Assembly (NCBI RefSeq): GCF_009674685.1
Contig: NZ_WKJI01000002.1
Coordinates: forward strand, 372,001 to 436,000
Length of the DNA stretch: 64,000 bases
Source: Pedobacter puniceum
Lineage (GTDB): Bacteria; Bacteroidota; Bacteroidia; Sphingobacteriales; Sphingobacteriaceae
Direction: 5' to 3'
Positions 1 through 64,000 of the stretch are shown here, one piece after another. The position numbers were made by a program, and so were the translations under genes. The notes beneath the pieces are model-generated. The model ran no database searches. It worked only from the letters and a program-made list of their open reading frames with translations, and was not told the DNA's origin. Within the stretch, counting starts at the first letter, position 1. Every line of letters begins with the position of its first letter.

Positions 1-2685
1 TTAGACCATTTGGTAAACTACGGAGGGTGTAACTCGGGTGCTTTATACTTAATGGAAAATGGTTTATTAACCCTACAAAGTTCTTATGGCTTAGAAGAAA
101 GGATGTTGCAGCCAGTAAAATCTGGTGAAGGGATGCTTGGACAAGTTTATGCCAATGGAAAAGAGAAGTTATTCTCCCCTATTCCGGATGATAATTATAC
201 AGTTTCCTTCGCAAACGGAAAAGTTAAAATAAGCAATATTCTAATAGTGCCTATCTTATATGATGGTAAAGCCATTGGTGTAATAGAATTGGGCTGCTGC
301 CATAGTTTTAATGAAGTTGAGATAGAATTTTTTAAAGATGCTACCAAGAATTTAGGTGTAGCCATAGCTGCAGCTGCAACACGTAAGCATGTACAAAGGC
401 TTTTAGAAGAAACACAGGCGCAATCAGAAGAAATGCAAGCGCAGCATACAGAATTAGAAAACTTAAATGCCGAACTAGAAGCGCAAACTCAGAAATTACA
501 AGCATCAGAAGAAGAGCTTAAAGTACAACAAGAAGAGTTGATGCAATCTAATTTAGAACTTGAAGAACGTTCTAAATTATTGGAAGAAAAAAACCAACTT
601 ATTGTAGAAAGAAATATAGAAATACAACAAAAAGCCGAAGAACTTGCTTTAAGCACCAAATACAAATCAGAGTTTTTGGCAAATATGTCTCATGAACTAC
701 GTACGCCTTTAAACTCTATCTTATTACTATCTAGATTATTAGCAGAAAACAACGAGCAAAACTTAAATGAAGAACAAATAGAATCTGCAAAAGTAATTCT
801 TAGCTCTGGCTCTGGATTGTTAACGCTGATTGATGAAATTCTAGACCTTTCTAAGATTGAGGCCGGAAAAATGGATTTAGATTTCCAACAGACGGATATA
901 CCTGAACTTGTTAATGATTTACAAGCTCTTTTCAATCCTTTAGTTAAAGAAAAAAATATTGGTCTACATATCGATTATAACAAAACCTGCCCGAAGTTTA
1001 TGATTACGGATAAATTACGCTTAGATCAGATATTAAAAAACCTGATTTCTAATGCCATAAAATTTACCAAGCAGGGCAAGGTAAGCCTCATCATCCAAAG
1101 CCATCCACAAAAGAAAGATTTCATACAATTTATAGTAGAAGATACGGGTATCGGGATATCAGAAGACAAACAGAAATTGGTTTTTGAAACTTTCCAACAA
1201 GCAGATGGTTCTACCAAAAGAAAATTTGGCGGCACCGGTTTAGGCTTATCTATCAGTAGAGAACTAGCAAGATTACTAGGTGGTAAAATTCTTTTGACCA
1301 GTAAAGAAGGTGTAGGAAGTAAATTTACTTTAGAAATCCCTTTAGATAGTAGTTTAGTTAAACCAAAGGAAGCAAAACCAACCTCTATAAAGAACTCAAA
1401 TATACCAGAAACTTTAGAAGAAACTTTATTCTCATCTACAGAGAGTATGTTTGTTACCCATAAAATACCCGATGATGTTGAAGATGACAGGCAAAATATT
1501 AACCCTGGAGATAAAGTTATTTTAATTGTTGAGGATGACACCGCTTTTGCCACCTTGCTATTAAAATATACCCGTAAACAGCAATATAAAGGCATTGTGA
1601 TAGTACGGGGAGATTTAGCAGTTGAGTTTGCCGAGAAATATCAGCCTTTAGCTATTTTATTAGATATACAGCTCCCTATTAAGGATGGCTGGATGGTTAT
1701 GGAAGAGTTAAAATCTAATCCTAAAACAAAACCTATTCCGGTACATATTATGTCTTCTTTAGAAGTTAAAAAGGAAAGTTTACTTAAAGGTGCTATAGAT
1801 TTTATAAATAAACCAGTTGCACTAGAGCATATGGATATGATGTTTAAAAAAATTGAAGATGCACTACACAGACATCCTAAAAAAGTACTTATTATAGAAG
1901 AAAACCCTAAGCATGCAACCGCCTTATCTTATTTCTTAAGTAGTTTTGATATCGTTACAGAAATTAAAAACAGTGTAGAAGATAGTGTAGAAGCCCTAAC
2001 TTCAGATAAGGTTGATTGCATTATTTTAGATATGGGTGTACCAGACCAAACCGGTTATGAAGCTTTAGAAGCCATAAAGAAGAATGAAGGCTTAGAAAAT
2101 TTACCTATCATCATTTTTACGGGCAAAAATTTATCCAAAGCAGAAGAAATCAGGATTAAGCAATATGCAGACTCTATAGTGATTAAAACAGTGCATTCTT
2201 ACCAAAGAATTTTAGATGAAGTAGGCTTATTTCTACACCTGGTAGAAGAAAAGAAAACCGATGTTGTAAAAAAGAAGATAAACACTTTAGGAACTTTAAA
2301 CGAAGTACTAAAAGGTAAAACTGTTCTTATTGCTGATGATGATGTACGTAACATATTCTCGCTAACAAAAGCATTAGAAAAGCATCAAATGAAGGTTATC
2401 TCTGCTACCGATGGAAAAGATGCTTTAGAACAGTTAGAACAACATCCTGAAATTTCTATCGTATTAATGGATATGATGATGCCAGAAATGGATGGCTATG
2501 AGACTACTTCCAGAATTAGAAAACATCCAAAATTTAAGAATTTACCTATTATGGCTGTAACCGCCAAAGCAATGATGGGCGACCGCGAAAAGTGTATTGT
2601 AGCAGGCGCATCTGATTATATATCAAAACCTGTTGATATAGACCAGTTACTATCTCTGCTAAGGGTATGGTTATACCAATATTAA
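1..2685 (+). CDS. Hybrid sensor histidine kinase, GAF-HisKA-HATPase with three receiver domains (5' partial)
   Basis: The reading frame is open from the first base, so the N-terminus lies outside the window and the first in-frame TTG at 10 is not a real start. Counting residues from base 10: a GAF-like sensor to about 125, a Gln/Glu-rich coiled coil to about 215, the HisKA box FLANMSHELRTPLN with the phospho-accepting His near 228, and an ATPase with N box (NLISNAIKFT), G1 (DTGIGI) and G2 (GGTGLGLSIS). Three receivers follow near 500, 623 and 769, each keeping an acidic pocket and a phosphorylatable Asp (LLDIQLP, ILDMGVP, LMDMMMP). No membrane segment is visible, so it looks cytosolic. It heads a run of genes with receivers, CheR and CheB, which suggests one phosphorelay. 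The signal is unknown. Confidence 0.93.
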   Translation, partial: LDHLVNYGGCNSGALYLMENGLLTLQSSYGLEERMLQPVKSGEGMLGQVYANGKEKLFSPIPDDNYTVSFANGKVKISNILIVPILYDGKAIGVIELGCCHSFNEVEIEFFKDATKNLGVAIAAAATRKHVQRLLEETQAQSEEMQAQHTELENLNAELEAQTQKLQASEEELKVQQEELMQSNLELEERSKLLEEKNQLIVERNIEIQQKAEELALSTKYKSEFLANMSHELRTPLNSILLLSRLLAENNEQNLNEEQIESAKVILSSGSGLLTLIDEILDLSKIEAGKMDLDFQQTDIPELVNDLQALFNPLVKEKNIGLHIDYNKTCPKFMITDKLRLDQILKNLISNAIKFTKQGKVSLIIQSHPQKKDFIQFIVEDTGIGISEDKQKLVFETFQQADGSTKRKFGGTGLGLSISRELARLLGGKILLTSKEGVGSKFTLEIPLDSSLVKPKEAKPTSIKNSNIPETLEETLFSSTESMFVTHKIPDDVEDDRQNINPGDKVILIVEDDTAFATLLLKYTRKQQYKGIVIVRGDLAVEFAEKYQPLAILLDIQLPIKDGWMVMEELKSNPKTKPIPVHIMSSLEVKKESLLKGAIDFINKPVALEHMDMMFKKIEDALHRHPKKVLIIEENPKHATALSYFLSSFDIVTEIKNSVEDSVEALTSDKVDCIILDMGVPDQTGYEALEAIKKNEGLENLPIIIFTGKNLSKAEEIRIKQYADSIVIKTVHSYQRILDEVGLFLHLVEEKKTDVVKKKINTLGTLNEVLKGKTVLIADDDVRNIFSLTKALEKHQMKVISATDGKDALEQLEQHPEISIVLMDMMMPEMDGYETTSRIRKHPKFKNLPIMAVTAKAMMGDREKCIVAGASDYISKPVDIDQLLSLLRVWLYQY

Positions 2686-2709
2686 AAATATATAACATGG
2701 AGAGAATTT

Positions 2710-3093
2710 ATGACAAAAAACACCCTTATTCTGATTATAGACGATGATAACAGGAATATCTTCGCTTTAAAGATGGTTCTTAAATCAAAAGGTTTTGATT
2801 GTATAGCCGCCAACAGCGTAACAGAAGGGATTAAGCTTTTAGAACAGTATCCAGAAACAACATTAGTTTTAATGGATATGATGATGCCCGAGATAGACGG
2901 TTATGAAGGCATAAGCGTCATTAAGGATCATGAAAAAACAAAAAAAACGCCTGTTATAGCAGTTACGGCACAAGCTATGCTAGGAGATAAAGAGAAATGT
3001 TTAGCCGCAGGTGCAGCAGATTACATCTCCAAACCTATTGATATTGATAAGTTATTACATAGCATTGCTAAAGTTTTAAATGATAGAACCTGA
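2710..3093 (+). CDS. Stand-alone CheY-like response regulator
   Basis: 127 residues that are only a receiver domain: acidic pair IDDD near residue 10, phospho-Asp in LMDMMMPEIDGYE, the Thr of AVTAQA and the Lys of SKPIDID. There is no output domain, so it acts by protein contact or as a phosphate shuttle. It closely resembles the third receiver of the upstream kinase (both have MDMMMPE-DGYE and a DYISKP-DID ending), which suggests duplication within the cluster. It starts 24 bp after the kinase stop, behind a GGAGAG that may act as ribosome binding site, and its end overlaps the next start by 14 bp. Confidence 0.9.
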   Translation: MTKNTLILIIDDDNRNIFALKMVLKSKGFDCIAANSVTEGIKLLEQYPETTLVLMDMMMPEIDGYEGISVIKDHEKTKKTPVIAVTAQAMLGDKEKCLAAGAADYISKPIDIDKLLHSIAKVLNDRT

Positions 3094-3937
3094 TTTGATA
3101 AAAGATGAAGAACTGGAAAGCCTGCTTACAGAAATTGCAGAGCTTTATGGTTATGATTTTACTCAATACAGCAAAGCTTCTATTAAAAGGAGGGTAAACC
3201 GCATTTGCCTGATAGATAAATTTACCAGCTTTGCTGAATTGAGATATCAGCTTATTAAACAGCATTCTTACTTACAGAGGTTTATAGAAGAAATTACGGT
3301 TAATGTAACCGAAATGTTTAGAGACCCCTCTTTTTATAAAGCTTTAAGAGAACAAGTTTTACCGCAACTAGGTACTTACCCATTGATTAGAATTTGGCTA
3401 GCAGGTTGCTCTACCGGAGAAGAAGTTTACTCGGTAGCCATTTTAGCCAAAGAAGCCGGACTTATGCATAAAATTTTGCTTTATGCAACAGATATTAACC
3501 CAAGTGTTCTAGAGAAGGCTAGAAACGGTATTTTCCCTATTAGCCAAATGAAATTATATTCAGAAAATTATATCCTTTCTGGAGGGCAACGTAATTTTTC
3601 TGAATATTATGCTGCAAACTATGATTTTGCTCGCTTTAACGATGATTTAAAAGAAAAAATGATTTTTGCTACGCATAATCTGGTATCAGACCGCTCTTTT
3701 AATGAATTTCAGCTTATTATTTGCAGAAACGTTTTAATTTATTTTGATAAAGATTTACAAGCTAAAGTATTTAAGCTTTTTGATGATAGTTTAGAACATC
3801 TGGGTTTTTTGGGCTTAGGCTCTAAAGAAACCATCAGGTTCTCTAAACTTGATAAGCACTATCATCAAATATCTACAGAAAAAATATGGCGTAAGCAAAA
3901 AGAAGAACAAAGAAGATTTAAAACTGATTTTACCTAG
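3080..3937 (+). CDS. cheR: CheR-family protein-glutamate O-methyltransferase
   Basis: 285 residues matching the CheR fold: an N-terminal helical domain (about 1-75) and a SAM-dependent methyltransferase domain with the SAM-binding stretch AGCSTGEEVYSVAI near residue 110, the acidic strand ATDINPSVL, and the conserved IICRNVLIYFD near 215. CheR methylates glutamates of chemoreceptors, but no receptor gene is visible here. With the stand-alone CheB that follows it may modify an unlinked receptor or act in the phosphorelay. The ATG lies inside the preceding receiver gene, implying coupled translation. Confidence 0.9.
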   Translation: MIEPDLIKDEELESLLTEIAELYGYDFTQYSKASIKRRVNRICLIDKFTSFAELRYQLIKQHSYLQRFIEEITVNVTEMFRDPSFYKALREQVLPQLGTYPLIRIWLAGCSTGEEVYSVAILAKEAGLMHKILLYATDINPSVLEKARNGIFPISQMKLYSENYILSGGQRNFSEYYAANYDFARFNDDLKEKMIFATHNLVSDRSFNEFQLIICRNVLIYFDKDLQAKVFKLFDDSLEHLGFLGLGSKETIRFSKLDKHYHQISTEKIWRKQKEEQRRFKTDFT

Positions 3938-3939
3938 CT

Positions 3940-4503
3940 ATGGAAACTATCTTTATCATAGGTGGTTCTGCAGGGAGCTTAAAAGTATTATTAGAGGTAT
4001 TACCGCAACTTCATCATCATTTAAAATTCCCTATTATTATTGTTCTACATAGAAAAGGTTATGCAGATTCTCAATTGAGTTTTTTATTAAGCACTAAAAC
4101 AAACTTAAAAGTGGTTGAACCTGATGATAAAGATATTTTAGAACCTGGCTATATTTATATTGCCCCGCCAGATTATCATTTACTTATAGAAAGTGATAAA
4201 ACCATTTCTTTAGATTTTTCTGAAAAGCTAAACTTCTCTAGACCATCAATAGATGTAACTTTTAGCTCGGCAGCAAAAGTGTTTAAAGAAAATACCTTTG
4301 CAATACTATTATCTGGTGCAAATGCCGATGGTGTAGCAGGGTTAAACCATGTTAAAGCCAACAATGGAACAACACTTGTACAAAACCCTGTAACTGCAGA
4401 GGTTAATTATATGCCTTTACAGGCTATCACACAATCAAAAATTGATTTTGTCTTAAATCCGGATGAGATTGCTGCATTTATAAACAAGCTTGATGTACCA
4501 TAA
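3940..4503 (+). CDS. cheB: CheB-type methylesterase catalytic domain without receiver
   Basis: 187 residues covering only the catalytic half of CheB, which removes methyl groups from, or deamidates, receptor side chains. The catalytic triad is readable: Ser10 in IIGGSAGS, His37 in VLHRKG and Asp130 in LSGANADG. The receiver domain that normally gates CheB is missing, so regulation must come from a separate receiver; two are encoded on either side. It starts 2 bp after the cheR stop. Confidence 0.88.
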   Translation: METIFIIGGSAGSLKVLLEVLPQLHHHLKFPIIIVLHRKGYADSQLSFLLSTKTNLKVVEPDDKDILEPGYIYIAPPDYHLLIESDKTISLDFSEKLNFSRPSIDVTFSSAAKVFKENTFAILLSGANADGVAGLNHVKANNGTTLVQNPVTAEVNYMPLQAITQSKIDFVLNPDEIAAFINKLDVP

Positions 4504-4556
4504 ATGCTACGTAATATCTATCTGGTGTATGATTTAAACTACTTTCTTTAACATAA

Positions 4557-4934
4557 ATGGATACTAATAAAACGATATTAATTTTTGATGATGATGTAAA
4601 TATTTTAGAGTTATGCTCTATCATCCTAATGGAGTCTGGTTACCAGGTAGAAATTTCAGAAACCTCACACGATATTATTGAAAAAGTTACCCGCATTAAT
4701 CCGGATGTTATTTTAATGGATAATTGGATTCCGGATATTGGTGGCATAAAAGCTACACAACTATTAAAACAACATCCAGCTTTTAAGCATATTCCAGTGA
4801 TTTATTTTTCTGCTAATAATGATATTCATCTACTTGCAGAAACCGCTGGCGCTGATGCTTACTTACCCAAACCCTTTGATTTAGTAGAGCTTGAAAATAT
4901 TGTTAATGATGTTTTAGAACGTAAACATCATTAA
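4557..4934 (+). CDS. Stand-alone CheY-like response regulator
   Basis: 125 residues, a single receiver: FDDD acidic pocket, phospho-Asp in LMDNWIPD, Ser in YFSAN in place of Thr, and Lys in LPKPFDL. It is the last gene of the signalling cluster, 53 bp after cheB, and its stop codon abuts a strong bidirectional terminator. A plausible partner for the receiver-less CheB or the hybrid kinase. Confidence 0.87.
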   Translation: MDTNKTILIFDDDVNILELCSIILMESGYQVEISETSHDIIEKVTRINPDVILMDNWIPDIGGIKATQLLKQHPAFKHIPVIYFSANNDIHLLAETAGADAYLPKPFDLVELENIVNDVLERKHH

Positions 4935-4967
4935 CAAAATAGGCCTCGAAAAGAGGCCTATTTTGTT
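4933..4967. terminator. Bidirectional rho-independent terminator
   Basis: Perfect 15-bp stem (4933-4947 with 4953-4967) around a GAAAA loop. The stem ends in A/T runs on both sides, so it serves the receiver gene on the plus strand and the acyl-CoA synthetase gene on the minus strand, whose stop codon lies at its edge. Confidence 0.93.
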
Positions 4968-6738
4968 ATTCTAATTTATCTGTTTCTTCGTAAAGTTTTT
5001 CTACCAAAGCTTCGTTATTTTTCAGAATCACTTTACGCTTCAAGCTTAATTTTGGTGTAAGCTCGCCACCATCAATAGTAAATTCTTTAGGTAATAAAGC
5101 TATCTTTTTAACTTGCTCCCACTTACCAAAATCAGCATTTAGTCTTTCAACTTCAGACCATACTTTATCATAAACTTGTTTATTTTTAATCAGTTCTGTA
5201 GGCTTTTGTTCGCTTATTCCATTTTTCGAACTCCAGTCTAAAAGCTTCTCAAAATTTGGAACCACTAAAGCAGAAGGAAATCTTTTATTCTCGCCAACTA
5301 CCATAATTTGCTCTATATAAACAGATTCTTTAAACTTATTTTCTAAAACTTGTGGCGCAACATATTTACCTCCTGCGGTTTTAAATACTTCTTTCTTTCT
5401 ATCAGTAATAGCCAAAAAGCCATCTTTAAGCATTCCAATATCTCCAGTATGGAACCAACCATCCGTAATTGCTTCTGCTGTAGCATCGGGGCGTTTGTAA
5501 TAGCCTTTCATCACGCTTGGGCCTTTACATAAAATTTCTCCGTCATCAGCAATTTTAACTTCTACATTACCCAGCGGCCTACCTACGGTACCAAACATCG
5601 TTTCTCCTTTTCTAGGCCCATTAACCGCTATCACTGGCGATGTTTCTGTTAAACCATAACCTTCTAGTACTTTAATATCTGCACCCCAGAAAACTCTTGC
5701 TAAACGCTCTTGTAAAGCAGCACCACCAGAAACTATAACAATAATTTCTCCGCCCAATGCCTCACGCCATTTACTAAAGATAAGTTTGCGAGCTATTTTT
5801 AACTGTAACTCATATAAAAAGCCATTTTTACCATCCATTTCAAATTGGTGACCTAATTTTAAAGCCCAGAAAAATAAAGTCTTTTTAATTCCTGTTAAAG
5901 CTTGTCCTTTAGCAACAATTCTATCGTATACTTTCTCTAATAATCTTGGAACCGTGGTAAAACAATGTGGTTTTACTTCGGCCAAATTGGCTACTATGGT
6001 ATCTAAACTTTCTGCATAATAAACAGAAACACCCAGATAAAAGTACATGTAAACCACCATACGTTCAAAAATGTGCGAAAGTGGTAAAAAGCTTAACGCC
6101 CTTTTTACTTGTTCTGGATATAGCCTGGATGAATATAAAATATTGCTTATTAAGTTCTTATGGCTTAACATTACCCCCTTAGGTGTTCCTGTTGTACCAG
6201 AAGTATATATCAGCGTAAGCAAATCTTCTTCTGTAATTTTTTCCTTATAAGGTTCTAAATCAATATCCTGATTTTCTTTGCCTAGCGATACAATTTCTAA
6301 CCAATTTGGCGCTCCACTTACGTTATTGAAGGTGTAAATTTCGGTTTGTAAACCTGCTTCATTTTTTACCTTCTGTACCTTTTGGTAAAGCTCTTCTGAA
6401 GATACAAATACAATTTTTACTTCGGCATCTATCAGAATAAATTTGATATCGGCCTCAGCCAAAGTTGGATACATAGGAACTTGTGTTGCCCCTATTTGCA
6501 TGATTCCGAAATCGCAAAAATTCCATTCGGGTCTATTTTCAGACATGATAGCCACTTTGTCATCTTTGCTAATTCCTTTTTTGATAAGTCCACGACTTAC
6601 TTCTTCAGAAATATTGATAAAATCACTACTGCTATATTTTTTCCATTGACCATTTACCTTAGTGGCCAATATATCTTGACAATTAAAGTTTTGCTTATTG
6701 TATTTAAGCAAATCAAACACTCTGCTAATGGCTTCCAT
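4966..6738 (-). CDS. Long-chain acyl-CoA synthetase (AMP-forming)
   Basis: 590 residues of the adenylate-forming superfamily, activating fatty acids to acyl-AMP and then acyl-CoA. Motifs: the P-loop-like YTSGTTGTPKGVMLSH near 178, the adenine-binding GYGLTETSPV near 370, the DGWFHTGDIG motif near 430 and the hinge region DRKKEVFKTAGG with the later catalytic Lys near the C-terminus. Length and order fit the FadD/FAA-like enzymes of Bacteroidetes. It is a single-gene unit, convergent with the signalling cluster. Chain-length preference cannot be read from the sequence. Confidence 0.93.
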   Translation of the reverse strand: MEAISRVFDLLKYNKQNFNCQDILATKVNGQWKKYSSSDFINISEEVSRGLIKKGISKDDKVAIMSENRPEWNFCDFGIMQIGATQVPMYPTLAEADIKFILIDAEVKIVFVSSEELYQKVQKVKNEAGLQTEIYTFNNVSGAPNWLEIVSLGKENQDIDLEPYKEKITEEDLLTLIYTSGTTGTPKGVMLSHKNLISNILYSSRLYPEQVKRALSFLPLSHIFERMVVYMYFYLGVSVYYAESLDTIVANLAEVKPHCFTTVPRLLEKVYDRIVAKGQALTGIKKTLFFWALKLGHQFEMDGKNGFLYELQLKIARKLIFSKWREALGGEIIVIVSGGAALQERLARVFWGADIKVLEGYGLTETSPVIAVNGPRKGETMFGTVGRPLGNVEVKIADDGEILCKGPSVMKGYYKRPDATAEAITDGWFHTGDIGMLKDGFLAITDRKKEVFKTAGGKYVAPQVLENKFKESVYIEQIMVVGENKRFPSALVVPNFEKLLDWSSKNGISEQKPTELIKNKQVYDKVWSEVERLNADFGKWEQVKKIALLPKEFTIDGGELTPKLSLKRKVILKNNEALVEKLYEETDKLE

Positions 6739-6915
6739 AATACGTTAATTTATAATTGGTTTTATTAAGATAGATAATCCTGATTGAACCTCAAAGAAGG
6801 TTTTACGATTATTACATTTATTAGAATAACATAAGAATATGAATTAAAGTTTTTAGCAGAAAATTAATCTCTGGCATTTGATTTGAGAATGAGGCTTGGA
6901 TAAATAAAATAAAAA

Positions 6916-7410
6916 ATGAAACAAAAATTATTATTATTAAGCTTATCACTATTGTTTTTAACCTTTTCAAAAGTAAATGCACAAGGTTATAATACTGGAA
7001 TTGGTTTTAGAGCCGGAGGCTTTGAAAATGGTTTAACTATTAAACACTTTGTAAAATCTGATGCTGCTATTGAAGGTATATTAGGTTTTAGACCAGGTGT
7101 TTTTGTAGTTACTGGTTTGTACGAGAAACATGCCACCGCTTTTAGCGAGCCTTCTTTAAAATGGTATTATGGTATAGGTGCCCATATTGGAGGTATTGAT
7201 GATGGCAGAAGATACAGAAGATACTTTGGTGATGATGATGAAATTTATGATAATGGCTTGCTTTTAGGTGCTGATGCCATTTTGGGTTTAGAATGGAAAA
7301 TGCCTGAGATACCTTTTACTCTTGGTGTTGATTTACACCCTAGATTAGAATTAGCAAGAGGTCCTTTCTTAGATATTGAGCCTGGCTTTACATTAAGATT
7401 TGTTTTCTAA
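6916..7410 (+). CDS. Exported small beta-barrel-like protein, function unknown
   Basis: 164 residues with a clear signal peptide (Leu-rich core, cleavage likely after VNA-Q near 22). The remainder alternates polar and apolar residues, is rich in Gly and aromatics, and ends in RFVF, the terminal aromatic typical of outer-membrane barrels. An acidic loop (GDDDEIYDN) sits near 100. No family recognised. It stands alone, 177 bp downstream of the divergent acyl-CoA synthetase start, and is closed by a strong terminator. Confidence 0.75.
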   Translation: MKQKLLLLSLSLLFLTFSKVNAQGYNTGIGFRAGGFENGLTIKHFVKSDAAIEGILGFRPGVFVVTGLYEKHATAFSEPSLKWYYGIGAHIGGIDDGRRYRRYFGDDDEIYDNGLLLGADAILGLEWKMPEIPFTLGVDLHPRLELARGPFLDIEPGFTLRFVF

Positions 7411-7426
7411 AGCTAAAGATTAGAAA

Positions 7427-7457
7427 CAAAAAAGGAGGCTAAAAGCCTCCTTTTTTG
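7427..7457. terminator. Bidirectional rho-independent terminator
   Basis: Perfect 14-bp stem, 7427-7440 with 7444-7457, and a 3-nt loop; GGAGGCT core flanked by six A and six T, so it works in both directions between the small exported protein gene and the convergent esterase gene. Confidence 0.93.
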
Positions 7458-7476
7458 TTATCAGTATAATACTATT

Positions 7477-8391
7477 TTACATCACATTCTTTATAAAAGA
7501 AACTATTTCATCTATTTTTTCTTCGCCTATTAATTTATATAAAGCGTGGCCTTTGTCTTTTAAAATGATAAGCTGAGATTTATTAGATTTTATACCTTTC
7601 ATCCTATCGTTTATAGCATAAGCGTAAGCTACATTAATGATGTCATCTTTATCTCCATGATAGGTTAAAAGTGGTGGAGCGTCTTTTTTAATCACTGATG
7701 CATTTTCTAAACCTCCCCACAAATTAATAACCGCTTTAATAGGTATAATTTTTTGCTTTGAAACGTAAGCAAGGTGCAGAGCTGTCATAGATCCGGCAGA
7801 ACCCCCAGAAACAACAAGTTTATTGATATCTAAATTGTACTTAATAGCGTTTTCTTTCACCCAAGTTAATGCCATGGCAGCATCTTGCGATGCATTGTTA
7901 ATTGCAGTTTGAAGTAACGGATGAAACTGCCCGTTTTTAGGTAAGCCTTCAGCCATATTAGCAGAACAACTAGAACCCGGAGCTTTTTTATATTTTAATG
8001 TTAAGCGATAATTGATAGACACAACCGCAAAACCTTTATTAACCATTTTTGTACATATATCTTTTACATTTTTATCGCCACCGGTAAAACCGCCACCATG
8101 TATAAAAAAGAAAATAGGATAACTAATTTTATCAGCTTTACTTTTTGGAAGATATAAATCTAAAATACGATCGGAGGTAGAACTATCAATAGAATCTGGT
8201 ATAGGACCGTATCTTAAGTTTTGATAGATAGTAAAGCCACTATTAGTTTCTAGCAAATTATTAGCGGGTGGTGTGTAAGCCACTTTAGAAGTACTTTGGG
8301 CAAATGCTATTATGCTGTAAAGTTTTATAAAAAAGATAATAGCAATTACTAAAGAATTTTTAAGTATAGTTGTACTTCTGCTTTTTTTCAT
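7477..8391 (-). CDS. Secreted alpha/beta-hydrolase, carboxylesterase/lipase type
   Basis: 304 residues with an N-terminal signal sequence (hydrophobic stretch about 12-31 ending AFAQ). The mature part is an alpha/beta hydrolase of the esterase/lipase (HSL-like) group: oxyanion motif HGGGF near 96, nucleophile in GGSAGS near 193, acid in HGDKDD near 246 and His in KGHALY near 281. Substrate unknown; the fold covers acetyl-xylan and other small esters. It lies downstream of the M61 peptidase gene but a terminator separates them, so it is probably transcribed alone. Confidence 0.87.
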   Translation of the reverse strand: MKKSRSTTILKNSLVIAIIFFIKLYSIIAFAQSTSKVAYTPPANNLLETNSGFTIYQNLRYGPIPDSIDSSTSDRILDLYLPKSKADKISYPIFFFIHGGGFTGGDKNVKDICTKMVNKGFAVVSINYRLTLKYKKAPGSSCSANMAEGLPKNGQFHPLLQTAINNASQDAAMALTWVKENAIKYNLDINKLVVSGGSAGSMTALHLAYVSKQKIIPIKAVINLWGGLENASVIKKDAPPLLTYHGDKDDIINVAYAYAINDRMKGIKSNKSQLIILKDKGHALYKLIGEEKIDEIVSFIKNVM

Positions 8392-8480
8392 TATTTATTT
8401 TATAATTGGTTTTACCAAATCTACATAATTCATTAATTTTTATAATCTTAATTTTAGGTATCAGAATATAAAACTCCATA

Positions 8481-8520
8481 AAACAAATAAATCCGAGCTC
8501 TGTCTCGGATTTATTTGTTT
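8481..8520 (-). terminator. Rho-independent terminator of the M61 peptidase gene
   Basis: Perfect 17-bp stem (8481-8497 with 8504-8520) and a 6-nt loop, with U-rich RNA at its 3' side on the minus strand. It sits 21 bp after the peptidase stop and before the esterase gene. Confidence 0.88.
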
Positions 8521-8541
8521 TATCTTTAAAATTGAAATCAT

Positions 8542-10326
8542 TTATATTTTCATCCACTTCTTAAAAACAGCTTTTTGCTGTTCTGTTTGCTTCTTCATTT
8601 TATCTATTTGATAATACTTATCAGTACTAGCGGCTAACTTAATATTTAAAGTCTGGATAATACCATCTCTATTTAAGACAATTTCTAAGTTCTCTCCAAC
8701 TGATTTAGTTTTGATGTAATCATTAATATCTTCAACTCTTTCTCCGTTAACTGCAATAATTTCATCGTTAACATTTAAACCGCCATTCCATGCTGCACCA
8801 CCTCTTATAACAGTACTGATAATATTTTTCCTAGTTCTTACTCCTAAAGAAGGCATATTAGGGTTTGCTCTGTTTACCAACTCTAAACCTGCATAAGCCA
8901 AAAATTTAGCACAATCTACTTCTTGAGTGCCATTTACATATTTGCTGTAGAAATCATCCAAACTTTCCCCATACTCTTTTTCTAAAGCCTCTTTAAATTC
9001 TTTACTTGTAAAACCTCTACCTTTTTTCTTGTAATAAGCTATGTAAGTGTTTCTTAAAACATCATCTAAACTTTTCTCACCATTAGTTTTATGAATAATA
9101 GCTAAATCAAGCATCGCGGCAAGCAAAGCACCTTTATTATAGTAAGAGATAGTAGCATTACTGCTATTTTCATTTGGTCTGTAATATTTAATCCAAGCAT
9201 CAAAACTAGCTTCTGTTACAGCTTGTATTTTATCTCCTTTTTGGTTAGCAATAAGGTTAATTTCTCCTTGTAAGATTTTAAGATAATCAACTTCAGAAAT
9301 GGCTCCTGTTCTTTGTATAATTAGGTTATCGTAATAAGCAGTAAAACCTTCTGCAATCCATAAATCTGTTGTATAGTTCTCGTTTTCATAATCAAACGGA
9401 CCAAGCGCAATAGGTCTTAATCTTTTCACATTCCATAAATGGAAATATTCGTGAGCTACCAAACTTAAAAAATTGGTATAGGTTGCAGGGTCTGTATATC
9501 CTGTTCTTTTAGCTCCTAAAACGGTAGAGTTTAAATGCTCTAAACCACCACCTCCGTTTTGGTAATGATGAACAATAAATACATAGCGCTTGTTAGGGTT
9601 TTCTCTAAAAATTAAAGTCTCCTCCTCCACAATTTTCGCCATATCAATTTTTAACTTCTCTTTATCGTAGTTTCCACCGCCTACCATTGCAACTTCATGT
9701 TTAACTCCGGCAGCATCAAACTCAAAAATATCTTGATTACCAACTTCTATAGGAGAATCATACAACCAATCAAAATCCGGAGCGTGGTAAGAAAATTTAG
9801 TACCTTCAATTTTTTCTAAACCTGTAGAAACTTTACTCCAACTGCTAAAAGGTACGATATTAACCCTAACTGGCTCATTTAACCTATCCTTTACAAACAT
9901 AAATATGCCTGTTGGCGATAAAAAAGCATGATTAGCATCTACAAAACTGGTTCTTACAGATATTTCGTAAGCATAAACTCTGTAGTTAACAATTATAGTT
10001 TTACTACCATCGTTTTTAATTTTCCAAGTGTTTTTCTTTATTTTTTCTGATGATAAAGCTGTACCAGAAGTTGTGCTGGCAGTAAAACCTTCCACGTTTT
10101 TAGAAAATTCTCTTACCAAATAAGAACCAGGCGCCCAAACAGGCATACTTACCTCTATTTCCTTTTTACGGATATTACTGATACGCATTTCAACATCAGC
10201 ATAATGTGCCTGCGGTTCGGAAAAAGATACTGTGAACTCTATTTTAGAACTATCATCTGCCGTAGCAGTTAATTGAACCATAAAAATGATGATTAAAGTG
10301 TTTAGAAAAATTTTAAATGAGTGCAT
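8542..10326 (-). CDS. M61-family metallopeptidase with PDZ domain
   Basis: 594 residues. A signal peptide (cleavage near TATA, about 23) leads an N-terminal beta domain (25-190), a zinc peptidase domain with the HExxH-type motif VAHEYFHLWNVKRLRP and the downstream glutamate in WIAEGFTAYYD, and a C-terminal PDZ domain (about 490-570, with GGAAWNGGLNVNDEIIAVNG). M61 enzymes act as glycyl aminopeptidases or periplasmic peptidases. The signal peptide points to the periplasm or surface. A single gene with its own terminator. Confidence 0.92.
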   Translation of the reverse strand: MHSFKIFLNTLIIIFMVQLTATADDSSKIEFTVSFSEPQAHYADVEMRISNIRKKEIEVSMPVWAPGSYLVREFSKNVEGFTASTTSGTALSSEKIKKNTWKIKNDGSKTIIVNYRVYAYEISVRTSFVDANHAFLSPTGIFMFVKDRLNEPVRVNIVPFSSWSKVSTGLEKIEGTKFSYHAPDFDWLYDSPIEVGNQDIFEFDAAGVKHEVAMVGGGNYDKEKLKIDMAKIVEEETLIFRENPNKRYVFIVHHYQNGGGGLEHLNSTVLGAKRTGYTDPATYTNFLSLVAHEYFHLWNVKRLRPIALGPFDYENENYTTDLWIAEGFTAYYDNLIIQRTGAISEVDYLKILQGEINLIANQKGDKIQAVTEASFDAWIKYYRPNENSSNATISYYNKGALLAAMLDLAIIHKTNGEKSLDDVLRNTYIAYYKKKGRGFTSKEFKEALEKEYGESLDDFYSKYVNGTQEVDCAKFLAYAGLELVNRANPNMPSLGVRTRKNIISTVIRGGAAWNGGLNVNDEIIAVNGERVEDINDYIKTKSVGENLEIVLNRDGIIQTLNIKLAASTDKYYQIDKMKKQTEQQKAVFKKWMKI

Positions 10327-10397
10327 TTTGAGTTTTTATACAAAACTAAAATATTATTCAAGATTCAAAAATTTAAGCCGTATGATTGATTTGTAAT

Positions 10398-10418
10398 ATA
10401 GTTGATACCTTCAACTAT
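10398..10418 (+). promoter_or_regulatory. Putative MarR operator
   Basis: Perfect 8-bp inverted repeat ATAGTTGA-TACCT-TCAACTAT, 40 bp before the ATG of the MarR gene. Known MarR-family operators are often built as TAGTTG-n-CAACTA, so autoregulation of this efflux operon is a reasonable inference. No convincing -33/-7 pair could be placed around it, although TAAATTTG at 10436-10443 fits the -7 consensus. Confidence 0.6.
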
Positions 10419-10457
10419 TGTGTAAACTTAAATTATAAATTTGAGTTATCACTTACG

Positions 10458-10931
10458 ATGAAATTTGAAGAACCCATAGCACATCAACTTATACAAGTAA
10501 CTAAAAAGTATTTAAGTGAATTTAGTAAAATAGCCGGGCATATTCCTATGGAACGCTATCATTACGTCTTACTTATTCTGGCCGAAGCAGAAGAGCTTTA
10601 TACCCAAAAAGAGTTAGCAAAAATTCTCCAGGTTGATAAGTCTTTTATGGTTACGATGATTGATTATTTATCTGATAACGATTTTGTTACACGTGAGGCC
10701 GACCAACACGATAGACGTAAGCATTTGATAAAGCTTACTGATAAAGCTAAAAAATTAGTCCCCCAAATAAATCTTATTTTTAAAAATCTTAATGAAAAAG
10801 CTTTTAAAAATGTATCTAAAGAAAATATTGGGCACTTTTTTGGCGTGTTAGCACAAATACAACAAAACTTAACTACAGAACATACTCACGAGCTAGTGCT
10901 CGACTTTAAAAAACTTAAACATACAACATGA
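10458..10931 (+). CDS. MarR-family transcriptional regulator
   Basis: About 157 residues with the winged-helix core of MarR: YTQKELAKILQVDKSFMVTMIDYLSDNDFV (shown here only as a span, residues about 47-76) followed by the wing READQHDRRKH. The ATG at 10458 is preferred over an in-frame TTG at 10386, because the longer form would run through the operator-like repeat. Its last four bases overlap the start of the efflux adaptor gene (ATGA), so it is the first gene of the RND operon and probably its repressor. Ligand unknown. Confidence 0.88.
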   Translation: MKFEEPIAHQLIQVTKKYLSEFSKIAGHIPMERYHYVLLILAEAEELYTQKELAKILQVDKSFMVTMIDYLSDNDFVTREADQHDRRKHLIKLTDKAKKLVPQINLIFKNLNEKAFKNVSKENIGHFFGVLAQIQQNLTTEHTHELVLDFKKLKHTT

Positions 10932-12004
10932 AAACCAAGTACATCATTTATGTTTTAATTATTGGCTTATTAGGTTATATGATTTATAATCGCTTAAGTA
11001 AATCATCAGAAACAAAAGGACCAAAAGGTGGTGCAGCCGGCGGCCCAGCAGGCGGTGGTGCCCCAATAGGTGTAAGCGGTATCATTGTTAAACCTACACA
11101 GTTTTCTAATGTAGTTGCAGTTTCTGGAACTATTGAAGCCAATGAACAAGTGCAAATAAGAAGTGAAATTTCTGGCCTTATTAGGTCTATTAATTTTACC
11201 GAAGGCTCTAATGTAAATAAAGGTGCTTTATTAATTAAAATTGATGATAGAGAACTACAAGCACAATTAGCACAAGCTTTAACAAGAGAGAAATTAGCTG
11301 CCGAAACAGAGTCGCGTTCTAAAAAGCTACTCCAATCAGAAGCTATAAGCCAAGAAGAATATGATAATGCATTGGCCGAACTACGTTCTCTACAAGCACA
11401 AAGTCAATTAGTAAGAGCGCAACTTTCTAAAACAGAAATAAGAGCGCCTTTCTCTGGTAAAATAGGCTTAAGAAACATTTCAAATGGAGCATATATTACC
11501 CCTACTACAGACATTGTAAACTTAGTAAATACGAATCCGGTTAAAATTACCTTCTCTGTACCAGAAAAATATGCCAAAAGAGTTAATGAAGGCTCAAGCA
11601 TCTCTTTTACCGTTGCCGGAAGCAGAGAAAATTACTCGGCAAAAGTATATGCCATAGAGCCTGCGGTAGATATTGCTACCAGAACTTTAATTTTAAGAGC
11701 TAGAGCAGAAAATCCTAAAGGAACACTCTTACCAGGCACCTTTGCAAATGTTAATTTGCCTTTAGAAAACATAAATGACGCTATTCTAGTACCTACAGAA
11801 GCCGTTGTTCCTATTTTAAACGGAAAGCAAGTTTTTATAGCTGAAAACGGAAAAGCCAAAGCCGTAAAAATAGAATCTGATATTAGAACAGACAAAGAAG
11901 TATTGGTATCAACCGGCTTAAAAGCCGGAGATACTGTATTAACAACTGGAGTAATGGCTTTAAAACCAGATGCTCCTGTTAAAGTAAGTGTGAAAAACAA
12001 ATAA
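10928..12004 (+). CDS. RND efflux periplasmic adaptor (membrane fusion protein)
   Basis: 358 residues of the HlyD/AcrA type: one N-terminal membrane anchor (about 5-20), a Gly/Ala/Pro-rich linker (about 33-50), a lipoyl half (GTIEANEQVQIRSEISG), a short alpha hairpin (about 100-160), the second lipoyl half (TEIRAPFSGKIGLR) and the beta-barrel and membrane-proximal domains. It bridges the inner-membrane pump and the TolC channel encoded next. Translationally coupled to the MarR gene by a 4-bp overlap. Confidence 0.93.
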   Translation: MKTKYIIYVLIIGLLGYMIYNRLSKSSETKGPKGGAAGGPAGGGAPIGVSGIIVKPTQFSNVVAVSGTIEANEQVQIRSEISGLIRSINFTEGSNVNKGALLIKIDDRELQAQLAQALTREKLAAETESRSKKLLQSEAISQEEYDNALAELRSLQAQSQLVRAQLSKTEIRAPFSGKIGLRNISNGAYITPTTDIVNLVNTNPVKITFSVPEKYAKRVNEGSSISFTVAGSRENYSAKVYAIEPAVDIATRTLILRARAENPKGTLLPGTFANVNLPLENINDAILVPTEAVVPILNGKQVFIAENGKAKAVKIESDIRTDKEVLVSTGLKAGDTVLTTGVMALKPDAPVKVSVKNK

Positions 12005-12019
12005 TACAGATTTATTATC

Positions 12020-15000
12020 ATGAGTATATCAACCACCAGTATAAAAAGGCCAGTTTTGGCTATTGTAATGAATCTGATACTTGTCTTATTTGGTATCATT
12101 GGATTTACATTTTTAGGGGTAAGAGAGTTTCCTTCGATAGACCCTCCGGTAGTTTCTGTAAGAACAAATTACCCGGGTGCTAATGCTGATATTGTTGAAT
12201 CTCAAATTACAGAGCCTCTAGAAAAATCTATCAATAGCATTGATGGTATCAAAAATATTTCTTCTTCAAGTAACCAAGGTTCTAGCTCTATAACTATCGA
12301 GTTTAATTTGGATAAAAATTTAGAGGAAGCAGCTAATGACGTTCGGGATAAAGTATCACAAGCTGGCCGTTACCTTCCAAAAGATATAGACGGTAACCCA
12401 GTAGTTTCAAAAGCTGATGCCAACTCTGACGCTATTATCTCTATGACTATCCAAAGTGATAAAAGAAGCATCTTAGAAATCAGTGATTTTGCAGAAAACG
12501 TTATTGCCCAAAGAATTCAAACTATACCAGGTGTTTCTAGTGTACAAATTTGGGGTCAGAAAAAATATGCCATGCGTTTATGGTTAGATCCAGATAAACT
12601 TGCAGCCTACGCCTTAACTCCGCTAGATGTTAGAAATGCTTTAGACCAACAAAATGTGGAACTTCCATCCGGGAAAATATCTGGTGATAATACAGAACTT
12701 ACCGTTAATACAGTGGGTAATTTAAGTACGGAAGAAGCTTTTAACGATTTAATCATCAAGAATGATGGTACCAATATTATACGTTTCAAAGATGTTGGTA
12801 CAGCAGTTCTTGGGCCAGAAAACGAGGAAACAGTTTTAAGATCAAGAGGAAAACCAATGGTTGCTACCGCTATTATACCACAACCTGGCGCTAACTACCT
12901 AGATATTGCGAATGAATTTTATAAACGTTATGAGCAACTAAAAAAAGAACTTCCTGAGGATTATAAATTAGATATCGCTTTAGATAATACCGTTTTTATT
13001 AAAAAATCGGTTTTAGAAGTTGCCGAAACGTTAATTATTGCGCTAGTATTGGTAATTTTCATCATTTACCTATTCTTTAGAGATTGGAGTATTGCCTTTA
13101 GACCTTTAATTGATATTCCGGTATCACTTATTGCAACATTCTTTGTAATGTACTTATTGGGTTTCTCTATCAATGTATTAACCTTATTAGCTATTGTTTT
13201 GGCCACAGGCTTGGTTGTAGATGATGGTATCGTGGTAACAGAAAATATTTTTAAGAAAGTAGAAGAGGGCATGTCGCCTTTTGAAGCTGCGATAAAAGGT
13301 GCTAATGAGATTTTCTTTGCCGTAATTTCAATTTCTATCACGCTAGCAGCAGTATTTTTACCTGTTATTTTCTTAGAGGGTTTTGTTGGGCGATTGTTTA
13401 GAGAATTTGGTGTTGTTATTGGTGCTGCTGTTTTAATATCAGCTTTTGTGTCTTTAACCTTAACGCCAATGCTTAACGCCTATTTGATGAAAACTGGACA
13501 TAAAAAATCCAATTTCTACCTCAAAACAGAGCCCTATTTTGAGAAGATGAATGATAGTTACAAATCATCTTTAGAGCAGTTTTTAGCAAAGCGCTGGTTG
13601 GCTTTCCCAATTATTTTAATTTGTTTTGGTATTATATTCTTGTTTTGGAAAGCCTTACCAAAAGAAACCGCTCCTTTAGATGATAGAAGTGGAGTTAGTA
13701 TCCAAATTACAGCCCCAGAAGGAGCTTCATTTGATTATACCGACGCTTTTATTCTTAATCTTGAACAAAAACTTAATGATTCTGTACCAGAACAAATCAA
13801 TAATATCTCTGTAACTGCGCCTGGTTTTAGCGGATCTGGAGCTGCCAATACTGGCTTTTTTAGGATAAGATTAGGAGAATCAGAAGACAGAGAACGCTCT
13901 CAAATGGAAATTGCTGACCAGCTAACCAGAGTGGTAAGAAAGTTGCCAGAAGCAAGAGCTTTTGTTGTGCAGCAACCCACCATTTCTGTTGGTAGAGTAC
14001 GTGGTTTACCTGTCCAATACATTATTCAAGCTAATAGTTTTGAGCAGCTGCAAGAAAAGATACCTGCTTTTATGAACGAGATTAGTCAAGATCCAACTTT
14101 CACTAATACTGATGTTAACCTGAAATTCAACAAGCCCGAGCTTAATGTAAGTATTGATAGAAATAAAGCACAAAATTTAGGTGTATCGGTAATTGATGTT
14201 GCACAAACCTTACAATTATCTCTAAGCGCACAAAGGTTTGCTTACTTCACTATGAATGGTAAACAATATCAAGTTATTGGCCAGTTTGATAGGCAAAAAA
14301 GAAACGACCCTTATGATTTAACATCTATATTTGTAAGAAATAGCAGAGGTGAGCTTATTCAGTTAGATAATCTTGTAAAAATTGAGGAAAGAAGCAGCCC
14401 TCCACAAAGGTATCGTAACAATAGGTTTGCATCAGCAACTGTTTCTGGAGGTTTAGCTCCAGGCAAAACCATTGGCGATGGTATTGAAGCGATGGAAAGA
14501 GCAAAAGAAAAAATCTTAGACGATAGTTTTAGTACAGATTTAGCCGGAGAATCAAGAGATTTTAGTGAGAGTAACTCTAATACTTTATTTGCTTTTGGCT
14601 TAGCATTACTCTTAGTTTATCTTATTTTATCAGCCCAATTTGAGAGTTTTATTGATCCAGTTATCATCATCCTAACTGTACCTATGGCTGTGGCCGGAGC
14701 TTTCTTCTCCTTATGGCTACTAGGTCAAAGTTGGAACATCTTTAGCCAAATAGGAACCATTATGCTCATTGGCTTGGTAACCAAAAACGGCATTCTTATA
14801 GTAGAATTTGCAAACCAATTGAAAGAGCAAGGCATGAGCGTAGCCGATGCCATTAGAGAAGCATCAGTGTCTAGGTTGAGACCTATTTTAATGACTAGCT
14901 TGGCTATTGCATTAGGTGCTTTACCTATTGCTATGGCTTTGGGTGCAGCGGCAAAAAGTAGAATGGGCATGGGTACTGTAATTATTGGAGGCACATTGTT

Positions 15001-15118
15001 TTCATTAATGCTAACACTGTTTGTAATTCCTGCTATTTACTCGTACTGGTCTAAAGAACATAAAGAAAGTAAAGCAGAAAAAGCTGCTAAAGAAATTGAA
15101 CTAGAAAAATCTATTTAA
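12020..15118 (+). CDS. RND multidrug efflux transporter, HAE1 (AcrB-like)
   Basis: 1032 residues, the full length of an HAE1 pump. Visible: the first helix with REFPSIDPPVV just after it, the periplasmic porter domains with typical NYPGANADIVES, the second membrane block with the proton-relay helix containing GLVVDDGIVVTEN near 400 (two adjacent Asp), and the C-terminal block with GTIMLIGLVTKNGILIVEFAN near 920. It exports hydrophobic compounds by proton antiport; substrates cannot be inferred. It follows the adaptor gene by 15 bp and precedes tolC by 2 bp. Confidence 0.95.
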   Translation: MSISTTSIKRPVLAIVMNLILVLFGIIGFTFLGVREFPSIDPPVVSVRTNYPGANADIVESQITEPLEKSINSIDGIKNISSSSNQGSSSITIEFNLDKNLEEAANDVRDKVSQAGRYLPKDIDGNPVVSKADANSDAIISMTIQSDKRSILEISDFAENVIAQRIQTIPGVSSVQIWGQKKYAMRLWLDPDKLAAYALTPLDVRNALDQQNVELPSGKISGDNTELTVNTVGNLSTEEAFNDLIIKNDGTNIIRFKDVGTAVLGPENEETVLRSRGKPMVATAIIPQPGANYLDIANEFYKRYEQLKKELPEDYKLDIALDNTVFIKKSVLEVAETLIIALVLVIFIIYLFFRDWSIAFRPLIDIPVSLIATFFVMYLLGFSINVLTLLAIVLATGLVVDDGIVVTENIFKKVEEGMSPFEAAIKGANEIFFAVISISITLAAVFLPVIFLEGFVGRLFREFGVVIGAAVLISAFVSLTLTPMLNAYLMKTGHKKSNFYLKTEPYFEKMNDSYKSSLEQFLAKRWLAFPIILICFGIIFLFWKALPKETAPLDDRSGVSIQITAPEGASFDYTDAFILNLEQKLNDSVPEQINNISVTAPGFSGSGAANTGFFRIRLGESEDRERSQMEIADQLTRVVRKLPEARAFVVQQPTISVGRVRGLPVQYIIQANSFEQLQEKIPAFMNEISQDPTFTNTDVNLKFNKPELNVSIDRNKAQNLGVSVIDVAQTLQLSLSAQRFAYFTMNGKQYQVIGQFDRQKRNDPYDLTSIFVRNSRGELIQLDNLVKIEERSSPPQRYRNNRFASATVSGGLAPGKTIGDGIEAMERAKEKILDDSFSTDLAGESRDFSESNSNTLFAFGLALLLVYLILSAQFESFIDPVIIILTVPMAVAGAFFSLWLLGQSWNIFSQIGTIMLIGLVTKNGILIVEFANQLKEQGMSVADAIREASVSRLRPILMTSLAIALGALPIAMALGAAAKSRMGMGTVIIGGTLFSLMLTLFVIPAIYSYWSKEHKESKAEKAAKEIELEKSI

Positions 15119-15120
15119 GC

Positions 15121-16431
15121 ATGAAAATTAATAGGTTATTAATCATACTAGCGTTTTTATTATCTGTAAATACAGCATTTACACAAGAGAAGCTAAGTTT
15201 AGAAGATGCCATAAAAATTGCATTAGAAAATAACTTCGATATAAAAATCAGCAGAAACGTAACAGAAATAAGCAAGAACAACGTTACTCCAGGTAATGCT
15301 GGTATGCTACCCGTTATCACTGGAAATTTAAATGATGTAAATAGAGTAGAAACAAGTGAGGTTGATTTAGCTTCAGGTGGAAGTAGGAATGCGAGAAATG
15401 CAAAAAACACCAATATAAACTATGGAGCAAGCTTAAATTGGCGCATTTTTGATGGTTTTAGGATGTTTGCAACTTACGATAGGTTACAAGAATTACAAAA
15501 ACTTGGAGAGCTAAATTTTAAACTTAACGTACAAAATACCATCGCCAATGTATTAACCTCTTATTACAATTTAATTGCTTTAAACAAGCAATTAGAGGCA
15601 ACAAAGACAGCCTTAGAAGTATCTAGAGTACGCTTAAAAAATGCTAATAGCCGTTACAAAATAGGCAAAGGCTCAAAATTAGAACTTTTAGCAGCCAAAG
15701 TAGATTTAAGTACAGATACCAGCTCTTTATTGGTACAACAAGATTTAATTAAAGCATCAAAAATTAACCTTAATCAAATTCTAGGCAGACCTGCTGAAAT
15801 AAATTTTACTGTTGAGGATACTATCATTTTAGATAAACAGCTGAATTATGAAAATACTAAATCATTAGTTTTAGCGCAGAATCCAGAACTGCAAACAGCA
15901 GTTGTAAACCAAAAAATAGCAGAACTTAGCTTAAAAGAAATTAAAGGTGATAGATATCCTGTTATTGCTTTAACATCAGGCTATAATTTTTCTAATTCAA
16001 CATCACCACCCACTGGCTTTGCCATAAGAAACAATACACGTGGCTTAAATTATGGTTTCACGGCTTCTATTAACATTTTTAACGGTTTCCAGCAGAATAG
16101 GGCTGAAACCAATGCAAAGCTAGAAATAGAAAATGCCCAATTTAATTTAGAGCGTACGCAACAAGCCATATCATCGCAGTTACTAATTGCTTATCAAAAC
16201 TATCAAACCAATTTACAACTGGTTACTTTAGAAGAAAACAATGTTGAAGTAGCTCAAGAGAACTTAAATATCACATTAGAAAAATATAGACTAGGCAGTA
16301 TAGTGCCTTTAGAATTAAGAGAAGCACAAAGAAATTTTGTAGATGCTACCGTGAGATATGCCAATGCACAGTTTCAAGCAAAATTAGCAGAAGTTGCCAT
16401 TAAAGAACTTGCTGGTAACATACAGTTATAA
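15121..16431 (+). CDS. TolC-family outer membrane efflux protein
   Basis: 436 residues: signal peptide ending NTAFTQ near 22, then two repeats of the OEP fold with the usual start LSLEDAIKIALENN and long amphipathic helices (about 120-240 and 330-430). It forms the exit duct for the RND pump. It starts 2 bp after the pump stop, so the four genes MarR, adaptor, pump and channel are one operon. Confidence 0.93.
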   Translation: MKINRLLIILAFLLSVNTAFTQEKLSLEDAIKIALENNFDIKISRNVTEISKNNVTPGNAGMLPVITGNLNDVNRVETSEVDLASGGSRNARNAKNTNINYGASLNWRIFDGFRMFATYDRLQELQKLGELNFKLNVQNTIANVLTSYYNLIALNKQLEATKTALEVSRVRLKNANSRYKIGKGSKLELLAAKVDLSTDTSSLLVQQDLIKASKINLNQILGRPAEINFTVEDTIILDKQLNYENTKSLVLAQNPELQTAVVNQKIAELSLKEIKGDRYPVIALTSGYNFSNSTSPPTGFAIRNNTRGLNYGFTASINIFNGFQQNRAETNAKLEIENAQFNLERTQQAISSQLLIAYQNYQTNLQLVTLEENNVEVAQENLNITLEKYRLGSIVPLELREAQRNFVDATVRYANAQFQAKLAEVAIKELAGNIQL

Positions 16432-16504
16432 CCTAACGTATAAGACTTAAATAATTAAATTAAGATATATTCTTTTTATATATTTGTTTTACAATTTTAT
16501 TTAG

Positions 16505-16897
16505 ATGCCTAATTACAAATACAAAACTGCACTTCTGGTTGATGATAATTTCATCGATAATATGATTAACCAGAAGATTCTCAATAACTCTGATTTTGCA
16601 GAGCAGATTGTTGTGAAACAATCTTGTGAATCGGCTATACAATATCTACAAGAACTCATCAACCTACAGGAAGAACTACCTGAAATTATATTTTTAGATA
16701 TCAGAATGCCTATTAAAACAGGCTTCGACTTTTTAGTAGAATTTCAACAACTACAATCTCCTGCGAAAGACAATGTTAAAATTGTAATGCTTTCTTCATC
16801 TTTAGACCCTAGCGACCATAAAAAAGTAACAGAATTTAATAACGTAACAGACTTCTTTGGAAAACCACTAACTAGTGATTTATTAAAAGATATTTAA
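16505..16897 (+). CDS. Stand-alone response regulator
   Basis: 130 residues, a receiver of the Rcp1-like kind: VDDN acidic pocket near 13, phospho-Asp in FLDIRMPIKTGF near 62, Ser in MLSSS and Lys in FGKPL. Such receivers in Bacteroidetes usually pair with unlinked hybrid kinases. It starts 73 bp after tolC with no terminator between, and ends 1 bp before the next ATG, so it is coupled to the kinase-like gene downstream. Confidence 0.85.
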   Translation: MPNYKYKTALLVDDNFIDNMINQKILNNSDFAEQIVVKQSCESAIQYLQELINLQEELPEIIFLDIRMPIKTGFDFLVEFQQLQSPAKDNVKIVMLSSSLDPSDHKKVTEFNNVTDFFGKPLTSDLLKDI

Positions 16898-16898
16898 C

Positions 16899-17750
16899 AT
16901 GTTAATTGTTGCTGATAGCGGATCTTCCATAACAGATTGGATCTGCCTGTTGCCAAATCAAGAGAAACAAATTTTAGAAACCAAAGGACTTAATCCTTTC
17001 TTTGTTTCAGAAAAAGAGATTATCAAGGTTATTAATAATGTTAAGCTATTTCAAGATATAGCTTCAAACGTTAAAGAAGTACATTTTTTTGGTGCTGGCT
17101 GTAACAGCCCTGATAAAAGAGAAATTATCTCAAACGCACTATCTGCAAAATTCAAAAATGCTTTCATAAATGTAGAAAGTGATCTTTTAGGTTCTGCCTA
17201 TGCCACTTGTGGCACTACACCTGGTTTAAATTGTATTTTAGGAACAGGCTCTAACATTTCTTTTTTTGATGGAAATAATTTACATGACGGTTTACATGGC
17301 TTAGGCTATATTTTAGGAGACGAAGGCTCTGAAACTTACTTCGGTAAAAACCTTATTACAGATTTTCTCTATAAAAAAATGCCCGATGAATTGGCAGAGA
17401 AGTTTTTTAATAAATACAAGCCTAGTAAAGAAGATGTTATCAAAAACATTTATCAAAGACCATTACCCAACCATTATTTAGCCTCTTTTGCCAGTTTTCT
17501 AAAAGAAAACATTAACCATCCTTACATTCAGAAAATCATTACTGCTGGTTTAGAAGAATTTATCAAAATAAGTATCTGTACCTATCCTAATTACAAAGAA
17601 CTTTATTGCCACTTTGTTGGCGATATAGCCTATAATTTCCAAGATTTTCTAATTCCGTTATGCAATAAGTACGAAATACACGTAGGTAAGATTTTAGAAA
17701 AACCTATTTATGAACTGTATGAATTTGTAAAGAATAAAGAGGGTTTTTAA
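16899..17750 (+). CDS. BadF/BadG/BcrA/BcrD-type ATPase, N-acetylglucosamine kinase-like
   Basis: 283 residues of the ASKHA fold: phosphate-1 loop ADSGSSITDWI at the N-terminus, the central VESDLLGSAYATCG and the phosphate-2 region CILGTGSNISFFDG near 115, then LGDEGSETYFGK near 150. This pattern matches the GlcNAc-kinase-like branch found across Bacteroidetes, which phosphorylates amino sugars in the cytoplasm. Its stop overlaps the convergent mutarotase stop by 4 bp. Specificity is inferred from family resemblance only. Confidence 0.8.
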   Translation: MLIVADSGSSITDWICLLPNQEKQILETKGLNPFFVSEKEIIKVINNVKLFQDIASNVKEVHFFGAGCNSPDKREIISNALSAKFKNAFINVESDLLGSAYATCGTTPGLNCILGTGSNISFFDGNNLHDGLHGLGYILGDEGSETYFGKNLITDFLYKKMPDELAEKFFNKYKPSKEDVIKNIYQRPLPNHYLASFASFLKENINHPYIQKIITAGLEEFIKISICTYPNYKELYCHFVGDIAYNFQDFLIPLCNKYEIHVGKILEKPIYELYEFVKNKEGF

Positions 17751-18805
17751 ACACTTATTTTATACACAGTTTTAGATTCAAACAATTCTCCAGCATTTAG
17801 CAACACTGATGGGAAATGAGGATGGTTTGGAGAATCTGGATGATGTTGCGTTTCAAAACAAAAGCCACTTCTACGCTCATAATAATTCCCTGCTTTCCCT
17901 TTATCTTTAGCATTTAAGAAATTACCAGTATAAAATTGCATACCAGGTTCTGTGGTAAAGACTTCTAGCTTTAAGTTAGAAATATCGCCAATAGCGGTAG
18001 CAACATGGCTTAAACCATCTACACTTTTATTTAAAACAAAAGAATGGTCATAACCGCTACCGTTTAAAAGCTGTACATCTTGGTCTGCAATATCTTGAGC
18101 TATCGGTTTTAGTACACTAAAATCAAAAGCTGTATTTTCTACTTCGATAAATTTCCCCGTCGGTATACATGCTTCATTTATCTCTACAAAGCTCTGAGCA
18201 TTTATTTTTACAACGTGATTTAGAACAGTTCCGCTACCCTCTCCGTTTAAATTAAAATAAGCATGATTAGTTAAATTAATGATGGTATTTTTTTGTGAAC
18301 CAGCTTTATAATCCATCACCAGTTCATCATCATCTGTTAAAGTAAATTTAACGCTAGCTTGTATAGGACCAGGAAAACCGCCTTCGTTATCAGCATAAGT
18401 AATGCTTAACAGAACAGAATATCTATTTTGCTCAACTACATCCCAAACTTGTGCATGGAAACCATTTGTACCGCTATGCAAGTTATTTAAGCCGTTATTT
18501 TGTTCTAACTGATAAGTAATATTACCCAAACTAAACTTGCCTTCGGCAATGCGGTTTGCAAAAGGACCAGCGGTTACACCATGATATAGCTCTGAAGCGG
18601 TTAAATATTCTTGAATGCTATTAAAACCAAGCACTACATCAACCCAATTTTGCTGCTGGTCTTGAACAATAAAATGAGTGATTCTGGCACCATAATTACA
18701 AATTCCTACTTGTGTACCTTTCTGGTTTTTTAGAACTACCAAAACTGTAGATGCGCCTTTAACCTGGGTAATAAATGCTTGTTTTAAAGTCTCAAGATTT
18801 GCCAT
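17747..18805 (-). CDS. galM: Aldose 1-epimerase (mutarotase), cytoplasmic form
   Basis: 352 residues of the GalM fold with no signal peptide. Motifs: the NYGARITHF start, GPFANRIAEGKF near 92, the catalytic His of NLTNHAYFNLNGEGSG near 185, GYDHSFVLN near 250, and the catalytic Glu in FTTEPGMQFYTGN near 295. It interconverts alpha and beta anomers of hexoses. A paralogue of the lipoprotein mutarotase just upstream, with a terminator between them. Confidence 0.92.
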   Translation of the reverse strand: MANLETLKQAFITQVKGASTVLVVLKNQKGTQVGICNYGARITHFIVQDQQQNWVDVVLGFNSIQEYLTASELYHGVTAGPFANRIAEGKFSLGNITYQLEQNNGLNNLHSGTNGFHAQVWDVVEQNRYSVLLSITYADNEGGFPGPIQASVKFTLTDDDELVMDYKAGSQKNTIINLTNHAYFNLNGEGSGTVLNHVVKINAQSFVEINEACIPTGKFIEVENTAFDFSVLKPIAQDIADQDVQLLNGSGYDHSFVLNKSVDGLSHVATAIGDISNLKLEVFTTEPGMQFYTGNFLNAKDKGKAGNYYERRSGFCFETQHHPDSPNHPHFPSVLLNAGELFESKTVYKISV

Positions 18806-18829
18806 AAAATAAATAAAGCCTAAAAATAC

Positions 18830-18856
18830 AAAAAGGTAGCTCCTGGGCTACCTTTT
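18830..18856 (-). terminator. Rho-independent terminator after the lipoprotein mutarotase gene
   Basis: 11-bp perfect stem (18830-18840 with 18846-18856), loop TCCTG, and an A/T run at both ends. It separates the two mutarotase genes, which run on the minus strand. Confidence 0.87.
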
Positions 18857-18876
18857 TTATCTCCTTTACAATAAAA

Positions 18877-20034
18877 TTACTTGGTAGAAAATTTATAAAC
18901 AGTTTTAGTTTTACAAGTTTCTCCTGGTTTTAAAATGGTTGAAGGGAAACTTTTCTGGTTTGGAGAATCAGGGAAATGCTGAGTTTCTAAACACAATGCA
19001 GACCTAAATTGATAAGCTTTTCCGCCTTTACCATCTTTAGTTTCTCCTGTTAAAAAGTTACCACTATAAAATTGTAAACCAGGTTCTTCTGTTAAAACTT
19101 CCAACAAAATTCCTGTTTTAGGGCTGTACAAATTTGCTATAAGCTGTAAACCAGCTGTTTTATTTAATACGAAATTATGGTCATAACCTTTACCTCTTTT
19201 TAGTTGCTCATGGTCTTCACCTATACGGGCACCTATTAAAGTAGCTTTTCTAAAATCAAAAGGTGTGTTGGTAACATCCATTAAAGCTCCGGTAGGAATT
19301 AAACCTTCATCAACTGGGGTAATAGCATCAGCTTTGATGGTTAATAAATGATCTAGAATGGTAGAGTCGCCTTCACCATTTAAATTAAAATAAGCATGGT
19401 TAGTTAAGTTAACTGGCGTAGCTTTATCAGTAGTAGCTTGGTAGCTGATATCGATACTATTATCATCAGTTAAGGTATATGTTACATCAACTTCTAATGT
19501 GCCTGGGTAACCACCTTCACCATCTTCAGAAGTATAATGAAGTTGTAGGGTATTTTCAGTTACAGCTTTAACATCCCAAACCTGGGCATGAAAACCCATT
19601 TTACCACCATGTAAAGTGTTTACACCATCATTAGCATCTAACTTATACTCTTTACCTTCTAAGGTAAATTTAGCTTTGCCAATTCTGTTACCATAACGCC
19701 CTATTAAAGCTCCAAAAAATGGCTCTCCTTCTTTTTGAAATGTTTCTACTTCATCATAACCTAAAGAAACATCAACAAACTTCCCGTTTTTATCAGGTAC
19801 AATTATACTTACAATACGACCACCATAATTAGTGATAGCAACTTGCATATTGTTCTTATTTTTAAGCACATACAAGTTAGTTCGCTTACCTGCAATATCT
19901 TTCTGAAAGTTTACCGAATCTGGAATTTTCACCATATTTTGCATAGTATCTTGCTGATTACCTTTTTGTTGATTATTAGTACAGCTACCAAATGCTAGAC
20001 CAATAATCATACTTAAATAGAATATTCTTTTCAT
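18877..20034 (-). CDS. Aldose 1-epimerase, exported lipoprotein form
   Basis: 385 residues. An N-terminal lipobox (GLAFGSC, Cys near 18) makes this a lipoprotein, so it acts outside the cytoplasm, unlike the neighbouring GalM. The enzyme part shows GRYGNRIGKAKF, the catalytic His in NLTNHAYFNLNGEGDS, GYDHNFVLN and the catalytic Glu in TEEPGLQFYSGN. It may equilibrate sugars released by surface glycosidases before uptake. It diverges from the Nudix regulator gene across 122 AT-rich bases. Confidence 0.92.
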   Translation of the reverse strand: MKRIFYLSMIIGLAFGSCTNNQQKGNQQDTMQNMVKIPDSVNFQKDIAGKRTNLYVLKNKNNMQVAITNYGGRIVSIIVPDKNGKFVDVSLGYDEVETFQKEGEPFFGALIGRYGNRIGKAKFTLEGKEYKLDANDGVNTLHGGKMGFHAQVWDVKAVTENTLQLHYTSEDGEGGYPGTLEVDVTYTLTDDNSIDISYQATTDKATPVNLTNHAYFNLNGEGDSTILDHLLTIKADAITPVDEGLIPTGALMDVTNTPFDFRKATLIGARIGEDHEQLKRGKGYDHNFVLNKTAGLQLIANLYSPKTGILLEVLTEEPGLQFYSGNFLTGETKDGKGGKAYQFRSALCLETQHFPDSPNQKSFPSTILKPGETCKTKTVYKFSTK

Positions 20035-20156
20035 TGATTTTAGGGTTATAATTTAAATCTAATATATTAAAAATATTAAATGTAATTTTCACAATTATAA
20101 TTAATTATACAACAAATCATTTTCTCTTAGTAGATTTATGGCTTCAAGTACTTTGC

Positions 20157-20861
20157 ATGCAAAAATATTCTAAACAAACCCGTCTGCTAGTTGCTGTAGA
20201 CTGTATCATTTTTGGTTTCGATGGAGAAAAGCTTAAACTTTTACTCATACAACGTGATTTTGAGCCAGAGAAAGGCAAATGGAGTTTAATGGGTGGCTTT
20301 TTAAAGCCCAACGAAACCCCAGAAAATGCCGCAAATAGAGTTTTGAAAGAACTTACAGGTCTGGAAAATGTTTATTTAGAACAAACTGAAGTATTTGGCG
20401 ATATTCATCGCGACCCAATAGAACGTACTTTAAGTATTGCTTACCACGCCTTGGTAGATATTCATCAATATGAAAAACAACTGAGTAATGATTATCATGC
20501 AGAATGGTTTGAAATTAACCAAGTACCAAATTTAATTTTCGACCATAATCAGATGGTTAAAAAAGCAAAAGAAAAAATCAGGTATAAAGCGGCTTTACAT
20601 CCTATATTGTTTGAGTTATTGCCAGAAAAATTTACTATACCGCAGATTCTAGCTTTATACGAACAGGTATTTGATACAACACTTGATAAAAGAAACTTCA
20701 GTAGAAAGCTATTCTCTACGAGCTTAATCATCAAACAACAAGAAAAAGACAAGCTAAATTCTAAAAAAGGTGCTTTTTATTATAAACTGGATAAAGCTAC
20801 TTACAAAAGCAAATTCGAAAACTTCTTCCATTTTATTTCAAACCCTACAGAGCTTAAATAG
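20157..20861 (+). CDS. Nudix-fold transcriptional regulator, NrtR/AraR-like
   Basis: 234 residues: a Nudix domain (about 8-140) and a C-terminal winged helix (about 155-225, with FTIPQILALYEQVF). In the Nudix box (canonical GX5EX7REUXEEXGU) the REUXEE part reads RVLKEL, so two catalytic glutamates are missing. Loss of hydrolase residues plus a winged helix is the signature of NrtR-family regulators, which include AraR of Bacteroides. Divergent from a mutarotase gene, it probably controls sugar use. It overlaps the convergent SUMT gene by 8 bp. Confidence 0.82.
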   Translation: MQKYSKQTRLLVAVDCIIFGFDGEKLKLLLIQRDFEPEKGKWSLMGGFLKPNETPENAANRVLKELTGLENVYLEQTEVFGDIHRDPIERTLSIAYHALVDIHQYEKQLSNDYHAEWFEINQVPNLIFDHNQMVKKAKEKIRYKAALHPILFELLPEKFTIPQILALYEQVFDTTLDKRNFSRKLFSTSLIIKQQEKDKLNSKKGAFYYKLDKATYKSKFENFFHFISNPTELK

Positions 20862-21579
20862 TATTTAAGGCAACCACCGGACCAATGATAATTAATGCTG
20901 GATGTGTTATTTTTGCATCTTCTGCCATGGTTTGTAAATCTTTTACTTTACCCTTCACAGTCTTTTTATGTGGTAAAGATGCATGCTGTACAATAGCTGC
21001 TGGGGTATCTCCTTTATTTGCCTCTAGATAAGCAAGTGCTATATCTGCTGTTTTTTTCATCCCCATATAAATAACCACTGTAGCATTACTTTGCATAGCT
21101 AGTTTTAAATCTGCTGATAAGCTTCCGTCTTTTTTAGTTCCGGTTACTACCCAAATACTTTCACTTACAGAACGGTGTGTTAACGGAATATCTTCAAAAC
21201 CAAGTGCCTGCATGCTGCTTATTCCAGGAATATAGAAGGTTTCTATTCCATGTGCTCTTGCAAATAATATTTCTTCAAACCCTCTACCAAAAATGTATGG
21301 GTCTCCTCCTTTTAACCTAATTACCTTTCCTTTCTCAAAAGCTTTCTCTTTTATCAATTCTAGAATACGCTCTTGCGGAGTATAATCGCCATAAGGCTGT
21401 TTACCAACATAAATACACTCGCAATCTTGAGGGGCAAGTTCTAATAAAGCCTTATTTGCCAAATTATCATACAATATTACATTAGCGGTTTGTAATATCT
21501 TATAAGCTTTCATGGTAAGCAATTCAGGATCACCCGGACCAGCTCCTACTACATATAATTGGGGAAATAACGCACTCAT
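20854..21579 (-). CDS. cobA: Uroporphyrinogen-III C-methyltransferase (SUMT)
   Basis: 241 residues of the SAM-dependent tetrapyrrole methylase family: N-terminal VVGAGPGDPELLTMKA, the YDNLAN region, and GGDPYIFGRGFEE near 95, with the conserved PGISS following near 137. It makes precorrin-2, the first step to siroheme, the cofactor of the nitrite reductase encoded divergently next door. It has no CysG dehydrogenase/ferrochelatase half, so those steps must come from another gene. Confidence 0.93.
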   Translation of the reverse strand: MSALFPQLYVVGAGPGDPELLTMKAYKILQTANVILYDNLANKALLELAPQDCECIYVGKQPYGDYTPQERILELIKEKAFEKGKVIRLKGGDPYIFGRGFEEILFARAHGIETFYIPGISSMQALGFEDIPLTHRSVSESIWVVTGTKKDGSLSADLKLAMQSNATVVIYMGMKKTADIALAYLEANKGDTPAAIVQHASLPHKKTVKGKVKDLQTMAEDAKITHPALIIIGPVVALNTI

Positions 21580-21951
21580 CTACTAAAATAAAAACGGTTA
21601 AAACTATAAATAAAATTGTATTGCTAGAAATTATTATCAATACTTTAAAAAATCATTCCTTTTAAACCAAAATTTAACAAAATCAGCTTAAAAACTATAA
21701 AAAACCAAAACAAAAAGCCAAAAAATCATTTAAACACAATATTTTAAAGGCATTTTACTTGATATTTTAACACTAAACAATACATAATTTTAAAAAACAT
21801 AAAATTTATGATACAATTTTAATACTTTTTTTAGTCTTTTATTAAATTTTATATGATTTATGAAACATTTATATTAATTTTTTATAATTGTTTTTATAAA
21901 AAGCATGATTTATATCATGTTTTACTTTAAAAAAATTTAATTTATATCAAT
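21580..21951. promoter_or_regulatory. AT-rich divergent control region between cobA and nirB
   Basis: 372 bases with no ORF and very high A+T. It carries the FNR-like palindrome at 21904-21919 and, 14 bases upstream of that, TATAATTG at 21883-21890, a near match to the Bacteroidetes -7 box TAnnTTTG. No clear -33 element was seen for it. This region presumably holds the promoters for both siroheme synthesis and nitrite reductase. Confidence 0.6.
21904..21919. promoter_or_regulatory. FNR/Crp-type palindrome upstream of nirB
   Basis: CATGAT-TTAT-ATCATG, a perfect 6-4-6 palindrome centred 40 bp before the nirB ATG. The inner TGAT-N4-ATCA is the core of the FNR consensus TTGAT-N4-ATCAA. An FNR-like gene is encoded 6 kb away in the same island. 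Confidence 0.65.
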
Positions 21952-24456
21952 ATGAGCGCAAAACAGAAAAAAAACATCATAATTATTGGCAATGGAATGG
22001 TTGGATATAAGTTTTGCGAGAAAATTATTGCCAAATCTGATGACTTTAACCTTATAGTATTTGGTGAAGAACCCAGAAGAGCCTACGATAGGGTTCATTT
22101 AAGTGAATATTTTAACGGAAAAACCGCTGAAGACCTCAGCATGTCTCCAGCAAATTGGTATCAAGAAAACCACATAACCTTACATTTAGCAGATCCTATT
22201 TTAGAAATCAACAGACAAAATAAAACCGTTCATTCTCAAAAAGGCATTTTACAACCTTATGATTACCTCGTTCTAGCAACAGGCTCTTCTGCTTTTGTAC
22301 CTAACATCCCTGGTGTAGAAAAAGAAGGTGTTTTTGTATATCGCACCATAGAAGACCTAGAACTGATGAAAAACTACGCTTTAAAAGCTAAAAAAGGTGC
22401 TGTTATGGGAGGCGGTTTACTGGGTTTAGAAGCAGCAAAAGCACTGCTAGATTTAGGTATTGCAGAAACCCATGTGATAGAATTTGCTCCACGCTTAATG
22501 CCTAGGCAAATTGATAGTGCAGGAAGTAAACTTCTTCAAAATAAACTTCAAGAATTAGGGCTCCAAATACATCTTAATAAAAGTACCAGCGAAATTGTTG
22601 GTAATGGTAAAATAGAAGCCCTAGCTTTTAATGACGATACGCAACTTGAGTTAGATATGTTGGTTATTTCTGCCGGTATAAGACCAAGAGATGAACTTGC
22701 AAAACTAGCAGGCTTAGAAGTTGGCACCAGAGGCGGAATTTTAGTTAACGAGAAACTACAAACCAGTGACCCTAACATTTTCGCTATTGGCGAATGTGCT
22801 TTATACAAAGACATGATTTACGGCTTAGTAGCCCCAGGATATGAGATGGCCGAAGTTGTTGCTGCAAATATTTGTCAGCAAGAAAAGTATTTCTATGGCT
22901 TTGATATGAGCACCAAACTTAAATTGATAGGTGTTGATGTAGCCAGTTTTGGCGATGCCTTTGTTACTGAGCCTGAAGGTAGAACCATTGTTTTCGAGGA
23001 CACTCATAAAGGTATTTATAAGCGAATTAATATCACTAATGATGGAAAATATCTTCTTGGCGGTATTCTTATTGGCGATGCTGATGCCTATAACATCTTA
23101 TTACAAACGGTTAACAACAAAATTGTTTTACCACCAAACCCAGAAGATTTAATACTGGGTAGCCGTGGCGGAGAAACTGATGGTGGTGCTGGGGTTATGA
23201 GCTTGCCAGACGATGCTTTAATTTGCTCTTGCGAAGCTGTTACAAAAGGCATGATTTGCAGTGCCGTTAGCGATGGCACAGCAAGTTCTATAGACGATAT
23301 AAAAAAATGTACCAAAGCAGGTACCGGCTGCGGTGGTTGCGTTCCTTTAGTTAAAGATTTAATTACCGGAACCATGCAAGAAAATGGCGTTTACATCAAA
23401 AACGTTATTTGCGAACATTTTGATTATTCTAGACAAGAACTGCTAGATCTTATCAAAATCAATAAAATTAAAGATTATGATACCGCTTTAGACCATTTTG
23501 GTAAAGGTGATGGATGCGAGGTTTGCAAACCAGCTATCGCCAATATTTTGGCTGGTATTTGGAATGATTTAATCCTTAAACAAGACACCATACAAGATAG
23601 TAACGATAGATTTTTGGCTAATATCCAAAAAGGAGGAACTTATTCTGTGGTACCTAGAATTCCGGGCGGAGAAATTACTCCAGAAAAACTTATCGTGATT
23701 GGGCAAGTAGCCAAAAAATATAACCTCTACACTAAAATAACAGGAGGGCAAAGAATAGATTTATTTGGCGCCCACTTGAGTGATTTACCCGCTATTTGGG
23801 AAGAACTTATTGATGCTGGCTTTGAAAGCGGCCATGCTTATGGCAAATCTTTAAGAACCGTAAAAAGCTGCGTAGGAAGCACCTGGTGTCGTTTCGGCCT
23901 ACAAGACAGCGTAAGTTTTGCTATAGAAGTAGAAGACAGATACAAAGGCTTACGCTCGCCACACAAACTTAAAGGTGGTGTATCTGGCTGTATAAGAGAA
24001 TGTGCCGAAGCGCAATCTAAAGACTTTGGTATCATCGCTACAGAAAAAGGCTATAACTTATATGTATGTGGTAACGGAGGCTCTAAACCTCAGCATGCTT
24101 TATTGCTTGCCGCAGATATCGATAAAGAAACCTGCATCAAATACTTAGATAGATTTTTAATGTTTTATGTAAGAACTGCCGACCCGTTAACCAGAACAGC
24201 AACTTGGCTAAACAAGATGGAAGGCGGCATTACCTATCTCAAGAATGTAATCATAAACGATAGTTTAGGCATTGCCGAAGAACTTGAAGCTGCTATGCAT
24301 TACCATGTTGATACCTATAAATGCGAATGGAAAGCAGCCATAGAAAATCCAGAGATGAGAAAAAGATTTGCACACTTTGTAAATGCCCCAGAAGAAAAAG
24401 ACCCAACCGTAAAATTTGCCCCTATGCGTGAACAAATTAAAGCAGAGGCTTGGTAA
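21952..24456 (+). CDS. nirB: Assimilatory nitrite reductase, large subunit
   Basis: 834 residues, full NirB length. Order: FAD site (GNGMVG, 13-18), NAD(P)H site (GGGLLGLEA near 150), a BFD-like [2Fe-2S] site with Cys425, 427, 460 and 463, a second BFD-like segment, then two Nir/Sir ferredoxin-like halves and the siroheme/[4Fe-4S] ligands Cys640, 646, 680 and 684 (CX5C and CX3C). It reduces nitrite to ammonium with NAD(P)H, six electrons, in the cytoplasm with NirD. The start ATG follows the FNR-like site. First gene of a probable nirB-nirD-moaCB-moeA operon. Confidence 0.96.
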   Translation: MSAKQKKNIIIIGNGMVGYKFCEKIIAKSDDFNLIVFGEEPRRAYDRVHLSEYFNGKTAEDLSMSPANWYQENHITLHLADPILEINRQNKTVHSQKGILQPYDYLVLATGSSAFVPNIPGVEKEGVFVYRTIEDLELMKNYALKAKKGAVMGGGLLGLEAAKALLDLGIAETHVIEFAPRLMPRQIDSAGSKLLQNKLQELGLQIHLNKSTSEIVGNGKIEALAFNDDTQLELDMLVISAGIRPRDELAKLAGLEVGTRGGILVNEKLQTSDPNIFAIGECALYKDMIYGLVAPGYEMAEVVAANICQQEKYFYGFDMSTKLKLIGVDVASFGDAFVTEPEGRTIVFEDTHKGIYKRINITNDGKYLLGGILIGDADAYNILLQTVNNKIVLPPNPEDLILGSRGGETDGGAGVMSLPDDALICSCEAVTKGMICSAVSDGTASSIDDIKKCTKAGTGCGGCVPLVKDLITGTMQENGVYIKNVICEHFDYSRQELLDLIKINKIKDYDTALDHFGKGDGCEVCKPAIANILAGIWNDLILKQDTIQDSNDRFLANIQKGGTYSVVPRIPGGEITPEKLIVIGQVAKKYNLYTKITGGQRIDLFGAHLSDLPAIWEELIDAGFESGHAYGKSLRTVKSCVGSTWCRFGLQDSVSFAIEVEDRYKGLRSPHKLKGGVSGCIRECAEAQSKDFGIIATEKGYNLYVCGNGGSKPQHALLLAADIDKETCIKYLDRFLMFYVRTADPLTRTATWLNKMEGGITYLKNVIINDSLGIAEELEAAMHYHVDTYKCEWKAAIENPEMRKRFAHFVNAPEEKDPTVKFAPMREQIKAEAW

Positions 24457-24493
24457 TTTTCCATAACAGATTAAAGATTTAAACACCAAAATT

Positions 24494-24877
24494 ATGAGCG
24501 AGATATTAGAATTAAACCATCAAATAGAAACCACAGCAGTTTCTGAAAATTTATTTTTTGCTTGTTATACAGATGATGTCCCTCAAAATGGCGGAGCTTG
24601 CGTAAAATATAAAGACACACAGATAGCTATCTTCAATTTTACTCGCCGTGGAGAATGGTACGCTACACAAAACCTTTGTCCGCATAAGCAGCAAATGGCA
24701 TTATCTAGAGGGATGATTGGCAGCACCGGACATGATTGCGAACCTAAGGTTGCCTGTCCTTTCCATAAAAAAACTTTCTCTTTAAAAAGTGGAGATTGCC
24801 TTAGTGGCGATGACTATTCTATTAAAATCTACCCAGTTTTAATTGAAGAAGGTAAAGTTTATATCCGTATAGATTAA
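24494..24877 (+). CDS. nirD: Nitrite reductase small subunit, Rieske-like
   Basis: 127 residues with a Rieske fold. It retains a full ligand set, Cys-Pro-His (LCPHKQQ near 60) and CPFH (near 88), so a [2Fe-2S] cluster is likely; many NirD proteins lack it. It lies 37 bp after nirB and belongs to the same transcript. Confidence 0.9.
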   Translation: MSEILELNHQIETTAVSENLFFACYTDDVPQNGGACVKYKDTQIAIFNFTRRGEWYATQNLCPHKQQMALSRGMIGSTGHDCEPKVACPFHKKTFSLKSGDCLSGDDYSIKIYPVLIEEGKVYIRID

Positions 24878-24928
24878 AGCGTAAAAAATTTAAAGCGATG
24901 CTTACCTTTGAAGCAAAGCTATAGCAAC

Positions 24929-25879
24929 ATGAGAGATATCAGCAGCAAACAAATAACTTTAAGAAGTGCAACCGCAGTTGGAGCTATTTTTTGTTCCAAA
25001 GAAACCATTGCACTAATTAAAGAAGAACAACTTCCTAAGGGAAATTTATTTGATGTTGCTAAAGCAGCAGGCTTTATTGGTGCTAAGCTCACCCCACAAT
25101 TGCTACCACACTGCCACCCTGTTGCCATTGATGGTATGGATTTAAAATTTGAATTTTTAAACCCAGAACTTCATCAACATTGGTTTAACCAATCTTTATC
25201 AGGCAAAAGTGGCATCATCATCTATGCCGAAGCAAAATCTATTGGCAGAACAGGCATAGAAATGGAAACCTTAACTGCCGTTTCTGTAGCAGCATTAGAA
25301 ATTTACGATATGCTAAAGCCTGTTGATAAAGCATTGGAAATATCAGGGATTAAACTGCTAGATAAAAAAGGTGGCAAAAGCGATAAGAAGAAGTTCTTCG
25401 CTACCTCTCCTACTTGTGCTATTTTAGTATGCTCAGACAGTACAGCAGCAGGCAAAAGAGAAGACAAAAGCGGCATCCTTATCAAGGAAATGCTTACTAA
25501 TGTTAACGCTAATGTAACAGATTATCAAATAGTTGCTGATGATAAAACTAAAATTCAAGAAACTATTTTAGCTTGGGTAAAGCAAGACATCCACTTTATA
25601 TTTACCACTGGCGGAACAGGCCTTGGCCCACGCGACAATACCGTTGAAGCTGTTAAAGAAATTTTAGAAAGAGATGCCGATGGTATCACCGAGGCTATGC
25701 GTAATTTTGGCCAGCAACGCACCCCATTAGCCATGATGAGCAGAGGTGTAGCGGGCTCCATCTCGCACAGCTTAATTATAACTTTACCTGGTAGTACAGA
25801 TGGCGCAAGAGAATCTTTGGAAGCTATACTGCCAGCAGTTTTTCATGCCAGAAAAATGATGAAAGGCGGAGGTCATTAA
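24929..25879 (+). CDS. moaCB: Bifunctional MoaC-MoaB molybdopterin biosynthesis fusion
   Basis: About 316 residues joining two enzymes of Moco synthesis. N-terminal MoaC (about 1-145) makes cyclic pyranopterin monophosphate; it shows KGNLFDVAKAAG, LLPHCHP and the TGIEMETLTAVSVAAL region with the following K-P-V-D-K. C-terminal MoaB/MogA (about 160-316) adenylylates molybdopterin; it shows FTTGGTGLGPRDNT and LPGSTDGARES. ATG 24929 is chosen over an in-frame TTG at 24908 because the shorter form begins as MoaC proteins do. It overlaps no gene and precedes moeA by 2 bp. Confidence 0.92.
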   Translation: MRDISSKQITLRSATAVGAIFCSKETIALIKEEQLPKGNLFDVAKAAGFIGAKLTPQLLPHCHPVAIDGMDLKFEFLNPELHQHWFNQSLSGKSGIIIYAEAKSIGRTGIEMETLTAVSVAALEIYDMLKPVDKALEISGIKLLDKKGGKSDKKKFFATSPTCAILVCSDSTAAGKREDKSGILIKEMLTNVNANVTDYQIVADDKTKIQETILAWVKQDIHFIFTTGGTGLGPRDNTVEAVKEILERDADGITEAMRNFGQQRTPLAMMSRGVAGSISHSLIITLPGSTDGARESLEAILPAVFHARKMMKGGGH

Positions 25880-25881
25880 TC

Positions 25882-27057
25882 ATGATTTCTTACCAAAAAG
25901 CGCTAGAAACTATCTTATCAAAAGCAAAATCTTTTGGTACCGAAGAGGTGCATTTAGATGATGCTTTAGACCGTATCTTAGCTGAAGATATTTTTGCCAA
26001 TAGAGATTTTCCGCCTTTTAACAGAGCCGCTATGGACGGTATTGCCATCAACATCCAAGATTTAGAAAAAGGCATTTCATCATACCATATAACAGAAACG
26101 ATTTATGCCGGAGACAATAGTTTTAAAAAATTAGCAAGTGGCGAATGCTATAAAATCATGACTGGTGCTGCTGTTCCTGAAAGTGCTAATATCGTCATCC
26201 GTAACGAGGATATTTTGTTTGAAAATGGAACAGCAAAATTGAACATTGATAGTTACAAAATTTATCAAAATATTGCCCAAAAAGGACAGGATTTAAAAGA
26301 AGGCGAATTGGTTTTACAGCAAGCCAGCCAAATCAATACAGCAAAAATTGGCTTGTTAGCCTCCTTAGGGAAACACATATTAAAAGTACAAAAACTACCT
26401 CAAGTGGCTGTACTAACTACAGGAAACGAAGTTGTACCTGTTCATCAAACAGCATCGGCAACACAGATAAACAATAGCAACTTACATTTATTAAAAGCTT
26501 TACTCAAAAAACTGGGGATAAATCCTGTAAAAGCAGAGCATCTTACTGATGAAAGAGATTCACTCAAAACAGCTATTGAAAATGCACTTAGTGCAGATAT
26601 CATCATTTTAAATGGTGGTGTTTCTGCCGGAGATGCCGATTTTATACCAGAAATTTTAGAAGAATTAGGCACACAAAAGCTATTTCATAAAGCAGCCATA
26701 AGACCAGGAAAACCAATTTGGTGTGGATGTTTAAACGATAAAATTGTTTTTGCCTTACCTGGAAATCCTTTCTCTTGTTTGGTTACTTTTAAGATTTTTG
26801 TTGAGCCTTTTATTTTTTCTTGTTTAGGAATACCTAACCTAAATGAACAACTACCTTTAGGTTTTACTAGGACAGGAAAAACATCATTAGATGAGTTTTT
26901 TCCTGCTTTCAATAACCAAAAAGAACTACAGTATTTACCTATCAATGGCTCAGGAGATATTAGATTAGGATTACATGCTAATGCCATTGCATGGCACCCG
27001 GCTGAGATTACTGATTTAGAGAAAGGAGAGCCTGTTTTTTTCAAGCCCCTTCAATAA
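25882..27057 (+). CDS. moeA: Molybdopterin molybdenumtransferase
   Basis: 391 residues of MoeA: N-terminal linker and DIFANRDFPPFNRAAMDGIA near 35-53, then the MoaB-like catalytic domain (about 170-310) with TTGNEVV, NGGVSAGDADF and the LPGNPFSCLVTF loop. It inserts molybdate into adenylylated molybdopterin, using the product of the MoaB half encoded just before it. Its end is 2 bp from the convergent FNR-like gene, with no terminator between. Confidence 0.94.
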   Translation: MISYQKALETILSKAKSFGTEEVHLDDALDRILAEDIFANRDFPPFNRAAMDGIAINIQDLEKGISSYHITETIYAGDNSFKKLASGECYKIMTGAAVPESANIVIRNEDILFENGTAKLNIDSYKIYQNIAQKGQDLKEGELVLQQASQINTAKIGLLASLGKHILKVQKLPQVAVLTTGNEVVPVHQTASATQINNSNLHLLKALLKKLGINPVKAEHLTDERDSLKTAIENALSADIIILNGGVSAGDADFIPEILEELGTQKLFHKAAIRPGKPIWCGCLNDKIVFALPGNPFSCLVTFKIFVEPFIFSCLGIPNLNEQLPLGFTRTGKTSLDEFFPAFNNQKELQYLPINGSGDIRLGLHANAIAWHPAEITDLEKGEPVFFKPLQ

Positions 27058-27059
27058 TT

Positions 27060-27752
27060 TTAAATAATAATATTAGTTAAAGCCGCTAATTTAGACCTAT
27101 CACTAATGATAATATCCTTTCCTTCCAGACGTAATATTTTATGATCTACTAATTCATTTATAGTTCTGAAAACAGTTTCATAAGTAGCTCCTGCGTAAGA
27201 AGCTAAATCTTGTCTGGTTAAACTGATATTTAAGCCTCCATTTGGTGTACTTCCAAATTGTTCTTCCAAATTAAATAGGGCTTGCGCTACCCTACCTTTT
27301 ACAGACATGTGGGCCAAATTCCTCATTTTACGTTCAGATTCCTGCAATTCATCAGCAAAGAACAACAACAGTTGGTAAGTAAACTCATTATTTACCTTTA
27401 ATGTAGCATTAAAAAATTCTAAGCCAATAAAACATACTGTTGAAGCTTCTAATGCCGTTGCTGATATAGGATATACCGAGCTTTTACTCCCCAAACCTCT
27501 GTGCCCTATAACAGCTCCTTTATTTGCAAACCTTACAATAAGTTCTTTATCACCCCATTTTTTATGCACTTTAACTATTCCATCAAAAACAAAATAGACA
27601 CCTGTTACTTTTTCTCCCTCTTCAATAATTCTTTCGCCTTTTTTTACTTGAAATGTTCTTCTGTGAGCATGAATAGCCGGATGCCACTCCTTTAAACACA
27701 TTTTACACATAAAACAAGTCTGTAAATCACATTCTACTTTACTTTTTTTCAT
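27060..27752 (-). CDS. FNR-like Crp-family regulator with four N-terminal cysteines
   Basis: 230 residues from the ATG at 27752; an upstream in-frame TTG at 27773 is less likely. Cys8, 13, 16 and 19 form CX4CX2CX2C at the N-terminus, followed by a cyclic-nucleotide-type beta roll (about 30-115) and a helix-turn-helix (LTRQDLASYAGATYETVFR, about 173-191). The recognition helix keeps the E-T-x-x-R pattern that reads TGA half-sites in Crp and FNR. Cys107 (STVCFI) falls where the fourth FNR ligand lies. A redox- or oxygen-sensing iron-sulfur regulator of this nitrate island is the likely role; metal binding is inferred. Confidence 0.85.
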   Translation of the reverse strand: MKKSKVECDLQTCFMCKMCLKEWHPAIHAHRRTFQVKKGERIIEEGEKVTGVYFVFDGIVKVHKKWGDKELIVRFANKGAVIGHRGLGSKSSVYPISATALEASTVCFIGLEFFNATLKVNNEFTYQLLLFFADELQESERKMRNLAHMSVKGRVAQALFNLEEQFGSTPNGGLNISLTRQDLASYAGATYETVFRTINELVDHKILRLEGKDIIISDRSKLAALTNIII

Positions 27753-27881
27753 TTTTATTTCGTTTCTAAGCAAATAAAATAAGCTTTTTGTGGTTTTTTA
27801 ACATATTATATTGAAAATACCATAAAATAATTCTTAAAAAGCATATTTTAAAACCTCTAATATGAATTAAACACTAAAAAC

Positions 27882-27895
27882 ATGATTAATTTCAT
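27882..27895. promoter_or_regulatory. Imperfect FNR-like site
   Basis: ATGAT-TAAT-TTCAT, one mismatch from the symmetric ATGAT-N4-ATCAT seen upstream of nirB. It lies 130 bp upstream of the FNR-like gene on the minus strand, a position suited to autoregulation. Confidence 0.4.
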
Positions 27896-28205
27896 ATAAA
27901 AATCGAATTATTTTTTTAAATAAGTGAATTTTATAATATTTTTTATTAAAAATAAAGCCAAATTTTATATGAAAACAATAAATACATATAAATTTTATTT
28001 AAAATTTTAGATATTTATTGTGTTTTTATTATAAAAAAGTAAAATTAAAAAGATTTAAGAGGTATTTTATTACAAAAAATATAAAATTTATCATTTTTTG
28101 TAAAATTTTTAGCACATTTTTATTATATATATTATATTTATCACATAAAAACATGGTAAAAAATTTAAAATATATAATAATGAACAAACTCAACTAAACA
28201 TAAAT

Positions 28206-28240
28206 AAAAAACCCATCAGGAAGTCGCAATTCCTAATGGG
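28206..28240 (-). terminator. Minus-strand terminator-like hairpin in front of the barrel gene
   Basis: Stem 28212-28222 with 28230-28240, loop of 7. The single imperfect pair is C-A on the plus strand but a G-U wobble on the minus strand, and six U follow only on the minus strand (A run 28206-28211). So it is built to stop minus-strand transcripts, although no minus-strand gene lies upstream of it nearby. Confidence 0.6.
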
Positions 28241-28280
28241 CTAAATAGTCAACTTGCTCACACAAATTAAACTTAAACAA

Positions 28281-29882
28281 ATGTATAAATTTTTATCAAA
28301 CCGTGTAAGGTCTTGTCGCATAGATTTTACACTCCTAAAAGCAACACTTCAAGATAAGAAAGTAATCTTTCAGAAACTTCTTTACATCTTCCTTTTATCT
28401 TTATCATCCATCCAGACACACGCCCAATTTTCTTTAACAGGTCAAATAAGACCTCGTGGCGAAGTAAGAAAAGGCTTTGCAAACCTGGTTCCTAATGGTG
28501 CTAAAACAGCAGCTTTTATTTCACAAAGAACTAGATTAAATTTTGGTTACAAATGGGATAGACTAACTTTTGGAGTAAGCGCACAAGATGTAAGAGTTTG
28601 GGGGCAAGATGCCTCTACCATATCACAGGCAGATGGCAGCCGCTTTATGCTTCATGAAAGTTGGGCCGATTTAACCTTAGCAAATAAAGCTGATACAACT
28701 ATCAAATTTAAGCTTTTTGATAACCTATCTTTAAAAATTGGCCGACAAGAATTAATTTATGATGATGCCCGATTGATAGGTAATTTAGACTGGCTTCAAC
28801 AAGGACGCAGGTTTGATATGGCGCTGTTAAAAGTGGTACACCAAGGGTGGCAAGTAGATATTGGTTATGCTTTTAACCAAAATAATGAAAACTTTGCCAG
28901 AACCAATTATGTGCCTGCAAATATTCCGGCAAGTGTAAAAAATAATAATGGCGTTTTGGTACCCACACCTGCCAACATGATACCTTTAGTAAATGCTGCA
29001 GGTAATAGTGCTAAAACAGGCACCCCTACATTCACAAACCCACCCAATACTAATGGCGGAAACCAAGATTATAAAAACTTTACTAGTATTTATGTAGCCA
29101 GAAAATTTGGTCAAACTAGAATTTCGGCTCTTTATTTTCATGATGAATTTGGAAAATACCGACTAGACAGTGTAAATAGCGGAGGAGGAAAAGTTTACGG
29201 AAGATTTTTTGACATCAACGGAACGCATAACAGAAATACCTTCGGCGCTATGATTACACCTGTTTTTGGCAATGCATCAGGCTTTGGCAAAGTAGCTGTA
29301 CAAGCGGCTTACTATCATCAAAACGGACATGATAGAGATGGCAAGAAGCTAGATGCTTACCATTATACCATTAGCGCCAATTACAGTAAAGGCAAATTTA
29401 CTTTAGGTCCCGGTTTTGACTATTTATCGGGCAATAAAACAACAACTCCTACAACTGAAAGTAAGAGGTTTGATCCTTTATATGGCACACCACATAAGTT
29501 CTGGGGCACCATGGATTATTTTTACGCTCCAACAGGCTCACCTGCTGCCGGTTTAAAAGATTATTACTTTAAAACCAAATTTACCGCCAATCAATTTTAT
29601 GTTATAGCAGACTACCATTTGTTTGAAACAGCTCAAGCTTTAGCTAATAGCAATTCTCAAAAACTCGGGCAAGAAGTAGATTTAGGCATCAATTATACCC
29701 TCAATAAATTTACTACGGTAGAACTGGGCTACTCTATCATGAAAGCAGAAGATAATATGGTTATCGCAAAAGCTCAACCTGGATCTCCTGCAGATTATAA
29801 TAAAACAGGGCATTTTGGTTATTTGATGATTAACATCAAACCAGATTTCTTATATACCAAACCATCAGCTATTAAACAATAA
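28281..29882 (+). CDS. Outer-membrane beta-barrel protein, alginate-export (AlgE) type
   Basis: About 533 residues. The N-terminus is unusually long before a hydrophobic core (FLLSLSSIQTHAQ near 45). Then comes a barrel with many short beta strands and features of the alginate-export family: RGEVRKGF, RTRLNFGYKWD, KIGRQELIYDDARLIGN, and a final strand GYLMINIKPDF. Barrels of this group sit beside nitrate importers in several Bacteroidetes and may form the outer-membrane channel for nitrate; that role is inferred from position. The ATG at 28281 is preferred over a TTG at 28254. Confidence 0.8.
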   Translation: MYKFLSNRVRSCRIDFTLLKATLQDKKVIFQKLLYIFLLSLSSIQTHAQFSLTGQIRPRGEVRKGFANLVPNGAKTAAFISQRTRLNFGYKWDRLTFGVSAQDVRVWGQDASTISQADGSRFMLHESWADLTLANKADTTIKFKLFDNLSLKIGRQELIYDDARLIGNLDWLQQGRRFDMALLKVVHQGWQVDIGYAFNQNNENFARTNYVPANIPASVKNNNGVLVPTPANMIPLVNAAGNSAKTGTPTFTNPPNTNGGNQDYKNFTSIYVARKFGQTRISALYFHDEFGKYRLDSVNSGGGKVYGRFFDINGTHNRNTFGAMITPVFGNASGFGKVAVQAAYYHQNGHDRDGKKLDAYHYTISANYSKGKFTLGPGFDYLSGNKTTTPTTESKRFDPLYGTPHKFWGTMDYFYAPTGSPAAGLKDYYFKTKFTANQFYVIADYHLFETAQALANSNSQKLGQEVDLGINYTLNKFTTVELGYSIMKAEDNMVIAKAQPGSPADYNKTGHFGYLMINIKPDFLYTKPSAIKQ

Positions 29883-29900
29883 CATTAATCCTTTTATATC

Positions 29901-31097
29901 ATGAAACGTATTAAAAACTACCGTTTAGGGGCATTTTTTGCCCTCATATTAGCACTTAACACCTTAACAGTTAGTGCAAAAAAAATAAAACTAGGTTTTA
30001 TCCCTTTAACAGATTGCGCTCCATTGGTAGCCGCAAAAGAACTTGGCCTTTTTGCTAAATATGGTTTAGATGTAGAATTATCTAAAGAAGCATCTTGGGC
30101 AAATATCAGAGACAAAATCCTTAACGGTGAACTAGACGGCGCACATTGTTTATTTTCTATGCCTTTTTCTGTTTACACTGGTATTGGCGGAAAAGCAGGT
30201 TCTGAAATGAAAATTGCTATGGTACTAAACAATAACGGACAAGCCATAACCCTATCTAAAGATTTTTGTAACCTATTAGGATATAAAGAAATAGCTAAAG
30301 TTGGTGCCGCCATCAAGAAAATACAGGCTAGAAAAGAAGTAACCTTTGCCATGACTTTCCCAGGTGGAACCCATGATATATGGCTACGCAACTGGCTTGC
30401 AGCAGCTGGTGTTAATCAAAAATCGGTTGGTATTATTACCATTCCTCCGCCGCAAATGGTAGCCAATATGAAGGTTGATAATATGGAAGGTTTTTCTGTA
30501 GGCGAACCTTGGAATGGTGTTGCAGCATCACAAGGCATTGGTTTTACTCACATAGCTTCGCAAGATATCTGGAAAGATCATCCAGAGAAAGCTTTAGTTG
30601 TAAATGCAGCATTTGCCAACACCAACAAACAAGAACTCAAACAAGTAATGAAAGCCATTATTGAGGCTTGCAAATGGCTTGATGTATTGAGCAACAGAAA
30701 AAAAGCAGCTTCTTGGTTAACTAAACCTTATTATGTTAATGCACCATTAGCCGTGATTGAAGCCAGATTAATGGGCTCTAGCGATTTGGGATGCGATTTA
30801 GGCGTTCAAAGATACAAAGGTGACTTTATGACTTTTTACAAGGGAGGCCTTGTAAATACTCCTAAAAAATCATACGGCATGTGGTTTATGGCTCAATATG
30901 TAAGATTTGGAATGCTAAAAGCAGAACCTAACTACAAAGCCATTGCAGAAAAATTAGTACTCGATGATTTATTTGCCGAAGTAGCTAAAGAAATGAAAGT
31001 ACCTATCCAACCAGATATGGTTCCTTTCAAAACAACCTACGATGTAAGTTTTGACCCTGCAAACATTGGCGCTTATCTAAAAACTACCAAAAAATAA
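29901..31097 (+). CDS. nrtA: Nitrate-type ABC transporter substrate-binding protein
   Basis: 398 residues of the NrtA/CmpA family. Signal peptide ending TVSA-KK near 26, then the family start IKLGFIPLTDCAPLVAAKELGLF and the ligand region with EASWANIRDKILNGELDGAH and TFPGGTHDIWLRNWLAA. It captures nitrate, or possibly nitrite, bicarbonate or another small anion, in the periplasm. It starts 18 bp after the barrel gene. A stable hairpin separates it from the permease gene. Confidence 0.9.
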   Translation: MKRIKNYRLGAFFALILALNTLTVSAKKIKLGFIPLTDCAPLVAAKELGLFAKYGLDVELSKEASWANIRDKILNGELDGAHCLFSMPFSVYTGIGGKAGSEMKIAMVLNNNGQAITLSKDFCNLLGYKEIAKVGAAIKKIQARKEVTFAMTFPGGTHDIWLRNWLAAAGVNQKSVGIITIPPPQMVANMKVDNMEGFSVGEPWNGVAASQGIGFTHIASQDIWKDHPEKALVVNAAFANTNKQELKQVMKAIIEACKWLDVLSNRKKAASWLTKPYYVNAPLAVIEARLMGSSDLGCDLGVQRYKGDFMTFYKGGLVNTPKKSYGMWFMAQYVRFGMLKAEPNYKAIAEKLVLDDLFAEVAKEMKVPIQPDMVPFKTTYDVSFDPANIGAYLKTTKK

Positions 31098-31118
31098 ATA
31101 TCAATTTAGTTTAGGTTT

Positions 31119-31167
31119 GAAACCCTTTTGTACTACCTAAACCCCTAAAGTGTAGTACAAGGGTTTC
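31119..31167 (+). terminator. Intra-operon hairpin between nrtA and nrtB
   Basis: Arms 31119-31136 and 31152-31167 pair over 16 bp with a two-T bulge and a 15-nt loop. Only three T follow, so it is more likely a partial terminator or an mRNA-stabilising hairpin than a full stop. It lets the binding protein be made in excess over the permease. Confidence 0.6.
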
Positions 31168-31182
31168 TTTAAAAACAACATT

Positions 31183-31971
31183 ATGAAAAATACATTCATT
31201 AAAAACACCATCGGCCAAATCGTATCTTTTGCAGCCAGCATGCTTTTATTATGTTTGATATGGCAGGGTATCACCATTCTTACAGAAAGTGAAATACCAG
31301 GCCCAGTTGCTACTTGGCAAGTTGCCAAAGAAATGTTTGCCGAACCATTTTATGATTACGGTCCAAATGATAAAGGCATAGGATTACAACTTACCGCATC
31401 TTTATGGAGAGTATTTTTAGGTTTCAGTATTGGAAGCTTAATAGCTATTCCTTTAGGGATATTAATGGGCTCTTCTAAATTTATCATGCGCCTTTTTGAT
31501 CCTATTGTCCAGATTCTTCGTCCGGTTTCACCTTTAGCATGGTTCCCTTTAGGCTTATTGGCGTTTAAAGCCGCTGCCGGAGCTACCATATTTATCATTA
31601 CCATTACCTCTTTATGGCCAACTTTAATTAATACATCCTTTGGTGTAGCGCACATACCGCAAGACCATAAAAATGTAAGCAAAGCTTTTGGCTTTTCTAA
31701 GTTTAAATACCTTACTAAAATTTTAATCCCCTATACCCTACCCCACATGATAACAGGGCTAAGACTATCTATTGGTATAGCTTGGATGGTAATTGTTGCC
31801 GGCGAAATGCTTTCTGGAGGCTCTGGTATTGGCTTTTTTGTATGGGATAGTTGGAACGGCCTTTCGTTAGAAAAAATCTTAGTTGCTATTCTAATTATAG
31901 GCAGCGTGGGCTTATTACTAGATAAATTCTTTAATACTTTAAAAATGGCTTTTGCCTGGGAAAATAAATAA
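31183..31971 (+). CDS. nrtB: Nitrate-type ABC transporter permease
   Basis: 262 residues with about six membrane helices, the first at 10-30. It has the ABC permease coupling motif near 160-185 (VSKAFGFSKFKYLTKILIP, the EAA-like loop that docks on the ATPase) and the SGGSGIGFFVWDSWN signature near 210 seen in NrtB, SsuC and TauC. It forms the inner-membrane channel for NrtA. Confidence 0.9.
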   Translation: MKNTFIKNTIGQIVSFAASMLLLCLIWQGITILTESEIPGPVATWQVAKEMFAEPFYDYGPNDKGIGLQLTASLWRVFLGFSIGSLIAIPLGILMGSSKFIMRLFDPIVQILRPVSPLAWFPLGLLAFKAAAGATIFIITITSLWPTLINTSFGVAHIPQDHKNVSKAFGFSKFKYLTKILIPYTLPHMITGLRLSIGIAWMVIVAGEMLSGGSGIGFFVWDSWNGLSLEKILVAILIIGSVGLLLDKFFNTLKMAFAWENK

Positions 31972-31990
31972 CCTTTTAAATCTTTTAACG

Positions 31991-32866
31991 ATGAAAAATT
32001 TAACACAAGAAGAACTAGATCTTTTACAGGCTGAAGAAGCCGAAACCAAAGAAGAAATAGCTAAATTATTAGCACCAACAGCTATCAAAATTAAAAATGT
32101 TACCGTTTCTTTTAAAAGCAAAAAGGGCTTATATACCGCTTTACAGGATATTAGTTTGGATATTAAAAAGGGAGAAATCATTTCTTTAATTGGGCATTCT
32201 GGTTGCGGAAAATCAACTTTAATGAATACCATTTCTGGGATGGTAAACCCAACAAGTGGAGAGGTAATTGCTAACGAACAAGTAGTAAAAGGACCCGGAC
32301 CAGACAGAGGTATCGTTTTTCAAAACTATTCTCTATTACCATGGCTTACGGTGTTTCAAAATATATATGAAGCGATAGACTCTTCTTTTAAAAACATCTC
32401 TAAAGAAGAGAAAAAAGCTATCGTTGAAAAGAACCTAAAAATGGTAAACCTTTGGGAGCACCAACACAAATTACCTGGTCATTTATCTGGGGGAATGAAG
32501 CAACGTGTTGCTATAGCAAGAGCTTTTGCTATTAACCCTAAAATTTTATTACTTGATGAACCTTTTGGTGCTTTAGACGCCTTAACCAAAAGCGCTATGC
32601 ATATAGAACTTCTAAAACTTTGGAATTTAGACAATAGAGATAAAACTATTGTAATGGTTACCCATGATATTGAAGAAGCCATCTTTTTATCAGACAGGGT
32701 AGTGGTTTTAAACAACGGCCCAGCATCAACTATTAAAGAAATTGTAGATATACCTTTAGAAAGACCAAGAAATAAGAAAGAAATCGTTCATCATCCAAAA
32801 TATAAGGAAATACATGATAAATTATTGAGCTTATTGATAGATAAATTCTCTATTTCTGATTATTAG
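31991..32866 (+). CDS. nrtC: Nitrate-type ABC transporter ATP-binding protein
   Basis: About 291 residues, one ATPase domain: Walker A GHSGCGKST near 72, Q loop FQNYSLLPWL, signature LSGGMKQR near 165 and Walker B ILLLDEPFGALD near 185, then the switch His in VTHDIEEA. It lacks the extra substrate-binding domain of cyanobacterial NrtC, so it resembles NrtD in build. ATG 31991 is used; an in-frame TTG at 31952 would overlap nrtB. Confidence 0.9.
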   Translation: MKNLTQEELDLLQAEEAETKEEIAKLLAPTAIKIKNVTVSFKSKKGLYTALQDISLDIKKGEIISLIGHSGCGKSTLMNTISGMVNPTSGEVIANEQVVKGPGPDRGIVFQNYSLLPWLTVFQNIYEAIDSSFKNISKEEKKAIVEKNLKMVNLWEHQHKLPGHLSGGMKQRVAIARAFAINPKILLLDEPFGALDALTKSAMHIELLKLWNLDNRDKTIVMVTHDIEEAIFLSDRVVVLNNGPASTIKEIVDIPLERPRNKKEIVHHPKYKEIHDKLLSLLIDKFSISDY

Positions 32867-33249
32867 GCAAATAATCAAAGTAATAAACTGATTTTTCATC
32901 GATAAAAACTCAAATAAAAAAGGTTTTTAAGAATAATTGACCAAATAAAACAACTAATAAAGTAATTTTTACAAAAACAAGCCTCTTTTTTTGAGTATTT
33001 CGATTAAAAAATCATCAATAATTAAACATAAGTCATAAAAAATCATCAAAAACCAATATAAATAACACATAAATATTACTAAAATCATATAAATTAACGT
33101 ATTTGACTTAAAAATTTGTCTTAAAATATTACTTATGATAAATTTATATCAATAAAAAGAACATTTGTTATCTATTTTTTTAATGAATTTTAAAAATCAT
33201 TCAAAATTTTTCAATTAAATAGATTTAAAATCAGTCAAATACAATAATT
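32867..33249. promoter_or_regulatory. AT-rich region upstream of narK
   Basis: 383 bases without a gene. Two complementary stretches, 32908-32922 and 32981-32995, with a T run in the second, could fold loosely and end the nrt transcript, but the match is imperfect. TTTATATCAA occurs at 33143-33152 and also just before nirB (21941-21950). Otherwise no clear signal is seen; the promoter of narK and the nitrate reductase operon must lie here. Confidence 0.5.
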
Positions 33250-34557
33250 ATGATAAAATCAAGCGAAAAACCACTAGAAAAACTCAACTTATTTAGTATA
33301 AAAGGCATACAAATGAGAACATTTCATATTACATGGCTCATGTTTTTCGTTTGTTTCTTCGGATGGTTTGGTTTAGCTCCTTTAATGCCAACCATAAGAA
33401 CAGAGCTTGGTTTAAGCAAAGCCCAAGTTGGCAACCTTATTATAGCCTCTGTAGCCTCTACCATCATAGCCCGGTTAGTAATAGGAAGGCTATGTGATGT
33501 TATAGGGCCACGTAAAGCGGCAATTTGGTTATTATGCTTGGGTTCTTTACCTGTGTTTTTAGTTGGTTTGGCCGATTCTTATGAGACTTTCTTACTGTTT
33601 AGGCTAGCAATAGGCTTTATAGGAGCATCTTTCGTGATTACACAATACCATACTTCTATGATGTTTGCTCCAAAAATTAAAGGAACCGCTAACGCAATAA
33701 CCGGAGGATGGGGAAATTTAGGCGGTGGTGTTACCAATATGGTAATGCCCTTAATTTTTGCTGCTATTGTAGGCTTTGGCTATACTGATGCTCAAGCCTG
33801 GAGGTACGCCATGATTGTACCAGGATTAATGATGCTTGTAGCCGCCTTTTTATATTGGAAATATACTAAAGATACTCCTGCAGGAAATTTTGACGAGATT
33901 AACAAAGAGAAATCAGCCGCAGTTAAAACAGATTGGTCTATTTTGGCAGATTGGCGAGTTTGGGCTTTAACTTTAGCATACGCCATGTGCTTTGGTATGG
34001 AAATAACCTTTGACAACATAGCCGCTCTTCATTTTGTAGACTCTTTTGGGCTATCGCAAAGTAGTGCCGGCTTTTGGGCTGGTGTATTCGGTTTCATGAA
34101 TATTTTCGCCAGAGCGATGGGCGGCATCGTATCAGACAAAACCGGATTAAAATACGGTTTAAAAGGTAAAGGTATTTTACTAGCTATAATGTTGTTGTTA
34201 GAAGGTTTTGGCTTAGTATTATTTGCTTTATCAGGCTCGTTTGTATTAGCCATTGTTTCTATGTTAACCTTCGCATTATTTTTAAAAATGGCTAATGGTG
34301 CTACTTATGGCATTGTGCCTTTTGTTAATGAAAAAAATGTAGGGATGGTAAGCGGTATTGTTGGTGCCGGCGGGAATTTAGGAGGCATGGCCTTTGGTTT
34401 CTTGTTTAAAGTAGAATCAATCAGCTATGTTCAAGCATTTCAATATATAGGCTACATCATCATTCTCGTTTCCATCATTATCCTCATTACCAAATTCTCT
34501 ACAGAGAAAACACAAGCTGTTGATACTAAAGACTTATCCTTAAAACCATTGAAATAA
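33250..34557 (+). CDS. narK: Nitrate/nitrite transporter, NarK/NasA MFS type
   Basis: 435 residues with twelve predicted membrane helices after a roughly 30-residue cytoplasmic N-terminus. Both nitrate signature motifs of the NNP family are present: GGWGNLGGGVT near 153 and VGAGGNLGGMAFG near 375, with the substrate Arg in LFRLAIGFIG near 120. It imports nitrate by proton symport or exchanges nitrate for nitrite. It is the second nitrate uptake route of the island and sits 8 bp before the nitrate reductase gene. Confidence 0.94.
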   Translation: MIKSSEKPLEKLNLFSIKGIQMRTFHITWLMFFVCFFGWFGLAPLMPTIRTELGLSKAQVGNLIIASVASTIIARLVIGRLCDVIGPRKAAIWLLCLGSLPVFLVGLADSYETFLLFRLAIGFIGASFVITQYHTSMMFAPKIKGTANAITGGWGNLGGGVTNMVMPLIFAAIVGFGYTDAQAWRYAMIVPGLMMLVAAFLYWKYTKDTPAGNFDEINKEKSAAVKTDWSILADWRVWALTLAYAMCFGMEITFDNIAALHFVDSFGLSQSSAGFWAGVFGFMNIFARAMGGIVSDKTGLKYGLKGKGILLAIMLLLEGFGLVLFALSGSFVLAIVSMLTFALFLKMANGATYGIVPFVNEKNVGMVSGIVGAGGNLGGMAFGFLFKVESISYVQAFQYIGYIIILVSIIILITKFSTEKTQAVDTKDLSLKPLK

Positions 34558-34565
34558 TTGAAATT

Positions 34566-37500
34566 ATGCCGCAAACAAAAAAAATAGCAGAACAACTTAC
34601 TTCTACCTGCAGCTATTGCGGAGTTGGTTGCGGTGTGCTTATCCAAAAGGAAAAAAACGGAAATATTTTTGTTGAAGGAGATAAGAATCACCCTTCTAGC
34701 AAAGGAATGCTTTGCAGCAAAGGTCTTAACTTGCACCATACTGTTAACGATAAAAGCGATAGATTACTGTATCCGCAAATGCGCTACAATAAAAGCATGC
34801 CCTTACAAAGAGTAAGCTGGGATGATGCTTTAGAACGTAGCGCTGCTGTTTTTAAAACTTTTATAGAAAAATACGGCCCAAATTCGGTTGCTTTCTATGC
34901 ATCGGGGCAGTGTTTAACAGAAGAATACTATGTCATTAATAAGCTTATAAAAGGCTTTATAGGCAGTAATAATATAGATACCAATTCTAGATTATGCATG
35001 AGTAGTGCTGTTGTAGGCTACAAAATGTCTATCGGCGAAGATAGCGTACCTATTTGCTATGATGATATAGAACTGGCAGATTGTTTTTATGTTACAGGTG
35101 CTAACCCAGCATGGTGTCATCCTATCATTTGGAGAAGGGTTGAAGCTCATAAAGCTGCCAACCCGGATGTTAAAATCATTATTGTTGATCCGCGTGTAAC
35201 CGATACTTGTGCCATAGCAGATTTACATTTGCAGTTAAACCCTGGCACAGATATTACCCTTAACCATGCTATTGGCCGGCTTCTTATAGAGCAAGGTTAT
35301 ATTGACATCAATTTTATTCAACAACATGCAGAAGGTTATGAAGCTTACAAAGCCGTAGTTTTTGAAAAAAGTTTAGAAGAAGCGGCTCATATTTGCGGCT
35401 TGAACCCCAATGATATTAGACTTGCCGCACAATATATTGGTGAAGCAAAAGGCTTTATCAGTATGTGGACCATGGGGCTTAACCAAAGTGCTATTGGCAC
35501 CAACAAGAACTTAAGTTTGATTAACCTCAACTTAATTACTGGACAAATTGGCAAACCTGGAGCTGGTCCGTTTTCATTAACTGGCCAACCCAACGCCATG
35601 GGCGGCAGAGAAGTTGGAGGCTTATCAAACCTTCTACCTGCCCACCGCAACTTAAACAACCCACTACACCGCCAAGAAGTACAAGCATTTTGGGGTGGAA
35701 AAGAAATACAAGAAAAGCCTGGTTTAACGGCAACAGAAATGTTTGAAGCCTTAGAAACAGGGCAATTAAAAGCTATCTGGATACTGTGTACCAACCCATT
35801 AACCAGCTTACCCAATACCAGACAAGCCGAAGCCGCTTTGAAAAAAGCAAAATTTGTAGTGGTACAAGAAATCAGTAATAAACCAGAAACTTTAGCTTAC
35901 GCTGATGTTGTTTTACCCGCAGCAGCCTGGGCAGAGAAAGAAGGTACCATGACAAATTCTGAGCGGAGAATTACATACTTACATAAAGCTGTAGATGCAC
36001 CCGGAGAAGCCTTGCCTGATGCTGAAATCATCTGCAAATTTGCTCAAAAAATGGGCTATAATAGCTTCAGCTATAACAATGTAGAAGAGATATTTATAGA
36101 ACATACCAAACTCACCAAAGGCACTAACATAGATATTTTTGGCTTAAACTACACTATTTTAAAAGAGCATAGAAGTATTCAATGGCCTTATAAAAAGCAT
36201 AAACAAAACGGCACTAAGCGACTCTTTGAGGATAAAAAGTTTTATACACCATCACAAAAAGCCATCTTACATGCCGTACCAGATACTTTAACTAGCGAAA
36301 AACCAAATCCCGATTTTCCTTTTATTTTAACCACTGGCCGTATTAGAGACCAATGGCATACGAGAAGTAAAACAGGTAAAGTAAATAAGCTAAATCAACA
36401 TATTAAACAAGCTTATTTAGAAATTCATGTTCAGGATGCAGAGCAATTAGAACTGAAAGAAGATGATATCGCCATCATAACTTCTGCCCGCGGAGAAGTA
36501 AGAGCAAAAGTTAAAATTGGTAATACCATAAAACCTGGTGTTGTTTTCTTGCCTATGCATTGGGGCAAAATCCTTGGAAATGATTTAAACCGAGCAAATA
36601 ATATCACCAATGATTTGCTAGACCCAATTTCTAAAGAGCCAGATTTTAAATATTGTGCTGTTAAGGTTGCCAAATATCAAAAACCAGAACAAAAGATAGT
36701 TATTATTGGTGCCGGGGCAGGTGCTTTTGGCTTTGTAAAGGCTTATAGAGAAATTAACCAAGAAGATGCCATAACTATTTTTAGTAAAGAAAATTTTCCT
36801 TTTTATAATAGGGTTATGCTACCAGACTATATCAGTGGTGAACAAGGCTGGGAGCAATTGGTTAAGATGACAGATGAAGAAGAACCTGATTATAAAATTA
36901 GGCTTCACCGTGGTGTAAGTGTAGAAAAAATAGACCGAGAGCAAAAATTAGTGATAGATAATTTGGGCAGAAAAACCCCTTACGATATCCTCATCATGGC
37001 AACAGGAAGCCGGGCATCAGTACCTAAAAACTTACCAAATTTAAAGGGCATCTTTACCATGAGAAGCCGTACAGATGCTGATAACTTTAAAAATCATATC
37101 CCTAAAAACGCCCATGTTGCTATTTATGGCGGTGGATTGCTAGGTTTAGAAATGGCCGCTTCTTTAAGAGAGATAGGTGTTAAAGTTACCATCATCCAAA
37201 GAAGTTCTAGGTTTATGGGTAGGCAGCTAGATGCTTTGGGCAGTCAGCTTTTACATGAGGAAATGGTAGACCTAGGTTGCGATATCTATTATGATGATGA
37301 AGTACAATTGTATTACGGAAGATCTAAACTTACCGCCATTGGTTTAAAAAGTGGTAGAAAAATAAACTGCGATGCTATCATTTTAGCTATTGGTACTACA
37401 CCCAATATAGAACTGGCTAAAGCAAGCGACTTAAACTGCAAAAAAGGTGTTGTGGTTAATGATTATCTACAAACAAATGACCCTGCCATTTATGCTATTG

Positions 37501-38087
37501 GTGAAATTGCCGAGTTTAACGGCAGTTTATACGGCATTACCGCTGCCGCAGAACAACAAGCTACCGTTGTTGCCAATTATTTAAACGGAGATATTGCTAG
37601 CTATTATAGCGGAAGCACCAGCATGAACTTGATAAAAATTCATGGTTTTGATTTATGCAGTATTGGTTTACCAGAATGCCCAGACGAAACTTACGAAGAA
37701 ATAGTTTTTATCGATAAAGCTAAGCGATACTATAAGAAATGCATTATTAAACAAGATAAACTGGTTGGCGCTATCCTTATTGGAGATAAAACTGAGTTTC
37801 TAGAATTTAAAGAGCTTATTGCTAATAAAATAGAACTGAGCGAAAAGAGGATGCAACTGCTTAGAAGCGGTAAAAAAGCAGAGGCAGTTAAAGGTAAATT
37901 GGTTTGTAGCTGTAATAATGTTGGTAAAGGTAATTTAGAAGAAAAAATAGCTATGGGCTGTACAGATTTGAACGCCTTATGTACTGCCACAGGTGCAGGC
38001 CAAGGTTGTGGCTCTTGCAAAGCAGAAGTTAAAAAAATCCTCGATGAAGCATCCCGAAAAGAGGAAGTAGCTTTAAATCTAATCTAA
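34566..38087 (+). CDS. nasA: Single-chain NAD(P)H-dependent assimilatory nitrate reductase (NasA-NasC-type fusion)
   Basis: 1173 residues. N-terminal molybdenum half: [4Fe-4S] ligands Cys15, 18, 22 and 50, the Mo ligand Cys144 in SRLCMSSAV, bis-MGD domains, and the dinucleotide-binding C-domain from TTGRIRDQWHTRSKTG near 583. From about 709 an FAD/NAD module follows (IVIIGAGAGAFG; GGGLLGLEMAAS), and from about 1108 a BFD-like [2Fe-2S] site (CSCNN ... GCGSC). Thus nitrate reduction to nitrite, and entry of NAD(P)H electrons, sit on one chain. In Klebsiella these are separate NasA and NasC proteins. Cytoplasmic, with no Tat signal. It precedes the rubredoxin fusion gene by 5 bp. Confidence 0.94.
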   Translation: MPQTKKIAEQLTSTCSYCGVGCGVLIQKEKNGNIFVEGDKNHPSSKGMLCSKGLNLHHTVNDKSDRLLYPQMRYNKSMPLQRVSWDDALERSAAVFKTFIEKYGPNSVAFYASGQCLTEEYYVINKLIKGFIGSNNIDTNSRLCMSSAVVGYKMSIGEDSVPICYDDIELADCFYVTGANPAWCHPIIWRRVEAHKAANPDVKIIIVDPRVTDTCAIADLHLQLNPGTDITLNHAIGRLLIEQGYIDINFIQQHAEGYEAYKAVVFEKSLEEAAHICGLNPNDIRLAAQYIGEAKGFISMWTMGLNQSAIGTNKNLSLINLNLITGQIGKPGAGPFSLTGQPNAMGGREVGGLSNLLPAHRNLNNPLHRQEVQAFWGGKEIQEKPGLTATEMFEALETGQLKAIWILCTNPLTSLPNTRQAEAALKKAKFVVVQEISNKPETLAYADVVLPAAAWAEKEGTMTNSERRITYLHKAVDAPGEALPDAEIICKFAQKMGYNSFSYNNVEEIFIEHTKLTKGTNIDIFGLNYTILKEHRSIQWPYKKHKQNGTKRLFEDKKFYTPSQKAILHAVPDTLTSEKPNPDFPFILTTGRIRDQWHTRSKTGKVNKLNQHIKQAYLEIHVQDAEQLELKEDDIAIITSARGEVRAKVKIGNTIKPGVVFLPMHWGKILGNDLNRANNITNDLLDPISKEPDFKYCAVKVAKYQKPEQKIVIIGAGAGAFGFVKAYREINQEDAITIFSKENFPFYNRVMLPDYISGEQGWEQLVKMTDEEEPDYKIRLHRGVSVEKIDREQKLVIDNLGRKTPYDILIMATGSRASVPKNLPNLKGIFTMRSRTDADNFKNHIPKNAHVAIYGGGLLGLEMAASLREIGVKVTIIQRSSRFMGRQLDALGSQLLHEEMVDLGCDIYYDDEVQLYYGRSKLTAIGLKSGRKINCDAIILAIGTTPNIELAKASDLNCKKGVVVNDYLQTNDPAIYAIGEIAEFNGSLYGITAAAEQQATVVANYLNGDIASYYSGSTSMNLIKIHGFDLCSIGLPECPDETYEEIVFIDKAKRYYKKCIIKQDKLVGAILIGDKTEFLEFKELIANKIELSEKRMQLLRSGKKAEAVKGKLVCSCNNVGKGNLEEKIAMGCTDLNALCTATGAGQGCGSCKAEVKKILDEASRKEEVALNLI

Positions 38088-38092
38088 TTTCT

Positions 38093-39550
38093 ATGGAAGA
38101 GCATATCGTCAAAATAAACTTACCAGGTGGCATTGTTTCTACCGGAGATTTACATGAAATATTAACCATTGCAGAACAGTGCAATGTTGAGAATATAAGA
38201 ATTGGTAACCGCCAACAAATTTTATTTAAAATTGCAGAAACTGCACTGGAAGACCTAAAAGATAGGTTTATGGTTCATGATATCCCTTATGAAATAGACC
38301 AAGATGAGTTTCCTAATATTGTAAGTTCTTACGTTACAGAAGAAATTTTCCAAACATCTTTATGGTTAACAGAAGGTGTTTATAAAGACATATTAGATGG
38401 GTTCAATCATCAGCCTAAGCTTAAAATTAATATTGTAGATTATTACCAAAATTTAATTCCCTTTTTTACGGGCAACCTTAATTTTATAGCCTCTGAAACC
38501 AATAATTTCTGGTATTTGTACATCAGATTTCCTAAAACCAACAATATGTTTTGTTGGCCTTCTCTTATTTATTCTGAAGATATTGCTGCTTTAAGCTTGG
38601 TTCTAGAAGATTATATCCATCAAGATTTTAGTAAGCAAGAAGTAAATATTAACGGAGAAGATATTTACACTCAGGTTCTTAAGAACCATAATTTTCATCA
38701 GCAGGAGATTCAAAAACCTTTAATCCATACAGATTTTCAATTGCCCTATTATGAAGGTTTAAATAAATATAGCGAGAATAAACTTTGGCTAGGTATTTAC
38801 AGAAGACATGAAGAATATAGCATCAAATTTTTAAAAGCTGTTTGCGAAATTTGTAAGTCGACAAGGATAGGACAACTCTATACAACAAGTTGGAAATCCA
38901 TAGTTATCAAGAATATCAATATAAAAGACAGAACTTATTGGAGTAGTTTATTAGATAAATTTAGAATTAATATTAGACATGCTGCAAACGAGTTAAATTG
39001 GCAAGTAGAAGACTTATGCGAGGAAGCTTTAAAGCTAAAAATAGAACTGGTTAAACAATTTGAAGAAGCCGATTTAAGAACCTATCGTTTATGTTTTGCC
39101 ATAAAAACCAAGCCTAAAACAGGCTTATTTAGTGCTATCGTCATCAGAAAGAGAAATAGTAGAAATAGTAAAGGAGAAGAATTATATGAGCTTTTGTATA
39201 CCCGAAACTTCAATCCAAATTCAAAAGAATATATCACTTTTCATGATGGTGTTACCTTAGAGCAACTGGCTCCCAAATTGATAGAAATATGCAACCTTTA
39301 CTATCACCTCAGAGAAAATACGGGTAAGAGCTCAGAAATAGAAAAAGAACAACCTAAGCAGGTACAAAAACACAGCGTATACCAATGTAAAAACTGTTTA
39401 ACCATTTACGATGAACGTTATGGAGACCCTACACAAGAAATAGCTCCAAAAACAAGTTTTAACAGTTTAGATTCCTATTTTTGCCCTGTTTGTGATGCTC
39501 CAAAACAAGATTTTGCTGAAATTCACCTAACAAAACAGCAATTTGTATGA
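38093..39550 (+). CDS. Nir/Sir ferredoxin-like half-domain protein fused to rubredoxin
   Basis: 485 residues. The N-terminus (KINLPGGIVSTGDL ... RIGNRQQILFKI) aligns by eye with the Nir/Sir half-domain of the NirB in this window (VPRIPGGEITPEKL ... GGQRIDLFGA), and a second similar half spans about 215-290. The siroheme and [4Fe-4S] ligands CX5C and CX3C are absent; the nearest is CX2C at 251/254. The C-terminus is a full rubredoxin: Cys432, 435, 464 and 467, with YDERYGDP and CPVCDAPKQDF. A one-electron carrier docking on nitrate or nitrite reductase is plausible. It is cotranscribed with the nitrate reductase and overlaps the next gene by 4 bp. Confidence 0.85.
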   Translation: MEEHIVKINLPGGIVSTGDLHEILTIAEQCNVENIRIGNRQQILFKIAETALEDLKDRFMVHDIPYEIDQDEFPNIVSSYVTEEIFQTSLWLTEGVYKDILDGFNHQPKLKINIVDYYQNLIPFFTGNLNFIASETNNFWYLYIRFPKTNNMFCWPSLIYSEDIAALSLVLEDYIHQDFSKQEVNINGEDIYTQVLKNHNFHQQEIQKPLIHTDFQLPYYEGLNKYSENKLWLGIYRRHEEYSIKFLKAVCEICKSTRIGQLYTTSWKSIVIKNINIKDRTYWSSLLDKFRINIRHAANELNWQVEDLCEEALKLKIELVKQFEEADLRTYRLCFAIKTKPKTGLFSAIVIRKRNSRNSKGEELYELLYTRNFNPNSKEYITFHDGVTLEQLAPKLIEICNLYYHLRENTGKSSEIEKEQPKQVQKHSVYQCKNCLTIYDERYGDPTQEIAPKTSFNSLDSYFCPVCDAPKQDFAEIHLTKQQFV

Positions 39551-40281
39551 GTGTAGAAACCTTATTGTTATTAGCTTTATTTTCAGTTGGATTTTTATAC
39601 GCATCTGTTGGGCATGGTGGTGCTAGTGGCTATTTGGCTGTACTGTCTATTTTCTCTATTCCGCTAGCTCAATATAAAACCATGGTGCTTTTACTTAATA
39701 TTATAGTAGCAGGAGTAGGTTTTATTCAGTTTTACAAAGTAGGATTTTTTAAATGGCATTTATGCTGGCCTTTCTTGCTAAGCTCTATTCCTTTTGCATT
39801 TTTAGGCTCAAAAGTCGTCTTAGACACAAAAGTCTATCATATACTTTTAGGCGCAGCTTTAATATTTCCTGTCATCAGGTTATTAGGTTTTAGTGGCCAA
39901 GAAAAACACATAAAAAAAGCTATTCCTTTGGTAAAAGCTTTAATTTGGGGAGCATTATTAGGCTTAATATCGGGTGTTTTAAACATAGGTGGTGGTATAT
40001 TTTTAAGTCCGTTGCTTATTTTAACGGGCTGGGCAAATAGTAAAGAATCGGCATCGGTTTCAACCTTATTTATTGTTTGCAACTCTATGGCAGGGCTTTT
40101 GGGTTACACACAAGCTTTAGAAATACAAGATTCATCGGTATGGCTTTGGTTTTTTTCGGCTTTAGCCGGAGGATTTGCAGGCGCATACGTTGGTAGTCGA
40201 TACTTTAAAATTTCTACCATCAGATATTTATTAACCGTGGTATTAGCGATTGCTTCTTTTAAACTTTTATTTTTGATGTAA
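39547..40281 (+). CDS. TauE/SafE-family membrane transporter
   Basis: 244 residues with about eight membrane helices and the duplicated family motifs GHGGASGYLAVLS near 23 and NIGGGIFLSPLLILTG near 147. The family exports or imports sulfite, sulfoacetate and other small anions. Its ATG overlaps the rubredoxin-fusion stop, and its stop overlaps the moaA start by one base, so it is fully embedded in the nitrate/Moco operon. Nitrite, molybdate-linked sulfur compounds or sulfite are possible substrates; none is shown. Confidence 0.85.
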   Translation: MSVETLLLLALFSVGFLYASVGHGGASGYLAVLSIFSIPLAQYKTMVLLLNIIVAGVGFIQFYKVGFFKWHLCWPFLLSSIPFAFLGSKVVLDTKVYHILLGAALIFPVIRLLGFSGQEKHIKKAIPLVKALIWGALLGLISGVLNIGGGIFLSPLLILTGWANSKESASVSTLFIVCNSMAGLLGYTQALEIQDSSVWLWFFSALAGGFAGAYVGSRYFKISTIRYLLTVVLAIASFKLLFLM

Positions 40282-41225
40282 TGGAGGGGATTGAAGATAT
40301 CTACAACAGAAAGTTTAAAAAGCTAAGGCTTAGCCTGCTAGATCATTGCAATTTTAATTGCTCTTACTGTACTATGGGCAGCGATAACGTAGCTAGCAAA
40401 CCTCAACAAAAGGTAGATTTCTTTGTGAAAAGAGTTGCAAAACTACATCAATACCTACAATTAGACAGTATAAGACTTACCGGAGGAGAACCTTTACTTT
40501 ATCACGAGCTTGATGTTCTTATTCATGAACTTAATAAACTAGACATACCAGAAATTACCTTAACCACAAATGGTTTTTTATTAGCCAAGCAAGCATCCAA
40601 ACTAAAAAATGCGGGTTTAGGTAGTATTAATATTTCTTTAGATGCCATAGATGAACTTACTTTCCAAAAAATAAGCAAAAGAAAAAAAGTACAAGAAGTA
40701 TTAAACGGTATTGAAACAGCTATTAAAGTGGGTTTAAATGTTAAATTAAATGCCGTTATCATGAAAGGGATAAACGAGCAAGAAATTTTACCCTTGTTAC
40801 AATATGCTTTTAAGTTAAATATCCCTATCAGGTTTTTAGAATTGATGGCCATGGGACATTTGCATGAGCAAGCAGCATCTCAAATTTTCACTAAAGATGA
40901 AATTCTGTCTAGTATAGCTCAGCACTATCAATTTACCAGAGCGATAAGAAAAGCATCGGCAACAGCCAATTACTGGCAAACGCAGGAAGGTTATTTCTTC
41001 GGAATTATCGCGAATGAAAGCACACCATTTTGCCATGATTGTAACCGCTTACGTATGGATGCACAAGGAAATTTATTTGGTTGTTTAAGCAGTAATAAAT
41101 CTGTCTACATGGCCGATGAAGACCCAGAAGAGCTTTTAAAGCAGAAATTGCAGTATGCTATGAAACAAAAACAAAGCCTTAAATTTACAGGAAGCAGCCT
41201 TAGTATGTTAGAAATTGGAGGATAG
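40281..41225 (+). CDS. moaA: GTP 3',8-cyclase
   Basis: 314 residues. The radical-SAM cluster motif CNFNCSYC lies at the N-terminus and a second [4Fe-4S] site at the C-terminus (FCHDCNRLRM ... GCL). It ends in the Gly-Gly tail typical of MoaA. It opens GTP to the first Moco intermediate with MoaC, which is encoded 15 kb upstream in the same island. The ATG shares its first base with the TauE stop. Confidence 0.93.
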   Translation: MEGIEDIYNRKFKKLRLSLLDHCNFNCSYCTMGSDNVASKPQQKVDFFVKRVAKLHQYLQLDSIRLTGGEPLLYHELDVLIHELNKLDIPEITLTTNGFLLAKQASKLKNAGLGSINISLDAIDELTFQKISKRKKVQEVLNGIETAIKVGLNVKLNAVIMKGINEQEILPLLQYAFKLNIPIRFLELMAMGHLHEQAASQIFTKDEILSSIAQHYQFTRAIRKASATANYWQTQEGYFFGIIANESTPFCHDCNRLRMDAQGNLFGCLSSNKSVYMADEDPEELLKQKLQYAMKQKQSLKFTGSSLSMLEIGG

Positions 41226-41233
41226 AAATCACT

Positions 41234-41467
41234 ATGAAAATAAAAGTTTTTGCCGCCCTTAAAGATTATTTCGATAAAGATTTTCTCTTAGAAGAAGACC
41301 TTAAAACCATTGCAGATTTAAAGGCTCACTTAGCTAAACAACAACCTAAAGCTTCTGCTTTACTAAACCTTTGCCGCTTTGCTGTACATGATGAATTTGT
41401 AGCATTAAGCCATTTAATCCATGAAAATGATGAAATCAGCGTTATTCCCCCAAGTAGCGGAGGTTGA
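41234..41467 (+). CDS. moaD: Molybdopterin synthase sulfur-carrier subunit
   Basis: 77 residues, ubiquitin-like, ending in PPSSGG; the terminal Gly-Gly is thiocarboxylated to deliver sulfur. It partners MoaE, whose gene starts inside moaD. No MoeB-type activating enzyme is encoded in the window. Confidence 0.92.
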   Translation: MKIKVFAALKDYFDKDFLLEEDLKTIADLKAHLAKQQPKASALLNLCRFAVHDEFVALSHLIHENDEISVIPPSSGG

Positions 41468-41954
41468 TATAGCCCCTTTGAGTGCTACAGATTTAGATTT
41501 GGTTCAATTGCTAAGTTTAGCCCACGACCCTAAAGCGGGTGCTGTAGTCTTGTTTAGTGGTGAAGTAAGAGATAATAGTGCTGGCAAAACGGTTGACTAT
41601 CTAGACTATGAAGCACATGAAAGTATGGCTAGCAAAATGATATGTAGCATTGTAGAAGAAGCCGCAAAACGTTGGCATTTAACTAAAGCATTAGCCCAAC
41701 ATAGAACGGGGAAAGTGATGGCCGGAGAATCTGCCGTGGTGGTTATTACCTGCTCGCCACACAGAAAAGAAGCTTATGCTGCAAACAGATATATTATTGA
41801 TAGGATAAAACACGAAGCGCCCATATGGAAATGCGAATATTTTACCGATGGAACCAAAGAATGGGGCGGAAATTGTTCTTGCCAAAAATTACTGGCGATG
41901 CCAATAAACACGTTTATGAATTTGAGGGTTAGTTTTTTCTTTCTAATATCTTAG
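41421..41954 (+). CDS. moaE: Molybdopterin synthase catalytic subunit
   Basis: 177 residues if the first ATG (41421) is used, 174 from the next (41430). Both overlap moaD by roughly 40 bp, and no ATG, GTG or TTG start lies closer to the family start VDIAPLSATDLD. Conserved MoaE parts: AGAVVLFSGEVRD, YEAHESMASK, HRTGKV and SPHRKEAY..., then IDRIKHEAPIWKCEYFTDG. The last residues after NCSCQK are not family-like, and the final 26 bases are antisense to the HepT toxin gene. Confidence 0.88.
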   Translation: MKMMKSALFPQVAEVDIAPLSATDLDLVQLLSLAHDPKAGAVVLFSGEVRDNSAGKTVDYLDYEAHESMASKMICSIVEEAAKRWHLTKALAQHRTGKVMAGESAVVVITCSPHRKEAYAANRYIIDRIKHEAPIWKCEYFTDGTKEWGGNCSCQKLLAMPINTFMNLRVSFFFLIS

Positions 41955-42270
41955 AGATGTCTTTTCTAAGAACTGGAATTTTTGTTTGAAGTACATCCCA
42001 AACTATGATATAGTTTACGCCTATATAATCATGTATAAGTCGATCTCTCATTCCGGCCATACTTCGCCACTCAATAAAAGACCAAGTATCTTTATATGTT
42101 AAAGGAATTTTCTTTGAAGCTTCGTCAATAATTTCTAGACTTCTTACGGTAGCTCTTTTTAAAGTCTCATCCTCTAAAAAATCATCTAGTGAAATATTTA
42201 CAATTACAGATATTAAATAGTCACATTCATCTTGAATATGCCTTAAATATTCATTTACATCTTTAGACAT
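41929..42270 (-). CDS. hepT: HepT-like toxin (DUF86, HEPN ribonuclease)
   Basis: 113 residues, all-helical HEPN protein. The catalytic RX4HXY motif is intact: Arg75, His80 and Tyr82 (RDRLIHDY). HepT cleaves RNA and is silenced by AMPylation from its MntA partner, whose gene precedes it and overlaps by 8 bp. It is transcribed against the Moco genes, and its 3' end overlaps moaE by 26 bp. The intact motif suggests an active pair. Confidence 0.88.
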   Translation of the reverse strand: MSKDVNEYLRHIQDECDYLISVIVNISLDDFLEDETLKRATVRSLEIIDEASKKIPLTYKDTWSFIEWRSMAGMRDRLIHDYIGVNYIIVWDVLQTKIPVLRKDISKILERKN

Positions 42271-42559
42271 ATTGTACTTCGTTCAAAATTTTTGGACCAA
42301 TATGCCTACTCAATCCTTTTTTAGTAACAATCTCAACCTTTTCTCCTGTAAAAAGTCTTTCAAAAAAATCATATGCCGCCATATAATTATCAAAATTCTC
42401 TTTTTCAGGAATAAAATTAATTAATAAATCAATATCACTTTTTAAAGACTGCTCATTTCTTAAATACGAACCAAATAAGCCTATGCTACATATACCAAAT
42501 TCTTGCAATTGGGCTTTATTGCCCTTCAGAACCGAAAAAATTTTATCTTTAGTAAGCAT
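42263..42559 (-). CDS. mntA: MntA-like nucleotidyltransferase antitoxin
   Basis: 98 residues of the minimal nucleotidyltransferase family. The GSX10DXD motif is complete: Gly30-Ser31 and Asp42/Asp44 (SDIDLL). The third acidic position reads VEIV, with Glu where Asp is commoner. It transfers AMP to HepT to neutralise it. The ATG lies 65 bp from the divergent SelW-like gene. Confidence 0.88.
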   Translation of the reverse strand: MLTKDKIFSVLKGNKAQLQEFGICSIGLFGSYLRNEQSLKSDIDLLINFIPEKENFDNYMAAYDFFERLFTGEKVEIVTKKGLSRHIGPKILNEVQYV

Positions 42560-42624
42560 ATCTTGTGTAATTTAACAAATAATATTTCAGCAATTTGATT
42601 ATTTAAATTTAAATAGTTTTTTAA

Positions 42625-42903
42625 ATGAAACCAACCATCACCATAGAATATTGCCCAAAATGCAATTGGATGTTAAGAGCAGCCTACATGGCACAAGAAA
42701 TTTTATCAACTTTTACTGATGATGTAGCTGCCGTAAGCCTAAAACCTAGCGAAACAAGTGGTAAGTATACCATTAGCATTAATGAGCTAGAGCTGTTTGA
42801 TAGGAAAAAAGAAGGTCGGTTTCCAGAAGTAAAAGAGCTGAAACAACTGATAAGAGATCAGGTAAATCCTGATAAAAGCTTAGGTCATTCTGATAAAAAA
42901 TAA
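42625..42903 (+). CDS. SelT/SelW/SelH (Rdx) family thioredoxin-fold protein
   Basis: 92 residues with the Rdx redox motif CPKC (Cys10, Cys13) in the first beta-alpha turn, both cysteines rather than selenocysteine, then a conserved-looking GRFPEVKELKQLIRD helix. Such proteins are predicted oxidoreductases with few known partners. It lies between the toxin-antitoxin pair and mobA, 4 bp before mobA, so a link to Moco or nitrate metabolism is inferred only from position. Confidence 0.8.
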   Translation: MKPTITIEYCPKCNWMLRAAYMAQEILSTFTDDVAAVSLKPSETSGKYTISINELELFDRKKEGRFPEVKELKQLIRDQVNPDKSLGHSDKK

Positions 42904-42907
42904 GCTG

Positions 42908-43462
42908 ATGTCAACTTTAAGCGGATTAATTTTATGCGGAGGCCAAAGTAAAAGAATGGGGACCGATAAAGGCTTAATTTTAAAAGGTAAACAGCCTTGG
43001 TTTGCCTTGATGGCCGATAAACTCAACCCTTTTAACCTCCAAACTTTTATTTCTATTAATAAAACACAGTTAGAGCAATATCAAGCTTATTTTAGCCCAG
43101 CCAGCTTTATCATAGACCAGCATGAAGTTGAAGGACCATTAAACGGCTTACTTTCTGCACATCAATTACACCCCGAAACAGATTTTATAGTTTTAGCTTG
43201 CGATTTGATAAATCTGCAACCATTAACTATTACTAAACTGATAAAAAATTATCAACAGTTTCCCGATTATGATTATTACGCCTACCATAACCAACAATTT
43301 TGGGAACCTTTATGTGCCATTTATACGGCTAAAGCGTTAAAAAACTATCAATACCAAGCACTATCTAAGCACAGCTTTCAAGCATTATTAAACCAAGGCA
43401 AAACCTATAAATTAGATATACAGCAGCCAGAAAGCTTCATAAACCACAACCAGCCTTCATAA
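42908..43462 (+). CDS. mobA: Molybdenum cofactor guanylyltransferase
   Basis: 184 residues with the nucleotidyltransferase signature LILCGGQSKRMGTDKG at the N-terminus, the acidic VLACDLINLQP near 97 and the FWEPLCAIY loop near 138. It attaches GMP to Mo-molybdopterin to make the bis-MGD form used by the nitrate reductase. It is the last gene of the island. Confidence 0.92.
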   Translation: MSTLSGLILCGGQSKRMGTDKGLILKGKQPWFALMADKLNPFNLQTFISINKTQLEQYQAYFSPASFIIDQHEVEGPLNGLLSAHQLHPETDFIVLACDLINLQPLTITKLIKNYQQFPDYDYYAYHNQQFWEPLCAIYTAKALKNYQYQALSKHSFQALLNQGKTYKLDIQQPESFINHNQPS

Positions 43463-43471
43463 TTGGCATCT

Positions 43472-43492
43472 CTTTTGGATGATATATCCAAA
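43472..43492. terminator. Short inverted repeat after mobA
   Basis: Perfect 8-bp arms TTTTGGAT-GATAT-ATCCAAAA, beginning 10 bp after the mobA stop and ending 11 bp before the next ATG. It could be a weak terminator of the island or an operator for the following gene; it lacks a long T run. Confidence 0.4.
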
Positions 43493-43503
43493 AATAATTC
43501 ACT

Positions 43504-43815
43504 ATGAAAAAGTTAATTTTAACAACTGCATTTGCTGGTATGGTAAGTATTGCCGCATTTGCCCAAGAAAAAGAAACCAAAACAGATACTGTTGTAAACG
43601 ATATTAAAAAAGGCGCAAAGAAAGTTGGTAATAAAACAGCAGAACTGGGTGTAAAAGGCGGAGCCAAAGTTCTAGACCAACAAATAAAAGATAAAGTTGG
43701 GCCAGCCGGGCAAAGCGTTTACCGCGATGGTAAAGACCGCATTTACTATGTTGATAGTAAAGGAAATAAAATTTATATCAAAGAATCGGCTTTAAAACCG
43801 ACTAAAACACCATAA
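43504..43815 (+). CDS. Small exported Lys-rich protein, function unknown
   Basis: 103 residues: signal peptide (about 1-20, IAAFAQ), then a charged segment with repeated KKG/GAK (KKGAKKVGNK ... GVKGGAKVLDQ) resembling amphipathic helices, and a C-terminal strand (YYVDSKGNKIYI). No family recognised. It follows mobA by 41 bp but may have its own control. Confidence 0.7.
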   Translation: MKKLILTTAFAGMVSIAAFAQEKETKTDTVVNDIKKGAKKVGNKTAELGVKGGAKVLDQQIKDKVGPAGQSVYRDGKDRIYYVDSKGNKIYIKESALKPTKTP

Positions 43816-43861
43816 ATAGTTTTATGAGTGTGAAAGCGAGAAGCTCAGAAATAATATTCAT

Positions 43862-43896
43862 AATAAGAAAAGCCATATTTTATGGCTTTTCTTATT
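43862..43896. terminator. Bidirectional rho-independent terminator
   Basis: Perfect 16-bp stem (43862-43877 with 43881-43896) and a 3-nt loop, A/T runs on each side. It separates the small exported protein gene from the convergent arsenic operon. Confidence 0.92.
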
Positions 43897-43954
43897 TTAT
43901 TACTTTTGCTTCTATTTTTCAGAAAAGTACTTTTCATTGAACTTTCATTCATCA

Positions 43955-45031
43955 TTATATCCCGCTCTCCACAGGATAATACTTTCTTCTAAACCAAAAG
44001 GCTAAATTTACCAAAGCTATTAAAGCAGGTACTTCTACCAAAGGGCCAATGACTCCGGCGAAAGCCTGCCCAGAGTTAATACCGAAAACGCCTATTGCTA
44101 CGGCTATAGCCAGCTCAAAATTATTTCCGGTAGCTGTAAAGGCTATAGATGTTGATTTAGAATAATCGGCACCAAAATATTTTCCTACATAAAAACTCAG
44201 GATAAACATCACCGCAAAGTAAATGAGTAAGGGGATAGCAATTCTAACCACATCCAAAGGTATTTGTATCATTAATTTGCCTTTTAGGCTAAACATTACC
44301 ACAATGGTAAAAAGTAAGGCAATTAAAGTAATAGGCGATATAAAAGGAACAAATTTTTCTTGAAACCACGTTTCGCCTTTGAGTTTAATTAGGCTATATC
44401 TACTGACAATACCCATCTTAAAAGGAATCCCTAAATAGATAAAAACACTCTCGGCAATTTGGCTCATGGTTATATCAACAGCTAAACTGCTTAAGCCAAA
44501 AAATGGAGGTAAAACGGTAATAAAAATATAAGCATAAACACTGTACAAAAGCACTTGAAAAATACTGTTTAAGGCAATTAAACCCGCTGCGTATTCTCTG
44601 TTTCCTTCTGCTAGCTCATTCCAAACTACTACCATGGCAATACATCGGGCTAAGCCAATTAAAATTAAGCCAACCATATATTCTGGGTAGTTAGCTAAAA
44701 AAGTAATAGCTAAAACAAACATCAAAATAGGGCCAATAACCCAATTTAGAATAAGCGAAGCTCTTAACACTTTGGTGTTTTTAAATACCTCGCCCATGTT
44801 TTCGTATTTTACTTTAGCCAATGGCGGGTACATCATTAAAATTAAACCAATGGCTAAAGGTATATTGGTTGTTCCGCTAGAAAAAGAGTTGATATAAGCA
44901 GAGGATGATGGTATAAAATAACCTAAGGCCACGCCTAATATCATGGCAATAAAAATCCATAAGGTTAAATTACGATCTAAAAATCCTAATTTTTTCCGCT
45001 CTACCGCCGGAGCGCAGTTATTTGCAGACAT
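43955..45031 (-). CDS. acr3: Arsenite efflux permease, Acr3 family
   Basis: 358 residues with about ten membrane helices and the Acr3 signature around [18 protein letters not shown] near 120, whose Cys is needed for arsenite transport in characterised homologues. It exports arsenite made by the ArsC encoded 3 bp upstream. Last gene of the operon arsR, DUF6428-like, arsC, acr3. Confidence 0.94.
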
Positions 45032-45034
45032 ATC

Positions 45035-45454
45035 TTAATCTTTTTTAACGTAGGTAGCTACAAAATTCTGTGCGTAATTTTTAATCATTTCCCTTACTTC
45101 TCTAAACTGGGCCATAATTTCCTCTTCTGTACCTTGTGCTTTGGCTGGGTCTGGAAAGTTGTAATGAAATTTCTGAGCCTGTGTAGGAAAATACGGACAA
45201 TTTTCTTTTGCATGGTCACACACGGTTATCATATAATCAAAATCTATGCTAGTGTATTCATCCACGTGGTTAGAAGTGTGCTTAGAAATATCTATACCAT
45301 CTTCTTTCATGGTAGCAATTGCTCTTGGGTTTACACCATGTGTTTCTATTCCAGCACTATAAATATTTGCATGCTCTTGTGCAAAATGCTTTAAATAACC
45401 TTCAGCAATTTGGCTTCTGCAACTATTGCCTGTACATAAAACTAAAATATTCAT
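45035..45454 (-). CDS. arsC: Arsenate reductase, thioredoxin-coupled type
   Basis: 139 residues with the low-molecular-weight phosphatase fold. The P-loop CTGNSCRS places the nucleophile at Cys7, with Cys79 and Cys86 (VCDHAKENCP) as the resolving cysteines of the thioredoxin-coupled class. It reduces arsenate to arsenite for Acr3 export. Confidence 0.94.
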   Translation of the reverse strand: MNILVLCTGNSCRSQIAEGYLKHFAQEHANIYSAGIETHGVNPRAIATMKEDGIDISKHTSNHVDEYTSIDFDYMITVCDHAKENCPYFPTQAQKFHYNFPDPAKAQGTEEEIMAQFREVREMIKNYAQNFVATYVKKD

Positions 45455-45478
45455 CTATTCTATTTAAATTATTAAAAA

Positions 45479-46045
45479 TTAACAACATCCAGAACCAGGC
45501 TCGCAGCTGTTTCCTTCTTGCGTAACTAAGTTTTTTAATTGGATTTTTGGCTTTACAGCCGATGGTGCACAACATTCTTCTCCTGCTGGAGTGGTACCAC
45601 AACTTCCACCTCTTTCTATAGCTTTACATTGGGTAACATCGGGTCTTAAATCTATAATGAAATTCTCTTCATCTTTGATAAAAGCTTTTGGTAATAACTG
45701 TCTGGTATCATATTCTTGGTTACCAAATTCTACTTTTACAACCGCATCAGCCTCAATATTTAAAGATTTTTCTACCAATTCTATAATAGAAACAGCTTTT
45801 CTAACTTTCATAGATTTAAGCTGCTGCTGATTTTCTGGCTCCCAAAGCTGGATGATAATTTCTGTCCATTTGTTTACCACACCACCACAATCAACAGAAG
45901 TGATAGGTGCGTATTTTAATTCTGTAATATGATAAGAAGGCGAAACCCATTTGTCTTCAGCATATTGAAATTGTAAGTCTAACATCGGATTTGCTACCAG
46001 AGCAGTCCTAAACTCTTTCCAAGTCATCATTTCTGAAACATTCAT
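45479..46045 (-). CDS. DUF6428-like protein with Cys-rich C-terminus
   Basis: About 188 residues. The body (about 1-130) is an uncharacterised domain often found in ars operons of Bacteroidetes. The last 55 residues hold seven cysteines, including two CC pairs (EECC and the terminal GSGCC), which look like a site for As(III) or another soft metal. Start ATG 46045; an upstream TTG exists. An operator-like repeat overlaps its start codon. Function unknown; arsenic binding or transfer to Acr3 is inferred. Confidence 0.78.
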   Translation of the reverse strand: MNVSEMMTWKEFRTALVANPMLDLQFQYAEDKWVSPSYHITELKYAPITSVDCGGVVNKWTEIIIQLWEPENQQQLKSMKVRKAVSIIELVEKSLNIEADAVVKVEFGNQEYDTRQLLPKAFIKDEENFIIDLRPDVTQCKAIERGGSCGTTPAGEECCAPSAVKPKIQLKNLVTQEGNSCEPGSGCC

Positions 46046-46067
46046 ATATTGCAATTTAACGATTAAT
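46044..46067 (-). promoter_or_regulatory. Second ArsR operator-like repeat
   Basis: 24 bases identical at 22 positions to the repeat at 46416-46439. It lies in the 36-bp gap between arsR and the DUF6428-like gene and touches the start codon of the latter, so it may be an internal control point of the operon. Confidence 0.6.
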
Positions 46068-46081
46068 CAAATAAATTTTTT

Positions 46082-46411
46082 TTAACAGCAGCTAACTGGC
46101 CCTTTATATTCATTTAAAAAGCCATTTAAATGCTGTTCTAATTTTTTCCAGTTTTCTGGATGAATACAATAACAAACGCTTACACCCTCTATAGTTCCTT
46201 GTATTAAACCGGCATTTTTTAATTCTTTTAAATGCTGCGATATGGTAGCTTGCGCCAAGCCCAATTCGCCAACCAAATCCCCACAAATACAAGTATTAGC
46301 CACCATAATACGCTGTAAAATGGCAATGCGAGCCGGATGCGCCAAGGCTTTCAAAAGTGTAGCCAATTGGTTTTGCTCATCTGTAAATATTTCTGTTCTT
46401 GTAATTCCCAT
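46082..46411 (-). CDS. arsR: ArsR-family arsenic-responsive repressor
   Basis: 109 residues from the ATG at 46411. Winged helix with ALAHPARIAILQRI and the recognition helix QATISQHLKELKNAGLI. Metal-site candidates: Cys41 and Cys43 (TCICGDL, at the position of the classic ELCVCDL helix-3 site), plus Cys80/82 and a terminal Cys108-Cys109. As(III) binding would release the operator overlapping its promoter. First gene of the arsenic operon. Confidence 0.92.
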   Translation of the reverse strand: MGITRTEIFTDEQNQLATLLKALAHPARIAILQRIMVANTCICGDLVGELGLAQATISQHLKELKNAGLIQGTIEGVSVCYCIHPENWKKLEQHLNGFLNEYKGPVSCC

Positions 46412-46415
46412 AACT

Positions 46416-46439
46416 ATATATTGCAATATTACGATTAAT
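46416..46439 (-). promoter_or_regulatory. ArsR operator-like repeat at the arsR promoter
   Basis: 24-base element containing the palindrome TATTGCAATA, 5 bp upstream of the arsR ATG. It covers the -7 box of the predicted promoter at 46424-46454, where repressor binding would block transcription. The copy at 46044-46067 supports its function. Confidence 0.65.
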
Positions 46440-46454
46440 AAAGAAAATATCAAA
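46424..46454 (-). promoter_or_regulatory. Predicted Bacteroidetes-type promoter of the arsenic operon
   Basis: On the minus strand, TTTG (complement of 46451-46454) is followed after exactly 19 bases by TAATATTG (complement of 46424-46431). This fits the TTTG-N19-TAnnTTTG consensus with one mismatch. Confidence 0.6.
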
Positions 46455-46492
46455 TAAAATTTTATGCTTAATTGCTAAAACTTCATAAAAAA

Positions 46493-46517
46493 AGCTGTCT
46501 CCATTATGGAGACAGCT
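46493..46517 (-). terminator. Rho-independent terminator of pruA
   Basis: 10-bp perfect stem (46493-46502 with 46508-46517), loop ATTAT, and seven U on the minus strand after the stem, 42 bp beyond the pruA stop. Confidence 0.9.
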
Positions 46518-46558
46518 AAACTTAAACCTAAACATATTCACTTAAACAATGAATTTCT

Positions 46559-48187
46559 TTACTCCATAAATGGATATCTATAATCCGTAGGCGGATTAAA
46601 AGTCTCTTTTATTGTTCTTGGGGAAACCCATCTTAATAAATTAATCATAGAGCCGGCTTTATCATTGGTACCTGAAGCTCTGGCTCCGCCAAATGGTTGT
46701 TGCCCCACCACAGCGCCCGTACATTTATCATTGATATAAAAATTACCTGCTGCATTTCTCAATTTATAGGCTGCCTTTTCTATCGCATATCTATCATTAG
46801 CTAAAATTGCACCAGTTAAAGCGTAAGCTGATGTTTGATCTATCAAATCTAAAGTTTCATCAAATTGCTCATCATCAAAAACATAAATGGTTAAAACAGG
46901 GCCAAATAATTCCTCGCTCATGCTGCTATAATGAGGGTCTTGTGTTACTAGAATTGTAGGTTCAATAAAATACCCAACAGATTTATCGTAATGACCGCCA
47001 GCAATAATTTCTACACCATTGGCTTGCTTAGCATCGTCTATAGCTTTGGCTAGTTTATCAAAAGATTTTTCATCAATAACAGCATTAATGAAATTGCTAA
47101 AATCTTCTACTGGGCCCATCTTAAAACTAGCTACATCTTTTATTAAGAACTCTTTTAACGCTGGCCAAACTGATTTAGAGACATAAACTCTTGAAGCTGC
47201 CGAACATTTTTGTCCTTGATATTCAAACGCTCCTCTGGCAATAGCTGTTGATGCTGCTTTAACATCTGCACTGGCATGTACCAGAATAAAATCTTTACCT
47301 CCTGTTTCGCCTACAATACGCGGGTAAGTTTTATAGAGATGAATGTTTTCTCCAATAGTTTTCCATATTTCTTGAAAAACTTTGGTTGAGCCTGTAAAAT
47401 GTATCCCAGCAAAATCTGGATGTTTAAATATAACCTCTCCTATATTTGGACCATCGCCATAAATTAAATTGATAACGCCAGCGGGTAAACCTGCTTCTAA
47501 GAAAATACGCATGATTAATTGTGCTGCATAAATTTGTGTATCGGCTGGTTTCCAAACCACTACATTACCCATTAAAGCTACCGAAGCTGGTAAATTTCCA
47601 GCAATGGCGGTAAAATTAAATGGCGTTAAGGCAAATACAAATCCTTCTAAAGGGCGTTGCTCTACCCGGTTCCAGCTGCCTGCCGGAGATACTGGTGGTT
47701 GCTGCTGATAAATCTCCGTCATGTATTTTACATTGAAACGTAAAAAATCTATCAACTCGCAAGCCGAATCTATTTCTGCTTGATAAGCATTTTTAGATTG
47801 TCCCGCCATGGTTGCTGCATTTAAATCATATCTATATTTTCCGGCAATTAAATCAGCTGCTCTTAAAAATATAGCTGCCCGATGTTCCCAAGACATGTTT
47901 TCCCAATTTTCTTTAGCTTTTAAAGCTTCAGAAATTGCTTTCTCTACATGGCTTTTATCTCCATTATGGAAATTTGCGATTACTTTCTGGTGTGCATGAG
48001 GCGGACGAATACTTCCTGTATCGCCAGTTCTAACTTCCTCGGCACCAATAAACATCGGTATATCAAGCGTTGTGGCATATACCTTTTCTAAAGCGGCTTT
48101 AAGTAAATCACGCTCTTTACTGCCCTTTGCGTATTGCAAAACAGGCTCGTTAACGGGAACTGGTATATTAAAAAATCCTTTCAACAT
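46559..48187 (-). CDS. pruA: 1-pyrroline-5-carboxylate dehydrogenase
   Basis: About 542 residues of the aldehyde dehydrogenase superfamily, PruA type. The start MLKGFFNIPVPVNEPV (ATG 48187) is the usual one for this family. Catalytic Glu in VGETGGKDF and Cys in YQGQKCSAASRVYV; NAD-binding FTGSTKVF near 260. It oxidises glutamate semialdehyde to glutamate, the second step of proline breakdown; the first step is encoded divergently. Confidence 0.94.
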   Translation of the reverse strand: MLKGFFNIPVPVNEPVLQYAKGSKERDLLKAALEKVYATTLDIPMFIGAEEVRTGDTGSIRPPHAHQKVIANFHNGDKSHVEKAISEALKAKENWENMSWEHRAAIFLRAADLIAGKYRYDLNAATMAGQSKNAYQAEIDSACELIDFLRFNVKYMTEIYQQQPPVSPAGSWNRVEQRPLEGFVFALTPFNFTAIAGNLPASVALMGNVVVWKPADTQIYAAQLIMRIFLEAGLPAGVINLIYGDGPNIGEVIFKHPDFAGIHFTGSTKVFQEIWKTIGENIHLYKTYPRIVGETGGKDFILVHASADVKAASTAIARGAFEYQGQKCSAASRVYVSKSVWPALKEFLIKDVASFKMGPVEDFSNFINAVIDEKSFDKLAKAIDDAKQANGVEIIAGGHYDKSVGYFIEPTILVTQDPHYSSMSEELFGPVLTIYVFDDEQFDETLDLIDQTSAYALTGAILANDRYAIEKAAYKLRNAAGNFYINDKCTGAVVGQQPFGGARASGTNDKAGSMINLLRWVSPRTIKETFNPPTDYRYPFME

Positions 48188-48402
48188 TTCTTGATATTTA
48201 TAGGTAACACGCAAAATGTATACCTAACGTTTTTATCTCTAAATAAAACAAGCCTTTTAAAACAAATAGCCTGGTTTTTGTTTAACAAAGTAAGTGCTAA
48301 TACAGGATTTAGATATAACAAAAATTGTCCATTAATAGTCTAAAATTGCCAAAACAAGGCAAATAAATGTTTGCTTATTATTTTTGATATATTATAAAAT
48401 AG

Positions 48403-49611
48403 ATGATGAATAAGAAGGTTTCTTTTAACGATACAGCCATTGCCTTTTCGCACAAAACAGATAAAGAATTGGCCCAAGCGCATTTTATTTTCTCTTTGAT
48501 GAAATTCCAATGGTTAGTAAGAATTGGAACCAAATTAACGCCTTTAGCTCTTAAATGGAAGTTTCCTATAAAAAGTCTTTTACGCAATACTATTTTTAAA
48601 ATATTTATAGGTGGCGAGAGTTTGGAAGAAACTAAAAAGGTATTAAAAACGCTAGATCAATATCAGGTAAAGGCAATTTTAGATTATGGTGCCGAAGGGA
48701 AAGAAAATGAAGAAAGCTTCACCAAAACTTGTGAGGAGTTTATCTCTCTTATTCATTATGCTGGTGCACAATCATCTGCTCCTTTTATCAGTATCAAAGT
48801 AACAGGCTTAGCTCGTTTTAGCTTTCTAGAGAAGTTAAACATTATCATTAAACAGCATCCATTTACATTACCTAATCCGAAGGCTTTAACTTCTGCAGAG
48901 CAAAAAGAACTTCAACTACTTTTAGCTAAAATTACTGCTATTGTAGAAGCCGCTAAACAACATCATATTGGAGTTTTAGTTGACGCCGAAGAAACTTGGA
49001 TTCAAGATACCATTGATGCCTTAACTTTCCATTTTGCAAAACTTTATAACCAAGAGCAAGCTGTTATTTTTAATACGATACAGTTTTACCGTACAGCAGC
49101 CTTTGATTTATTACAAGAAAGTATCCGCTTAGCACAAGAACACTCTTTTACAGTAGGTATAAAAATGGTGCGTGGTGCTTATATGGAAAAAGAACGTTTA
49201 AGAGCTCAGGAATACGATTATCTCTCTCCTATTCACCCAACAAAACAAGCTACCGACGATGCTTTTAATAAAGGTTTAGCTTATGCAATTGCTAATTTGG
49301 AGAAAGTACACCTGATTATTGCTAGCCATAACGAAGAAAGCAACAGTTACGCTACCGAACTTTTAGCTCAATACGGTTTCCCTCAGCAACATCCGCATAT
49401 TCATTTCTCGCAGCTTTATGGCATGAGCGACCATATTACTTTTAATTTGGCTAAAGCCGGATACGCAACCAGTAAATATTTACCTTATGGCCCTATTGAT
49501 GATGTTGTGCCTTATTTGATGAGAAGGGCTGAAGAAAACACCTCTGTAGCAGGGCAAACCAGTAGAGAACTACAACTTATAGAACAAGAAATTAAAAGAA
49601 GAAAAGCTTAA
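48403..49611 (+). CDS. Proline dehydrogenase
   Basis: 402 residues of the monofunctional flavin-dependent PRODH. Barrel motifs: VLVDAEETWIQD near 193, GIKMVRGAYMEKERLRA near 254 and the proline-binding tail LPYGPIDDVVPYLMRRAEEN near 366. It oxidises proline to pyrroline-5-carboxylate. Divergent from pruA across about 215 bp, which must hold both promoters. Confidence 0.92.
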   Translation: MMNKKVSFNDTAIAFSHKTDKELAQAHFIFSLMKFQWLVRIGTKLTPLALKWKFPIKSLLRNTIFKIFIGGESLEETKKVLKTLDQYQVKAILDYGAEGKENEESFTKTCEEFISLIHYAGAQSSAPFISIKVTGLARFSFLEKLNIIIKQHPFTLPNPKALTSAEQKELQLLLAKITAIVEAAKQHHIGVLVDAEETWIQDTIDALTFHFAKLYNQEQAVIFNTIQFYRTAAFDLLQESIRLAQEHSFTVGIKMVRGAYMEKERLRAQEYDYLSPIHPTKQATDDAFNKGLAYAIANLEKVHLIIASHNEESNSYATELLAQYGFPQQHPHIHFSQLYGMSDHITFNLAKAGYATSKYLPYGPIDDVVPYLMRRAEENTSVAGQTSRELQLIEQEIKRRKA

Positions 49612-49666
49612 CTATCAGATATTGCTCTTTTTTTAGCTAATTTTAAATTGGCTTTAGCAATTTTAG

Positions 49667-50551
49667 ATGAAAGTTATACAATTTACCGTACCTGTAGACA
49701 AGAGCGATTCTGTTGTTATTCAAGAAGATATACTTCCTAATTTTTATCATTATTTGCACAGACATAAAGAAGTGCAAATAAGCTTAATTTTAAAAGGTGA
49801 AGGGACATTGATTGCTGGTAATTTTACTCAGCCTTTTAAAGCTGGTGATATTTACATTTTAGGCGCCAATCAACCGCATTTATTAAAAGGAGACGCTAAG
49901 TATCTAAAACTGCCTAATAAGAATAATATCCATGCTATCCATATTTTTTTTGATGCACAGCAGCTATTAGCTCCCTTAAATGCTATGCCTGAGTTTGTAG
50001 CCATTCATCAATTTTTAAAACTTACAGATAGTAGCTTGCAGTTGCCTTCAAATTATTATCAAAAAACGGCAAAAGAGATTATCAAGATTAGCAAAGCTAG
50101 TGGTTTTAATAGGCTCATCAGCTTCTTGCAATTGCTTGATTATTTTTCTAAAGAGGTTAAAGATTGGCGTTCTTTATCTACCGGATTTTCTAAGAAATCT
50201 TTCTCAGAATCTGAGGGGATGCGCATGAACGATATTTATCAATACACTTTAGAGAATTATGCTGAAGATATCACCCTCAAAAAAATTGCTGCCGTGGTGC
50301 ATTTAAGTACTTATGCCTTCTGTAAATATTTTAAGAAACATACCCGGAAAACATACCTCAATTTTTTAAACGAAATAAGAATTAATGAGGCTTGTAGAAG
50401 AATTTTACATGGCGATTCTGAATCTATATCAGCCATAGCTTATGCCACAGGTTTTAATAGTACCATTACTTTTAATAGGGTTTTTAAAAAAGTTACGGGG
50501 ATGTCGCCAACTACTTATGTGAAGGTTTATAAGTTTAAAGTGGGGGATTAA
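49667..50551 (+). CDS. AraC-family transcriptional regulator with cupin sensor
   Basis: 294 residues: a cupin-like N-terminal domain (about 20-110; LHRHKEVQISLILKGEG and FKAGDIYILGANQPH) and a C-terminal pair of AraC helix-turn-helix motifs (about 190-285; LKKIAAVVHLSTYAFCKYFK and ISAIAYATGFNSTITFNRVFKKVTGMSP, given as spans). It lies 55 bp after the proline dehydrogenase gene and may regulate it. Ligand unknown. Confidence 0.88.
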   Translation: MKVIQFTVPVDKSDSVVIQEDILPNFYHYLHRHKEVQISLILKGEGTLIAGNFTQPFKAGDIYILGANQPHLLKGDAKYLKLPNKNNIHAIHIFFDAQQLLAPLNAMPEFVAIHQFLKLTDSSLQLPSNYYQKTAKEIIKISKASGFNRLISFLQLLDYFSKEVKDWRSLSTGFSKKSFSESEGMRMNDIYQYTLENYAEDITLKKIAAVVHLSTYAFCKYFKKHTRKTYLNFLNEIRINEACRRILHGDSESISAIAYATGFNSTITFNRVFKKVTGMSPTTYVKVYKFKVGD

Positions 50552-50866
50552 ATGTTCTTTGTCTGGATAATATTGTCATTTATAAATATTTTAAAAACTA
50601 GGCGTTCACGCACAGGCTTTCCGGCCTCTTGACCGGCCATGTCAAGGTCCTTTTTTCCTCAAAAAGTACCCAAAAACTCTCCGCTGCGCCGCTTGCTTCT
50701 AAAGGTTCTGCTAGGGCTAGTCCTGTAGATGCCGCAACCGCCAAGGCGGAATTAAGCGTAAACGGTTGTTAATGCTTGAGCTCGATTACCGTTCTACTTA
50801 GAAAACTCGTTTATGGCTAACTATAAAAGACATCATATAGAAAGCATTTGCTATATCAACATCTAT
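50552..50866. other. Non-coding stretch with a GC-rich patch
   Basis: 315 bases without a gene between convergent units. Bases 50601-50760 are about 54% GC by hand count, far above the surroundings. They contain two CCGGCC copies and an inverted pair CTTGAC/GTCAAG (50628-50633, 50641-50646). Every frame is broken by stops. It looks like a copy or relic of a dispersed repeat; no boundaries or target duplication could be seen. Confidence 0.5.
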
Positions 50867-52057
50867 CTACTTAATCACACCCAATTCTTTTCCTACTTTT
50901 TTAAAGGCTGCTATACATTTATCTAAGTGAGAGCGGTCATGTGCAGCAGACATTTGCACTCTTATTCTTGCTTTGCCTTTGGCTACTACCGGATAGTAGA
51001 AACCAATAACATAAATACCTTCTTCTAACATTTTTGAAGCAAATTGTTGTGCCAAAGGCGCATCATACAACATTACCGGAACAATAGGATGTGTGCCTTG
51101 CTTAATATCAAAGCCTGCTTTGGTCATTTCTGCTCTAAAATAAGCGGTATTTTCTTCCAACTTGTCTTTTAATGCAGTGCTTTCTTTAAGCATATCTAGC
51201 ACAGCTATAGAAGCGCCCACAATTGCCGGGGCTAAGGTATTAGAGAATAAATATGGTCTTGATCTTTGTCTTAACAATGCAATAACTTCTTTAGGTCCAG
51301 AGGTAAAACCACCAGAAGCACCGCCTAAAGCTTTTCCTAGAGTTCCTGTTATGATATCAACCCTACCCATTACACCATGATATTCGTGAGTACCTCTTCC
51401 GGTTTTACCCATAAAACCAGAGCTATGGCATTCATCCATCATAACTAAAGCTTTGTATTTATCAGCCAAATCACAAATTTTGTCTAACTGGGCGATGGTT
51501 CCATCCATAGAGAAAACACCATCAGTAACAATAATACGATGTCTTAAATGTTGCGTAGCTTGTAATTGAGCTTCCAAATCGGCCATGTCATCATGCTTGT
51601 AACGATGACGTTGTGCTTTACATAACCTGATACCATCAATAATAGAAGCATGGTTTAACTCATCAGAAATGATAGCATCTTTTTCATCAAATAAAGGTTC
51701 AAAAACACCTCCATTAGCATCAAAAGCGGCAGCATACAAAATAGTATCTTCTGTACCTAAAAACTCAGATATTTTTTGCTCCAATTCTTTATGGATGTCT
51801 TGGGTACCGCAAATAAAACGTACTGATGATAAACCAAAACCATGGGTATCAATAGCCTTTTTTGCTGCTTCTAAAACCACCGGATGGTTAGATAAGCCTA
51901 AATAGTTATTAGCACAAAAATTAATTACTTCTTGGCCGCCTGTTACAGCAATATCTGCCGATTGCGGGGTAACAATAACACGTTCGTTTTTATATAAACC
52001 CGCGTCTTTTATATCCTGTAATTCTTGCGTTAAAACAGGTTTTAAAGTTTCATACAT
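50867..52057 (-). CDS. kbl: Glycine C-acetyltransferase (2-amino-3-ketobutyrate CoA ligase)
   Basis: 396 residues of the alpha-oxoamine synthase family: [10 protein letters not shown] near 49, [15 protein letters not shown] near 209, and the PLP lysine in [13 protein letters not shown] near 243. It cleaves 2-amino-3-ketobutyrate with CoA to glycine and acetyl-CoA in threonine breakdown. No threonine dehydrogenase gene is adjacent. Confidence 0.94.
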
Positions 52058-52107
52058 AATTTAAAATTTTATGGTTCAACAATATGTTGGGTAAAGCTGT
52101 TTTGTAA

Positions 52108-53154
52108 TTATCTCTTTACCATTTCTATCTGATACAATTTAGGCCATTTTTTACCGGTTACAAATAACCTTTTGCCTTTAGCATCCCAAGCAATACCGTT
52201 TAAAACATCTTGGTCTTGATCTTCTACTTGCTCTTTATTTAAACCTATCAAATTGATATAAGCTTCTACCTCTCCGGTTTGTGGGTTGATGATGGCTATT
52301 AAATCTGATGTATAAATATTGGCAAACAGTTTACCATCTATCCACTCTAACTCGTTCAGTTGGGTAACTGGGCCTTTATCATCATAAACTTCTATATAAC
52401 CTTCTGGCTGGTAGCTTTCTTTGTTCAGCTTATAAATTTTATTACTTCCATCGGTATTGTAAATGGTTGCGCCATCATAAGCTAAGCCCCAACCTTCAAC
52501 AGCGTGGTTGTAAGGTAAAGTTCTTAATAAGTTGAAAGTATTTTTATCATATTCTAAAATAACTCGCTCTTTATACGTAAGCTGAATAATTTTATCACCA
52601 ATAACCGTCATCCCTTCGGCAAAATATTGCTGAGCTATATCTTTTTGTTGTAGCACTTTACCTTCAACAGTGGTTTTTCTAAGGCTAGAAGCGCCATACT
52701 CGCCATCACTTTCATAAAAAAAACCATCATGATATTCTAAGCCTTGGGTGTAAGAAGAAACATCGTGTTTATAGGTGTTGATGATTTTAAAGCCATATTG
52801 TTCCGGAGTTTTCGACGATACCAAAACTATATTGGTACTCAGCTCCTGCACATCGGCACCAGTATACAATTTAGCTTGGATGAGCCTGATACCCAAAGGC
52901 ATTTCTTTGGTGTCTATCATTTGGGTAGCGGTATCTTTTGCAGATGCTACCAGTTTATCATCAATAAAATATTGTACAGAATCTGGAAGCTTGCTGCTTA
53001 ACATCAAACTTAATTTAAGAGGTTCGCCAGCTTTAATTAAGCTGCCGCTTTCTGGAAATAGTAAAGCTATTTCTTCCTGACCAGTTTTTTTGCCTTGATT
53101 ACAAGATAAAATCAACATCAGGAAACTAAAAACAGTAACCAAATATTTATTCAT
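52108..53154 (-). CDS. Glutaminyl-peptide cyclotransferase, lipoprotein
   Basis: About 348 residues. From ATG 53154 the protein starts with a lipoprotein signal ending LILSCNQ (Cys near 18). Residues about 115-348 are the plant/bacterial five-bladed-propeller glutamine cyclotransferase: SYTQGLEYHDGFFYESDG, AEGMTVIGDKIIQLTYK and GWGLAYDGATIYNTDGS. It converts N-terminal Gln to pyroglutamate in the periplasm. Its start overlaps the yraN stop by 8 bp. Confidence 0.88.
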   Translation of the reverse strand: MNKYLVTVFSFLMLILSCNQGKKTGQEEIALLFPESGSLIKAGEPLKLSLMLSSKLPDSVQYFIDDKLVASAKDTATQMIDTKEMPLGIRLIQAKLYTGADVQELSTNIVLVSSKTPEQYGFKIINTYKHDVSSYTQGLEYHDGFFYESDGEYGASSLRKTTVEGKVLQQKDIAQQYFAEGMTVIGDKIIQLTYKERVILEYDKNTFNLLRTLPYNHAVEGWGLAYDGATIYNTDGSNKIYKLNKESYQPEGYIEVYDDKGPVTQLNELEWIDGKLFANIYTSDLIAIINPQTGEVEAYINLIGLNKEQVEDQDQDVLNGIAWDAKGKRLFVTGKKWPKLYQIEMVKR

Positions 53155-53515
53155 AATTCCAAAAAGCATCTTCAATATGTTTTAAAGTGTATTTTTCTAA
53201 GTTTTTATCAAATAAAATGGAGATAATATCAAACCTTATTTCTCCTTGATGATTCATCAAATAAACGTATTCTTCTGCAGCATCTGTTAAAAGTCGCTGC
53301 TTTTTTACATCCACAAAATCTTCTGGCTGGCCAAAAGCACTTCCTGTGCGTGTTTTAACTTCTATAAAAATGATGGTTTTATGCTTAAAAGCTATCAAAT
53401 CAACCTCGGCTTTGCCAAAACACCAATTCTCGTCTAATATTTCAAAGCCCTGCTGTTCTAGAAAATCTTTGGCTATTTGTTCGCCATTTTTTCCTAAGGT
53501 ATTGTGTTGCGCCAC
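53147..53515 (-). CDS. YraN/UPF0102 endonuclease-fold protein
   Basis: 122 residues with the nuclease-like core ILDENWCFGKAEVDLIA and the active-site-like FIEVKTR near 50. YraN-family proteins resemble Holliday-junction-type nucleases; the role is unproven. It uses GTG as start, directly after the dnaG stop with no gap, and overlaps the cyclotransferase gene. Confidence 0.86.
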   Translation of the reverse strand: MAQHNTLGKNGEQIAKDFLEQQGFEILDENWCFGKAEVDLIAFKHKTIIFIEVKTRTGSAFGQPEDFVDVKKQRLLTDAAEEYVYLMNHQGEIRFDIISILFDKNLEKYTLKHIEDAFWNYE

Positions 53516-55450
53516 TTATTTTATAATTACAGAACCCAAATAATTAGAGATATACTTTTCTACTTCTTTTAAATCTAGGTACTCCTTCATCAAAATCATC
53601 TCATTAGCTTCGTTTTTCTCTTGTTGCAATTCTTTTTGCTTGGCGATAAGCATAGCAGAAACTTTTTTCTTTTTCAGATGAAAAATAGCTCCCATAACAG
53701 TAGATTTTAAGTTTTGTGTTTCATCATTTACATTGATGTTGTGCATGGTGTACCAATTCTCGCTTAAATGATAAGGGGAAGAAATGATAGAAATAGCTGT
53801 TTTAGATATTTCTTTATCAGGATGTTGGATAAAATCTTTCTCTGTTGGGAGTTTACCTTTCTCTAATTCATCATGATAATAAGAAATGATGCGGGTGTAA
53901 ACCGGATTTAGGAAACTAACATCGCTTAAATTGGTGATGATGTATGGCCCAATATAAGTATCTGTCATATCATCCCAATTTACCAATTGATGACCATAGG
54001 TAAGCAACACCCTTAGGATTTCCTTTTCCTGGTGTTCATCTGTTTGGCTTGGTTTATCTTCAAATAAATCTGGCGGCGGACCATCCTCTGGCTCAAAAAA
54101 TTCTGGTGAAGGCTGGTTTTGTGGATTATTTTTATCTTTCTTAGCTTTTGTTAAACGTATTTTATTAAGCTCGGCAATTAAAATACGCTCTTCCATATTT
54201 AAGAGGCTGCTACACTCTCTTAAAAAAACGGAAGCCTTTATAGCATCAGGAATTTTAGCGATACTTTCTACCACATCTCTAATAACACCCGCCTTTTTGA
54301 TGGGGTCATTTGCAGCATCCTGTAAAAGAATCTCGGTTTTGTAGAAAATAAAGTCTTTCTTATTTTTCTCTACATGGGTTTTAAAAGCCGAAGCACCATA
54401 AGCCTGAATGTAAGAATCTGGATCGTGGCCATCAGGAAAAAGCACAACTTTTACATCTAGGCCTTCTTCCAAAATCATATCTAAACCTCTTAAAGAAGCT
54501 TTTATACCTGCGGCATCACCATCGTAAAGAATACAAACGCTATTGGTAAACCTGCTGATGAGCTTAATCTGCTCGGTAGTTAAAGATGTACCGGACGAAG
54601 CCACCACGTTTTCTACACCTGCTTGGTGAACGGCCATAACATCGGCATAACCTTCTACCAAGAAGCAGTTGTCCATATCTCGGATAGCTTTTTTAGCTTG
54701 AAAAAGCCCATAAAGCACATTAGATTTATGGTAAATATCGCTCTCTGGCGAGTTTACATATTTAGGAACACTCTTGTCTGTTTTTAAGGTTCTGCCGCCA
54801 AAACCTATAATACGGCCCGTAAAGTTGTGGATGGGAAAAATAACACGGGCTCTGAATCTATCGTAAATACGGCCTTTATCATTTTTAATAACTAAGCCGG
54901 TTTCTTCTAAAAATTCTTGCTTGTAGCCTTCAGAAAGTGCTTTATCATTTAAGGCCGACCATTCCTCGGGAGAGTAACCTATCTCGAATTTTTTAAGTGT
55001 TTCTTCTCTAAAACCACGTTCTTTAAAATAGCTTAAGCCGATGGATTTACCTTCATCTGTATTCCAAAGGTTGTCTGCAAAAAACTGAGCTGCAAAAGTT
55101 GATATAACGTAAAGGCTTTCTTTTCTATCAACTTCTGCTTGGTATTCTGGTGTAACCTCGGTTTCTTCAATTTCTATGTTATACTTACGAGCCAGATATT
55201 TTATAGCTTCTGGGTACGAGTATTTCTCATGACTCATGATAAATTGAAGAGAGTCTCCACCCTCGCCACAGCCAAAGCATTTATAAATACCTTTTGCTGG
55301 AGAAACATGAAAAGAAGGTGTTTTTTCGCCATGGAACGGGCAAAGCCCTATCATACTTGTGCCTCTTTTTTTGAGGTACACAAAATCTCCTACAACTTCC
55401 TCTACACGGGCTGTTTCTAAAACACGGTCAATGGTTTCTTTTTTTATCAT
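53516..55450 (-). CDS. dnaG: DNA primase
   Basis: 644 residues. N-terminal CHC2 zinc finger (CPFHGEKTPSFHVSP ... CFGCGEGGD, about 38-66), catalytic core with IIGFGGRTL near 215, and the Toprim motifs LVEGYADVMAVHQAG near 265 and LYDGDAAG near 310. The C-terminal 180 residues are the helicase-binding region. It makes RNA primers for replication. It leads a three-gene unit with yraN and the cyclotransferase gene. Confidence 0.95.
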   Translation of the reverse strand: MIKKETIDRVLETARVEEVVGDFVYLKKRGTSMIGLCPFHGEKTPSFHVSPAKGIYKCFGCGEGGDSLQFIMSHEKYSYPEAIKYLARKYNIEIEETEVTPEYQAEVDRKESLYVISTFAAQFFADNLWNTDEGKSIGLSYFKERGFREETLKKFEIGYSPEEWSALNDKALSEGYKQEFLEETGLVIKNDKGRIYDRFRARVIFPIHNFTGRIIGFGGRTLKTDKSVPKYVNSPESDIYHKSNVLYGLFQAKKAIRDMDNCFLVEGYADVMAVHQAGVENVVASSGTSLTTEQIKLISRFTNSVCILYDGDAAGIKASLRGLDMILEEGLDVKVVLFPDGHDPDSYIQAYGASAFKTHVEKNKKDFIFYKTEILLQDAANDPIKKAGVIRDVVESIAKIPDAIKASVFLRECSSLLNMEERILIAELNKIRLTKAKKDKNNPQNQPSPEFFEPEDGPPPDLFEDKPSQTDEHQEKEILRVLLTYGHQLVNWDDMTDTYIGPYIITNLSDVSFLNPVYTRIISYYHDELEKGKLPTEKDFIQHPDKEISKTAISIISSPYHLSENWYTMHNINVNDETQNLKSTVMGAIFHLKKKKVSAMLIAKQKELQQEKNEANEMILMKEYLDLKEVEKYISNYLGSVIIK

Positions 55451-55516
55451 GCGATAAAAACAAATTTAAGAGAATTTGCGAAGCAGCGTATCATAATCTT
55501 AAAGATTAGGAATAGC

Positions 55517-56116
55517 TTATTTAGTGATACCACCTAAAATCATGTTGATGAGCCTACAACAAGATTCTGAAGAACCTGTTAAACAGGCGGAGGATTGATT
55601 GGGGAGTTCTAAACCATTGAAAGCAGCATTTGTCCAACTGGCAAAGAAAGTGATTTCTTCATCGTTCATAGTTTTAAACTCGCCACATTGTACACCACTT
55701 TTGATGATTTCTTTGATAAAGTCGATATGTATTTGCTCAAACTCTTGCTTTAAACCGAATATTTCTCTAAAATGGTCGAAAACATCTTCAAAAACCACTT
55801 TGCTTAAATTATCATATTCTTCTTTAAGTTTTAGCCTAGACATTAAATAAGCCTGAAATTTTGCTAAAGCCGTACTTTCTGCATTAACTGCCAACCTGAT
55901 TTGCTTTACAGCATTTTGCATTTCATGATTAACAACGGCTTCAAACAATTCTGATTTCCCCGGATAATAGTAATAAAGCGTACTTTTTCCCTTTCCTACA
56001 GCTTTAGCAACATCTTCCATCGTGGTTTTTTTTAAACCATACTTAGAAAATAGTTGCTTTGCAGCATCTAGGATTTCTTTATTAAGACCATCATCATTTA
56101 TAGGAGTAGCTACCAT
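55517..56116 (-). CDS. TetR-family transcriptional regulator
   Basis: 199 residues with the N-terminal TetR helix-turn-helix (TTMEDVAKAVGKGKSTLYYYY, about 31-51) and a ligand domain ending with a cluster of cysteines (SSACLTGSSESCCR). It diverges from an outer-membrane barrel gene and probably controls it; a palindrome overlaps that gene's promoter. Confidence 0.88.
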   Translation of the reverse strand: MVATPINDDGLNKEILDAAKQLFSKYGLKKTTMEDVAKAVGKGKSTLYYYYPGKSELFEAVVNHEMQNAVKQIRLAVNAESTALAKFQAYLMSRLKLKEEYDNLSKVVFEDVFDHFREIFGLKQEFEQIHIDFIKEIIKSGVQCGEFKTMNDEEITFFASWTNAAFNGLELPNQSSACLTGSSESCCRLINMILGGITK

Positions 56117-56311
56117 TGTTTAGACTTCTATGATTAATTATTCTAAATATACAATAATTTTCTTTTGCAACAAGCAAGCTTTTGGCTTAAATCTTATGCA
56201 TATAAGACAGATGTAAAGTCAGGCCTAAGTAAAACTAAAGTCAGATTAGATTCATATAGCCCATAAATCAGCAAGTTACCATAAAGCTAACGAACAAGCG
56301 TGAAAAATATT

Positions 56312-56341
56312 TTTGCATTATAGATTTTTAGACTAATTTTG
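56312..56341 (+). promoter_or_regulatory. Predicted promoter of the outer-membrane barrel gene
   Basis: TTTG at 56312-56315 and TAATTTTG at 56334-56341 with 18 bases between: an exact -7 match to TAnnTTTG, with spacing one short of the usual 19. Confidence 0.65.
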
Positions 56342-56355
56342 ACTAACAGTCGAAA
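56337..56355. promoter_or_regulatory. Putative TetR operator
   Basis: TTTTGACT-AAC-AGTCGAAA, 7 of 8 pairs complementary, overlapping the -7 box of the barrel gene promoter. The divergent TetR protein is the natural candidate to bind it. Confidence 0.5.
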
Positions 56356-56384
56356 GACAAAAAGTATAATTTAAATATAAAGAC

Positions 56385-57002
56385 ATGAAAAAATTAATTT
56401 TATCAATTGCAGTATTAGCAGGACTAGGTGTTTCTGCACAAGCACAAACAGAAAAAGGAAAAATTATTCTTGGTGGTTCAGTAGCTTACCAATCAGAAAA
56501 ATCTGATGCAAACGGTGCTAATGCTGCTGAAAGTTTCAACATTATTCCTAGTGTTGGTTATTTTGTAGCAGACAACATTGCTATTGGTACAGGTATAGGT
56601 TATAACTACAGCAATGTAGGTGCTGCAAGCGCTACCGGACAAAGAGAAGAGTTTTTAGTTAGTCCTTTTGGTAGATATTACACTGCTTTAGGAGAAAAAT
56701 TCAAATTCTTTGGTCAGTTACAAGTGCCTTTGGCTTTCGGTAATGTAAAAGCTACTGACGCTAGTGGTGATGCAGGCTCAAAAACTGGCACTTCAACTTC
56801 TATCGGTGTAGCATTATCTCCAGGTTTTGCTTATTTCCCAACTAAGAAAATCGGTATTGAGTTTGCCCTTAACGGGATATCTTACAATAATTACCGTGTA
56901 GAGGATGCTAATGGTAATGAATTAAAAGGTGCTGGCAGCGATTCTTTTGCAATTGGCACAAACTTCTTTGCACCTAGAATTGGAATTCAGTTCCATTTCT
57001 AA
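56385..57002 (+). CDS. Outer-membrane beta-barrel protein, small porin-like
   Basis: 205 residues: signal peptide ending SAQAQ near 21, then an eight-strand-like barrel (KIILGGSVAYQSEKS, VGYFVADNIAIGTGIGYNYS, and others) closing with RIGIQFHF, the terminal Phe of barrels. Typical of the PF13505-type outer membrane proteins. Ligand unknown. Controlled probably by the divergent TetR regulator. Confidence 0.85.
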   Translation: MKKLILSIAVLAGLGVSAQAQTEKGKIILGGSVAYQSEKSDANGANAAESFNIIPSVGYFVADNIAIGTGIGYNYSNVGAASATGQREEFLVSPFGRYYTALGEKFKFFGQLQVPLAFGNVKATDASGDAGSKTGTSTSIGVALSPGFAYFPTKKIGIEFALNGISYNNYRVEDANGNELKGAGSDSFAIGTNFFAPRIGIQFHF

Positions 57003-57027
57003 GCAATATAGCTGGTTGGATAGCTAG

Positions 57028-57051
57028 AAAGCGTACTATATAGTACGCTTT
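57028..57051. terminator. Bidirectional terminator
   Basis: Perfect 24-base palindrome with A and T runs, closing the barrel gene and the convergent TVP38 gene; the stop codon of the latter (57036-57038) lies inside it. Confidence 0.88.
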
Positions 57052-57809
57052 TTTGTTTTCCTTTTATCCATGTAAATATAAACACCTAAACCTAGAAGAC
57101 TTACGATAGATGCTACAATTAAACCCGGTTTTAATTGATCTATAGACTGCCCAAACACTGCAACCAATATCAATAAAGGAGAACTGCCTAAAAGTGTAGC
57201 TATGATAAAACGTTTGTACGTCATCTCAACAAAACCACCTACAAAGCTAATAGCATCATTAGATAAAAAAGGTGATGCTCTGAAAACGATAACCGTCCAC
57301 AAACCATAGGCTTTAAAAAAAGACTCTATTTTTTGTAATGCTTTTTCACCAATCAGTTTTTCTACACCAACATCGCCTAAGTAATCGCCAACGCAATAAC
57401 CAACAGATGCAGAGCAAAATATCCCTACTATGGTAATAAATGAGCCCAACCAAGGACCATAGGCTAAAACAGCTATCACCATGATTATAACACTGGGGAT
57501 AACCATTAAAAAAAGCTGTAAAACCATTGCTGCAATTAAAACTATTGGCCCCCATAAACCAAAGGTTGATACCCAATTACGGATACGCTCGGTATCATCG
57601 CTGGTAAGCACTGCATACGCCTGTTCTATGAAGCTTTTTACTTCAGGGATAAAGAAGTAACTCATGACCACTAGAACTATCACAAAACCAGAAAAAATAA
57701 GTGGAAAGAATGAAGTTTTCTGTTCTTTTTCTCTCATACTCTTAAAAGCTATACTTAATTTCATCAAACATCTTCTTCTAGTGCTAAAATAAAGCCAGAT
57801 TTGTTTCAT
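57036..57809 (-). CDS. TVP38/TMEM64 (DedA-like) membrane protein
   Basis: 257 residues with about five to six membrane helices. The SNARE-associated/DedA core spans about 85-220, with YGPWLGSFITIVGIFCSASVGY near 127 and FRASPFLSNDAISFVGG near 178. Family members act in lipid scrambling or membrane homeostasis. The ATG at 57809 is used; internal ATGs at 57764 and 57737 would also give a complete membrane domain. Confidence 0.85.
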   Translation of the reverse strand: MKQIWLYFSTRRRCLMKLSIAFKSMREKEQKTSFFPLIFSGFVIVLVVMSYFFIPEVKSFIEQAYAVLTSDDTERIRNWVSTFGLWGPIVLIAAMVLQLFLMVIPSVIIMVIAVLAYGPWLGSFITIVGIFCSASVGYCVGDYLGDVGVEKLIGEKALQKIESFFKAYGLWTVIVFRASPFLSNDAISFVGGFVEMTYKRFIIATLLGSSPLLILVAVFGQSIDQLKPGLIVASIVSLLGLGVYIYMDKRKTKKRTI

Positions 57810-57851
57810 TTCAGGTTTTTAAATCCGATAATTGTATTATAATTCTCGAAC

Positions 57852-58736
57852 ATGGAAAAAGTATATTTAAGCGATGCAGGACCAAAAGTTTCACCTGCTA
57901 TCTACGGTTTTTACAGATGGAATAACGACGCAGAGAACACCGCTGCTAATATGGAAAGAATAGTAAATCTGTGTTTAGAACTCGGCATTAACTCTTTTGA
58001 CCATGCAGATGTTTATGGCAACTACCAATGCGAAGAATTATTTGGTGAAGTAATGCGCAAAAAGTCTTTCAAAAGAGAAGATATTGTGTTGTTTACTAAA
58101 TGCGGCATCAGGTTACCTCATGCTAGTCAACCAGATGTTAGAATTAAACATTTTGATACTTCTGGCAAACATATTATTCAATCTGTAGATAATTCTTTAA
58201 GAAAATTAAATACAGATTATATTGATATTTTTCTTTTAGACCATTTAGACCCCATTAGTAATTTAGAAGAAACAGCAAGTACTTTGCTGAAACTAAAATT
58301 ATCTGGAAAGGTTAAAAATATTGGTATCACCAATTTCTCGGTATTTCAGCATCAGCTTTTAGCGTCTTATTTAAATACGCCGATTGTTACCAACCACATA
58401 GAGCTTAATTTACTAAACACAGCTGCTTTAGATAGCGGACAAATAGATTATATTAAGCAACGTTATATGCGCCCGCTAGCATCGGCACCTTTGGCTGATG
58501 GCAGAATTGCAACCGGAACAGATATTTTAGCGGTAAACGTAAGAGAAAAATTACAAGAAATTGCGAATAAATACCATGTTGATATAGAATCTATGGCGGT
58601 AGCTTGGTTAATTAAACTAGGCGCTTTACCATTAATAGGAACTAGAAACGAGCAAAGAATAAGGAATATTGTAAATGCTTTTAGTATTGATTTAGATAGT
58701 CAAGATTGGCATGAGCTTTATGCCGCTTCTAAATAA
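57852..58736 (+). CDS. Aldo/keto reductase, YdhF-like
   Basis: 294 residues with the catalytic tetrad of the family: Asp and Tyr in FDHADVYGNY near 50, Lys in LFTKCGI near 80 and His in LLDHLDP near 131. The NADPH-binding end reads LIGTRNEQRIRN. Substrate unknown. Divergent from the TVP38 gene by 42 bp and ended by a strong terminator. Confidence 0.9.
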   Translation: MEKVYLSDAGPKVSPAIYGFYRWNNDAENTAANMERIVNLCLELGINSFDHADVYGNYQCEELFGEVMRKKSFKREDIVLFTKCGIRLPHASQPDVRIKHFDTSGKHIIQSVDNSLRKLNTDYIDIFLLDHLDPISNLEETASTLLKLKLSGKVKNIGITNFSVFQHQLLASYLNTPIVTNHIELNLLNTAALDSGQIDYIKQRYMRPLASAPLADGRIATGTDILAVNVREKLQEIANKYHVDIESMAVAWLIKLGALPLIGTRNEQRIRNIVNAFSIDLDSQDWHELYAASK

Positions 58737-58753
58737 TAAAGTTTTATAAAAGT

Positions 58754-58785
58754 AAAGAGGCGAAATTTTACAATTTTGCCTCTTT
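58754..58785. terminator. Bidirectional rho-independent terminator
   Basis: 14-bp stem (58754-58767 with 58772-58785) with one G-U pair and a 4-nt loop; U run on the plus strand, A/T run on the other. It ends the aldo/keto reductase gene and probably the convergent exported-protein gene. Confidence 0.88.
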
Positions 58786-58804
58786 TTTATACCGTTTAAG
58801 ATAA

Positions 58805-59752
58805 CTACTCTGGTTTATAATCTTTATGCAAAACTAAAAAGCTGGCTCTTTCCTGCTTCTTAAAAGGAATATCCCAATTACCTTGATAGCTGATTTTGGT
58901 TGGCAATAATTCTTCGTTGAAATAACCCAGCTCTATATTCATTTGCACATCAAACTCAAAAGCCAAATTGTCTAGTTTCATATCAATATATCTACCCAAA
59001 ATCTGGAAGTTACGCTTATCAAATATGGTAGTTAGCTCTTTAATCATAATACCATCTTTTGTCCAGTTAGATAAATCTGGTTTCATGGTTACTTTAAAGC
59101 GGTATACCGGAATAGAATCTAAATATGTCCCAGATGAAAAACGATAATCATAGTACTGACGCATATTGGCTGTAAATATTTCTGTTTTACCAGATATTAA
59201 AGGCACACCTCTTACAGGTCTTCCAGGCGTAAAAATCAAAGTTTTCAATTTATCTTTATAAGATTCATTACTTCCTCCTTTACCACCAGGGCCGCCAGCG
59301 CTGTTGGGTACAAAATCAGAATTATAAGCATTCATGAAAATGTAATCAAACATCTCTACTGTATAAAGCTGATATTTTCCGTTTTTCTTAAAAAGTTTAC
59401 CAGTATCTTTCTTTTCCAGATACTGCATATTATGCCCTTTTTGGTCGTTAGAATGTTTAATTTTTCTGTAAATACTACCTTCTACCTTATCCTGCTTATC
59501 ATAAGTATAAACCCTATTTTCGGCAATAAAAGCATACTTTTTCATGTTCCTGAAAGCTTCGTAAAAGCTAGTGTCTGTAACAATGGCTTGTATGAAATCA
59601 TCTTCACTTAAACCAGCCTTGGCCGTTTTAATCACAACATCATTATCTACCACTACGGTTAAAACAGTATCAGGATTAAAACGAGGAATTGCCTGAGCAA
59701 ATACCGCATTTACTAAGAACAAGCAAAGGATAAGGAGATTAAATCTTTTCAT
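58805..59752 (-). CDS. Exported protein of unknown function
   Basis: 315 residues. Signal peptide ending NAVFAQ near 20, then a soluble region rich in beta strands with a Gly-rich loop (GGPGGKGG near 160). No motif recognised; probably periplasmic or surface-anchored. It stands between the aldo/keto reductase and the amidohydrolase gene, as a single unit. Confidence 0.7.
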   Translation of the reverse strand: MKRFNLLILCLFLVNAVFAQAIPRFNPDTVLTVVVDNDVVIKTAKAGLSEDDFIQAIVTDTSFYEAFRNMKKYAFIAENRVYTYDKQDKVEGSIYRKIKHSNDQKGHNMQYLEKKDTGKLFKKNGKYQLYTVEMFDYIFMNAYNSDFVPNSAGGPGGKGGSNESYKDKLKTLIFTPGRPVRGVPLISGKTEIFTANMRQYYDYRFSSGTYLDSIPVYRFKVTMKPDLSNWTKDGIMIKELTTIFDKRNFQILGRYIDMKLDNLAFEFDVQMNIELGYFNEELLPTKISYQGNWDIPFKKQERASFLVLHKDYKPE

Positions 59753-59806
59753 GATTTATCATAATTGGGCTAAGTAATTATAAGAACTACTCTTTTGTAT
59801 AATTAT

Positions 59807-59833
59807 AAATGCCAGATTTAGTTTCTGGCATTT
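59807..59833 (-). terminator. Hairpin after the M20 amidohydrolase gene
   Basis: 10-bp perfect stem AAATGCCAGA/TCTGGCATTT (59807-59816, 59824-59833), loop of 7. The U run is short on the minus strand, so termination is plausible but not certain. Confidence 0.55.
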
Positions 59834-59836
59834 TCA

Positions 59837-61021
59837 CTAATTTCCTAACTGTTTTAGGGTTAAGTAAGCCATTAAACCTGTGCTTAACTCTAGCGATTTT
59901 TCATCAATATCAAAAGTTGGAGTATGTACAGATGATGTAATGTTACGCTCTTTATTACCGGTTCCTAATCTGTAAAAGCAAGCATCGGTTACTTGAGAGA
60001 AATAAGCAAAATCTTCTGCGGCCATCCAGATATCTAAATCTATCACATTCTCTTTTCCCATATAATCAATAGCAAAACTCTTTACATTGGCAGTTAAAGC
60101 TTCTTCATTGATTAAAAATGGATAACCTTTTTCTATTCTAAAATCGCAGCTTCCACCCATACCTTCGGCGATAGACTCGGCCATTTTTTTCATTTTTTGA
60201 TGCGCTTCTGCTCTCCAATCTTCATTCAAGGTTCTAAAAGTTCCTTCTAAATAAACTTCATTGGGGATAACATTGGTTGCACCATTGGCAATTACTTTCC
60301 CAAAAGATAATACAGATGGTAAGCGAGGATCGGCATTTCTACTTACAATCTGTTGTAGAGCTGTAATCATATGCGCCATAATCACCACAGGATCTATATT
60401 TTGCTGGGGTTGTGCGCCATGGCCGCCTTTACCTTTTACAGTTACGTATAATTCATCTGTAGAGGCCATATATTTACCTGGGCGAATACCAATTTTACCA
60501 GCCTCTATCAAAGGCATTACATGCTGACCTAATACAGCCGATGGTTTAGGGTTTTCTAAAACACCTTCTTTAATCATGAGGTTTGCACCCCCGGGTAATC
60601 TTTCCTCTGCCGGTTGAAATATCAATTTGATAGTTCCGCCAAATTCACTCTTTAAATCGTTCAGGATTTTTGCTGTCCCTAATAAAGAAGAAGTGTGTAC
60701 ATCATGCCCACAAGCATGCATTACACCTGGTTTGGTAGATTTATAAGGTACATCATTAGCTTCTTCAATAGGAAGCGCATCCATATCTGCTCTTAAGGCG
60801 ATAACTTTATCTGATGGCTTTTCGCCTTTAATAATACCTACAACACCTGTATTTGCCATTTTTTCAAATGGTATTTGCATGGCTTTTAGCTGCTCTTGAA
60901 CAAAAGCAGAAGTTTCATACTCTTCAAAAGAAAGTTCTGGATGAGCATGCAGATGTCTTCTGTTAGCAATTACATCCTCGTGAATTTCCTTTGCGGCTAA
61001 CTTAATTTTCTCAATCAGCAT
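59837..61021 (-). CDS. M20-family amidohydrolase
   Basis: 394 residues of the peptidase M20D group (N-acyl-amino-acid or IAA-amino-acid hydrolase-like). Metal ligands in ACGHDVHTSSLLG near 103, the base and ligand in QPAEERLPGG near 137 and EDFAYFSQ near 350. The dimerisation domain spans about 185-300. It splits N-acylated amino acids in the cytoplasm. It starts 2 bp after the SPOR gene stop. Confidence 0.9.
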   Translation of the reverse strand: MLIEKIKLAAKEIHEDVIANRRHLHAHPELSFEEYETSAFVQEQLKAMQIPFEKMANTGVVGIIKGEKPSDKVIALRADMDALPIEEANDVPYKSTKPGVMHACGHDVHTSSLLGTAKILNDLKSEFGGTIKLIFQPAEERLPGGANLMIKEGVLENPKPSAVLGQHVMPLIEAGKIGIRPGKYMASTDELYVTVKGKGGHGAQPQQNIDPVVIMAHMITALQQIVSRNADPRLPSVLSFGKVIANGATNVIPNEVYLEGTFRTLNEDWRAEAHQKMKKMAESIAEGMGGSCDFRIEKGYPFLINEEALTANVKSFAIDYMGKENVIDLDIWMAAEDFAYFSQVTDACFYRLGTGNKERNITSSVHTPTFDIDEKSLELSTGLMAYLTLKQLGN

Positions 61022-61023
61022 TT

Positions 61024-61434
61024 TTAATTAGATGGATTTATACGTTCGTTAAAAATAAAAAGGGTAGGAAATACAGGTCTTAGCTCTGTTAGCATTTTTT
61101 GTGCTTCCATTCTGGTTCTAAAATCGCCGATTTTTACCCGGTAATTTGGTTGAGTATATGAAATATAGGTGTTGTATTCTGGATATAAACTTTTAAAACG
61201 AGCTTGCTCATTATAAGCATCGTTACGGTTGGTACCAAAGAAAATTTGTACGCGATAGCCATAAACAACAATAGGAGTACCATCTTTGGTAACTCCTTTG
61301 TTTAATGCTATTCTTCTGGCTATCAAACTATCAATTAAAGGGTCTTTAACTTCTTTAACCGTACCTTTTTGTGAAAAAGCTAAAGTTCCTGAGAAGCAAA
61401 ATCCTAAAACTAATATGTATCTAATAATTTTCAT
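61024..61434 (-). CDS. Exported SPOR-domain protein
   Basis: About 136 residues: signal peptide (about 1-22, FSGTLAFSQ) and a C-terminal SPOR-like domain (about 58-130; YGYRVQIFFG ... NYRVKIGDFRTRMEAQKMLTEL). SPOR domains bind peptidoglycan stripped of stem peptides. The ATG overlaps the secA stop (TAATG), so translation is coupled to secA. Confidence 0.85.
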   Translation of the reverse strand: MKIIRYILVLGFCFSGTLAFSQKGTVKEVKDPLIDSLIARRIALNKGVTKDGTPIVVYGYRVQIFFGTNRNDAYNEQARFKSLYPEYNTYISYTQPNYRVKIGDFRTRMEAQKMLTELRPVFPTLFIFNERINPSN

Positions 61435-64000
61435 TATGCTGATAAACCGTGGCAATTTTTATATTTTTTTCCGCTTCCGCATGGACAAGGGTCATTTCTA
61501 CCTATCTTGTCTTCATGACGAACTATGGGTTGTGTTCTTTGCAATTCGCGGGTATCATCTACCGGTACGCCATTGCTTTCTCTTGCTAACTCTGGTTTAG
61601 AAACCTTCATCTGCCTCATATCTGTTTGAGGCGCTTGTCTTGCTTCTTGAACTGGTGCTGCATGACCATCATTAGTTGGAATAATACCTTTAAACAAGAA
61701 GCTTACCACTTCTTTATTTACACCTGCAAGCATCCCCTTAAATAAATTGAAGGCTTCCATTTTGTAAACCACTAATGGATCTTTTTGCTCATAAACAGCA
61801 TTTTGTACAGACTGTTTTAAGTCGTCCATTTCGCGAAGGTGCTCTTTCCAAGTATCATCAATTAAAGCTAAAACAACATTTTTCTCAAATGCTTTTACAA
61901 CTTCTTTACCCTGCGTTTCTACAGATTTTTTTAACGGAGCTGCAACCTGTATACCATGTGTACCATCAGTAAAAGGCACAATAATATTTTCAATAGATTG
62001 GCCTCTGGTATCTAAAACCTCTTTTAAAACTGGGTAAGCTTGCTGTGCAATAGCATCTGATTTGCGCTTGTAAGCTTCTGTTGCTTCTTCAAAAATAATA
62101 TCAGAAAGCTTGTTGATATTAGAGCCAGTAAACTGTTCATGTGTGATAGCAGTATCAATAGCAAAAATTCTAATCAGCTCTAACTTAAAGCCTTCGTAAT
62201 TATTAGCGTCTTTATACTCAGTAACAATATCGTCTATCACATCAACAACCATGTTTTCGATGTCTAAATCTAAACGCTCCCCAAATAAGGCATTTTTACG
62301 TTTGGTATAAATTACAGTACGTTGCGAGTTCATCACATCATCATACTCTAACAACCTTTTACGTATACCAAAGTTGTTTTCTTCTACTTTTTTCTGTGCT
62401 CTTTCTATAGAACTGGTAATCATAGAATGTTGGATAACTTCGCCATCCTCTATACCCATTTTCACCATTAAATTGGCAATACGCTCTGAACCAAATAAAC
62501 GCATTAAATTATCTTCTAAAGACACAAAGAACTGCGAAGAACCTGGGTCTCCTTGACGGCCAGAACGACCTCTCAACTGTCTATCAACCCTTCTAGATTC
62601 GTGTCTTTCTGTACCAACAATAGCTAAACCACCAGCTTCTTTAACGCCTGGGCCTAATTTAATATCGGTACCACGACCAGCCATGTTTGTTGCAATGGTT
62701 ACTGTACCTGCCTTACCAGCTTCTGCAACAATATCAGCTTCTTTTTGGTGTAGTTTAGCATTTAATACGTTGTGCTTAATACCTCTTAACTTCAGCATAC
62801 GGCTTAATAATTCTGATATCTCTACGGAAGTAGTACCTACCAGAACCGGGCGACCAGCTTTTGTTAATTCTACAATTTCTTCTGCAACAGCATTGTATTT
62901 CTCACGCATGGTACGATATATTTTATCTTGCATATCCTGACGTGATATTGGTCTGTGTGTTGGAATCTCCACCACATCCAATTTATAAATTTGCCATAAC
63001 TCACCTGCTTCTGTAACGGCAGTACCCGTCATACCGGCAAGTTTATGATACATTCTAAAGTAATTTTGAAGCGTAATGGTTGCATAAGTTTGCGTTGCAT
63101 CCTCAATCTTCACATTTTCTTTCGCTTCTATAGCTTGGTGTAAACCGTCTGAGTAACGACGGCCATCCATGATACGGCCTGTTTGCTCATCAACGATTTT
63201 AACTTTTCCTTCATCAATGATATACTCGGTATCTTTTTCAAATAGCGTATAGGCTTTCAATAATTGATTTACAGAGTGTATACGTTCTGATTTGATAGAG
63301 TAATCTCTGATTAATTCATCTTTCTTATTGGCCTTTTCTTCGTTACTGATGGTAGATTTTTCGATATCAGCTATTTCTGTACCTACATCTGGTAAGACAA
63401 AGAAATGAGGGTCTTCGCCCGATGCTGTAATTAACTCGATACCTTTTTCTGTAAGCTCTACCTGATTATTTTTTTCATCAATGATAAAATAAAGTTCAGC
63501 ATCTGCTTTATGCATCTCTTTATTTTGATCTTGCATGTAATAATTCTCTGCTTTGGTTAATACCTGACGCATGCCAGGCTCGCTCAAGAATTTTATAAGT
63601 GCTTTATTTTTTGGTAAACCCCTATAAGCTCTTAACAATGCTAAACCGCCTTCTTCTACACCTGTTTTACCTTCGTTAATTTGCTTTTTTGCTTCGTTTA
63701 AAACATTGGTGATAAAGTTTCTTTGGGTATTTACCAAGCGCTCTATACGTGGTTTTAACTCGTAAAATTCGTGTTGGTCTCCACGTGGGATAGGACCAGA
63801 AATAATTAAAGGTGTACGGGCATCATCAATAAGAACAGAGTCCACCTCATCCACAATAGCAAAGTGTAATTTACCTTGCACCAATTCTTCTGGTGTACGT
63901 GTCATATTGTCACGCAGGTAATCAAAACCAAACTCGTTATTGGTTCCGTAAACTACATCAGCTTGGTAAGCTTTTCTTCTATCAGCCGAGTTTGGATAAT
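61434..64000 (-). CDS. secA: Preprotein translocase ATPase SecA (5' partial)
   Basis: The frame is open to the window edge: upstream of 63905 it reads [20 protein letters not shown] and LRDN, so the N-terminus is outside. Visible: [22 protein letters not shown] (DEAD-like motif II), the second ATPase half with [13 protein letters not shown] and [23 protein letters not shown], and a C-terminal zinc SEC-C motif [16 protein letters not shown]. SecA drives protein export through SecYEG. The middle carries a long insertion common in Bacteroidetes SecA. Confidence 0.96.

Follow-up and report, generated by a model that had tools for sequence, protein, structure and literature searches.

The window, as the whole analysed stretch of 64,000 nucleotides from Pedobacter puniceum is called here, carries an extended nitrate assimilation cluster. 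The first part of this cluster comprises NirB, NirD, Moco genes, a Crp-type regulator, an outer-membrane protein and NrtABC-like genes, and the rest comprises NarK, NasA, the gene considered here, a TauE-like gene, MoaA, MoaE and MobA, with several of these gene labels assigned by eye. NirB (21952..24456, plus strand), the presumed siroheme nitrite reductase, has its CX5C and CX3C motifs intact. A NarK-type nitrate/nitrite transporter (33250..34557, plus strand) belongs to the same gene run as an assimilatory nitrate reductase of the NasA type (34566..38087, plus strand), a chain of 1173 amino acids in which a Mo domain, an FAD part and a BFD [2Fe-2S] part are fused. The open reading frame that follows (38093..39550, plus strand) encodes 485 amino acids and is termed RubNS, a cofactor-less protein of Nir/Sir fold with a rubredoxin at its C-terminus. 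By the ORF coordinates, RubNS begins 5 bp past the NasA stop codon and overlaps by 4 bp the next gene, a TauE/SafE-family member recognised by Pfam (39547..40281, plus strand), exactly where the preliminary description had placed it. The nirBD-side genes are separated from the nrt/nas-side genes by a Crp-family regulator on the minus strand (27060-27773; Pfam), which has four Cys within its first 26 residues and might bind a metal or cluster. Also encoded in the window is a DUF6428 protein with a Cys-rich tail (45479-46054, minus strand; Pfam E 7.3e-46), whose gene adjoins arsenate reductase-like and Acr3-type arsenite transporter-like genes identified by eye.

RubNS consists of a large core and a small C-terminal domain, joined by a linker of low model confidence (residues 415-426; 39335..39370) in which residues 413-416 and 420-425 have pLDDT values below 50 and the block means are 49 and 61. 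The C-terminal domain (residues 427-479; 39371..39529) is a rubredoxin by both Pfam and structure, as the preliminary description had recognised. The Pfam Rubredoxin model matches residues 430-474 (E 5.5e-13), and the four Cys (432, 435, 464 and 467) form two CX2C pairs with 28 residues between them in the window protein. Superposition of the modelled tail on a rubredoxin structure gives Z 9.5 and rmsd 1.2 over 51 residues. This full-spaced motif is present in 116 of the 126 RubNS-family ORFs from loci. Three of the ten ORFs without it (L114-L116) are partial loci whose longer stretches have the motif; the other seven are L124 and L125, with a shorter loop, L098, with a frameshift, the second copies L111-L113, and L123, from a genome without NasA. 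L124 (5993-7441, plus strand) and L125 (8469-9848, plus strand) keep four Cys, with CX2C pairs 8 and 15 residues apart, while the frameshift of L098 (8001-9457, plus strand) falls within the rubredoxin part and reflects either a sequencing error or a broken gene.

A search of 38 genomes with PF00301 returned exactly one match in 29 genomes, always at the RubNS tail; the Pinibacter-type genomes, which lie outside this set, have two rubredoxin-bearing RubNS copies. Whatever the role of this rubredoxin, the 29 genomes in which it is the sole match do not draw it from a wider set of rubredoxins. No match was obtained in the other nine, five of which are genomes with a fused NasA that lack RubNS. 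The remaining four are G128, where the contig ends, G325, whose core has no rubredoxin, and G584 and G388, in which the tail retains four Cys but has a shortened loop. In two RefSeq plasmid records, a relative of RubNS is named simply 'rubredoxin', in one case beside a 'nitrate reductase'. Four of the plasmid records with matches are from Bacteroidota and one is from Paracoccus, the last matching at the rubredoxin part only. Among the papers listed from the open-licence PMC literature, a limited set that is not proof of absence from print, none was on a protein of the RubNS type.

The remainder of the chain, residues 1-414 (38093..39334), is the Nir/Sir-fold core, delimited by structure match, by profile alignment to CysI and by its lack of CX5C and CX3C. 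Pfam detects NIR_SIR_ferr in two stretches (E 6e-11), the better being residues 4-58 (38102..38266), a first half-domain that contains the Arg40-Gln41 pair invariant in alignment A1. This alignment is composed of the window protein and 79 of 80 named loci, L098 having been excluded for its frameshift, and both Pfam domains are present in 80/80 of its members. The named loci are the best 80 of 114 relatives in a scan of genome contigs, and the titles shown for them are those of what we take to be Bacteroidota genera. Sequence searches of the PDB returned no listed match to the core: the rows listed (best 60 of 62 by phmmer, best 60 of 69 by profile) ran through the rubredoxin part, with the lone exception of one RecA entry without a passing stretch, and a comparison of folds was needed for this reason.

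An AlphaFold2 model of RubNS generated from A1 has a mean pLDDT of 86.8 and a pTM of 0.79, and the best 31 PDB rows that it returned with Foldseek are all siroheme nitrite or sulfite reductases. With a second structure aligner, the model matches SiRHP (4g39) at Z 27.9 and rmsd 3.2 Å over 388 residues and spinach nitrite reductase at Z 24.5 over 399 residues, with identities of 10-14% in the structural rows. Profile-profile comparison aligns residues 5-412 with residues 81-547 of Escherichia coli CysI (probability 86.6%, E 4.5e-6), on one template built from a seven-sequence NirA/CysI set. The relationship to Nir/Sir proteins that had been proposed from the sequence is thus backed by predicted fold and profile comparison alike, and the unrelated fold that would have spoken against it did not appear. 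The core is not the half-domain of the preliminary description, since residues 1-414 model as a complete two-half fold and the profile match extends over nearly their full length. The by-eye alignment to the NirB of the window, made in the same description, is weakly backed by the profile comparison (residues 3-147, probability 14.5%, E 0.0019).

Despite the retention of this fold, the ligands of the siroheme/[4Fe-4S] centre have been lost, as had been noted at the outset. RubNS has neither CX5C nor CX3C, whereas the NirB of the window has both (Cys640/646 and Cys680/684), and the pair is found in the core of 0/80 A1 members. In the profile alignment, which is not a structural superposition, CysI Cys434 and Cys483 fall in gaps of RubNS and Cys479 falls on Lys340, while Cys440 aligns with Cys309, a position that is Cys in 52/83. 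In its core, RubNS seems to be a plain example of a protein that has retained an enzyme fold and discarded the catalytic centre.

RubNS is under purifying selection in both pairs measured, with dN 0.016/dS 0.139 (ratio ~0.12) against L031 and dN 0.055/dS 0.893 (ratio ~0.06) against L032, its nearest named relatives. Alignment A1 contains 51 invariant columns, which include the four rubredoxin Cys. In the core the invariant residues include Arg40, Gln41, Asn75, Lys111, Asn130 and Arg145, and further along Tyr220-Glu221-Gly222, Trp232-Leu233-Gly234, Cys254, Trp267, Lys273, His296, Glu300-Leu301-Asn302-Trp303 and Lys316; near the invariant Cys254, position 251 is Cys in 77/83. CysI Arg117, Gln118, Asn154 and Lys217, which we take to be residues of the anion/siroheme side, align in the profile comparison with Arg40, Gln41, Asn75 and Lys111, each identical in 83/83. 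Of the CysI residues that presumably make up the basic substrate site (Arg83, Arg153, Lys215 and Lys217), Arg83 aligns in the same comparison with position 7, Lys or Arg in 69/83, Arg153 falls on Pro74 and Lys215 falls on the variable position 109. It is not obvious why a mere scaffold would require such conservation, so the core probably binds something specific.

The distribution of RubNS is closely tied to that of NasA. In a family sample of 201 genomes, RubNS occurs in 64 and a fused NasA, taken as a match at E <= 1e-150, in 65, and all 64 are within the 65. The one NasA genome of the family without RubNS is G128, where NasA occupies positions 21-3188 (minus strand) at the very end of a contig, which leaves out the downstream place. 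In 62 of the 64 family pairs both genes are on one contig, always on the same strand with RubNS downstream, at gaps below 250 bp in 52 and of 578-865 bp in 10 (n=62), and the remaining two pairs are split over contigs. A phylum sample of 395 genomes contains RubNS (bits >300) in 29, a full fused NasA (Mo+FAD+BFD) in 33 and both in 28, such that RubNS is present in 28/33 genomes with a fused NasA versus 1/362 without. In 28/28 of the phylum pairs RubNS is again downstream on the same strand, with gaps of 18-973 bp (9-973 bp for both samples together), and RubNS is absent from the 13 phylum genomes that match the Mo domain of NasA alone. The tally of the phylum search was 123 genomes; among the matches listed, the rest were short matches to the rubredoxin region and were dropped. 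For each genome, scoring was limited to the best-ranked candidates (e.g. 4 or 2) of a permissive initial pass.

The named loci agree with these samples, in that the flavoprotein part of NasA is upstream on the same strand in 74/80, at gaps below 300 bp in 59 and of 401-1228 bp in 15 by our own choice of start codon. The six other loci are L091, L095 and L097, which begin within ~650 bp of a contig end, and L093, L101 and L102, which are second copies. Linkage to nasA, on whose conservation the preliminary description had made its case depend, is therefore strong in the family, phylum and named-locus samples, and the lack of linkage that would have counted against it did not materialise. In L081, the space between NasA and RubNS is occupied by an ORF (7447-7965, plus strand) of the nitrate-reductase-associated Pfam family Nitr_red_assoc (E 6.8e-54), and gaps of ~1 kb like that of L081 are also seen in L078-L080, L087, L089, L090, L094, L103, L105 and L106.

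NirB is present in 76 family genomes, 11 of which have no NasA match at E <= 1e-150. RubNS was rejected as a partner of NirB alone, being found in 0/11 of these NirB-without-NasA genomes. Within the 33 phylum genomes that have a fused NasA, RubNS is present in 28/28 with NirB and 0/5 without, and 28/29 of the phylum genomes with RubNS have NirB. On the basis of these counts, RubNS follows NasA, within NirB-type pathways.

The five phylum genomes with a fused NasA that lack both RubNS and NirB (G416, G252, G210, G353 and G377; loci L118-L122) have a frame resembling NirA or sulfite reductase near NasA in 5/5 cases, that of G416 being truncated at the edge of the retrieved sequence. In a NasA tree of 39 rows from loci, which four of these five NasA proteins entered and from which that of G377 was left out, the four are set apart from the rest by one fully supported branch. 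Since these four sit behind a single branch, the co-occurrence reflects few independent events. L118-L122 represent an alternative cluster in which a fused NasA stands near a NirA-like protein. Several of these loci also hold a separate flavodoxin-type piece and a reductase piece, and by eye several of the chains open with short related segments of the pattern PF[TS]xEQxxxLxxF, as if they shared a docking tag. In L120, a globin (3787-4233, plus strand; Pfam E 1.2e-13) directly precedes NasA and recalls Bjgb, a globin that in Bradyrhizobium japonicum belongs to the NasC operon (PMC4724949). The lone phylum genome with RubNS and without NasA is G325, where the gene (L123; G325:C4:1-5000) lies at a contig start and lacks the rubredoxin. 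Searches of G325 gave no fused NasA at E <= 1e-100 and no NirB at E <= 1e-150, and system decay or an assembly gap is possible.

Second copies of RubNS are of two kinds. Three family genomes have copies composed of the core only (L111:6459-7724, minus strand; L112:17820-19067, plus strand; L113:2236-3483, minus strand), with no rubredoxin motif within 500 bp after the core in any frame. The two that were compared, L112 and L113, are ~33% identical to the main copy, and most core positions conserved at >=95% also hold in all three. Because such copies exist, the core may act without a rubredoxin of its own. In the core tree, L111-L113 fall together with L126, which comes from a different family (support 96/93). 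They stand behind a porin-like gene and, by eye, are clustered with a histidine kinase and a response regulator, which in L112 are a PilJ-type kinase and a LuxR-type regulator according to Pfam. Three Pinibacter-type genomes contain a second RubNS copy that does have the rubredoxin. Where sufficient sequence is available, in two of the three, this copy is not beside NasA; for L101 and L102 the 8 kb upstream contain no NasA, and the start of L093 is 331 bp away from a contig end. A dependence of RubNS in trans was considered for L093, L101 and L102 and rejected, as the same genomes have a normal NasA-adjacent copy.

The proposed partner of RubNS is the NirB-like flavoprotein part of NasA (residues 709-1166; 36690..38063, plus strand). 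Residues 711-1166 match positions 1-472 of the NirB model TIGR02374 (E 2.4e-97), and residues 709-1009 match the model of the rubredoxin reductase NorW (E 3.5e-52), both below the equivalog cut-off. The window NasA reaches no nitrate reductase cut-off in NCBIfam, where the top-ranking model, formate dehydrogenase alpha, likewise stays under its cut-off; it is named for its domains, for the company of NarK and NirBD and for the RefSeq label 'nitrate reductase' on the aligned gene in L134. In NirB itself, the FAD+BFD half feeds the Nir/Sir half. NasA and RubNS together hold the module set of NirB, because NasA brings FAD and BFD, and RubNS brings an emptied Nir/Sir module (plus the rubredoxin).

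Among the docking electron carrier, assembly factor and sensor suggested in the preliminary description, the data favour the docking electron carrier. In its full form, RubNS may be a dedicated accessory redox subunit of the NADH-type assimilatory NasA of Bacteroidota, in which the dead Nir/Sir module docks and the rubredoxin relays electrons, a tentative reading to which we assign a probability of roughly 0.4. On the simplest reading, the emptied module would give the NirB-like FAD+BFD part of NasA a place to dock, much as the Nir/Sir half of NirB does for the FAD+BFD half of the same chain. The flexibly linked rubredoxin would accept electrons from the NasA flavoprotein and pass them on, with the [4Fe-4S]/Mo part of NasA as the likeliest acceptor; NirB would be the alternative destination, keeping nitrate and nitrite reduction in step. 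The binding of RubNS to NasA, its reduction by the NasA FAD and the destination of its electrons are thus what we infer. Against a redox subunit, NasA, which has FAD, BFD and [4Fe-4S], seems to need nothing further to work as an NADH:nitrate reductase, five genomes with a fused NasA manage without RubNS, and the invariant Arg40, Asn75, Lys111, His296, Asn302, Trp303 and Lys316 exceed the needs of a plain docking surface. The broader proposal, that the NADH nitrate reductases of Bacteroidota depend on a docking subunit derived from a Nir/Sir protein by loss of cofactor and on its usually sole rubredoxin as a relay, is somewhat doubtful.

A role for RubNS in the maturation of NasA is the strongest rival because a chaperone would show the same linkage to NasA. 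The core would then hold the apo-enzyme or cofactor during Mo-bisMGD or cluster insertion, with the rubredoxin as redox or iron partner. This role would fit the near-strict dependence of RubNS on NasA, the invariant core residues, including Cys254, with its frequent companion Cys251, and the Moco genes that are sometimes nearby (MoaA in 12/80 loci, MobA in 17/80). It is nonetheless unlikely: RubNS matched no chaperone family (TorD/NarJ or FdhD) in Pfam or NCBIfam at E <= 1, and the Nir/Sir fold is, to our knowledge, not a chaperone fold. Nor does RubNS replace FdhD, a candidate role rejected for want of a complementary pattern, FdhD being found in 10/29 genomes with RubNS and 1/5 fused-NasA genomes without it.

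Less probable still is a scaffold that joins NasA and NirBD, through which nitrite and electrons would pass without a build-up of nitrite. The strict split of RubNS between NirB-bearing and NirB-less genomes with a fused NasA is what a scaffold would give, and the surviving anion/siroheme-side residues Arg40, Gln41, Asn75 and Lys111 are compatible with it. The NirB-less cases on the tree form a single NasA clade, however, and so maybe record one event, and two basic residues of the CysI site, Arg153 and Lys215, align with Pro74 and the variable position 109.

A sensor or regulator of nitrate, nitrite or redox state is very improbable; the core-only copies clustered with a histidine kinase and a response regulator in three genomes speak for it, but RubNS has no DNA-binding or signalling domain in Pfam or NCBIfam, its main copy tracks the enzyme gene itself and, among loci labelled by eye, L127 has the regulator pair near RubNS. 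Just as improbable is an enzyme whose core binds siroheme or some other ligand although the Cys set is gone, and which has the rubredoxin as donor, to which the active-site remnants and the second-half invariants His296, Asn302, Trp303 and Lys316 would be suited, but for which the CX5C/CX3C pair is missing throughout A1 and the nitrite step would fall to the NirB that nearly all RubNS genomes have.

Several known systems resemble that proposed for RubNS in part. With the siroheme reductases, such as E. coli SiRHP/CysI, plant NiR and Mycobacterium tuberculosis NirA, it shares the whole predicted double fold, but, unlike these nitrite and sulfite reductases, it has no CX5C/CX3C pair and has an added rubredoxin. 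NirB likewise contains a Nir/Sir module, weakly alignable to RubNS, and pairs it with FAD and BFD; RubNS differs in its double fold, its missing ligands and its lack of FAD and BFD, both of which reside on NasA. In flavorubredoxin NorV and the class III hybrid cluster protein, too, a rubredoxin is joined to a bigger redox protein from nitrogen metabolism, the partner being a flavo-diiron enzyme in NorV and a hybrid-cluster enzyme in the class III hybrid cluster protein, whereas the partner of the RubNS rubredoxin has no recognised cofactor site. The NorV model matches RubNS at the rubredoxin part only (residues 415-478), with no flavo-diiron core.

Dedicated redox partners of assimilatory nitrate reductases have precedents. 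The gene for Flp of B. japonicum, a redox partner, stands beside that for the assimilatory nitrate reductase, and the mutant is reported to be defective with nitrate though not with nitrite (PMC4724949). In the nas operon of Paracoccus denitrificans, the small redox protein NasG is reported to mediate the flow of electrons that links the NADH site with the reductases for nitrate and nitrite (PMC4724949). RubNS could meet the same need in Bacteroidota. Flp is a separate flavoprotein, whereas the window NasA already has such a part fused, and NasG is a ferredoxin, whereas RubNS presents a rubredoxin on a Nir/Sir pseudoenzyme. Neither a ferredoxin nor a Rieske [2Fe-2S] domain was detected in RubNS by Pfam at E <= 1.

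The textbook parts list of nitrate assimilation consists of a transporter, NasA, and NirBD or NirA. RubNS appears as a further part, present in 28/28 sampled Bacteroidota genomes that have both a fused NasA and NirB, and is probably a working part of nitrate assimilation in many nitrate-using members of this phylum. A Nir/Sir-family pseudoenzyme with a rubredoxin as the regular companion of the Bacteroidota NasA will probably surprise specialists. Its recognition makes testable whether it is needed for growth on nitrate as opposed to nitrite, and from where its rubredoxin receives electrons and to where it delivers them. If the reading of the rubredoxin as a relay is true, these bacteria would possess a rubredoxin-dependent system of nitrate assimilation.
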